DNA of 36,595 bases from Candidatus Krumholzibacteriia bacterium (GTDB lineage: Bacteria > Krumholzibacteriota > Krumholzibacteriia > Krumholzibacteriales > Krumholzibacteriaceae), in NCBI GenBank assembly GCA_023131975.1, contig JAGLYV010000080.1:1-36595 (forward strand), in the 5' to 3' direction. Below, piece by piece: positions 1 to 36,595 of the stretch. The translations under genes were made by a program, and so were the position numbers. The notes under the pieces were generated by a model, which did no database searches, was not told where the DNA came from, and saw only the letters and a program-made list of their open reading frames with translations. Numbering within the stretch: the first letter of the stretch is position 1; every line of letters begins with the position of its first letter.

Positions 1-1348
1 TCATGACCGCAAGATCACCGGTGTGTATCCAGCCCGCCTCGTCTATTGTCTCCGCCGTAGCCTCCGGTTTGTTGTAATAACCCCTCATCACCTGATATCC
101 CCGGCAGCACAATTCTCCCTGTTCACCTAACGGGACTATCAGACCCGTCTCCGGAGAGATGATCTTGACCTCGGTATGAGGGATCGGAGGGCCTACTGTC
201 GTCGTTCGCATCTCGAGCGACCCGTTGTACGGTGTCTGGGTGATCACCGGAGAGGTCTCCGTCTGCCCGTAGGCGATCGTGACCTCTTTCATATTCATCT
301 CGTCGTTCACCCTCTTCATCACCTCGACAGGACAGGGTGCTCCCGCCATGATTCCCGTGCGCAGACTCCCCAGGTCGTAGTCACTGAAATTCGGCAGGGC
401 AAGTTCGGCGATAAACATCGTCGGCACACCATGAAGGGCCGTACATCTTTCCTTCTCTACCGCCTCGAGGACCTTTTCCGGTTCGAAATATTCTCCGGGA
501 ACCACCATCGTAGCCCCGTGGGTGACACAGGCCAGATTCGAGAGGACCATTCCGAAACAATGGTAGAATGGGACGGGGATACAGAGCCTGTCCCTGTGAC
601 TGAACCTCATAGTCTCACCGACATGATAGCCGTTGTTCAGAATATTATAGTGCGTCAGGCTCGCTCCCTTCGGCATCCCTGTCGTTCCTGAGGTATACTG
701 TACATTGATGATGTCATCGAAATCGAGTTCCCTGCGTCTCTTTTCGAAATCATCATCGTCGACACTCGTGCCAAGCGCCATGAACTGATCGGGAGAGAAC
801 ATCCCCAGCTCTTCGCCTGTACCACCGATAAGGATGACGTTCTTCAGAAGCGGAAGGGTCTTTGAATCGAGTTTTCCCGGTTCTGAAGTCGCCAGCTCGG
901 GCACGACCTCGTTCAGCATCTCCACATAGTTCGAGCTTTTGAACGTCGGAATGAGGATGAGAGACTGAACCTCCGCGTCCTTGAGTCCATACTCAAGTTC
1001 GTGTGTCCTGTAGGCAGGATTGACGGTCACCAGCACCGCGCCGATCAGAGCCGTGGCAAACTGTGCTATTACCCATTCGGGGTGGTTGGTCGCCCAGATG
1101 GCCACGCGGTCACCCTTTTTGACACCCAGCGCCATGAGACTTTTCGCTGCTTTTTTGCTGACTTTGTACAACTGCGCGTATGTGTATCTCTCGTCTCTCG
1201 GCACGAAGACGAGGGCTTCGTGATCAGGATATGTCCTGGCAATACGTTCGAACATCACGCCGATCGTCTCACCGATAAGAGGCTCGTCGGAGCCCACGAA
1301 TATGTAACTCCTGCCGCCTCTGTGCATGCTGTAACGTTCTGTGCTCAT
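1..1348 (-). CDS. AMP-binding acyl-CoA synthetase (ACSF2/FadD-like), C-terminus cut by window edge
   Basis: ATP-dependent activation of a carboxylic or fatty acid to its CoA thioester through an acyl-adenylate. The minus-strand frame is open from ATG at 1348 to base 1, about 449 residues, so the C-terminal lid domain lies outside. Adenylating-enzyme motifs are visible: the phosphate-binding loop YTSGTTGMPKG from residue 218, then AYGQTETSPV, and near the edge GWIHTGDLA. The text between motifs (NPAYRTHELEYGLKDAE, GYQVMRGYYNKPEAT) resembles the medium/long-chain ACSF2/FadD35 group more than acetyl-CoA synthetase. A GAGGGG Shine-Dalgarno sits about 7 nt upstream of the ATG. It lies 18 nt downstream of the DoxX-like gene and is probably the last gene of that operon. 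The acyl substrate cannot be told from sequence. Confidence 0.9.
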   Translation of the reverse strand, partial: MSTERYSMHRGGRSYIFVGSDEPLIGETIGVMFERIARTYPDHEALVFVPRDERYTYAQLYKVSKKAAKSLMALGVKKGDRVAIWATNHPEWVIAQFATALIGAVLVTVNPAYRTHELEYGLKDAEVQSLILIPTFKSSNYVEMLNEVVPELATSEPGKLDSKTLPLLKNVILIGGTGEELGMFSPDQFMALGTSVDDDDFEKRRRELDFDDIINVQYTSGTTGMPKGASLTHYNILNNGYHVGETMRFSHRDRLCIPVPFYHCFGMVLSNLACVTHGATMVVPGEYFEPEKVLEAVEKERCTALHGVPTMFIAELALPNFSDYDLGSLRTGIMAGAPCPVEVMKRVNDEMNMKEVTIAYGQTETSPVITQTPYNGSLEMRTTTVGPPIPHTEVKIISPETGLIVPLGEQGELCCRGYQVMRGYYNKPEATAETIDEAGWIHTGDLAVM

Positions 1349-1366
1349 GGTCAGCCCCTCTTTCGG

Positions 1367-1897
1367 CTAGTTACGGCGGCCAAGGGTGAACCGGTAGGAT
1401 GGCGCGAAATATATGATCATGGCCGATAGCATGAAGACGATATCCTCGAGGATTTTTTTCCAGGCATAGGTCGCGCCGAAACCACACCCGCAGTCGAAAT
1501 ATACATCCATGAACGGGGTTCCCTCCCCATTCATTATATCGAACGTCCTGTATATGACCACCGCGATGAAGATCGCGTTCATGACGATAAACGTAAACGC
1601 AGATCCCCTCATGAAAATACCCGTCAGCAGGGAAAGGCTGCAGATTATCTCGACCCAGGGCAGTACGATCGCCATTATGTACAGGAGCGGGCCAATACCG
1701 ATCACCCTGTACATCCTGATCTCATCGGCGAACATCAGGGGCTTGTCGGCCTTCTGAAAAGCAGCGTAGATAAATACTGCAGCGAGGAATATCCGGCATG
1801 CCAGGACCAGGTAGTCCTTCCAGCGGGCCGAACCCTCCTGGAGACCTTCCTTCCCCCCGAAAACACCATTTCCGTTTATGTATTCATTTATCGCCAT
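1367..1897 (-). CDS. MauE/DoxX-family redox-associated membrane protein
   Basis: A 176-residue integral membrane protein with about four hydrophobic helices (roughly residues 28-48, 70-95, 98-115 and 148-165), matching the four-helix DoxX/MauE fold. Members are linked to disulfide or sulfur redox chemistry, for example MauE in methylamine dehydrogenase maturation. A pair of cysteines in FDCGCGFG, in the loop before the last helix, could be redox active; that is inference. It starts 23 nt after the membrane rhodanese gene and ends 18 nt before the acyl-CoA ligase. The rhodanese/DoxX pairing suggests a sulfur or thiol relay at the membrane. The exact role is unknown. Confidence 0.75.
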   Translation of the reverse strand: MAINEYINGNGVFGGKEGLQEGSARWKDYLVLACRIFLAAVFIYAAFQKADKPLMFADEIRMYRVIGIGPLLYIMAIVLPWVEIICSLSLLTGIFMRGSAFTFIVMNAIFIAVVIYRTFDIMNGEGTPFMDVYFDCGCGFGATYAWKKILEDIVFMLSAMIIYFAPSYRFTLGRRN

Positions 1898-1920
1898 AAC
1901 GACCGTGATCCGTCTTTCTA

Positions 1921-2421
1921 TTAATAGTGCATGCCGGTCTCAAGAGGAAGTCCGGCCTCGAGCCAGCCCTCAAGCCCACCCCTGAAAACGGTTATCTTCC
2001 TGTAACCGAGGGTGAACAACTCTCTCGCCAGAAGCTCGGAATCATCACAGTATGGGCCTGTACAGTAGATAGCGAATTCCTCATCGAATGAGAGATATGG
2101 GGTCACGGTATCCAGGTAACTGCCAAACTCGAAATAGTCGAAAAGTATCGCTCCCGGAACATGCCCCTGATCGTAGTCTTCGGCCGTCCTCGAATCGAGT
2201 ACGATCCCTCCCCCATCGAGAAGTGACCTGAACTCATCGATCCCCACTATCCTTATTCCCTCGACCTCCTCCGTCTGGAACCCGTCCAGCACAGGGACTC
2301 CATTCATCTTCCTGAACGGATTTATCCCGTTCTCGGAAAACGCGTTGAACGTAAAGGCCGTTACGAAGGAAATCACCGTAAGGATGATCGCCTGAATTAT
2401 TCCATATCTGATCCGTTCCAT
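1921..2421 (-). CDS. membrane-anchored rhodanese-domain protein
   Basis: A single-domain rhodanese (sulfurtransferase fold) behind an N-terminal transmembrane segment (about residues 8-28). The catalytic loop is CTGPYCDDS with the expected active-site Cys, and the CH2-type motif VLDSRTAEDYDQGHVPGAI precedes it. The C-terminal VFRGGLEGWLEAGLPLE block is typical of the family. The likely role is sulfane-sulfur transfer or sensing on the periplasmic side. The ATG at 2421 puts basic residues directly before the hydrophobic stretch. An in-frame TTG at 2457 would add 12 residues and has a G-rich stretch immediately upstream, so the start is uncertain. It is the first gene of a minus-strand cluster with the DoxX-like protein and acyl-CoA ligase. 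Confidence 0.85.
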   Translation of the reverse strand: MERIRYGIIQAIILTVISFVTAFTFNAFSENGINPFRKMNGVPVLDGFQTEEVEGIRIVGIDEFRSLLDGGGIVLDSRTAEDYDQGHVPGAILFDYFEFGSYLDTVTPYLSFDEEFAIYCTGPYCDDSELLARELFTLGYRKITVFRGGLEGWLEAGLPLETGMHY

Positions 2422-2548
2422 AGACTGGAATATATACCCAGTCTCTCTGGAAAGCAACCCGTCCCGCGAAAGTAACTGGCCTCGAAATTCGTCGCGTCGC
2501 GCCCGCGGGTATTCCAGAAAATCCTACACAATATTCGCCGTCTGCAAT

Positions 2549-2554
2549 TATACT
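2549..2554. promoter_or_regulatory. shared AT-rich -10 candidate in a divergent promoter region
   Basis: The 167-bp gap between the divergent rhodanese and ParB-like genes contains TTATACT on the plus strand, while the same bases read on the minus strand give a TATAAT directly adjacent. A weak -35 (TACACA, 18-bp spacer) exists for the plus direction; no convincing -35 was seen for the minus direction. Back-to-back transcription from overlapping promoters is a guess. Confidence 0.3.
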
Positions 2555-2588
2555 GACTGTCCGTGTCGGAAAGGACTGGAAAGAAAGA

Positions 2589-3608
2589 ATGAAATTCATA
2601 AAACGACTTGAAAAGAAAATCATTCCATCGGTGAAAGAGATCATCTCGTCTCCATTCTGCTTCAGAGCTGTTCTGCCGGGAAACATTCATATACCGGGTA
2701 TCGAAGTACCCGGGGAAGGCCCGCCCGGATCAGGGACCGGCGATCACGACCTGATCGAGTCGATTCGGACTCACGGGATCATCGAGCCACCTCTCATCAT
2801 CCTCAGGGGCGGCGAAACCTGTATAGTCACCGGGCACCGGCGCCTCGCCGCCGCGGCAGGCGCGGGCATGACAGATACCGACATGCTCCTTATGGACATG
2901 GATATCCCCGAAGACGCCGTTCCAGCCCCGATCCTGAATATCTGGCTCGAATCGGCCAGCCGGGGAGCGGTTCTCTCCGACCTGGAGAGACTCCTGCTTC
3001 TGTCCGGGGCACAAACTCTTGCCGGACCGAACCTGGAAGAGATCATGCCCATTCTGTCCCATGCATTTGGACGGGACATCTCCACGACTTTCGCGGGAAG
3101 ACTTCTCGCTCTCCTGGACATGCCTGCCCCCGTCAGGACCGCTTTGCATGACGGCAGGATAAAGACAGGCGATCTGCTGACACTCGGTTCGCATTCTTCG
3201 ATCGACATCTATGAGGCAGCCACATTGCTCCTTGACGAAAAGATGAGCCGTGGTGGGATGAAGAAGGCTATAAGACTTGTCCTGTATCTCGCCGACCAGC
3301 ACGGAAACGGGTGGAAGGCCGCCCTGGAACAATCGGATGACCCGACCCTGCCCCTGGCCGTCCGGCTTGGAAAAGCCTGTTATCCGCGCCTGGAAAAAGA
3401 CAGGATGGAAATCGCGAAACTGATCGATAGCATGGGCCTCCCCGCGGAAGCATCGATCAATCCTCCGGACAACCTCGAGGGCGGAGGTTACACTTTGAAT
3501 GTCAGAATACGTGACGAAGCCCGGTTTTCCGTGATTCTGGAAAAACTGACGGCCGCGCGATCAACCGGCACGATAGAAAGACTGTTGAATATTCTTAAAG
3601 GAAAATAA
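2589..3608 (+). CDS. ParB/Spo0J-like nuclease-fold protein, not next to parA
   Basis: A 339-residue protein with a ParB N-terminal domain. DLIESIRTHGIIEPPLIIL is followed by the nucleotide-binding box as TGHRRLAAAAGAG (about residues 81-93), the counterpart of GERRxRA. A ParB-type helical DNA-binding region follows (about 125-205), including FAGRLLALLDMPAPVRTALH and GRIKTGDLLTL. The C-terminal 80 residues may form a dimerization part. Canonical ParB is a CTPase clamp for chromosome segregation, but here there is no ParA partner and neighbours are metabolic, so a transcription-factor or nucleoid-associated role (as in Noc-like or SpoVT-linked homologues) is possible. It is transcribed divergently from the rhodanese operon and convergently with the TPR lipoprotein. 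GGAAAG about 8 nt upstream supports the start. Confidence 0.75.
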   Translation: MKFIKRLEKKIIPSVKEIISSPFCFRAVLPGNIHIPGIEVPGEGPPGSGTGDHDLIESIRTHGIIEPPLIILRGGETCIVTGHRRLAAAAGAGMTDTDMLLMDMDIPEDAVPAPILNIWLESASRGAVLSDLERLLLLSGAQTLAGPNLEEIMPILSHAFGRDISTTFAGRLLALLDMPAPVRTALHDGRIKTGDLLTLGSHSSIDIYEAATLLLDEKMSRGGMKKAIRLVLYLADQHGNGWKAALEQSDDPTLPLAVRLGKACYPRLEKDRMEIAKLIDSMGLPAEASINPPDNLEGGGYTLNVRIRDEARFSVILEKLTAARSTGTIERLLNILKGK

Positions 3609-3674
3609 AAGGGGGATGCGTGTGGGGCTGAGCGTTCCGGGTTTACAACGTTCAACTTGATTACCGCATCCCCT
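3603..3674 (-). terminator. inverted repeat with minus-strand T-tract, probable terminator of the TPR lipoprotein gene
   Basis: GGGGATGCG at 3612-3620 is the exact complement of CGCATCCCC at 3665-3673, enclosing 44 nt. Read on the minus strand, the second arm runs into CTTTTATTTT, a usable T-tract, just after the lipoprotein gene ends at 3718. The long loop makes it atypical. Confidence 0.45.
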
Positions 3675-3717
3675 GTAGATTGATACGTATCTGCCAGCTT
3701 TAAAGTTCCTGAAAAAA

Positions 3718-5232
3718 TCAGTATCCGGCGGCCTTCCAGGTATCGATTTTCTTTCTGATCTTTGCCGCGTCAGGATCGTTCGGCACATACTCCAGATATA
3801 TCTGATAGACTTCGAGAGCTCTTTTGTACACTTTGGAACTCTCGGCCAATCCGCCAAGCTCCTTGTAGACCCAGGGCATATCCCTGATCACCCTGTTCTC
3901 GTCCATTTTGATCAGCCTCTCCAGGGTGCTCGTCATCCTCGGCATATTATCCGTCCCCTTGTACGCCTGGTACATCACCGTCCTGAGCGCAAAATCCTCC
4001 GGCCTCCTCGTACTTATCAACTCCAGATATGTCAGCGCGGTGTAGAAATCCCGCGCGTTGAAAAAGAAGATCCCTCTCTGATAATCGAGTTCATCCTGGT
4101 TGATCAGCTTGCCGAGACCGGGAGAGGAAAGTATCTTCTCCCCGGCTTCGACCTTCCCGTTCACTGCCAGCACCCTGGCCAGCTGGAAAAACCCCCGCAG
4201 GTAATTCGTATCGAGGTCATAGGCGCCGAAGATCGATTCGGCAGCAGACTCCCCGTCTCCATTGAATGCCTGGGCAACGGCGCGTGAAAAGAAAAGTCCG
4301 GCATCGTTGGGACACTTCTCCGTGAGATGACCATAGAGCGCTGTGGCCCTTTCATAATTACCGGTGATCAGGGCGTCTTCTGCTTCGAGCATCATGGTGT
4401 ACTTCTGGGGCAGAGCTCCCTCGAGTATCGACGGGTCTGCCATCACCTCGGTGATGACGCCGCCGAAGAATCTCAGATCATATGGTATGGCCCCACCGAT
4501 CGCCCCGAGATTGATCGAGACCTGGGACGTAGCTATTTTCTTTCGCTTCAATATCCGCAAAAAATCGAGCAACACCCTGGTTCCCATCCTGCCTTCCGGA
4601 TCCTGAGCCTTCTGTCCGAGGAAAAAACCAAGATCAATATCGATTATCGCGGTCTCATCCGGACCGACCTCAAGATCCTCGATATTGGAAAAGGTGACCG
4701 GGATCCCGCCTATCGTACCATTCACATGCTTTCCGTCAGATACGAAATCGGTGAGATTGGCCCTCGTGTAGGGTCGCTTTTCACAAAGTACATTCTTCAG
4801 ATTATCCACCGAGCCGATCCCGACGGACCGTTTCGCGGGAAGGACCCATATGACTCTTTTAAAGAGTCCCGCTTTATGACCCAGGTTTACAGTCCCGCCC
4901 TGCTCGATGAAGCTGGCGATCTGATCGACTACAAGAATGTTCTTTCTCCTGAGATGATCTGCCGCGTTCTTGATCGTCTCCTCGTAACTCGGAGGAAACA
5001 CCCTCATATCGTCCGAACTGTCTATATGTATCAACACGTCAGCCTTGCTGTCAGCTATCACCCACGACTGCAGTACTTCGGCATTCGTCTCAGAACGTGA
5101 GATCTTGTTTATCGGATCGTTCAGGGCTATGGGCGACTTGCCACTGCACCCAGCCAGCAGCACGAGCAGCATCACCGGCAAAAATATCGTCGCCTGCATC
5201 CTGCCTTTTTTCCAGAGTCTTACTGAATTCAT
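3718..5232 (-). CDS. secreted lipoprotein with TPR repeats
   Basis: The start at 5232 is chosen because GGAGGA lies 5 nt upstream; a second in-frame ATG at 5247 lies 5' of that site. The N-terminus is basic then hydrophobic and ends in the lipobox LLAGC, so the mature protein should be a lipid-anchored envelope protein (504 residues before cleavage). The first half (about 40-270) is a globular region of unrecognised family, alpha/beta-looking, with stretches such as ADVLIHIDSSDDMRVFPPSY. The second half (about 275-500) is a run of TPR-like helix pairs (GNYERATALYGHLTEKCPND, ALEVYQIYLEYVPNDPDA). TPRs usually mediate assembly of envelope complexes. It is convergent with the ParB-like gene and monocistronic by layout. 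No specific function can be given. Confidence 0.8.
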   Translation of the reverse strand: MNSVRLWKKGRMQATIFLPVMLLVLLAGCSGKSPIALNDPINKISRSETNAEVLQSWVIADSKADVLIHIDSSDDMRVFPPSYEETIKNAADHLRRKNILVVDQIASFIEQGGTVNLGHKAGLFKRVIWVLPAKRSVGIGSVDNLKNVLCEKRPYTRANLTDFVSDGKHVNGTIGGIPVTFSNIEDLEVGPDETAIIDIDLGFFLGQKAQDPEGRMGTRVLLDFLRILKRKKIATSQVSINLGAIGGAIPYDLRFFGGVITEVMADPSILEGALPQKYTMMLEAEDALITGNYERATALYGHLTEKCPNDAGLFFSRAVAQAFNGDGESAAESIFGAYDLDTNYLRGFFQLARVLAVNGKVEAGEKILSSPGLGKLINQDELDYQRGIFFFNARDFYTALTYLELISTRRPEDFALRTVMYQAYKGTDNMPRMTSTLERLIKMDENRVIRDMPWVYKELGGLAESSKVYKRALEVYQIYLEYVPNDPDAAKIRKKIDTWKAAGY

Positions 5233-5373
5233 ATCTTCCTCCATCATAGTCCGACGTTTTTTCTCTAATGGGAAGTCCCTCTCTAGTTCATAGAAGTGGT
5301 AACAACCCTCAAGAACTGTGAATGATTAGAATATACTATAAGTCAGTCGAAAAAAAGATAAGAATACGGATTC

Positions 5374-5401
5374 TTGACACAGGCTACCGACCGGCTGTAA
5401 C
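5374..5401 (+). promoter_or_regulatory. possible sigma-70 promoter for the phosphoglycerate mutase gene
   Basis: TTGACA at 5374-5379, a 16-bp spacer, then TGTAAC at 5396-5401 (a weak -10). It lies about 63 nt before the ATG at 5465, in the 232-bp divergent gap. Confidence 0.35.
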
Positions 5402-5464
5402 CTTCTGGAAAGAAATCCTGTCGATTGCCACGATACAAAGACCCATGAACCTGAGGAGACAGAA

Positions 5465-6670
5465 ATGTTTCGCAGACTCGTCACGGACAATAGCTCCAGA
5501 ATCATCTTTCTTGTACTGGACGGCCTGGGGGGAATAAGAAACGACGAATTCCCGATGACGGCCCTGGAAGCGGCGTCCACTCCGAATCTCGATGCCCTGG
5601 CCGCGAGCGCTGCCTGCGGGAGGTCCCTGCCGATATCGATCGGTGTCACGCCGGGAAGCGGCCCGGCGCATTTCGCCCTGTTCGGATATGACCCTCTCGC
5701 GCCGGAAAATGACGCTGGCAGGGGAGTGGTGGAAGTAACAGGCGTGGGGTTCGACCTTCACGATGACGACGTGGCTGTCAGGGGTAATTTCGCTACTATT
5801 GACGAACACGGAATCCTGACGGACCGCAGGGCGGGAAGAATCCCACACGAAGAAGGTATCAGGATATGCGGAAAACTGTCTGACAATATTCGGGAGATCG
5901 ATGGGGTGAAGATCCTCGTCATGCCCGTGCGCGAATACCGTTTCGGCCTTGTCCTCAGAGGCGATGGCCTCTCCCCCGAAGTCAACGAGACCGACCCGCA
6001 AAAGACCGGGCTCAAGCCGCTGCGGCCCGAAGCCATGAACCCTGCTGCCGGGAAGACAGCGGATATACTCGACAAATTTATCAAAAAGGCAACGGAGGTC
6101 CTCGCGGACGAACCCGCGGCCCGGACGACCCTGTTGAGAGGAATCTCGAAAAAACCGTCCATAGAACCTTTCAACTCAAGGTATGGACTCAATGGTGCCG
6201 CCATTGCGGCATACCCGCTTTACCGGGGCGTCGCCAGACTCTGCGGCATGGAACTGATCGATACCGGGTTCAGCCCGGCGGAAGAATTCGAGACTGTGCG
6301 CTCGGCCTGGGACGGCGGACACGATTTCTTTTTCATCCATATCAAAAAAACGGATTCTTATGGTGAAGACGGAAATATCGAGGGGAAAAGAAAGGTCATA
6401 GAAGAGGTAGACGCGGCCCTTCCCATACTACTCGGTCTGAAACCCGATGTCATCGTCGTCACGGGCGACCACTCGACGCCCTGCGCGATGAAAGCTCATT
6501 CGTGGCATCCGGTGCCTTTCCTGATAGGGTCGGATACCTGCGGCAGAGACGACGTGGATTCCTTCAGTGAAGCTGCCTGTGACAGGGGTTCTCTGGGTGT
6601 ATTTCCCGCATCCTCCATGATGGAACTCATACTCGCGAACGCGGGACGCCTGAAAAAATACGGGGCGTAG
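5465..6670 (+). CDS. apgM: 2,3-bisphosphoglycerate-independent phosphoglycerate mutase, archaeal (ApgM) type
   Basis: Interconverts 3- and 2-phosphoglycerate in glycolysis and gluconeogenesis using two metals and a phosphoserine intermediate (alkaline phosphatase superfamily). The length, 401 residues, fits the ApgM family (about 400) rather than the 510-residue GpmI. Visible elements are VLDGLGG (metal ligand D19), GVTPGSGPAHFALFGYDP with nucleophile S65, VTGDHSTPC and HSWHPVPFLI. In the block where many members read TDxxGHDG this one has TDSYGEDG, so an expected His metal ligand is Glu301. GAGGAG 7 nt upstream fixes the start. The gene stands alone, convergent with the MBL lipoprotein. In context it would link PEP made by the PEP carboxykinase to hexose and glycogen synthesis. 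Confidence 0.92.
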   Translation: MFRRLVTDNSSRIIFLVLDGLGGIRNDEFPMTALEAASTPNLDALAASAACGRSLPISIGVTPGSGPAHFALFGYDPLAPENDAGRGVVEVTGVGFDLHDDDVAVRGNFATIDEHGILTDRRAGRIPHEEGIRICGKLSDNIREIDGVKILVMPVREYRFGLVLRGDGLSPEVNETDPQKTGLKPLRPEAMNPAAGKTADILDKFIKKATEVLADEPAARTTLLRGISKKPSIEPFNSRYGLNGAAIAAYPLYRGVARLCGMELIDTGFSPAEEFETVRSAWDGGHDFFFIHIKKTDSYGEDGNIEGKRKVIEEVDAALPILLGLKPDVIVVTGDHSTPCAMKAHSWHPVPFLIGSDTCGRDDVDSFSEAACDRGSLGVFPASSMMELILANAGRLKKYGA

Positions 6671-6699
6671 GAAAGCACAAGAAAATACCGGCCTCATAC

Positions 6700-8094
6700 T
6701 TATTCCGTGAACTTCATACCGGCAATGGCCGCCTCCGTATCGTTCATATTGACGATTTCCTGGTCGCGGTCGCCGCCGGCATCGGTGGATACCTTTATCG
6801 CCCAGGCCTTGCCGTCATGTAAAAACATGACCCATTCCCAGAGACCAGACCCACTTTTCCCGGAACCGAGGGCATACCCCCACCGCCCGTAGGCAGAAAG
6901 CGCCATGTATTTACCGACCTGCAGGTCTTCCGCCCCGGCGATATGCATCTCATATTCCTGATTTGCTACGAGGAAGTCCGTCACCCTGTCATGGATATCC
7001 TGGAGAATGATCTCGACCCGGTGTGTCGGTTGCCAGGTCACCTCCACCTCGGAATATCCAGTCTCCGACCTCGAGGTCCACAGAATACGCCCGTTTCGAG
7101 CGCTCCCGGATCCTTCTTTCACCTCGAATCCTTCAGGAAGGTCCAGCTTGAAAGAGGGAGCGACGACATCGAATGTATATTTTTTATATACAGCCTGGAG
7201 GTTGAACGGGACCATATTTTCCTGTCTGTACCCTTCGGTCCCGGGCAGGATCGTACCGGTCGCCGCCTTCGATAGCGCTATTCCTTTCCGGATCGCGTTC
7301 TTTCCCGTCTCTATCACCAGATCGATATAGGACTGCTGCTTTCTCAATATATCCGGAGAAGAGACCATCCCCTGGCCGGGGACGACCCTGTCTATCCCCG
7401 TAGTCGCCAGCCTTCCCAGTATCGCCTTCCAGTTATCGAAATCGACACCCTGGTCACTCATGTTGGGATGATAGCCGTTACTGACGAGGCCACCCGCAAA
7501 AACGGTCCGCGTCCTGGGCACGGTGACGAAAACATCGCCTGCAGTATGCCCCGGTCCATCATAGTAGATCTCGGCCGAGATCCCGCCAAGGTCTACCACT
7601 GTCCGCCCGAGGACGAGAGAATCGGGCAGAGTCATCTTTACGTTGACCAGTTGCCTGTACGCCTGGGGCTTCTGATCACGGTAGTATGAGAGATAGATCG
7701 GCGTGTATTTTTCTATATCGTCCCTCGTCTCGCGGGTAGAGATGATGGTCGCTCCAACTCCCGCGAAAACGGAATTGCCCCACGTATGGTCGGGATGATA
7801 ATGGGTGTTGACCACGTATTTCACGGGAACGTCCGTAATCGATCTGATCGCCTCGAGCAGTTCCTCCGCCAGCTCGGGTGTATACCTTGTGTCGATCACC
7901 ATTACCGCTTCCGTGCCGATGATAAACCCCGAGTTTGCTCCGAGTCCATCCCCGGCGCCCGGGCCAGGCGCTATCCAGGCGTATACATCGTCCGCGACTT
8001 TAACGAGTCCGGTCTTTTCGAGATCCCCGTTCGCGCATCCTGTCAAGATCAGCGCTATCAACAGGCCCATACGGACTATGATCCTGTGTATCAT
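6700..8094 (-). CDS. metallo-beta-lactamase-fold lipoprotein with C-terminal extension
   Basis: The start at 8094 gives MIHRIIVRMG followed by a hydrophobic stretch and the lipobox LILTGC (Cys20), and GGGGAAGG lies upstream; an ATG further up (8145) would add a non-signal leader. The MBL domain (about 30-265) has HYHPDH at 98-103 and GPGHTAGD with H183. The usual bridging Asp (FTGDL) is Gly202 in FAGGLV, and the usual last His (PGHG) is Gln241 in PGQG, so the first zinc site looks intact and the second degraded. Residues about 295-464 form a second domain that ends in a PsbP/DUF1795-like pattern (weak resemblance). It resembles the periplasmic quinoprotein-relay-type hydrolases. The substrate is unknown. 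Confidence 0.82.
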   Translation of the reverse strand: MIHRIIVRMGLLIALILTGCANGDLEKTGLVKVADDVYAWIAPGPGAGDGLGANSGFIIGTEAVMVIDTRYTPELAEELLEAIRSITDVPVKYVVNTHYHPDHTWGNSVFAGVGATIISTRETRDDIEKYTPIYLSYYRDQKPQAYRQLVNVKMTLPDSLVLGRTVVDLGGISAEIYYDGPGHTAGDVFVTVPRTRTVFAGGLVSNGYHPNMSDQGVDFDNWKAILGRLATTGIDRVVPGQGMVSSPDILRKQQSYIDLVIETGKNAIRKGIALSKAATGTILPGTEGYRQENMVPFNLQAVYKKYTFDVVAPSFKLDLPEGFEVKEGSGSARNGRILWTSRSETGYSEVEVTWQPTHRVEIILQDIHDRVTDFLVANQEYEMHIAGAEDLQVGKYMALSAYGRWGYALGSGKSGSGLWEWVMFLHDGKAWAIKVSTDAGGDRDQEIVNMNDTEAAIAGMKFTE

Positions 8095-8211
8095 TCCCGT
8101 GCTGCCTTCCCCGGCCCACTCCGGGCCGTACTGATAATATTCCATCTATTCGATCGGCTATGTCCCGATTACAATTGATACTATTCCATCAGTCCATCCT
8201 GCCGTGTCTTG

Positions 8212-8240
8212 ATTATAGGGGAGATCGATGAATAAGTAAA
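8212..8240 (-). promoter_or_regulatory. sigma-70-type promoter for the MBL lipoprotein gene
   Basis: On the minus strand TTTACT (8240-8235), a 17-bp spacer and a perfect TATAAT (8217-8212). The -35 overlaps the T-tract of the thioredoxin terminator, so transcription ends and restarts within about 30 bp. It implies a 5' UTR of about 110 nt. Confidence 0.5.
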
Positions 8241-8265
8241 CGGGGACGGCAAATGCCGTCCCCGT
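8229..8265 (-). terminator. intrinsic terminator of the arsR-trx operon
   Basis: A perfect GC-rich hairpin: ACGGGGACGGCA at 8240-8251 and TGCCGTCCCCGT at 8254-8265. On the minus strand it is followed by a broken T-tract (TTACTTATT). It sits 31 nt after the thioredoxin stop codon. Confidence 0.75.
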
Positions 8266-8296
8266 AAATGAACCGGAAACTCTGACAGACAGGTCC

Positions 8297-8626
8297 TTAA
8301 ACGAGAGCCTTGTCTATCCATTCCACAAAATAGTCTTTCGGCGCGGCGCCCGATATCGAATCGACTACCTCTCCACCCTTGAGCAATTTCAGGGTCGGGA
8401 TACTCATGATACCGTACTTGATCGCGATATTCCTCGCCTCGTCGGTGTTGACCTTGACGAATTTTACCTTACCGTCATAATCGTCGGCGAGTTCCTCGAT
8501 GACAGAGCCGATAGCCAGGCACGGTCCGCACCAGGGAGCCCAGAAATCTACTACCACAGGGACTTCACTATCGACGACTATTTCCTGAAAATCGTTTTCG
8601 CCTACGTGGGTTACCTTGTCACTCAT
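8297..8626 (-). CDS. trxA: thioredoxin
   Basis: Small cytoplasmic dithiol-disulfide oxidoreductase. 109 residues with the full fold: FWAPWCGPC holding Cys33 and Cys36, and the cis-proline loop MSIPTLKLLKGG. Length and motifs are standard. The ATG at 8626 is preceded by AGGAGG at 7 nt, which settles the start against an upstream in-frame ATG at 8659. The gene overlaps the end of the ArsR-family gene by 8 nt, so the two are almost certainly co-transcribed and translationally coupled, and a strong hairpin terminator follows. Being slaved to an ArsR regulator, this is likely a stress-inducible thioredoxin rather than the housekeeping copy; that is inference. Confidence 0.95.
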   Translation of the reverse strand: MSDKVTHVGENDFQEIVVDSEVPVVVDFWAPWCGPCLAIGSVIEELADDYDGKVKFVKVNTDEARNIAIKYGIMSIPTLKLLKGGEVVDSISGAAPKDYFVEWIDKALV

Positions 8627-8954
8627 CTTCTTTCCTCCTGTCGCCCTGGCAGGTTCCACACGTGCCCAGGCATTTAAGTACTCCTATTACATTTTTTTCC
8701 TTGAGCCTGTAATATACCTTCGGTACATCTTTCCTGCGCTCGACGATGTCGTTGAGCCGGAGATTCTTCAACTGCTGCGAGACCAGCGATTGTTTCAAGC
8801 CCGTATGAACACATATGTCCGAGACGGTCAATTCGCTTTCCGACAGCACATTGACTATCCTAAGCCTGGCAGGACTTGCAAGGACCTTAAGCATCTCTGC
8901 GTACCGGTCTATTTCGTCCTCTGACAGCGTCTTTCTTATGTTTTCACGATCCAT
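8619..8954 (-). CDS. ArsR/SmtB-family winged-helix repressor with Cys cluster
   Basis: A 111-residue winged-helix DNA-binding dimer of the ArsR family: LKVLASPARLRIVNVL, then a recognition helix region TGLKQSLVSQQLKNLR and the wing RRKDVPKVYYRL. The classical arsenic/cadmium motif ELCVCDL is replaced by ELTVSDIC, keeping only Cys48. The C-terminus carries CLGTCGTC (Cys95, Cys99, Cys102). Such cysteines could sense metal ions, oxidants or reactive sulfur, as in BigR/SqrR-type persulfide sensors; which applies here cannot be decided. It is first gene of an operon with thioredoxin and is preceded by a strong promoter that overlaps a 20-bp dyad, so autorepression is expected. Confidence 0.92.
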   Translation of the reverse strand: MDRENIRKTLSEDEIDRYAEMLKVLASPARLRIVNVLSESELTVSDICVHTGLKQSLVSQQLKNLRLNDIVERRKDVPKVYYRLKEKNVIGVLKCLGTCGTCQGDRRKEDE

Positions 8955-8981
8955 GGCTCTCTCTTTTCGTTGCGCATTGTT

Positions 8982-9001
8982 ATATTAGTATATATTAATA
9001 T
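8982..9001. promoter_or_regulatory. 20-bp dyad, probable ArsR-family operator
   Basis: ATATTAGTATATATTAATAT pairs with its own reverse complement at 9 of 10 positions (one G/T mismatch). It covers the -10 and part of the spacer of the arsR promoter, where a bound dimer would block RNA polymerase. AT-rich 12-2-12-like dyads are usual ArsR-family operators. Confidence 0.7.
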
Positions 9002-9014
9002 TATACTTTGTCAA
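8987..9014 (-). promoter_or_regulatory. sigma-70 promoter of the arsR-trx operon
   Basis: On the minus strand a perfect -35 TTGACA (9014-9009), a 16-bp spacer and TATACT (8992-8987). The start of transcription is expected near 8980, about 26 nt before the ATG at 8954. Confidence 0.75.
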
Positions 9015-9255
9015 TAGGATTTTGTCGATTTTCTGCTGTTTTTTAAATTTTTTTTATAACCTGCTATATACCAAGGTGTTACAAGCTGTCTATGCCTGCA
9101 GGAGCATATGATCTCCCATTCTTCTTGACAACCTGACTGACTATAAATAAAGTCAGTTTGTGGAGTTTGACTGACCGGCCGCCGCTGGCCGGAGGTCGCT
9201 CCCCACCAGGTCATCGGGCCTGTCTTTCACGGGCTGTGTTTAAGGAGGTCGGGAC
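9015..9255 (+). other. non-coding leader region upstream of dapA with a GC-rich hairpin
   Basis: Part of a 301-bp gap between arsR and dapA with no convincing ORF. A perfect TTGACA lies at 9125-9130 with TAAAGT 17 bp on (9148-9153), a possible promoter. Downstream is a hairpin CCGGCC-GCCGCT-GGCCGG at 9175-9192. The leader does not match the lysine riboswitch consensus by eye. AAGGAGG precedes the dapA ATG by 7 nt. Confidence 0.4.
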
Positions 9256-10155
9256 ATGTTGAAAGGGCTCTATATTGCTCTCGTTACGCCTTTTAACGAG
9301 GATAGTAGCCTGAACGAGGAGAAATTGCGCGAACTGGTTCGCTTTCATATCGATGCCGGTACCAACGGGTTGGTTCCGTGTGCCACTACAAGCGAAAACC
9401 CCGCGTTCTCCTGGGAGGAACATTTCAGGATCATCGAGATCGTCGTCGAAGAGGCCGCAGGCAAGCTCCAGGTAGTTGCCGGATGCGGAACAAACTCAAC
9501 GACCAAATCTGTCGCTAACATCATCAAGGCAAGGGAACTTGGAGTAGACGCCGCGATGGTCGTCACTCCATATTACAACAAGCCGACGCAGGAGGGGCTT
9601 TACGCTCACTTCATGAAGCTCGCCGACGACGGCGGATTGCCGCTGATGCTCTACAACGTGCCCGGAAGAACCGGCCTGAACATGCAGCCCTCTACAGTTG
9701 AGAGAATCTGCGGGCATGAGAACATCGTCGCCATCAAAGAGGCGAGTGGATCGATCGAACAGATGTCCGAGATCATCGGTCTCTGTGGAGACAGGATCAC
9801 TCTGCTGTCCGGCGACGACACGATGACACTGCCTGTTCTCTGTATCGGGGGCAAGGGCGTCGTCAGTGTCGCGGGCAATATCGTACCGAAGGACATACTG
9901 GCAATGATATCGGCCTGGGAAAATGGAAATATCGAAGAGGCACGAAAATTACATTACAAGCTCTTCCCTCTCTGCCAGTCGATGTTCATAGAGACAAACC
10001 CCATGCCTGTAAAAGAATCGATGAACATGCTCGGCATGGGCGTGGGTGAGGTAAGACTTCCCCTGGTAGGCATGAAACCTGAGAACAGGATCAAGCTGGC
10101 CAAAGCCCTTGAGGCTTACGGCCTCGATGTCGTCAAGCCTCCAGCCGGAGCCTGA
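9256..10155 (+). CDS. dapA: 4-hydroxy-tetrahydrodipicolinate synthase
   Basis: Condenses pyruvate with aspartate semialdehyde, the first committed step of the diaminopimelate/lysine pathway, in the cytoplasm. The 299 residues form the usual (beta/alpha)8 barrel. The Schiff-base lysine is K161 in AIKEASG and the catalytic tyrosine is Y133 in LYNVPGRTG, the same numbers as in E. coli. The active-site loop usually read as GTTGE is ATTSE here: Thr44 and Thr45 are kept and the following Gly is Ser46. A strong AAGGAGG sits 7 nt before the ATG. dapB follows after 24 nt in the same direction, so the two form an operon closed by the terminator at about 11 kb. The feedback state (lysine sensitivity) was not judged. 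Confidence 0.95.
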   Translation: MLKGLYIALVTPFNEDSSLNEEKLRELVRFHIDAGTNGLVPCATTSENPAFSWEEHFRIIEIVVEEAAGKLQVVAGCGTNSTTKSVANIIKARELGVDAAMVVTPYYNKPTQEGLYAHFMKLADDGGLPLMLYNVPGRTGLNMQPSTVERICGHENIVAIKEASGSIEQMSEIIGLCGDRITLLSGDDTMTLPVLCIGGKGVVSVAGNIVPKDILAMISAWENGNIEEARKLHYKLFPLCQSMFIETNPMPVKESMNMLGMGVGEVRLPLVGMKPENRIKLAKALEAYGLDVVKPPAGA

Positions 10156-10179
10156 ACGGGCTGAGCCGAAAGGAAAGCG

Positions 10180-10944
10180 ATGACAAGGGTAATACTTACC
10201 GGAGCCCTGGGCCGGATGGGCCGGATGATAGCCGGTGAGATCGCGAGTGATGAGTCGCTCTCCGTTACAGGATGTGTCGAAGCGCCCGGGCACCCGGGCG
10301 TCGGCACAGAGGTCGACGGGATCAGGGTCGTGTCGTCTCTCGAAGAGATCATAGAAGACGGTGACCTCGTCGTCGATTTCACCTGCCCCGAAGCGGCCAT
10401 GGCACACGTCGCCGTTTGCGCCGCAGCTGGCAGGCCTTTCGTCTCGGGCACGACCGGCCTGACGGAGGAACAGCTCGAAACAGCCATGGATCTCTCCGCG
10501 AAGATCCCGATCATGATCAGCCCCAACATGTCGGCCGGGGTGAACCTTCTTTTCAAGATCGTCCAGGAAGTAGCCGCGGCCCTTCCCGATTTCGACGCCG
10601 AGATCGTGGAGATCCATCACAATAGAAAGAAGGATTCGCCGAGTGGTACCGCCACTAAGCTGGCCGCGAATATTGCTTCGGTACACGACAGTTACAACAC
10701 GGTCTATGGCCGCAAGGGATTCGTCGGGGAACGCCCCAAGAACGAGATCGGCATGCATTCCCTGCGCGGAGGCGATGTCATCGGTGAACACCAGGTGATA
10801 TTCGTCGGCGAAGGGGAGAGGTTTGAACTGACCCACAGGGCCCACTCGAGAAGGACCTTCGCGAGAGGTACACTGCGGGCGATAAAGTTCATGGCCGGAC
10901 AGAAGCCGGGATTCTACTCGATGAAGGATGTGCTGGGGCTGTGA
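10180..10944 (+). CDS. dapB: 4-hydroxy-tetrahydrodipicolinate reductase
   Basis: NAD(P)H-dependent reduction of the DapA product to tetrahydrodipicolinate. 254 residues. The Rossmann motif is GALGRMG (residues 8-14). The substrate-binding signature is EIHHNRKKDSPSGTA, with catalytic H146 and K150 matching H159 and K163 of E. coli DapB. The conserved SPNMSAGVNLLF block is also present. AAGGAAAG precedes the ATG. It is second in the dapA-dapB operon and is followed by a clear intrinsic terminator. Later pathway genes are not in the window. Confidence 0.96.
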   Translation: MTRVILTGALGRMGRMIAGEIASDESLSVTGCVEAPGHPGVGTEVDGIRVVSSLEEIIEDGDLVVDFTCPEAAMAHVAVCAAAGRPFVSGTTGLTEEQLETAMDLSAKIPIMISPNMSAGVNLLFKIVQEVAAALPDFDAEIVEIHHNRKKDSPSGTATKLAANIASVHDSYNTVYGRKGFVGERPKNEIGMHSLRGGDVIGEHQVIFVGEGERFELTHRAHSRRTFARGTLRAIKFMAGQKPGFYSMKDVLGL

Positions 10945-10982
10945 CGCGAATCGGGTCTACCGGAATAACATAAAAGTCTGAA

Positions 10983-11023
10983 AGAAGTCCCGTGACCATC
11001 TGGCCACGGGACTTTATTTATTA
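10983..11023. terminator. intrinsic terminator between dapB and the aldehyde dehydrogenase gene
   Basis: AAGTCCCGTG at 10985-10994 pairs exactly with CACGGGACTT at 11005-11014, followed on the plus strand by TATTTATTAT. The stem continues inward with CC/GG after one mismatch. The facing gene on the minus strand ends at 11078, so the same hairpin may serve both directions. Confidence 0.8.
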
Positions 11024-11077
11024 TAGATGATCCCGCCCACACAACATTCCACCCACCCTCACATGATCTGCCGAACC

Positions 11078-12502
11078 TTACAGATTAAAACATACTACTC
11101 TCGGCTCGGTCATCTCCTGCAGGGCAAACTTGATCCCTTCGCGGCCGAGGCCACTGTTCTTCACTCCACCAAAGGGCATCATGTCGATCCTGTAATCGGA
11201 TGAATCGTTGATGACGATCCCGCCGACCTCTACTTCATTGATCGCCTTGAACGCCTTGTCGATGCTGCTCGTGAATATTCCAGCGTGGAGTCCGAAATCG
11301 ACATCGTTCGCCTTCGCGATGGCCTCGTCGAGGTTTTCGACCGGATAGAGATTCACCGTGGGCGCGAAGGCTTCCTGCTTGTCGATCGTCGATCCGGCAG
11401 GCACGTCGGCCAGCACGGTCGGATCATAGATGGAACCATTCCTGGTGCCACCGACCAGCACCCGCGCGCCCTTCGCGACAGCGTCGTTCACCCATTTCTC
11501 GATCCGCTTGGCCTCGCCTTCGTTGATCATCGGACCCATATCGCAGTCCTCTTCCATTTTCGGCCCGACCTTGTACTGCCTGGTGCGCGATACGAACAAG
11601 GTCTCGAATTTCTTGTAGATCTCTTTTTCTATGTAGATCCTCTGCACGCCGATGCAGTTCTGCCCGGCCGCCCAGAAGGCCCCCGACACACTGTTCTCAA
11701 CGGCCTGATCGAGGTCACAGTCAGCACAGACGATGACAGGAGTGTTCGATCCGAGTTCCATCCCGATCTTCTTCAGCCCCGCCTTTCTGACGATCTCCTG
11801 CCCGGCCTCCACTCCACCGGTGAAGCTCACCATGCGCACGCGTGGATCGGTGACAAGGGCATCTCCGATCTTCGCGCCATATCCAGTGACGCAGTTCAGG
11901 ATGTTGGCGGGAAGCCCCGCTTCCATCATCGCCTCACAGAGCTTGAGAGCTGAAAGGGGGGTGACGGTCGCCGGTTTCAGTACGACCGAGTTTCCTCCGG
12001 CTATCGCCGGCCCCAGCTTGTGCGCGACCAGGTTCAGCGGATCGTTGAATGGAGTGATAGCGGCGATCACGCCGATCGGGAACCTGAAGTAATATCCCTG
12101 CCTGTTCTCCGAACCTGGGCTCGAGGAAAATGGTATCGTCTCACCGACCACCCTCCTGGCCTCCTCGGCCGAGATCATTATTGTCTGGGCCGCGCGGGCG
12201 GCCTCCTTGCGAGCCTCGCGGATCGTCTTGCTTCCCTCCATCGCGATCGTCCTGGCAAAATCCTCAAGATTCGCCTCGATGATATCGGCCGTCTTCCTGA
12301 GGATCGAGATCCTCTCGTGGACGGGCAATGCGCGATTTACCTTGTACCCTTCGACCGCCGCCGTTATCGCGGCGTCGATATCTTTCGCCGTACCACTCGG
12401 CACGGTATCGATAACGGTATTATCGAGAGGATCTTTCACATCTATCGTGTCGCCCGAGCCTACCCATTTTCCACCAATCAACATCTTCATATCGTGTACC
12501 AT
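11078..12502 (-). CDS. NAD(P)-dependent aldehyde dehydrogenase
   Basis: Oxidizes an aldehyde to the acid. 474 residues, the normal ALDH length. The catalytic cysteine is C283 in GQNCIGVQR, the general base E249 in ELGSN, and N153 in the oxyanion motif PFNDPLN. The C-terminal MPFGGVKNSGLGREG block is standard. Sequence details (VINDSSDYRIDMMPFGG) suggest the lactaldehyde/phosphonoacetaldehyde/non-phosphorylating GAPDH branch, but substrate assignment is not secure. It lies 67 nt downstream of homoserine dehydrogenase in the same direction, with a stem-loop in the gap. AGGAAGGA lies close to the ATG at 12502; a second in-frame ATG at 12490 is possible. No aspartate-semialdehyde role is implied, since that enzyme is from a different family. 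Confidence 0.9.
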   Translation of the reverse strand: MVHDMKMLIGGKWVGSGDTIDVKDPLDNTVIDTVPSGTAKDIDAAITAAVEGYKVNRALPVHERISILRKTADIIEANLEDFARTIAMEGSKTIREARKEAARAAQTIMISAEEARRVVGETIPFSSSPGSENRQGYYFRFPIGVIAAITPFNDPLNLVAHKLGPAIAGGNSVVLKPATVTPLSALKLCEAMMEAGLPANILNCVTGYGAKIGDALVTDPRVRMVSFTGGVEAGQEIVRKAGLKKIGMELGSNTPVIVCADCDLDQAVENSVSGAFWAAGQNCIGVQRIYIEKEIYKKFETLFVSRTRQYKVGPKMEEDCDMGPMINEGEAKRIEKWVNDAVAKGARVLVGGTRNGSIYDPTVLADVPAGSTIDKQEAFAPTVNLYPVENLDEAIAKANDVDFGLHAGIFTSSIDKAFKAINEVEVGGIVINDSSDYRIDMMPFGGVKNSGLGREGIKFALQEMTEPRVVCFNL

Positions 12503-12518
12503 TCCTTCCTGCTACTCA

Positions 12519-12552
12519 TCGCGCCGTGACAGGTCATGAGACTTCGGCGCGA
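12519..12552. repeat. 8-bp inverted repeat in the hom-ald gap
   Basis: TCGCGCCG at 12519-12526 and CGGCGCGA at 12545-12552, with TGAC/GTCA complementarity inside the 18-nt loop. No T-tract follows on either strand, so it looks like an RNA structure near the aldehyde dehydrogenase leader rather than a terminator. Confidence 0.4.
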
Positions 12553-12569
12553 GATAGTCTGTCGAATAC

Positions 12570-13595
12570 CTAGCTGGTCATCCCATGGATCGCCAGAAGA
12601 TCTATAAGCAGCGAATATCCCGTTTCTTTCCTGCCCGCGCCCGGTCCCACTATCGTGACGTCGCCAAGCAGATCGGTATCGAAAGTCAGAGCGTTCATGG
12701 CACCGCCCACTGATGCGAGCGGGTCGGTGACTGCTACTTTCTCCGGCTTGACCGAGGCAGAGACACCCGTGGCGGTCTTAACGACCTTGCCGATCAGCTT
12801 CCATCTCATCCCCTCAGCTTTCGCCTTTTCTATATCTTCGAGAGTGATCGCCGTGATTCCGGTCCTGTCTACATCGGCCGTAGAGATCTCGGCGCCCATC
12901 ACGCTCTTGGCCAGGATGACTACCTTCGCCAGCGCGTCGAATCCCTCGACGTCTGCCGTCGGATCGGCCTCGGCGAACCCGAGTTCCTGGGCCTCCTTGA
13001 GCGCGTCATCGTAGCTTTTGCCAGTCTCCATATTGGTCAGGATGAAGTTCGTCGTTCCATTGAGGATGCCACGGATCTCCCTGATATCGCATCCCGCGAG
13101 ACACATTTCCCCGAGATTCAGAACGGGTGTGCCAGCTACTACGGTTCCTTCGTAGCGGAAGAATACATCCTTCTCCGCGGCGAGCGCGGCGATCTCCTTG
13201 AAGAAGAGTGCCGTCGGGCCCTTGTTCGTCGTCACCAGATGCATGCCACCTTCCAGCGACGCCCTGAAATGACTATTGGCCGGTTCACCTGTCTTGATAT
13301 CGGTATATGACACTTCAACGACCGCGTCCGCGTCGGCCTGTTCGATCGTCTGAAGAGCATCGAGACCCGTTGTGGCCCCGGGATACTCGGAGATCTTTCC
13401 GTCCTTCGCCAGTTCGAGAAGCTTTGCCAGATCGAGCCCGTTGTTATCGAGAGCTGACCCTTTCGTGAAATCGCTTACGGCAACCACGCTGAACTCGTAG
13501 TCGTACTGCTCTTTCAGAATGTCTTTTTTCTCGAGAAGTATCTCGGCCAGTCCCTGGCCCACCACTCCGAATCCTATAAATGCTAGTTTCTGCAT
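12570..13595 (-). CDS. hom: homoserine dehydrogenase (short form, no ACT domain)
   Basis: Reduces aspartate semialdehyde to homoserine, the branch to threonine and methionine. The start at 13595 has GGGAGG 6 nt upstream and puts MQKLAFIGFGVVGQG directly at the nucleotide fold; an in-frame ATG at 13631 would add 12 unlikely residues. 341 residues. Motifs: GFGVVG, VTTNKGP (catalytic lysine region), YEGTVVAGTPVLNL, GILNGTTNFILTNM and EAQELGFAEADPTADVEGFDALAK, all typical. It ends soon after the catalytic domain, so the C-terminal ACT domain for threonine feedback is absent. With dapA-dapB on the other strand, both exits of aspartate semialdehyde are encoded within 4.4 kb. Confidence 0.93.
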   Translation of the reverse strand: MQKLAFIGFGVVGQGLAEILLEKKDILKEQYDYEFSVVAVSDFTKGSALDNNGLDLAKLLELAKDGKISEYPGATTGLDALQTIEQADADAVVEVSYTDIKTGEPANSHFRASLEGGMHLVTTNKGPTALFFKEIAALAAEKDVFFRYEGTVVAGTPVLNLGEMCLAGCDIREIRGILNGTTNFILTNMETGKSYDDALKEAQELGFAEADPTADVEGFDALAKVVILAKSVMGAEISTADVDRTGITAITLEDIEKAKAEGMRWKLIGKVVKTATGVSASVKPEKVAVTDPLASVGGAMNALTFDTDLLGDVTIVGPGAGRKETGYSLLIDLLAIHGMTS

Positions 13596-13782
13596 CGTTT
13601 CCTCCCTGCCAGGACCATCACGCCCCGCCATGTAAAAGTGGGTTTATTCAATTCCTGCTATACCTTCATCTGCAAAAATCCAAGATACGAAGTATGCACT
13701 ACGGTACTCAAATTGTCGATGAATGTTTTTGCAATATTTTGCCCGAAAATATACCATCTGGGACAGAATCGGCGTTCCCGCG

Positions 13783-13841
13783 TGGCTCCGGGCACGGCTT
13801 TACAGTTTCGGGGTTGGCTTCATGGCCCCGGGCACGGCTTT
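13783..13841 (+). repeat. imperfect 19-bp direct repeat upstream of the nitrilase-family gene
   Basis: TGGCTCCGGGCACGGCTTT at 13783-13801 and TGGCCCCGGGCACGGCTTT at 13823-13841 differ at one base and are spaced exactly 40 bp apart, in the leader of the gene starting at 13858. They could be operator half-sites on successive helix faces, or a small tandem duplication. Confidence 0.6.
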
Positions 13842-13857
13842 GTCGAAAGGAAATGAT

Positions 13858-14670
13858 ATGAAACTGGCGCTTGTTCAACACAGAGTATCAAAAAACAGGG
13901 ACGAGAACCTTGCCCGGGGCCTGTCGGCGTTCGAAGACGCTGCCCGCACCGGGGCTGAGATCGTCGCCTGGCCAGAACTGTCATTCAGCTGGTTTCTGCC
14001 CCAGAACGCCGCCGCAGGCGACGTTTCAACACTGGCAGAGACGATTCCCGGTCATACTACCGACAGTTTCTGCGAACTGGCCGGCCGTCTCGGCGTGGTC
14101 GCCGTTATCAATCTCTTCGAAAAAGATGGAGACAGGACTTTCGACACGACCGTCGTGATAGACTCAGACGGATCGATAAAGGGGAAAAACAGGATGGTCC
14201 ACGTCACCGATCTTCCCTGTTTTCTCGAGAAGGGATATTACACTCCGGGAGACCTCGGTGCCGGCGTCTTTGACACCTCGGCCGGCAGGATCGGTATAGC
14301 CATCTGCTACGACCGCCATTTCCCCGAATATATGAGAGCCCTCGGGCTCAAGGGCGCGCAGCTCGTGATCGTCCCACAGGCCGGGGCGGTGGGTGAATGG
14401 CCCACTGGACTGTTCGAGGCGGAGCTCCAGGTGGCATCTTTTCACAACGGCTACTTCACCGCTCTTTCCAATCGTGTCGGCAGGGAGGACTGCCTCACCT
14501 TCGGTGGCGAATCGTATGTCGCGGGGCCAGACGGCAGGGTGCTGGCAAGAGCGCCAGAACTCAAGGAGACGATCCTCTACTGCGATATTGACTACGGAGA
14601 ACTCGACAGGTGCAGCGCGAGAAAATACTTCATCCCGAGCCGTCGACCGGAGATCTACCCCGACCTGTAA
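13858..14670 (+). CDS. carbon-nitrogen hydrolase (nitrilase superfamily, carbamoylputrescine-amidase-like)
   Basis: A 270-residue single-domain protein of the nitrilase fold, closest by eye to the N-carbamoylputrescine amidase/ureidopropionase branch (LEKGYYTPGD, CYDRHFPEYMRALGLKGAQL). The catalytic Glu is E40 in WPELSF and the nucleophile C150 in AICYDRHFPE. In the segment that normally reads YRKxHIP with the catalytic Lys, this protein has NRMVHVT, so Met113 falls at the Lys position (aligned by eye). Lys110 is nearby and could substitute. The start at 13858 is chosen because AAGGAAA precedes it and the upstream in-frame extension is low-quality sequence with direct repeats. It stands alone. 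The substrate is unknown. Confidence 0.85.
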   Translation: MKLALVQHRVSKNRDENLARGLSAFEDAARTGAEIVAWPELSFSWFLPQNAAAGDVSTLAETIPGHTTDSFCELAGRLGVVAVINLFEKDGDRTFDTTVVIDSDGSIKGKNRMVHVTDLPCFLEKGYYTPGDLGAGVFDTSAGRIGIAICYDRHFPEYMRALGLKGAQLVIVPQAGAVGEWPTGLFEAELQVASFHNGYFTALSNRVGREDCLTFGGESYVAGPDGRVLARAPELKETILYCDIDYGELDRCSARKYFIPSRRPEIYPDL

Positions 14671-14677
14671 ATCGAGC

Positions 14678-14881
14678 GGGGGGGTGATGATTTTTCCTTC
14701 TACTTTTAATTGAGAGTGGGGAAAATGTCATCAGCCTCGTCGCGAGTTTCGCAGCGCGCCATCGGTGTAGCTGAATATTTTGGGATGTTCATGGCGCGCG
14801 AGGACTGTCTGAGCAGGAGGCTGATGCATTTTCTCCATGCGAGAACTGTCTGAGCAGGAGACTAATGACACACCCCCCCCC
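14678..14881. repeat. nested palindromic repeat element (MITE/REP-like)
   Basis: The 220-bp gap between two genes is almost entirely structured. Outer arms: GGGGGGGTG at 14678-14686 against CACCCCCCC at 14871-14879. Middle arms: 14718-14738 against 14817-14836, about 20 bp with one bulge and one mismatch and an exact core CATCAGCCTC/GAGGCTGATG. Inner arms: GCGCGCCAT at 14754-14762 and ATGGCGCGC at 14791-14799. A 29-bp segment at 14798-14826 recurs at 14839-14867 with 26 matches. No ORF for a transposase is present, so it would be non-autonomous or a structured regulatory repeat. Confidence 0.65.
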
Positions 14882-14890
14882 ACAGAGAAA

Positions 14891-16174
14891 CTAGTCCTTT
14901 TTGATCCGCACATTCCCGTTGATAGTCCTGATCTTTATCGTATGTTCTCCGCCATCGACTTCGCCGGTGCCGTAGATATATTTCCTCTTCTGCCCCCATC
15001 GCCTCTTCCATTTCTCTGTCTCTTCTATCTGGATAGGAAAATCGGAGATGATCTCGCATTTTTTGCGGCAATTCTTCGTGTATGCTATCTCGACATCGAA
15101 ATCTATCGAAAGTCCGTCGGGAAGAATGATCTCTACATCCCCACCCATCGATTTGATCCGGACATCCCTTTTGCCTTCGGCAGGATCACCGACCATTCTC
15201 ACCGTCACATCGCCACCCATCGTCGTTGCCACGACCCAACCATCTATGCTGTGGATCTCGATGTCCCCACCCATCGTCTTTGCTTTGACATACTCGCCGG
15301 CACTCTCAACAGTGATGTCTCCGCCCATAGTATGCGCGTCGACGCCCTTCGGAGCCTCATCGATATCGATGTCGCCACCCATCGTACTCACTTTGACCTT
15401 TTTGGCCCGCTTCACATCGACATCTCCACCCAGGGTCCTGGCCTTTATCTCTTTGCCTTCATAATCGAGGTTCAGGTCTCCACCCAGAGTCGAGATGCTG
15501 ATCTCGTCATCATCTTCCCGTTTCGATCTCCTGGTGGACTTCCTCTTTTTTACGCCGTCATAAGTAACGTCTCCGCCCATCGTGCTGCCCCTGAGATTTC
15601 CCACAACGTCATTGATCCTCACGTCACCGCCGTACGTCTTTACCTTTCCATCCAGTTCGGAATCACTGATCCTGATGTCCCCACCCATCGTCGTCACGTT
15701 CGCCTCTCCGATCAAACGGCTGAACTCGATATCCCCACCCATAGTCTTTCCGCTGATCTTTCCCTCGACTTTCTCGATCTCTATGTCGCCGCCCATAGTA
15801 TCGAACTTTATGTCCATCTTCGAGGGTACCTTTAAATAAACTTTTGTGTCGACTCTCGCCCGGCGAAACTTCCTGTCGAAGCGGAGACGTATCCTGAGCC
15901 CGGACCTGGTCCTGTCGAACTCGTGCTCCACGTCTTCCATATTGCGCCCACTGATGACGATCTCTACTTCCACATCGTCTCTGTCAGAACCGACGACGAC
16001 GATGTCGCCGCCTGTCTCGATGTCGAGTTCGATCAGATCTCCCGGTTTGAGATCGAATTCCTCGGTAATGACTTTCTCTTTGTAGGTTCTTCTTTTCGAT
16101 GCGGCTGAGAGGTCGGCCGACATCAGCAGTCCGACCAATAATACAAATAACGTCAAAACAATGATCTTTTTCAT
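14891..16174 (-). CDS. secreted DUF4097-like beta-solenoid protein with 18-residue GGD repeats
   Basis: 427 residues with a signal peptide (MKKIIVLTLFVLLVGLLMSA...) and a DUF4097/adhesin-like character. From residue 126 the motif T-M-G-G-D-[IV] recurs twelve times, with the first G at 128, 146, 164, 182, 200, 231, 249, 266, 284, 302, 320 and 344, i.e. almost always every 18 residues. A charged 13-residue insert (around 209-224) breaks the period after the fifth copy. This is the expected pattern of a right-handed beta-solenoid with one repeat per coil. A TGGD sits earlier at 54-57 and a TINGN at the end. AAGGAG is 9 nt before the ATG. It is divergent from nadE. Likely exported; partner and function unknown. 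Confidence 0.8.
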   Translation of the reverse strand: MKKIIVLTLFVLLVGLLMSADLSAASKRRTYKEKVITEEFDLKPGDLIELDIETGGDIVVVGSDRDDVEVEIVISGRNMEDVEHEFDRTRSGLRIRLRFDRKFRRARVDTKVYLKVPSKMDIKFDTMGGDIEIEKVEGKISGKTMGGDIEFSRLIGEANVTTMGGDIRISDSELDGKVKTYGGDVRINDVVGNLRGSTMGGDVTYDGVKKRKSTRRSKREDDDEISISTLGGDLNLDYEGKEIKARTLGGDVDVKRAKKVKVSTMGGDIDIDEAPKGVDAHTMGGDITVESAGEYVKAKTMGGDIEIHSIDGWVVATTMGGDVTVRMVGDPAEGKRDVRIKSMGGDVEIILPDGLSIDFDVEIAYTKNCRKKCEIISDFPIQIEETEKWKRRWGQKRKYIYGTGEVDGGEHTIKIRTINGNVRIKKD

Positions 16175-16319
16175 TTCGGCTTCTCCTTCGGTAATCGGTA
16201 TACACTGAATACGCTTTTACACTCTTTTTGTTTCAGCTTTTCCATCCCTCCTGTTATTGTTAATAGTGAAGCCGTTGAGCGGCCTTCCGGCTGAAAGAAA
16301 ACAGGATGGAGAAGTTGGA

Positions 16320-18086
16320 ATGAACAGGAAGATCCGAGTGGAGCTTGCCCAGGCAAACCCGGTAGTAGGCGACCTTGAAGGAAATGCCGCTATGATGGAA
16401 GCCTGGATAGCCGAAGCAAAGGCCAGGGGAGTCGATCTCCTCGCGTTTCCAGAACTTTCCATATGCGGTTACCCCACAGAAGACCTGCTCCTGAAACCGT
16501 CATTTCTCGAAGACTGCGAAAAGGCCCTCGTCCGGGTAGCGAAACTTGCCAAAGGAATAATCGTCATAGCCGGCGCTCCCGAATCGCCCGGAAAGGGTAC
16601 GGGGCCACTTTACAATACCGCCGCCATACTCTCGAATGGAAAAATAGCGGCCAGGTACAGAAAGATCCATCTGCCGAATTATGGTGTATTCGACGAAAAA
16701 CGATATTTCACTGCCGGCACAAAGCCCCTTGTCCTGAGAATCGGCGACATATCGATCGGTGTCAGTATCTGTGAGGACGTCTGGGTCGACGACGGCCCGA
16801 CCGGAACGCAGGTCAGCGAGGGAGGGGCCGATCTTATCGTGAACATCTCCGCCTCACCCTATAGCAGGGGCAAATGCCGTGAGCGGGAAAAACTTATGCG
16901 TAAACGGGCGAAGGAACACAGCGTCCACCTCTGCTATGTCAATCTTATCGGGGGGCAGGACGAACTGGTCTTCGACGGCAGCAGTGTAATATGCTCTCCC
17001 GAAGGAAAAACGATTGCGAGAGGACGGCCGTTCGGTGAAGAATCGATCGTTGCGGACATACCGGTCCACCATGGCCACAAGCCCTCCTCCAGGCAAAGAA
17101 AAGTCGCGAATAGAGGCTCCGGCAATACTGCCACGACTATTGAAGGTTCGGTCGATTTTGCCGATCTTCCCCCTTTCAGGGACCGGAGAAAAACCGCTCC
17201 GAAAAGGCTCTCGCCGACTATGGCGGAACACCTGGCCCCATCGGAAGAGATCTATGAAGCTCTCGTGACGGGCACCCGGGATTATGTCGAGAAAAATGGA
17301 TTCAGGGGAGTGGTCCTCGGCCTCAGTGGTGGTATCGATTCGGCGTTGACCGCGGCTGTCGCCGTAGATGCCCTCGGCCCCGACAGGGTCAAGGGAGTGA
17401 CCATGCCCTCTGGTTACACCTCAAGCGCGACCCTCAACGACGCGAAGAAACTGGCGACGAATCTGGGCATCTCCCTTTATGAACTTCCGATAGGCACGGT
17501 ATACGATTCATACCTTTCCCTTCTTGGAGGGATTATCCCGAAGGGACCCATCAGTATCACGGAAGAAAACATCCAGGCCAGGATAAGAGGCAACCTTCTG
17601 ATGGCATTTTCCAACCACTTCGGATGGCTCGTCCTTACCACCGGAAACAAGAGCGAGATCGCCGTGGGATATTGCACCCTTTACGGTGATATGGCCGGCG
17701 GATTCGCCGTTCTGAAAGACGTTCCGAAGACCCTCGTCTTTACATTGAGCCGCTACCGGAACAGGGTCGCCGGCAAGGCGTTGATCCCGTCATCGACAAT
17801 TAGAAGAAAACCTTCCGCGGAGCTGCGCCCGGACCAGTGCGACCAGGATTCCCTCCCCCCTTACGACATGCTGGACCGTATCATCGAACTCTACGTCGAG
17901 CATGACATGTCACTCAGACAGATAGTGGCGGATGGCATCAAACGCAAAACCGCGCTGGACGTTATACGCATGATAGACAGAAACGAATACAAGCGCAGAC
18001 AGGGACCACCGGGAATCAAGATCACCCCAAAGGCCTTCGGTCGCGACCGCAGGCTTCCCATCACCAACAGATACAGGAATCGCTGA
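16320..18086 (+). CDS. nadE: glutamine-dependent NAD+ synthetase
   Basis: ATP-dependent amidation of nicotinic acid adenine dinucleotide to NAD+, using glutamine. 588 residues from the ATG at 16320, which has GGAG 9-10 nt upstream; an earlier in-frame ATG at 16257 lacks support. The N-terminal glutaminase domain (nitrilase fold, about 1-280) has the triad E45 (FPELSICGYP), K115 (YRKIHLPNYG) and C151 (VSICEDVW). The C-terminal synthetase domain (about 305-588) has the PP-loop LSGGIDSA at 335-342, TTGNKSEIAVGY and the IPSSTIRRKPSAEL...PPYDMLD segment. It is the two-domain form in which ammonia is channelled between sites. It is convergent with glgC, only 19 nt apart. Confidence 0.96.
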   Translation: MNRKIRVELAQANPVVGDLEGNAAMMEAWIAEAKARGVDLLAFPELSICGYPTEDLLLKPSFLEDCEKALVRVAKLAKGIIVIAGAPESPGKGTGPLYNTAAILSNGKIAARYRKIHLPNYGVFDEKRYFTAGTKPLVLRIGDISIGVSICEDVWVDDGPTGTQVSEGGADLIVNISASPYSRGKCREREKLMRKRAKEHSVHLCYVNLIGGQDELVFDGSSVICSPEGKTIARGRPFGEESIVADIPVHHGHKPSSRQRKVANRGSGNTATTIEGSVDFADLPPFRDRRKTAPKRLSPTMAEHLAPSEEIYEALVTGTRDYVEKNGFRGVVLGLSGGIDSALTAAVAVDALGPDRVKGVTMPSGYTSSATLNDAKKLATNLGISLYELPIGTVYDSYLSLLGGIIPKGPISITEENIQARIRGNLLMAFSNHFGWLVLTTGNKSEIAVGYCTLYGDMAGGFAVLKDVPKTLVFTLSRYRNRVAGKALIPSSTIRRKPSAELRPDQCDQDSLPPYDMLDRIIELYVEHDMSLRQIVADGIKRKTALDVIRMIDRNEYKRRQGPPGIKITPKAFGRDRRLPITNRYRNR

Positions 18087-18105
18087 ATCAGATTTTCGTC
18101 TGGAA

Positions 18106-19380
18106 TTAAAACTTCGTGCCGTCCTTTATGACGGTCCCTTTCGGAATGACGATGATCCCGTCTCTTACATATATCCTGCCATCTGGATCGTCGTGGTTGC
18201 GGTATTTCTTTATATTCCTGAGAACGACTTTTCGTCCGATCCTTACATTCGTGTCGATTATCGCCCTGCGGATGAATGTGCCCGGCCCGATACCCATGCG
18301 GGGCTTGTTCTTTGAGGCTGCTCCGGGGGGGTCGTACGCGTCCGCGCCCATGACCAGCGAATTCTCTATGGTCGCTCCCGCCCCTATGACCGAACGCAGG
18401 CCGATGATCGATTTTTTTATTACAGCCCTGTCGATTATACACCCCGCGTTCAGGACAGAACGCGAGACATCGCCCCGGTTGACTTTCGATCCCGGCAAAA
18501 ATCTCGGATGGGTGTACAGGGGGAAACTCGCGTCGAAAAGGTTGAATTTCGGCTCGATGGAGATGAGATCCATGTGTGCGTCGTAAAAAGATTTGATCGT
18601 CCCGATATCCTCCCAGTACCCGTTGTAGAGATAAGCTCCAACCTTTCCGGCATCGAGAGCCTGCGGGATGAGCTGTTTGGCAAAATCTATTATGTCCGGA
18701 TTGTCCTGCAGTACTTTTTTCAGAACATCCAGCTTGAAGAGATAGATTCCCATCGACCCGAGATACGGCCTTCGTCTGGCCTCTGCCGCGCTCAACCCGA
18801 GGCCCCTCGTGTCTGTCTTCATCTTGAGCAGGTTCGCGCCCCGGGGCTTCTCTCTGAACTCTGTGATCCACCCACCATCATCGGCCCTGAGTATGCCGAA
18901 TGCAGGGGCCCGCGAAGCATTGACCGGACTTACGGCGATACTTATATCGGCATCTCTCTCCCTGTGAGCCCTGGCGAATTCCCGGTAATCCATTCTGTAA
19001 AGATGATCGCCCGACAGGATGAGGACATCCCTGGAAGGCCCCCCGCTGAGATGCGGAATAGCCCGTCTCACCGCGTCAGCCGTCCCCTGAAACCATCCGG
19101 TCGAGACCAGTGTCTGTTCGGCGGCCAGGATCTCGACAAATCCACTGCTGAACGTGTCGAAACGGTAGGTCCTGGAAATATGCTGGTTAAGCGAAGCTGA
19201 GTTGAACTGAGTCAGTACATATATCCGCTCTATTTCCGAGTTTATACAGTTACTCACCGGAACGTCTATCAACCTGTAATTCCCCGCAAGCGGTACGGCC
19301 GGCTTCGACCGGGACCTTGTCAGCGGAAACAGCCTCGTTCCTCTACCTCCACCAAGGATTATCGCGGTGATCTCTTCCAA
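18106..19380 (-). CDS. glgC: glucose-1-phosphate adenylyltransferase (ADP-glucose pyrophosphorylase)
   Basis: Makes ADP-glucose for glycogen synthesis. The N-terminal nucleotidyltransferase domain has [35 protein letters not shown] and [12 protein letters not shown]; the substrate block is FREKPRG; the C-terminal left-handed beta helix has [17 protein letters not shown]. The wording is of the cyanobacterial/plant-like type. The start is proposed as TTG at 19380 (424 residues): GGAGAG lies 8 nt upstream and the protein then begins just before the nucleotide-binding loop. A TTG at 19431 would add a PGPGPGP leader read from GC-rich spacer DNA and is less likely. The gene lies next to nadE (convergent) and downstream of the M16 peptidases on the same strand only in position, not obviously in operon. 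Confidence 0.94.
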
Positions 19381-19485
19381 AACTTTTTCTCTCCGTCCGG
19401 GTGGGCCGGGGCCGGGCCCCGGTCCATCCAAAAATCATCCAGTGATCCGCCAGCCCGGAAAGTAACCGGACCATGGCAGCTTATT

Positions 19486-20901
19486 CTACTTCAGTTCTAT
19501 CTCGTTGACTTCCCCAAACTCTGAAAGGGGACGGTCGAACTGATCCTTGTCACCGACGACGAGGATAGTCAGCTTGTCCATATCGAGATATTTGAGGGCC
19601 GCGGCCTTTATGTCTTCGACAGTCAACGCGGCGTACCTGGCCATATCTTCTTCAGGAGTATTCAACGGCCTTCCCTGGAACTGCAGGTTGATCAACCTCC
19701 GCACCATTCCGGCCTTTGAGTCATAGTCGAAGATCTGGCTGTTGAGAAACGAATCGACAGCTTTCCTGAGTTCCTCTTCCGTAGGCCCGTCTGTCTTCAT
19801 CCTCTCGATCTGGTCCAGGATCACCTGGAGAGCCCTGCTGTACTCGCCCGCTGAAGTCTGGGCGAAGGCACTGAAGACTCCGACCGCGAATGGATCGGAA
19901 CTGTACCTCGACCTTGCCGAGTAGGCGAGTCCTCTCTTCTCACGGACCTCTGTCGTTATCCAGGAGGTAAACGATCCCCCGCCAAGGATAAAGTTCATGA
20001 TCGTGACCGCGCACTTGTCGGGATTCTTCGAGTTGATTCCGAGATGCCCCAGGTTTATATAAGCCTGGCTGATATCCTTGTAGATATAGTTCACGGTCGG
20101 ATCGGGACTGCCGCCAGTCTCCGGAACCTTCGGGATATTCACTTCGCCCTGCTCCCATCCGGTGAACGCCTCACTTATCAGCTTTTCGATCTCAGGTTTG
20201 GTGACATCACCACTGATACCGATAATGGCATTGTTCGGAACGAACCAGGTGTCGTGAAAAGATACAATATCATCCCTGGTCACTGACGATACCGATGCCT
20301 CTCCCGTCTCCCAGCTGTACGGATGGTCCCCGTACAACAGTTTGTTGAACTCCCTGTTGACGATGTCCCCCGGCTGGTCGTTCTTCCTTCGTATGTCCTC
20401 GAGCATATCGTCTTTCTTCTTCTGTATCTTTTCCTCCGGGAAGGAGGGATTGGTAACAACGTCGGCGAGTATGCCCAGAACGTTTTCCAGATCTTTCTTC
20501 ATGCAGTTGACAAAAACGCTCGTACTGAGGTTTCCCCCGAAGAACTCGACCTGCGCGGGCAGGAATTCGAGCTCGTCGTTCAGCTTGTCTGCCGGCCAGC
20601 TCTCGCTGCCTCCGTTGCGCATGACCCAACGGGCCAGTTCGTTCAGTCCGAATTTTTCCTTTTCGGGAAAATAGGTCTTGAAAAGGATCACAATATTTAC
20701 CGTGGGAATCTCGTGGTCCTCGATCATGAAACCCTTCATCCCGTTAGGAAAGGAAATATCCATCACCTCGGGAACCTTGACTTCGAGGTCGGGATACTTG
20801 AGTTTGCTCGGGTGCTTTCTTCCTGCCGTCAACGGCGCCGCGAGCATAACGGCAAGGACTGTCACAAGGACAGGAATGAGGATCTTTCTTTTCATCGTCA
20901 T
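19486..20901 (-). CDS. M16 peptidase homologue lacking the zinc motif (non-catalytic partner)
   Basis: 471 residues with a signal peptide, so periplasmic or outer. It has the two-lobed M16 fold, including the C-lobe EKRGLAYSARSRY substrate-binding segment, but where active members read GLAHLLEH it has GLNELARW: the two His and the Glu are E88, W92 and R91. This is the arrangement of a non-catalytic alpha-type subunit, as in mitochondrial processing peptidase or bacterial M16 heterodimers. It starts 15 nt after the active M16 gene, so the two are an operon and probably form one peptidase. GGAAAGGAAAG lies before the ATG; the third codon is also ATG and could be the real start. Confidence 0.9.
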   Translation of the reverse strand: MTMKRKILIPVLVTVLAVMLAAPLTAGRKHPSKLKYPDLEVKVPEVMDISFPNGMKGFMIEDHEIPTVNIVILFKTYFPEKEKFGLNELARWVMRNGGSESWPADKLNDELEFLPAQVEFFGGNLSTSVFVNCMKKDLENVLGILADVVTNPSFPEEKIQKKKDDMLEDIRRKNDQPGDIVNREFNKLLYGDHPYSWETGEASVSSVTRDDIVSFHDTWFVPNNAIIGISGDVTKPEIEKLISEAFTGWEQGEVNIPKVPETGGSPDPTVNYIYKDISQAYINLGHLGINSKNPDKCAVTIMNFILGGGSFTSWITTEVREKRGLAYSARSRYSSDPFAVGVFSAFAQTSAGEYSRALQVILDQIERMKTDGPTEEELRKAVDSFLNSQIFDYDSKAGMVRRLINLQFQGRPLNTPEEDMARYAALTVEDIKAAALKYLDMDKLTILVVGDKDQFDRPLSEFGEVNEIELK

Positions 20902-20916
20902 CTTTCCTTTCCGGTC

Positions 20917-22812
20917 TTATTCCTTGACCGCGCCAGACGCCTTTACGCGTTCCCAGAGCTCCATCATATATTCCTTCGCTTCGGCTTCCGACCTCATGCT
21001 CTGGAATTTCTGTATGATCTCCATCTGTTCGTCCTGCGGCAGGCCCATGAGCCATGCCTTGATGGCTTCCTGGTCGACTTCATCCCCCACTTCCTCCCCT
21101 TCTTCTCCCTCTTCCTTTTCGATCTTCACTCTCCAACCGACCGTCCGGTTGCTCTCAATAAGGTATTTTTCCGCTACCGTCATCAGGTCCTCGGCGGTGA
21201 CTTCCTTCACCATATCATACATCCGGAACATCGCGCGCCAGTCTCCAAGAAAGATCTCGCCCGTAAGCACGGTAAACGCGATACCGAGATTCGATCCGAG
21301 CTGCTGGACCTTCTGCGTTTCGAGCTGGTTTAAGATCCGCTGCAGCTCCCTGTCGGTCACCGGCTCGGTCTTGAGCCTTTCGATCTCTTCGTAGATCGCG
21401 GCCTCGACTTCCTCAAGCGTGTGAGGATGCCTGGGCTCGGCGGTGAACATCAGGAGGTTGTCGTATCTCTCGCCCGGCCCCGTGTATACTCTTACGGGAT
21501 CCGCCGTGAGTTTCTGTTCCTCGAATATCGACTTGTACAGCCTTGAGGTCCGGCCACCGGCCAGCACGCTGGTCATGACGTCGAATACTAACGATTCCGG
21601 GTCGGGATGGATCGGCTTGTGATAACCGATCATCAGTTTCGGATTGGCATCGTGTTCGATTATGAGTCGTCTTTCGCCCTTCTGCTCCGGTTCCCTCGTC
21701 TCCAGGGGAGGCGGCGGGTCCTGGGCCGGGACCGATTCAAAATATTTCTCAGCCATTTTCCTGACGGTCTTTACATCCACATCGCCGACTACAATGGCGG
21801 TCGCGTTGTTCGGAGCGTAGAACGTCTTGTGATATTCGGCGAGTTCCTTCCTGTCGATCGTCTGGATATCACTCATCCAGCCGAGGACGGGCCACTTGTA
21901 GGGACAGGCGGTGAACGCCACCGAGTTGAACGCCTCATCGAGCACATCGTCGGGATCGTTGTCGGCCAGCCGCCGCTCTTCCATGACGACGTCTCTTTCG
22001 ATCCAGAACTCCCTGAAAATGGCAGAATCCATACGGTCGGATTCCATCGTCATCCAGAGTTCGAGCCTGTTTGATGGCAGATAGACGAAGTAGACGGTAA
22101 AATCATAGGAAGTCCCCGCGTTGAGCATGCGGGATCCATTGTTCATATATGTCTCCCACAATTCGTTGTTCACAACGAACCGGGAGCGCTGCTCGTCCGT
22201 CAGCCTTACGATCTCTCCCCATGCCTGCTCGTATTCCAGGTACATCTCGAGATAATCGACACCGTCTCTCTCAAGGAGGTATTTTCTCGAGGTAAGCTCT
22301 TCGGGAAGGCTCTCCATCGCCCGGATCTTCTCTACCAGAACAATATTCTGTGTATATTTGTTGGTCCCGGCTTTCTCTGTCTCCTCATCGGAAAAACCTG
22401 TGATGATGGTCTCGCGAAACTCCTTGAACGCTTCGAACCGCCATTCCCCCATCTGCCTGCGAAGAACGATAGTCTTCTCGCCAAGCTCATCGGTTTTCTC
22501 TATATATGGGATCTCTTTCTTATAATTGGTCGTTCCCATCATCTTCGTGCCTTTGAACATCATGTGCTCGAGAAGATGGGATATCCCCGTCACGTTGGGC
22601 CATTCATTCGCCGACCCCACGTTGAATACTATAGCGCAGAACGCCACCGGGGCTTCATGCCTCTCGACGACCAGGAATTTCATCCCGTTGTCGAGTTTGA
22701 ACTCGTTGACCTTTTCCTCCAGCGTCTGGCACTGACCCCCTGGCTGAACCAGCAGAATGGTGAACAAGATCACCAGGGCCGACAGGAAAAGACTCCTTCC
22801 TTTTCTGAGCAT
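20917..22812 (-). CDS. M16 family zinc peptidase, active subunit with large insertion
   Basis: 631 residues with an N-terminal signal peptide. The inverted zinc motif is HLLEH at 79-83, in GISHLLEHMMFKGT. The third ligand is expected in VVMEERR (E278/E279), about 195 residues later instead of the usual 75: an insertion of about 120 residues, charged and helical, lies between (about 95-225). The C-lobe carries TSRLYKSIFEEQKLT instead of the standard RGLAY motif, which its partner does have. The last 65 residues are a charged tail (EEGEEGEEVGDE, then helices). With the downstream non-catalytic M16 gene it probably forms a periplasmic peptidase for small or unfolded peptides. AGGAGGAAGGATG-like sequence precedes the start. 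Confidence 0.92.
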   Translation of the reverse strand: MLRKGRSLFLSALVILFTILLVQPGGQCQTLEEKVNEFKLDNGMKFLVVERHEAPVAFCAIVFNVGSANEWPNVTGISHLLEHMMFKGTKMMGTTNYKKEIPYIEKTDELGEKTIVLRRQMGEWRFEAFKEFRETIITGFSDEETEKAGTNKYTQNIVLVEKIRAMESLPEELTSRKYLLERDGVDYLEMYLEYEQAWGEIVRLTDEQRSRFVVNNELWETYMNNGSRMLNAGTSYDFTVYFVYLPSNRLELWMTMESDRMDSAIFREFWIERDVVMEERRLADNDPDDVLDEAFNSVAFTACPYKWPVLGWMSDIQTIDRKELAEYHKTFYAPNNATAIVVGDVDVKTVRKMAEKYFESVPAQDPPPPLETREPEQKGERRLIIEHDANPKLMIGYHKPIHPDPESLVFDVMTSVLAGGRTSRLYKSIFEEQKLTADPVRVYTGPGERYDNLLMFTAEPRHPHTLEEVEAAIYEEIERLKTEPVTDRELQRILNQLETQKVQQLGSNLGIAFTVLTGEIFLGDWRAMFRMYDMVKEVTAEDLMTVAEKYLIESNRTVGWRVKIEKEEGEEGEEVGDEVDQEAIKAWLMGLPQDEQMEIIQKFQSMRSEAEAKEYMMELWERVKASGAVKE

Positions 22813-23055
22813 CCTTCCTCCTTCCAGGAATACCTTGCCATGTCTTTCGTATTATCGCCGGACCGAATCAGAGTGCCGACGCAGGGGGAGATTCTATCAG
22901 GCAGTTCCCGGTCTTTCAAGCAAAATGCTCGACCCCCGGGCCGGGCACGGGATATCGCCCGATAGCAGCCTAATCAGCTTGATTGGACCGCATCTCTGTG
23001 CTAACTTCAACGGGCTTAATGAGACCCGGGTATCGGAAGGACTTTCCTGGAAGGG

Positions 23056-26022
23056 ATGAATGACGAGATGAGAAATAATATAAGATCAAGATATATCCAT
23101 CTGCTGGCTATAACGGCCTTTCTGGCCGCTGGAATACCGGCATCGCCGTCAGTGGCTTCTTCGGACCTTATCGACCCTTACTGGCAACAGAAGGCAGACA
23201 ACGCGATCAGGTGTGCCCTGGACCCCGAGACGCACATGCTGACCGGATCGAATGTCATAACATACACCAACAACTCCCCGGACACGCTGGACGCATTCTA
23301 CCTGCATCTCTATCCGAACGCCTTCCGGGAAAAGACCACTCCCCTTGTCGAGGATCACTTCCAGGATACATGGGCCATTCTTGTCGGCCTGACCGGTTCG
23401 GCACGCGGCTGGATGGATATCACCAGCCTTGCGGTCAACGGGGACAGTATCTCGTTCGATGTTGACGGGACGATCCTGAACGCGGCATTCCCCAGACCTC
23501 TTCTTCCAGGCAGAACAGTATCGATCGAAGTCGATTTCTCTGAGCTTGTGAGAAAAAAACTCGGCAGGTCCGGCTTCCTTGGGGACCACTACGATCTGGG
23601 CCAGTGGTACCCGAAGATGGTCGTGTACGATGACCTCGGCTGGCACCCCGATCAGTTCAGAAAAGGAGAGTTCTACGGTGAATTCGGCGATTTCGACGTC
23701 GAGATCACGATTCCCGCCGAATTCGTCATCGCTTCCACCGGCATCCTCGTCTCCGGTGACGCCGGATGGGAAAAGGCTATGGCCGCCGGGGAAAAAGCCG
23801 GAGAGACCGGCGAACATACCGGAAAAGCAGAGGACTCCATCACATACGGACCCGCGAAAACAGTGAAGTTCAGGGCTGAAAACGTTCACGATTTCGCCTG
23901 GTGCGCGGACCCCGAATTTGCCATGGAAAAGGCCGAATACAACGGATACGAGATCCGGGCTTTTTACCGGAAATGGAACAGCTCGTGGGCCGACTCTGCT
24001 CTCGCCAGGGGAATCCGCTGTATGAAATGGCTGGAAGACTTCGCTGGTCCATACGGATATCCACAGATCAGCATCGTCGATGTCCCCAGCGGCGGCGGGA
24101 TGGAATATCCGATGCTCGTGATGAACGGCTCGGCCGACGAAGACCTCATGCTTCATGAACTCGGCCACAACTGGTTCTACGGGATGCTGGCCAACGATGA
24201 ACGTGAAGAAGCCTGGATGGACGAGGGTATGACAAACTACCAGACATACCTTCACCGGGAGACAGAATCGGGCCCCTATGGGGGCGAGGACGAACAATTA
24301 TTCATGTCGTTCTTTAAACCACGCAAGATATGGGACAGCCTCTCCCGGGAAGTCATCTACTACCATCGCACCGGATTCGCCGAGCGCGTCGCCACGCCCT
24401 ATCATGAGTTCAGGAACTGCGGACGCACGATGGTCTACACGAAGGGTATGCTCTTCATGAGAGCTTTGCGTTATCACGTGGGAGACGCTGATTTTCGCAG
24501 AATAATGCATGCATACTTTGAAAAATGGAAATTCAAACACGTCGACGAGGACGCGTTCCTCGACGTATGTGAGGAGATATCCGGACAGGACCTCGGGGAG
24601 TTCTTTATACAATGGCTCCACTCCACGAAGAACTGCGATTACAAGGTAGACCGTTTCAAAGTATCAAAATCGACTGACGGATTCACCGCCGATGTCAGGG
24701 TGAAACGGAAGGGCGAGATGATGATGCCCCTTACCCTGGCTTTCCGGCTCAAAAACGGTAACACGGTCACGGAGAAGGTCGACGGCATGCCGCGCGAATC
24801 CGAAAACACCTTCACTTTCCCTGTAGAACCTGTCTCGGTGGCTATCAACCCGGATAACGAGATCCTCGATATCTATCTCCAGGACAATTTCTCTCCACGG
24901 AAACGCGAGCTGAAGCTGGAGTTGCTTCAGGGTGGTTACTATCCATCAGACGCCTACCAGTTTACGGTGATGCCGCTCGGATATTATAACGATATCGACG
25001 GGGGCAAAGCCGGATTGCGACTGAAGGGCAGCTATGACGGTATCTACAGGAATTTTACGCTCCAGGGGTTTTACGGATTCGAAAGTGGAGAGGTCGACGT
25101 CTACGGTTCTTTCGAAAACCCTCTGCCCTATTTCGGCAGAGAAGCCGACTGGAAAATTGACGGATACTACAGGGAGGGCAGGCAGGGAGCGAGCCTCTCG
25201 ATCTTCAAGACGAGACGCAAACATCTTTCCCAGCCTATTGCAAAACGATACACGCTCCGCCTCGGCTATCAGGAACTCACCGATCCCGCCTACGTATATC
25301 CCGGCATGTATGAAGAGGGAAAGAATATCAAAGCATCCCTCCTCATAGCCTCATACCCGAAGACCGATATATTCAACACTTCTTTCTTTCTCGGGCTCGA
25401 CCGGTCGTTCTATGGCAGTGACTTCAACTACGAAAAATTGACCTTCAGCGCCAGAATATGGCCTTCCAGACACTGGCCCCTGCCTTTCGAACCGAGGATG
25501 AGACTGTTCTTCGGTAGAGCTACTATGGACCCCCCGCTTCAGGAGATGTTCAACCTGGCAGGAGCAGGCCCGGTCGACAAGGAGGACTTCTTCTGGTTGA
25601 GGAGCAGAGGCGCTTTCCCGGAAGACTACTACAACAATTTCCATGTGGCTGGAGATGCTAACCTGCGCGGCTATTTCGATGGAGATTTCAGTTTCAGATC
25701 TATCGTATCGTCAAATATCGAGATAAAGCTTCCCTTCCTTCCTGTGGGCAAGAGACTCTCAAATATCCTGCGGCCCGAGCTGTACATCTTCTACGATTAC
25801 GGCAAGGCCCTCGGGGAAGATCCGCTTGAGGCACTTCCCACCGAAGCCAGGGATGCGCTCGGAGAAGATGCCTTCGACAGCGTCCTCCAGGATGCCGGAG
25901 CAGGTATAAGGATCTGGAAGCTCACGGCGGAATTCCCATTCTATCTGAGCCATCCGGAGATCAGCGGTGAGACGGAGCAATGGGACATGCGCTGGACGAT
26001 AGGATTCAGCAGCCTGTTCTAG
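23056..26022 (+). CDS. M1 (gluzincin) metallopeptidase with C-terminal Omp85-like beta barrel
   Basis: 988 residues: signal peptide (to about 35); M1 N-terminal domain; catalytic domain with GGGMEYP (E350, counterpart of GAMEN), HELGH at 367-371, E390 at the expected 18-residue spacing, and Y461 in VYTKG; an Ig-like domain (about 520-615); then about 370 residues of alternating strands with aromatic ends. That last part includes NLRGYFDGDF (L870-Y873), like the (V/L)RG(F/Y) loop motif of the Omp85/BamA superfamily, and ends in WTIGFSSLF with a C-terminal Phe as outer-membrane barrels do. This suggests an aminopeptidase tethered by its own barrel. GGAAGGG abuts the first ATG; ATG at 23068 is a possible alternative. 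Barrel assignment is by eye. Confidence 0.88.
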   Translation: MNDEMRNNIRSRYIHLLAITAFLAAGIPASPSVASSDLIDPYWQQKADNAIRCALDPETHMLTGSNVITYTNNSPDTLDAFYLHLYPNAFREKTTPLVEDHFQDTWAILVGLTGSARGWMDITSLAVNGDSISFDVDGTILNAAFPRPLLPGRTVSIEVDFSELVRKKLGRSGFLGDHYDLGQWYPKMVVYDDLGWHPDQFRKGEFYGEFGDFDVEITIPAEFVIASTGILVSGDAGWEKAMAAGEKAGETGEHTGKAEDSITYGPAKTVKFRAENVHDFAWCADPEFAMEKAEYNGYEIRAFYRKWNSSWADSALARGIRCMKWLEDFAGPYGYPQISIVDVPSGGGMEYPMLVMNGSADEDLMLHELGHNWFYGMLANDEREEAWMDEGMTNYQTYLHRETESGPYGGEDEQLFMSFFKPRKIWDSLSREVIYYHRTGFAERVATPYHEFRNCGRTMVYTKGMLFMRALRYHVGDADFRRIMHAYFEKWKFKHVDEDAFLDVCEEISGQDLGEFFIQWLHSTKNCDYKVDRFKVSKSTDGFTADVRVKRKGEMMMPLTLAFRLKNGNTVTEKVDGMPRESENTFTFPVEPVSVAINPDNEILDIYLQDNFSPRKRELKLELLQGGYYPSDAYQFTVMPLGYYNDIDGGKAGLRLKGSYDGIYRNFTLQGFYGFESGEVDVYGSFENPLPYFGREADWKIDGYYREGRQGASLSIFKTRRKHLSQPIAKRYTLRLGYQELTDPAYVYPGMYEEGKNIKASLLIASYPKTDIFNTSFFLGLDRSFYGSDFNYEKLTFSARIWPSRHWPLPFEPRMRLFFGRATMDPPLQEMFNLAGAGPVDKEDFFWLRSRGAFPEDYYNNFHVAGDANLRGYFDGDFSFRSIVSSNIEIKLPFLPVGKRLSNILRPELYIFYDYGKALGEDPLEALPTEARDALGEDAFDSVLQDAGAGIRIWKLTAEFPFYLSHPEISGETEQWDMRWTIGFSSLF

Positions 26023-26107
26023 GAAATGTCCACGAATATCAACGAGCGGATATCAGAGAAAAGATATCGCCATTGAGACGGGATCAGGATCGAGACGGAG
26101 GGCCGGG

Positions 26108-27274
26108 TCAGTGCGCGACCATTCGTTTCAGGTCGGCAAGGGCTGACTGAAGGCGCTCCCTGCAGATCGGGTCTTTTTCATTCAGGACAACAGCCTCAAG
26201 GTCCTCTATGGCAGCGGTATATTCGGCTTCGGCAAGCACACCGGCGGCGAATGCCCTGACCTCGGGGGATAGATCCCTTATCATACCAGCCGCCCATCTG
26301 AACCCGTTGCGGTACCGTTTTGCCCTGAGTTCTTTTAACGCCCCGATCTTTATGGCGGGATCCTCATCGAAGAGTTTCCAGTAGAGTTCAGTCTCGAACT
26401 CGTCGCTGTGCATTATCTCGGCTTTCCCGAGTCCCGGCCTGGTGACCTCCGCGGAATAACCGACCAGGTCCACACGCGCGACATACCTGACCATGCGGGG
26501 CACCATCCATCTCATGCCTGTTGTGGACTCGGGATGGCCGGCGCACGCGAACACCCGCCCTCTCCCCGCTTCCTCGCAAAGCAGGAACGATTTGCCGGGC
26601 GTCATGCCCCGCGGGGCGTTTCCCGTATGATGGACATCGCTGCCGTTGACGGCAAGCTCGTCGTAAGCGACATTTTTCGCGCCGGACGGGGGAACAAATA
26701 CCGGCCCGTCATGATACTGGATGTACCCGTACCGGTAGTCCTTCATCTCGGGAAATATCTCCAGGCCTTTTTCGGTGAATGATACTTCGACCAGCGCGCT
26801 GCCACGCTTGTCGTGTATCCTGTCGATCGTGTCGGCACCGATCAGTCCGAGGCAGGGATAGCCCTTCGAGTCGGATACAAGGTAGGCGCCGGCGCAGATA
26901 CCGACGATACCTTTTCCCCTCTCCCGGACAAAACGGACGACTTCCTCGTGCAATCCGCTTCCCATGCTGTTGTTCTGCTTGCTGCCGCTCCCTCCGGGAA
27001 AGATTATCACGTCAAGTTCATCGAGCTTGCCCGTATAGATGTCGGCAGGCCCGATCAGAGAGGGTACGATCCCGGGATCGATCCTGAGAGCTTCGAACGT
27101 CTCGATCACACAGGCTGGACTGGCTCCGCCTCCATTGTACACCCCGGCCCTTATCAACGGCTCCAGTTCGTCTCCAGCGGACAGCCCCTGTCTTTCGCCC
27201 GCCTCTGAAAAAGGCGCCCAGGCAATAAGGACAAGGCCGAGAACCGCAATGCTCTTCATCAGGAATTGTTTCAT
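26108..27274 (-). CDS. secreted BPL-N/DJ-1-type glutamine-amidotransferase-like protein with C-terminal HEAT-like repeats
   Basis: 388 residues with a signal peptide (to about 25). Residues about 40-270 match the class I glutamine-amidotransferase-like fold of the biotin-protein-ligase N-terminal (BPL_N) family: RAGVYNGGGASPACV, then DVIIFPGGSGSKQN, the nucleophile elbow GICAGAYL with C127, and a later GHPESTTG that could give the His. The family's enzymatic role is unclear. Residues about 295-388 are helix pairs (IKIGALKELRAKRYRNGF, SPEVRAFAAGVLAEAEY) like HEAT/PBS repeats. It is convergent with the M1 gene. Function is open: a periplasmic peptidase or amidase acting on envelope material is one guess. 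Confidence 0.8.
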   Translation of the reverse strand: MKQFLMKSIAVLGLVLIAWAPFSEAGERQGLSAGDELEPLIRAGVYNGGGASPACVIETFEALRIDPGIVPSLIGPADIYTGKLDELDVIIFPGGSGSKQNNSMGSGLHEEVVRFVRERGKGIVGICAGAYLVSDSKGYPCLGLIGADTIDRIHDKRGSALVEVSFTEKGLEIFPEMKDYRYGYIQYHDGPVFVPPSGAKNVAYDELAVNGSDVHHTGNAPRGMTPGKSFLLCEEAGRGRVFACAGHPESTTGMRWMVPRMVRYVARVDLVGYSAEVTRPGLGKAEIMHSDEFETELYWKLFDEDPAIKIGALKELRAKRYRNGFRWAAGMIRDLSPEVRAFAAGVLAEAEYTAAIEDLEAVVLNEKDPICRERLQSALADLKRMVAH

Positions 27275-27340
27275 AGATCACCGTAGATCCTGTTAAAAAC
27301 CCGCGTACTATCAACCCTTTTTATTCAAACGAGCCGCGCG

Positions 27341-28843
27341 CTAGCGCAGCAGGACTATCTTCTCTGACCGGGTCGTTCCCGGCGCCTCGAGAAGATAGAA
27401 ATAGACCCCTGGATTCGCCGCGGTACCGTCAGCGTCCCGTCCGTCCCACTGGACCTCATAACTGCCCGTATCCCGGTCGAGTTCTTCCACGACTTTCACC
27501 ACTCTACCTCTCACATCGAATATAGTGATCTTCACTCTTCCCGGTGAATCTATCGTGTAGAGGATGTTGAACTTTTCTTCCATGGGCGTAGGGAATGGAT
27601 TGGGATAGGAGGAAGCTTTACTTGAAAATTCTGTGATCTCGAATACGTCATCACTGAGATCTATGGCCCGGATATTGCCGTCGAGCCAGGCCGTCAACTT
27701 CACCATGACATGTTCGCTGGCTATTTCAGGAACCAGCCAGCCGTAAACCTCCACTCCGGTCAAGCCGGATGCTATCGGATTATCGAAAGGACCCGCCGCG
27801 CCACTGATACTGTACGCGAGTGATATCGAGTCGGGTTCGAGGCCGGGATTGCTCCACCGGACCGCATACTCCATACCGCTGTAAATCGTCTGACCTCCAT
27901 TGGGGGAGATCAGGCTTGTGAAGGGCGCATACTGGATCTGCGAAGCGAGGAAACCTATCTGGCTCATACCATACCTGATATATATATACCCCCCGTCACC
28001 CCAACTCTCGCCCCAGCTGTTCTTCACGATCCAGGCTCCGCCTCCATCGCAGGCTGTATCGTCCCATCCGACTATCAGCACAGCATGATCCACGTAATTG
28101 ATATAGTCGTTATAATCGAAACAGCCTCCATCGTAGTTGTTAAAGAAAGAACTGGTCCTGACCGCCGAGTAGACAGGGCCGCTCAGAAGCGCCGTTTTGA
28201 TCGATGTGACATCGTAGGCCACCACTGAATAACCTGTCATGACGGCGACTGAAGTGCAGAAGGCCTGCCCGCAGCTTCCCCCGTCAACCCCGGTATAGGG
28301 AATGCAATTCTCCGTTATGGCCCCGAAAGAAACTAGGAGATTATAGGCGTCATGGGCGTTGCCACCACCACATCCTTGCCCATCTTTGTTACAATCCATG
28401 ATATGCTGTTCGGACAGGTCCATCATCATGCCATCATATATGGCAATGTGCCCCTCCAGCTGGCCGATCGCGGCGAAGGCCCAGCACGAACCGCAGGCGC
28501 CCTGGTCTCTCACTCCGGTCACTCCCGAAAGGGTCCTCCAGTCGAAGACCGGATCGTCGATACCTGCTCCAGGATAACTGAACCCGCCGGGGACGAATGG
28601 TGGCAGCGACGCCCACTCTTCCTTCGATGGCGGGATAAAACCGGTCCTTTGTGCCAGCTCTTCCTTCGAGAGTCCCGAAAGGGGAGTCCGCCCGACAGTG
28701 AAGCTGTACCCCTTTTCCGCGATGATCTGCCTGAGTGCTTCAAGCTCGCTTTCGATGTCCTCGACGTTTTCGCCGACAATGGGCACCGCCAGGATCGATA
28801 CGGCAAGACACAATACTACACAGGTGAATACAGAACGATGCAT
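27341..28843 (-). CDS. secreted papain-family (C1A) cysteine protease with C-terminal sorting/FlgD-like domain
   Basis: 500 residues from ATG 28843, which has GAGG 6 nt upstream. Signal peptide (to about 24), a propeptide-like stretch (about 25-95), then a complete C1A domain: Q114 and C120 in DQGACGSCWAF, H253 in VDHAVLIVGW, N275 in VKNSWGESWGDGGY. A beta-rich domain (about 300-410) follows, and the last 85 residues are the widespread FlgD-Ig/type-IX-like C-terminal domain (YPNPF near its start, VKITIFDVRGRVVKVV, GVYFYLLEA, ending EKIVLLR). It would be exported and probably surface-attached or released. The sigma-54-type regulator ends 65 nt upstream on the same strand, so the protease may be co-transcribed with it. 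No matching export machinery is in the window. Confidence 0.92.
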   Translation of the reverse strand: MHRSVFTCVVLCLAVSILAVPIVGENVEDIESELEALRQIIAEKGYSFTVGRTPLSGLSKEELAQRTGFIPPSKEEWASLPPFVPGGFSYPGAGIDDPVFDWRTLSGVTGVRDQGACGSCWAFAAIGQLEGHIAIYDGMMMDLSEQHIMDCNKDGQGCGGGNAHDAYNLLVSFGAITENCIPYTGVDGGSCGQAFCTSVAVMTGYSVVAYDVTSIKTALLSGPVYSAVRTSSFFNNYDGGCFDYNDYINYVDHAVLIVGWDDTACDGGGAWIVKNSWGESWGDGGYIYIRYGMSQIGFLASQIQYAPFTSLISPNGGQTIYSGMEYAVRWSNPGLEPDSISLAYSISGAAGPFDNPIASGLTGVEVYGWLVPEIASEHVMVKLTAWLDGNIRAIDLSDDVFEITEFSSKASSYPNPFPTPMEEKFNILYTIDSPGRVKITIFDVRGRVVKVVEELDRDTGSYEVQWDGRDADGTAANPGVYFYLLEAPGTTRSEKIVLLR

Positions 28844-28908
28844 ATAGACCTCACATAGCAGGGGAGGGATCAAAAAACCACTCGTCACAAATTGAATATA
28901 CCAGAAAT

Positions 28909-31323
28909 CTAGAAAATATCCATTTCCTTCAGTACTCTATAGAAAGTGCTTCTCGAAACACCGAGTTCACGGGCGGCAGCCGACTTGTTCCCGTTCGTTT
29001 TTACGAGACTCGATACGACGAGGCTCCGGATCTCCCGCGGATCCCTCACGAGCCCTATGGAAGGAATGTCCTTCGTCTTCAAGGGACTGGCCTTTGCCGC
29101 CGCGCCGCCATCAAACCCGCCGATGTAATGGGTCCTGATATTCACGGGAAGGTCGTTCCTGCCGATGCGTCCCGTACTTTTACCTATTATAGCCAGTATC
29201 TTGACGACACTTATCAACTGCCTTACATTCCCCGGCCAATGGTAGACCTTGAGCAGTTCGACAAGTCCGTTCTCGACAAGGGGGTCGCATCCTGACTGTT
29301 TCATGTACCAGGAGAACAGCGCCTCGATATCTTCTTTTCTTCTTCTCAACGGTTCAAGCTCGATCGATGCCGTCAGCACCCTGTAATAAAAATCCTTTCT
29401 AAGCCCACCATTTCTCAGTAGAGATTCGACGTTCTGGTTCGTGGCTGAGACGAGCCTGACATCGACCGGCCGTTCTCTCGATTCCCCCACTCTTCTTATC
29501 TTCTGTTCCTGGAAAAATCTCAGAAGCTTTGCCTGCTGGGATACTGAAAGTTCGGAGATCTCGTCGAGAAAAAGAGTTCCTCCCGAGGCTCTTTCTATGA
29601 TCCCCACCCTGTCCCGGTCTGCCCCGGTGAAGGCGCCCTTTCTGTGACCGAACAATTCACTTTCAAAGACACTCTCCGTTATAGACGCGCAGTTGATCGC
29701 GACAAATGGCCCGCCGGCCCTGTCGCTGCGCCCGTGAAGGAGCCTGGCGACGACTTCCTTGCCAGTCCCGGTCTCTCCCGTGATCAGGACCGGGATCGTG
29801 CTGGACGCCAGCGAGACCGCCTTCTCTACGACATGGCGCATCTGGTCCGACCTGGCGACCACGGAGCCCTCACGAAGCCACTCGTCATCGAACTTCAGCC
29901 TGGTAAACCCCGAAAGATCCTCTTCCTGCCACGATTCATTCAGCAACTTCCCCGTCAACCGGTCACATCGGGACACCTCATCCTCGAGCCCTATCGACTG
30001 GTAGAGGTACGCCGCCTCCGTGGCATAGATCCTCGCTTCAGTGAAAAGTCTTCTGCGGCTGGATCCATCACCGTCGACTTTTCTGGCCCATACGACAAGA
30101 GCCTCCGCGGCTGACTCACAGGTACTCGCCAGCTCGAAAGACTCGTTGATCATGCGCAGAATCGATATGCCTTCATTAAAATATGATATTGAAAGTTCAT
30201 AGTTGCCCATCGCGGCTTCGAGGCGGGCGAATGCCCTCAGAACGCACCCGAGTTCATAGTCGTCGTGGAGGCTCGTCGTCAGCTTCATGCTTTTCTCAAG
30301 AGCCGTTTTTGCCTCGTCGAAATTTCCACAAGCTATATTCAGATCTCCAAGTCTTCTGTATACTTCCGCCGCGATATCCCCCGAAGGAGCTATTTCGAGA
30401 GCGAGCTTTTCTGCCACGACAAGATATTGCCTTGCCCGGATACGATCGCCTCTCTTGAGCGCCGTCTCGCCCAGGAATTCCGCGGCAAGCGCTTCACCTC
30501 TCCTGTATCCCGACTCTCTGGCTTTCCTGTACGCGCGCCTGAGAAGTCGCTCGGCATCCTCGAACTTTCCGAGATACATGTTTACCCGGGCCCTGGCTAT
30601 CTGAGATTCAGCCATTCCGAAGGTGTCTCCGAGGGTTTCGAATGACTTTCCGGACCTGATGAGAAGTTCCTCCGCCTCCCTGTATTTTCCTGTCCTGTAC
30701 AACAGGATTCCCATCATATGACAGGTCGCCGCCAGTTGTTTCCCATCGCCGGTGATGTTGAAACAATCTGTCGCGTTGTTATAGTATTCCTCCGCCTGTT
30801 CAAAGAAGGACCTCTGAAAAGACGTGTACCCGAGCATATACAGGACATTACCCAGCATGAACCTGTCGCCTGACGAAAGATAATACTGCCTGCAGGCCTC
30901 CAGGAGAAGGTTCGCGCTGAGATAATCTCCCTTCCAGAAACAGGCCTTGCCCAGGCAGAATCTCAGGAAAAACTCATCTTCCCGGCAACGTTTGTCGCGC
31001 AGAGCGGAACGAAGCAGCTTTTCGGCACCGGAAGGGTCCCCGATCTTGATCAATATCTGTGATTTGAGGAAAATATAGTCTTTTTCTGTCCGGATGTCCG
31101 GATAGAGATCGAGCAGAGTATCCAGTACCGAAGAGGCTCTGTCATGTTCACAGGAATTGTAAAGCGCCCTGGCAAGAAGAAGCGACAGATCCCTGTGCTC
31201 CGCCGAAGGGATATCGGCAAGGTCCAGCCAGTCCGACCGGTCAAGAGTCGACAGGGCAGACCTGTAATCCTCCTTGTCCACATACGCTTCGATTTTGCTA
31301 ATCAGTTCAGTTACTTCAGCCAT
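28909..31323 (-). CDS. TPR-containing sigma-54-dependent transcriptional activator
   Basis: About 804 residues from ATG 31323. Residues about 1-450 are TPR-like helix pairs (QAEEYYNNATDCFNI, KLTTSLHDDYELGCVL), taking the place of a receiver domain as sensor. The AAA+ domain (about 485-720) has Walker A GETGTGKE, the sigma-54 contact loop GAFTGA, Walker B GGTLFLDEI and an arginine-finger region RVGESRERPVDVRLVSATN. The C-terminal Fis-type helix-turn-helix is GNKSAAARELGVSRSTFYRVL. It therefore should remodel RNA polymerase-sigma-54 at target promoters in answer to a protein or peptide bound by the TPRs. No Shine-Dalgarno marks the start; ATG codons at 31356 and 31377 are alternatives. It lies between a small secreted protein and the C1A protease. 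Confidence 0.92.
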   Translation of the reverse strand: MAEVTELISKIEAYVDKEDYRSALSTLDRSDWLDLADIPSAEHRDLSLLLARALYNSCEHDRASSVLDTLLDLYPDIRTEKDYIFLKSQILIKIGDPSGAEKLLRSALRDKRCREDEFFLRFCLGKACFWKGDYLSANLLLEACRQYYLSSGDRFMLGNVLYMLGYTSFQRSFFEQAEEYYNNATDCFNITGDGKQLAATCHMMGILLYRTGKYREAEELLIRSGKSFETLGDTFGMAESQIARARVNMYLGKFEDAERLLRRAYRKARESGYRRGEALAAEFLGETALKRGDRIRARQYLVVAEKLALEIAPSGDIAAEVYRRLGDLNIACGNFDEAKTALEKSMKLTTSLHDDYELGCVLRAFARLEAAMGNYELSISYFNEGISILRMINESFELASTCESAAEALVVWARKVDGDGSSRRRLFTEARIYATEAAYLYQSIGLEDEVSRCDRLTGKLLNESWQEEDLSGFTRLKFDDEWLREGSVVARSDQMRHVVEKAVSLASSTIPVLITGETGTGKEVVARLLHGRSDRAGGPFVAINCASITESVFESELFGHRKGAFTGADRDRVGIIERASGGTLFLDEISELSVSQQAKLLRFFQEQKIRRVGESRERPVDVRLVSATNQNVESLLRNGGLRKDFYYRVLTASIELEPLRRRKEDIEALFSWYMKQSGCDPLVENGLVELLKVYHWPGNVRQLISVVKILAIIGKSTGRIGRNDLPVNIRTHYIGGFDGGAAAKASPLKTKDIPSIGLVRDPREIRSLVVSSLVKTNGNKSAAARELGVSRSTFYRVLKEMDIF

Positions 31324-31420
31324 ATTCGATCGGCGATCTGGCCTGGTCCTCCACATCTGAATCCCGGCGGATACCATCCAGTCTGGTTAATGGTACTCTG
31401 TCTCACACACAGGTAAGAGA

Positions 31421-31780
31421 TCAGAACAACTGACTGATCGCCCTGCCCAGGGTCTCGCCCAGTACCCGTATAATGACTTCGATATCCCATCCCGACGCAA
31501 GAGGTCCACTTGGTCCCTCTCCGTTCTGATCGGAATCCGGCCCGATAAGGGTTCCCCCACCGTTGCCTCCATTAAATCCCTGTCCCCCCGGCTGATGTCT
31601 GTTGAGGAAGGGGTCGTGCCCCGGCTCCCCGAACTGCCCCGTATCATATACAGCCTGTATTTCAGTTTTTACCAGGCTTTCGTCGCGGGCATGTGATCTC
31701 AGCGGAAGAAGGATGAATGAGACGGCAAGGAGCACAGGGAGAACTATGAACCGTATCGAATTTCCCCGTAAGAATCTCAT
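31421..31780 (-). CDS. small secreted Gly/Pro-rich protein, family unknown
   Basis: 119 residues. The start at 31780 has GGAGG 5 nt upstream. A clear signal peptide (basic MRFLRGNSIRF, then a hydrophobic core to about residue 29, SHA cleavage site). The mature part is low-complexity in the middle (NGGNGGGTLIGP) and ends in a short amphipathic helix (IEVIIRVLGETLGRAISQLF). No known domain was recognised. It is preceded by a strong sigma-70 promoter and followed after about 97 nt by the TPR-NtrC regulator on the same strand, so both likely share a transcript. A signal or substrate role in that regulatory unit is speculation. Confidence 0.7.
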   Translation of the reverse strand: MRFLRGNSIRFIVLPVLLAVSFILLPLRSHARDESLVKTEIQAVYDTGQFGEPGHDPFLNRHQPGGQGFNGGNGGGTLIGPDSDQNGEGPSGPLASGWDIEVIIRVLGETLGRAISQLF

Positions 31781-31807
31781 TGATGCCTCCATATCTGTGG
31801 TTCGCCA

Positions 31808-31835
31808 AGTATACACCAGATTCCCCATCTGTCAA
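31808..31835 (-). promoter_or_regulatory. sigma-70 promoter for the small secreted protein and regulator genes
   Basis: On the minus strand a perfect TTGACA (31835-31830), a 16-bp spacer and TATACT (31813-31808). It gives a leader of about 20 nt. Both hexamers and the spacer length are the same as in the arsR-trx promoter. Confidence 0.7.
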
Positions 31836-31903
31836 GTGGGTCATTTTGGAGTATGACTTCTCGTATCTGGTGGTGTGTCTTTGAGCTATCGTGGAATTTC
31901 GGA

Positions 31904-33838
31904 TTATTCGAAGATATTCCTGATGGTCGGGTCGAGGTCCTCGAAGGAGTGCAGCCACTCGATCCTTTCGGACCGGATCCTGTCTTTCAACTCTTTGATC
32001 TCTGATTCCGTGTAGTATCTCTTTTCATCGAATCGCGAAAGATCGATCCCAGGCACCGACGCGGGAACATCGCATCCCCAGTAATCTTCTTTCGTCCACT
32101 CGACCGCCCCCCTGGCGATCTCTCTGATAAAGGCAGCCGAATCCTGTATCTTTACTTTCTGGCCGGCCAGTACTTCGACCCTGACAAGCTGGAAATCCTT
32201 CGCGTCTATTTCCCCATCTTCGATCATATCGACAACCGACTGTATCTCCTCTCGCGACGCGTACCGCCTGCCGTTCCCATCCAGTTCAAGGCGGACCCGG
32301 TCCACCTTGAATTCCGCCTCGGTCCCGTCCATCAGTTTCCGCGAGACGAGACATCCCTTTCCCTCTTGCCATTGTCCCGCGAGGTATTTTTTCAACACTC
32401 CCATCGCACCATCACCAGCGAGGTTTTCTGAGCCGGCATCCACATTCCTTCCCCCGAATCCTCCGGTATTGAAAAGATAACACCGGATGTGCGGATTCTT
32501 CCTGAGAATACCGTAGAAAATATTTCCTTCCTCTCCTCCCGAGCCTACGATAAACGGATTGGTCCCCACTTCGAGGACCGACTGGCCCGCCTTCGTCGGA
32601 TCAGCCGCGGAGGTCAGAATCGACTCGCCGAGCATAAATGCCGCGGCGGCCTGCTCCGTATCGAGCCGCATGACAGGCGGGATGACCGTTTCCCTTCTCG
32701 TGATGAAGAAGATCATATCGACCCTGTCGAGATCGACGCGGTCATCCGTGAAATCGAGCTCTTTTCTGATAACGATTCCCCGGCCGTTATAGCACATTCC
32801 TCCCGGAACCAGGGGATGGTCGAATCTGAAGAAATCGGGTACGAGAGTCTCGGGATCTATATAGACGTTCTCCAGTGTCGCGTGCGGACTCGTCGCGCCC
32901 GCGAAAAGAAGCGGCTGGCTTTCCGGCTCCAGCCCCTCAGTCTTTATATAGGCGTTGTCCTCGGTCCCGAAAGCCGCCGAGTCTTCGGCGAGCACAAAAA
33001 AATCGTCCTGCCTGATTATCACCGTCTCGTCCTGCGCGGGATCGAGCCAGAAATGATGGACAGAGAGTGTCGTTTTTCCCGTACCGCTCAATCCGAAAAA
33101 AAGCGCGCCCTTTTCCTCCAGCTTTCCACTCCCGACATCCTTCGCCCTGATCACTTTTCCGCCGGCATGCACTCCCAGGCCTCCGCCGGATCCATTTCTG
33201 TATTTTTGTTTTTCCCTGTACATCGCCATGCGGAGATGACCCTTTTTGATCTCGCCGAAATAGTCGCTTCCGAGCGCGAATGTCACACGATTTACGGCAT
33301 CCACCAGGATAACGACTTCCGGCAATCCGTTTTCCCGGGCATATTCCCCCCATTCAGGGATCATGACCTGCACCTGGTCCGGCCCGCCGGCCAGTCTGGC
33401 CTCCGGGACGTCGAATATCAGCCGATCCCACATCACAAGCATCCTGGCAAATTCCGGGGTAATGATCGTCCTGCAATAATGCGAGTGTTCCGGATGAAGG
33501 CCCATGAGCTTGTCCATGTAGAGAAGCTCCATGCCCTCGTCGATGCGGTGCTCAAGATATTCACAGGCGGCCTCCATGATCCCGGCCTGCCTCTCGTCCG
33601 GATCTCCAAAAAAGATCTCGGTGTTCGCGGCGGAGCGGCTCGTCTTTCTGGTGACATAAGACGGGCTGCCGTATTTATTCAGGACATCCTTCGTGGCCCT
33701 CGCTTCCAGCGTCACGCTATCCTTCAGAGAGAGGGTAAATATCCTGTCACGGTCAGACATAAATCTGCCGATGTTTTCAGCGTGATCTGTTAACCGGTTT
33801 GCCAGCTCTTTTGAAATAGCACCTGCGGAGGCAGACAC
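31904..33838 (-). CDS. phosphoenolpyruvate carboxykinase (ATP-type), long divergent form
   Basis: Converts oxaloacetate and ATP to PEP, CO2 and ADP (or the reverse). Recognised by FFGLSGTGKTTLS (P-loop, about 248-259), the preceding YFGEIKKG (lysines of the active site), RQDDFFVL (metal-binding Asp region), SPHATLENV, FFITRRETVIPPVMRLD and YLFNTGGFGGR, in the order of E. coli PckA. At about 644 residues it is about 100 longer than usual, with divergent N- and C-termini. The GTG at 33838 has AGGGGAG 5 nt upstream and is preferred; a GTG at 33931 is an alternative with no nearby site. A 6-bp stem-loop (33859-33876) lies just upstream. It follows citF in the same operon, using the oxaloacetate from citrate lyase. 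Confidence 0.85.
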   Translation of the reverse strand: MSASAGAISKELANRLTDHAENIGRFMSDRDRIFTLSLKDSVTLEARATKDVLNKYGSPSYVTRKTSRSAANTEIFFGDPDERQAGIMEAACEYLEHRIDEGMELLYMDKLMGLHPEHSHYCRTIITPEFARMLVMWDRLIFDVPEARLAGGPDQVQVMIPEWGEYARENGLPEVVILVDAVNRVTFALGSDYFGEIKKGHLRMAMYREKQKYRNGSGGGLGVHAGGKVIRAKDVGSGKLEEKGALFFGLSGTGKTTLSVHHFWLDPAQDETVIIRQDDFFVLAEDSAAFGTEDNAYIKTEGLEPESQPLLFAGATSPHATLENVYIDPETLVPDFFRFDHPLVPGGMCYNGRGIVIRKELDFTDDRVDLDRVDMIFFITRRETVIPPVMRLDTEQAAAAFMLGESILTSAADPTKAGQSVLEVGTNPFIVGSGGEEGNIFYGILRKNPHIRCYLFNTGGFGGRNVDAGSENLAGDGAMGVLKKYLAGQWQEGKGCLVSRKLMDGTEAEFKVDRVRLELDGNGRRYASREEIQSVVDMIEDGEIDAKDFQLVRVEVLAGQKVKIQDSAAFIREIARGAVEWTKEDYWGCDVPASVPGIDLSRFDEKRYYTESEIKELKDRIRSERIEWLHSFEDLDPTIRNIFE

Positions 33839-33948
33839 GACGACTCCCCTGTTTACACGGAATCGTACGTGATTCCGCCCATAATGGATTGTTGTAATTA
33901 CTGCTCCGGCAGAGGACCCGAAGCACCGCACTGAAGTCAGATGTGGTC

Positions 33949-35493
33949 CTATACCTTCAATTGACGGACAGTATCAATAACCGTGCCATCCCGGTATTCT
34001 ATGAGCGCGACAATCCGCTCCTCGTACTCCGGTTTTTCCGGCTCGCCGGAAAGATCCACCGCCATCTTTCTCAGTTTTTCGATAGGTACGAGAGGCAGGT
34101 CCGTATCCCTGAGGCGTTCCAGGATATCGGTCCTGGACGGATTTACGGCTATACCGCGTTCTGTGACGAGTACATCGATGGTCTCGCCGGGCACTGTCAC
34201 GGTCGTTACGCTGTCCACGATCGTCGCGAGTCTTCCCCTGTGCAGGGGCGCCGTTATGATCGTACACCAGGCGTCACAGACATCGGCAAACCCGCCGATA
34301 CCATGAAGAAGCCATCCGTCGGAATGCGTGTTGACATTCACGTTGAAATCGACGTCTATTTCGGTCGCCCCGAGTACCGCGGCCTTTACTCTCGTGGCGA
34401 AATTGCCCTTCGTATGGTAATTGTACGATGTGAACGGATCAGTCTCGATGTGGCGCGGATTCTCTCCGAGAGATCGGACTCCGACCTGGTCGAAACACTG
34501 ACCGTCCAGGATATACTCTATCAGGCCCTCCTCGAGCAGGTCGACGAGGAACTTGTTCGATCCACCACGGGCGAAAGAGGCCTTCAACCCCTTTTCGCGA
34601 AGCATGTCACCCATATACTTCAGGAAGGCGAGCGATATGCCCCCCGCTCCTGCCTGGAAAGAAAACTCCGGCTCTTCCATAAGGCCGAGATCGTTGACCA
34701 GCCTCGCGGCATATTCCGCTATCAGCTGTCTGGTCGGGCTCCTGGTGATCCTCGTCGTACCGGACACTATCTTCTCCGGATCGCCGAGCTTCTCCAGCTG
34801 GACGATATGGTCGACGTTTCCGCCGCGGATTATCCAGGGATAATTCGGGAAAGGCACAAGGTTGTCGGTCAGGACTACGACCTTGTCCGCGTAGAGGGAG
34901 TCGGCCAGCGCGTAGCCCATCACTCCGCAGGCAGAGGGCCCCCCGTATCCGTTGCAGTTTCCCAGAGAATCGGCGGCAGGCGCGGCGATGAAGGCGACAT
35001 CGACATGGAGGTCGCCATCCTGTATAGCCCTGTATCTGCCTCCATGCGATCGAAGGATACAGGTCTTACTCATCTTTCCGAGAGAACAGGCGCGGCCGAC
35101 CGGCCCGTTCATCGATCCCTCGATATGCGATATCACACCGTTCTCTACATGCTGCACCAGAGGCTCGTGTATGGGGAAGAGGGCGGAAGGTGCCAGTGTG
35201 AGGTTCTTCAATCCCTTTTCGGCGAGTTTGTCGACCACCATGTTGACGACATGATCGCCATTTCTGAGGTGATGGTGGAAAGAGACCGTCATGCCGTCCC
35301 TGATCTCGCATGCTTCGATCGCCTCATCGAGTGAAGCCAGCATCTTGTTCTCGTAATCGACGACAGCGCGGATCGGAGGCGCTGCTTTTCTTCCGCCTCC
35401 ATGGTCCTCGTGCGCGCCCATGAAAGGCTTCAGTTTCTTTCCATCTATCTCCTCGGGAATCATTCTCCCGAGGGCATTGCGGACCATCTTCAT
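33949..35493 (-). CDS. citF: citrate lyase alpha subunit (citrate:acetyl-ACP transferase)
   Basis: Swaps the acetyl group on the lyase acyl-carrier for citrate, giving citryl-ACP. 514 residues from ATG 35493, which has GGGAG 8 nt upstream (an in-frame ATG at 35508 abuts an AAAGG). The family text is clear: MTVSFHHHLRNGDHVVNMV, HIEGSMNGPVG, AFIAAPAADSLGNCNGYGG and the C-terminal GIAVNPSRTDILERLR block. Length matches CitF (about 510). It lies 77 nt after the CitD-CitE fusion and 110 nt before the PEP carboxykinase start. Accessory genes for the prosthetic group (citC, citX, citG) are not in the window. Confidence 0.95.
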   Translation of the reverse strand: MKMVRNALGRMIPEEIDGKKLKPFMGAHEDHGGGRKAAPPIRAVVDYENKMLASLDEAIEACEIRDGMTVSFHHHLRNGDHVVNMVVDKLAEKGLKNLTLAPSALFPIHEPLVQHVENGVISHIEGSMNGPVGRACSLGKMSKTCILRSHGGRYRAIQDGDLHVDVAFIAAPAADSLGNCNGYGGPSACGVMGYALADSLYADKVVVLTDNLVPFPNYPWIIRGGNVDHIVQLEKLGDPEKIVSGTTRITRSPTRQLIAEYAARLVNDLGLMEEPEFSFQAGAGGISLAFLKYMGDMLREKGLKASFARGGSNKFLVDLLEEGLIEYILDGQCFDQVGVRSLGENPRHIETDPFTSYNYHTKGNFATRVKAAVLGATEIDVDFNVNVNTHSDGWLLHGIGGFADVCDAWCTIITAPLHRGRLATIVDSVTTVTVPGETIDVLVTERGIAVNPSRTDILERLRDTDLPLVPIEKLRKMAVDLSGEPEKPEYEERIVALIEYRDGTVIDTVRQLKV

Positions 35494-35570
35494 GATCTTT
35501 ACTCCCATCCTTTTTCAAAGGCTGTATAAATCATCCACCTTCCGGACCGGCATCGGCCGGAGGTGTTTCT

Positions 35571-36595
35571 CTACTTTTCGTCCTCGTCAAGAAGACCCAG
35601 CGCTTCGGCCAGTTTCAGTATCTTTCGTGCCCTCAACTCTATGGGCGCGTCTACCATTTTGCTTCCGATCGAAGCCACTCCGCTGCCACTGGCCCTTGCC
35701 TTCTCGATCGCCGCTACGACTTTCTTCGCGTGCTCTATCCGTTCGGGTGTCGGTGAGAACACCTCGTGTATCGGTTTTATCTGGGCCGGATGAATAACAC
35801 CCTTACCCTCGAATCCGAGAGCCATCGCCTCGCGGGTCGATTCGACCAGCCCCTCGATGTCGTTAGTATCCGAAAAAACCGTGTCGATCGCCTGCACGCC
35901 GGAGGCTTTCGCTCCAAGCACAAGCAGGCACCTTGCCGTCAGGCTTTCCCCACCCTTGACCGTCCTCGCGACTCCGATATCGGCGGTAAAGTCCTCCGCG
36001 CCGAAACAGAGCGCCACTACCCTGCTGCTCGACGAGCCGACCTCGCGGGCATTGAGGATACCGTTCGCCGTCTCGATCAAAGGCATCAGCAGGGTCGGCG
36101 TTTCGATGCCCTCACGCTTTTCGATCTCTTCTACTATCTTTTCCACCGCGGTCACATCGGCAACAGTTTCACATTTCGGGATAAGGATCGTATCGGGCCG
36201 GGCCGGGATTATCATTTTCAGATCGTCCTCGCCGAACTCTGTCGACATGGGGTTGATCCTGACGATCCTTTCAGCCTCGCCATAATCTATCTGTATCAGT
36301 GTATTTCTCACAAGGACCCTGGCAGCGTCTTTCGCCAGGGGAGATACCGAGTCTTCCAGGTCAAGGATGACGCAGTCGGCGCCGAACAGCCCGCCGTTTC
36401 TCATCAGGTCGGGGTTGTTACCCGGCATATAGAGCCTGGTACGCCTGAGCCCGTCCCTGACCGGTTCGCCATATTCGACGACGGTTTCTGGAAGGACCCC
36501 CGCTCCCTCTATCTCGTATAGCCTTCTGACCGCCGTTTCCACGCGTGCCTGGATGACATAGTCAAAGGCTCCCATATCGCTGACTTTTATATCAG
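35571..36595 (-). CDS. citrate lyase acyl-carrier/beta subunit fusion (CitD-CitE), 5' end beyond window
   Basis: The CitE part (about from RRTRLYMPGNNPDLM on) is the citryl-ACP lyase that releases oxaloacetate: DCVILDLEDSV metal-binding block, IPKCETVADV, LIETANGILN, LCFGAEDFTADIG and GKGVIHPAQI are all present. Upstream the same frame stays open to the window edge. It reads DIKVSDMGAFDYVIQARVET, which matches the C-terminal helix-strand end of CitD, the gamma subunit (E. coli: DDKGALDCILRARLEA). So the ATG at 36575 is internal to a CitD-CitE fusion, and the phosphopantetheinyl-dephospho-CoA serine of CitD lies off-window. First gene seen of the citrate-lyase operon. Confidence 0.88.
   Translation of the reverse strand, partial: DIKVSDMGAFDYVIQARVETAVRRLYEIEGAGVLPETVVEYGEPVRDGLRRTRLYMPGNNPDLMRNGGLFGADCVILDLEDSVSPLAKDAARVLVRNTLIQIDYGEAERIVRINPMSTEFGEDDLKMIIPARPDTILIPKCETVADVTAVEKIVEEIEKREGIETPTLLMPLIETANGILNAREVGSSSSRVVALCFGAEDFTADIGVARTVKGGESLTARCLLVLGAKASGVQAIDTVFSDTNDIEGLVESTREAMALGFEGKGVIHPAQIKPIHEVFSPTPERIEHAKKVVAAIEKARASGSGVASIGSKMVDAPIELRARKILKLAEALGLLDEDEK

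Follow-up and report, generated by a model that had tools for sequence, protein, structure and literature searches.

Gene Organization at the Locus

The window analyzed here is the whole 36,595-nucleotide stretch of contig JAGLYV010000080.1 from a Candidatus Krumholzibacteriia bacterium (GCA_023131975.1). Within it, a single forward-strand ORF joins an M1 metallopeptidase to a predicted Omp85-type outer-membrane barrel (Table 1). The antisense frames of this fusion gene, including the one that shares its register, are interrupted by stops. The start codon of the gene is ambiguous: A GGAAGGG stretch lies immediately 5′ of the start at 23056, and initiation at 23068 yields a more typical signal peptide (MRNNIRSRY...).

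Two M16 genes lie upstream of the fusion gene and divergent to it. The pair is retained in five related loci (L041, L042, L045, L047, and L070), and its first gene is kept beside the fusion gene in two others (L048 and L072); this neighborhood belongs mainly to Krumholzibacteriota and is not family-wide. Because both M16 proteins carry signal-peptide-like N-termini, as read from their sequences, their position beside the fusion gene suggests peptide breakdown in the periplasm. In the stretch between the M16 genes and the fusion gene, promoter-like sites were confined to the minus strand and did not exceed chance, and a promoter and terminator scan of the locus returned nothing bearing on the fusion.

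Two further minus-strand genes complete the immediate surroundings. Positions 26108–27274, convergent to the fusion gene, encode a BPL_N/GATase-like domain followed by HEAT repeats, a gene for which no homologue was found near related fusion genes. Positions 27341–28888 encode an exported papain-family (C1) peptidase with a FlgD_ig/type IX-like sorting tail, also close to the fusion gene.

Table 1. Features of the M1–Omp85 locus, in window coordinates
Feature	Residues	Position	Strand	Basis or remark
Second M16 protein, HxxEH site lost, probably inactive partner		19486..20901	−	Pfam; sequence
M16 peptidase, HLLEH site, divergent neighbor		20917..22812	−	Pfam; position kept in related Krumholzibacteriota loci
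M1–Omp85 fusion gene	1–988	23056..26022	+	988 aa; other possible start 23068
Sec-type signal peptide, predicted	∼1–34	23056..23157	+	Hydrophobic run; model helix 3–25
M1 N-terminal β-domain	∼40–305	23173..23970	+	Model secondary structure; ERAP1/IRAP fold match
M1 catalytic domain	∼306–525	23971..24630	+	PF01433, E 3e-19; PDB sequence matches
GGMEYP, GxMEN counterpart	347–352	24094..24111	+	E350 invariant, 58/58
HELGH zinc site	367–371	24154..24168	+	H367, E368, H371 invariant
E390, third zinc ligand	390	24223..24225	+	Invariant
Y461, probable M1 transition-state tyrosine	461	24436..24438	+	Invariant in 58 relatives
β-sandwich, M1 domain III-like, not POTRA	528–600	24637..24855	+	All-strand DSSP
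16-strand Omp85-type barrel domain, predicted	612–988	24889..26019	+	AlphaFold2 models, profiles, fold matches, motifs
Loop 6, between strands 11 and 12	826–881	25531..25698	+	DSSP of models; alignment
LRGY (Omp85 [VL]RG[FY])	870–873	25663..25674	+	R871 58/58, G872 52/58; aligned to BamA LRGF
FxDxG, strand 13	912–916	25789..25803	+	F912 58/58, D914 57/58; aligned to BamA FVDAA
Last strand, C-terminal aromatic/hydrophobic residue (barrel assembly signal)		25990..26019	+	Alignment tallies

The N-Terminal Part Is an M1 Peptidase

Judged by its sequence, the M1 zinc peptidase of the window protein is intact. A Pfam scan placed Peptidase_M1 (PF01433) above cut-off at residues 361–520, and PDB sequence matches of the fusion protein included LTA4H and other M1 enzymes. 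The HExxH...E zinc site lies within the M1 catalytic domain, with its residues invariant in all 58 relatives. Y461 is presumably the transition-state tyrosine, a role that we carry over from M1 peptidases in general. In the GxMEN motif, the alignment of the same relatives shows an invariant Glu and a family-wide replacement of Asn by Tyr or Phe; given that replacement, aminopeptidase activity is likely rather than certain.

Conservation extends across both parts of the protein: H367, E368, H371, E390, Y461, R871, F912, and G948 are invariant in the 58 relatives, down to ∼27% identity. These landmarks are more than chance, since they are invariant at such distances and since both parts share one ORF in nearly all loci analyzed (see below). 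A prior sequence-only reading of this DNA had placed HELGH, E390, LRGY, and a terminal Phe in a single ORF, and every position matches ours.

The region connecting peptidase and barrel is short and all strand in DSSP of the full-length model, which places the sandwich at residues 529–597. A Pfam scan detected no POTRA domain in the window protein, which thus differs in this respect from Omp85/TpsB proteins that carry one. Non-POTRA subfamilies are nonetheless accepted Omp85 members, and some of those published lack POTRA, as described in PMC4104836.

The C-Terminal Part Is a Predicted Omp85-Type Barrel

We built a full-length AlphaFold2 model on the alignment of 58 relatives (pLDDT 91.1, pTM 0.89). 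The model orders the M1 domains first, then the β-sandwich, and then 16 barrel strands spanning residues 633–983. All matches listed from a fold search with the full-length model were M1 enzymes, and the barrel was therefore modeled alone. The barrel-only model reproduced the same 16 strands (pLDDT 91.7, pTM 0.87), the strand number expected of Omp85/TpsB proteins, and its 50 listed PDB matches were all TamA, BamA, or Sam50 (best E 4.7e-10), at query-normalized TM-scores that are modest (about 0.45–0.56) and with large rmsd (8–13 Å). Hydrophobic alternation over the 16 strands was 0.39, compared with 0.17 (sd 0.03) in shuffled sequences; 0 of 2000 shuffles reached the observed value. Strand 16, the last, spans only three residues in DSSP of both models, so closure of the barrel is uncertain.

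In BamA, loop 6 is the long loop that joins strands 11 and 12. In our models, LRGY falls in the long loop at this same position, and the two Omp85/TpsB hallmarks, [VL]RG[FY] in loop 6 and FxDxG in strand 13, are both present. Structure prediction, the check that the sequence-only reading had proposed, accordingly yielded 16 barrel strands with loop 6 where an Omp85 protein would have it.

Sequence comparison supported the assignment at the level of the family. The window's own sequence, searched singly and directly, had no Pfam Omp85 match, whereas 5 of 56 relatives matched that profile (best 2e-9); the proposed HMM check thus failed for the single sequence and succeeded for some of its relatives, and the Omp85 assignment therefore rests on family and fold. 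A barrel profile searched against PDB matched BamA (3.7e-6) and TamA (1e-3), and its alignment with BamA sets LRGY opposite LRGF and FxDxG opposite FVDAA. In hhalign, the same profile scored E 5.6e-9 against six Omp85 barrels of the own genome, compared with 0.23 for the genome's TonB-receptor barrels and 0.51 for a reversed alignment. Given that both controls fail, we rejected a TonB-receptor-type barrel and likewise a soluble β-domain as candidates.

Profile search, profile–profile comparison, and fold search all point to Omp85 and to no other barrel type, in line with the barrel that the sequence-only reading had suspected. The terminal Phe on which that reading partly relied is present in the window protein, but it is not a strict family feature: Of 57 sequences tallied, 26 end in F, 14 each in L and I, 2 in N, and 1 in W. 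Family and predicted fold thus identify the C-terminal part as a barrel of the Omp85 type.

The Fusion Recurs across Phyla and Fits a Single Origin

A search of a species collection gave at least 583 confirmed loci, from which the best 80 were analyzed. In 78 of these best 80, M1 and barrel share one ORF, and the remaining two frames reach a contig end; the two-domain layout thus recurs in related genomes, where the sequence-only reading had proposed to look for it. Record titles among the same 80 name Krumholzibacteriota, Latescibacterota, Gemmatimonadota, KSB1, Neomarinimicrobiota/Fidelibacterota, Calditrichota, and Zixibacteria. The architecture is conserved in several phyla of uncultured bacteria.

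Closer to the host, most genomes of its family and order contain the fusion, either complete or as fragments cut by contig ends; the fusion was not seen in two genomes of 90–95% completeness (G002 and G008). Elsewhere in the class, families f7 and f8 carry it at 41–42% identity, and no full-length match was found in families f3 to f6.

Pairwise distances of the M1 part and the barrel were correlated (Mantel r 0.82, against at most 0.10 in permutations), and the two trees have 38 of 55 splits in common. Because distances and splits agree, these sequence data fit one old fusion that would have been passed on as a unit. A barrel-less member of the same M1 subfamily, recognized by its YWQQ segment, is encoded in another family of the class (L039:991–3594, minus strand) and may represent either the pre-fusion state or a loss.

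Other Envelope Peptidases and Omp85 Proteins

The own genome also holds an M1 paralogue in which a FlgD_ig/type IX-like sorting tail replaces the barrel (L127:734–2818, plus strand, contig C112). The genome seems to direct M1 peptidases to the envelope by two routes. Another M1-type protein, with ORFs of ∼1135–1154 aa, occurs in the same family and order (G009:C36, G010:C10, G015:C4, G020:C1, and G024:C149).

Two WD40-Omp85 members were found in the own genome as well, at L124:552–3356 (plus strand, contig C147; 934 aa) and L125:185–3454 (minus strand, contig C101; 1089 aa). Each consists of a Peptidase_MA_2-like N-terminus with an HExxH site (HEMVH and HELVH, respectively), a PD40 propeller, and an Omp85 barrel; no peptidase domain is described for the published WD40-Omp85 group in the main text of PMC4104836. 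The genome encodes several more Omp85 proteins, including POTRA-type BamA-like ones.

A Probable Periplasm-Facing, Membrane-Anchored Peptidase and the Alternatives

Taken as a whole, the fusion protein is probably best explained as a zinc aminopeptidase anchored in the outer membrane and facing the periplasm. It would be exported through Sec, and its C-terminal 377 residues would form a 16-strand Omp85-type barrel in the outer membrane, complete with loop 6 and the RG motif; the β-sandwich, without POTRA, would hold the M1 peptidase below the barrel in the periplasm. There, H367, H371, and E390 would bind zinc, E368 would act as general base, Y461 would stabilize the intermediate, and E350 would bind the free N-terminus of the substrate, with the enzyme presumably trimming peptide N-termini by the usual M1 chemistry. 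In Krumholzibacteriota, the divergent M16 pair would probably supply it with shorter peptides. The core of the sequence-only interpretation, a peptidase and an outer-membrane barrel in a single protein, is supported and largely right.

One alternative, which we consider unlikely, is that the barrel retains BAM/TAM-like insertase or translocase activity and that the M1 domain processes or quality-controls the proteins passing it. Insertion or movement of proteins is the role of most characterized Omp85 proteins, the Omp85 signatures (loop-6 RG, FxDxG, last strand) are all kept in the family, and the short strand 16 of the models would be consistent with a weak seam as in BamA. The fusion protein, however, has no POTRA domain, its genome has several other Omp85 proteins that include POTRA-type BamA-like ones, and the fusion is missing from some near-complete genomes of the class. 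We give little credence to a barrel that opens at the seam between strands 1 and 16 and inserts or exports proteins whose N-termini the attached M1 domain trims in passage; if true, this would be a peptidase-coupled Omp85 machine, with assembly and processing performed by one protein in several phyla.

Surface display is likewise a doubtful reading, in which the barrel would expose the M1 domain on the cell surface, in the manner of an autotransporter, to digest external protein; this was the initial proposal for PlpD. The sequence-only reading had left this orientation open alongside the periplasmic one, and the original PlpD model is quoted in PMC4104836; the own-genome M1 paralogue with a type IX-like sorting tail also makes external M1 peptidases plausible in this organism. 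Against display, a barrel whose conserved loop 6 and RG motif argue for a plugged state would need to let through a folded zinc enzyme of 600 residues, known Omp85 barrels have a periplasmic N-terminus, and the patatin domain of PlpD was later located only in the periplasm (PMC11116518). Because of this known topology and the periplasmic location of the PlpD enzyme domain, the M1 domain more likely faces the periplasm than the outside, by analogy. That the C-terminal part is another barrel type or a soluble β-domain is very improbable: The window sequence lacks a direct Pfam match and TM-scores are modest, but independent profile, fold, and motif evidence points to Omp85, and the TonB-receptor and reversed controls fail.

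Comparison with Known Systems

The proposed periplasmic, barrel-anchored peptidase combines features of several described proteins. With the M1 aminopeptidases ERAP1, IRAP, LTA4H, and APN it shares the zinc site, the GxME motif, and the folds of the N-terminal and catalytic domains. APN/ERAP-type enzymes continue into a helical C-terminal domain, whereas the fusion protein has the barrel at that place. NCBIfam and Pfam scans of the window protein gave only weak matches besides M1; since these libraries see the M1 part alone, automatic annotation likely misses the membrane location.

The domain PF00149, which we take to be a calcineurin-like phosphoesterase, has an enzyme fold different from that of M1. 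It is the N-terminal domain, there called a metalloprotease, of the "Metallo" Omp85 subfamily (Heinz and Lithgow 2014, PMC4104836), which resembles the fusion protein in joining a metal-dependent enzyme to an Omp85 barrel and differs in the enzyme, M1 in our case; the main text of that paper makes no mention of PF01433. The WD40-Omp85 subfamily of the same source likewise carries an N-terminal region other than POTRA ahead of its Omp85 barrel. It differs in the β-propeller that lies between the peptidase-like part and the barrel, and the peptidase of its own-genome members is not M1.

None of the ten bacterial Omp85 subfamilies of Heinz and Lithgow is described with an M1 domain in the main text of PMC4104836, and we found no description of an M1–Omp85 protein in the open-access literature, an absence that is not proof; the sequence-only reading, too, had known of no M1 version of such an enzyme–Omp85 fusion. 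On these grounds, we regard the fusion as an Omp85 protein whose N-terminal enzyme is new. Omp85 proteins are classed by what the barrel carries, as set out in PMC4104836, and a family found in at least seven phylum-level groups constitutes a further Omp85 architecture.

The closest parallel in layout is PlpD, the patatin-Omp85 (type Vd) protein, which also has an N-terminal enzyme and a C-terminal Omp85 barrel in a single chain. PlpD is a patatin lipase, whereas the fusion protein is an M1 zinc peptidase without a patatin domain. PlpD, BamA, and TamA each contain POTRA, whereas none separates enzyme from barrel here, and the fusion therefore offers a direct route to asking what the barrel itself does. 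The PlpD patatin domain is found in the periplasm only (PMC11116518); together with PlpD, the M1–Omp85 family supports the view that anchoring periplasmic enzymes is another role of the Omp85 barrel, beyond its part as an assembly or translocation machine.
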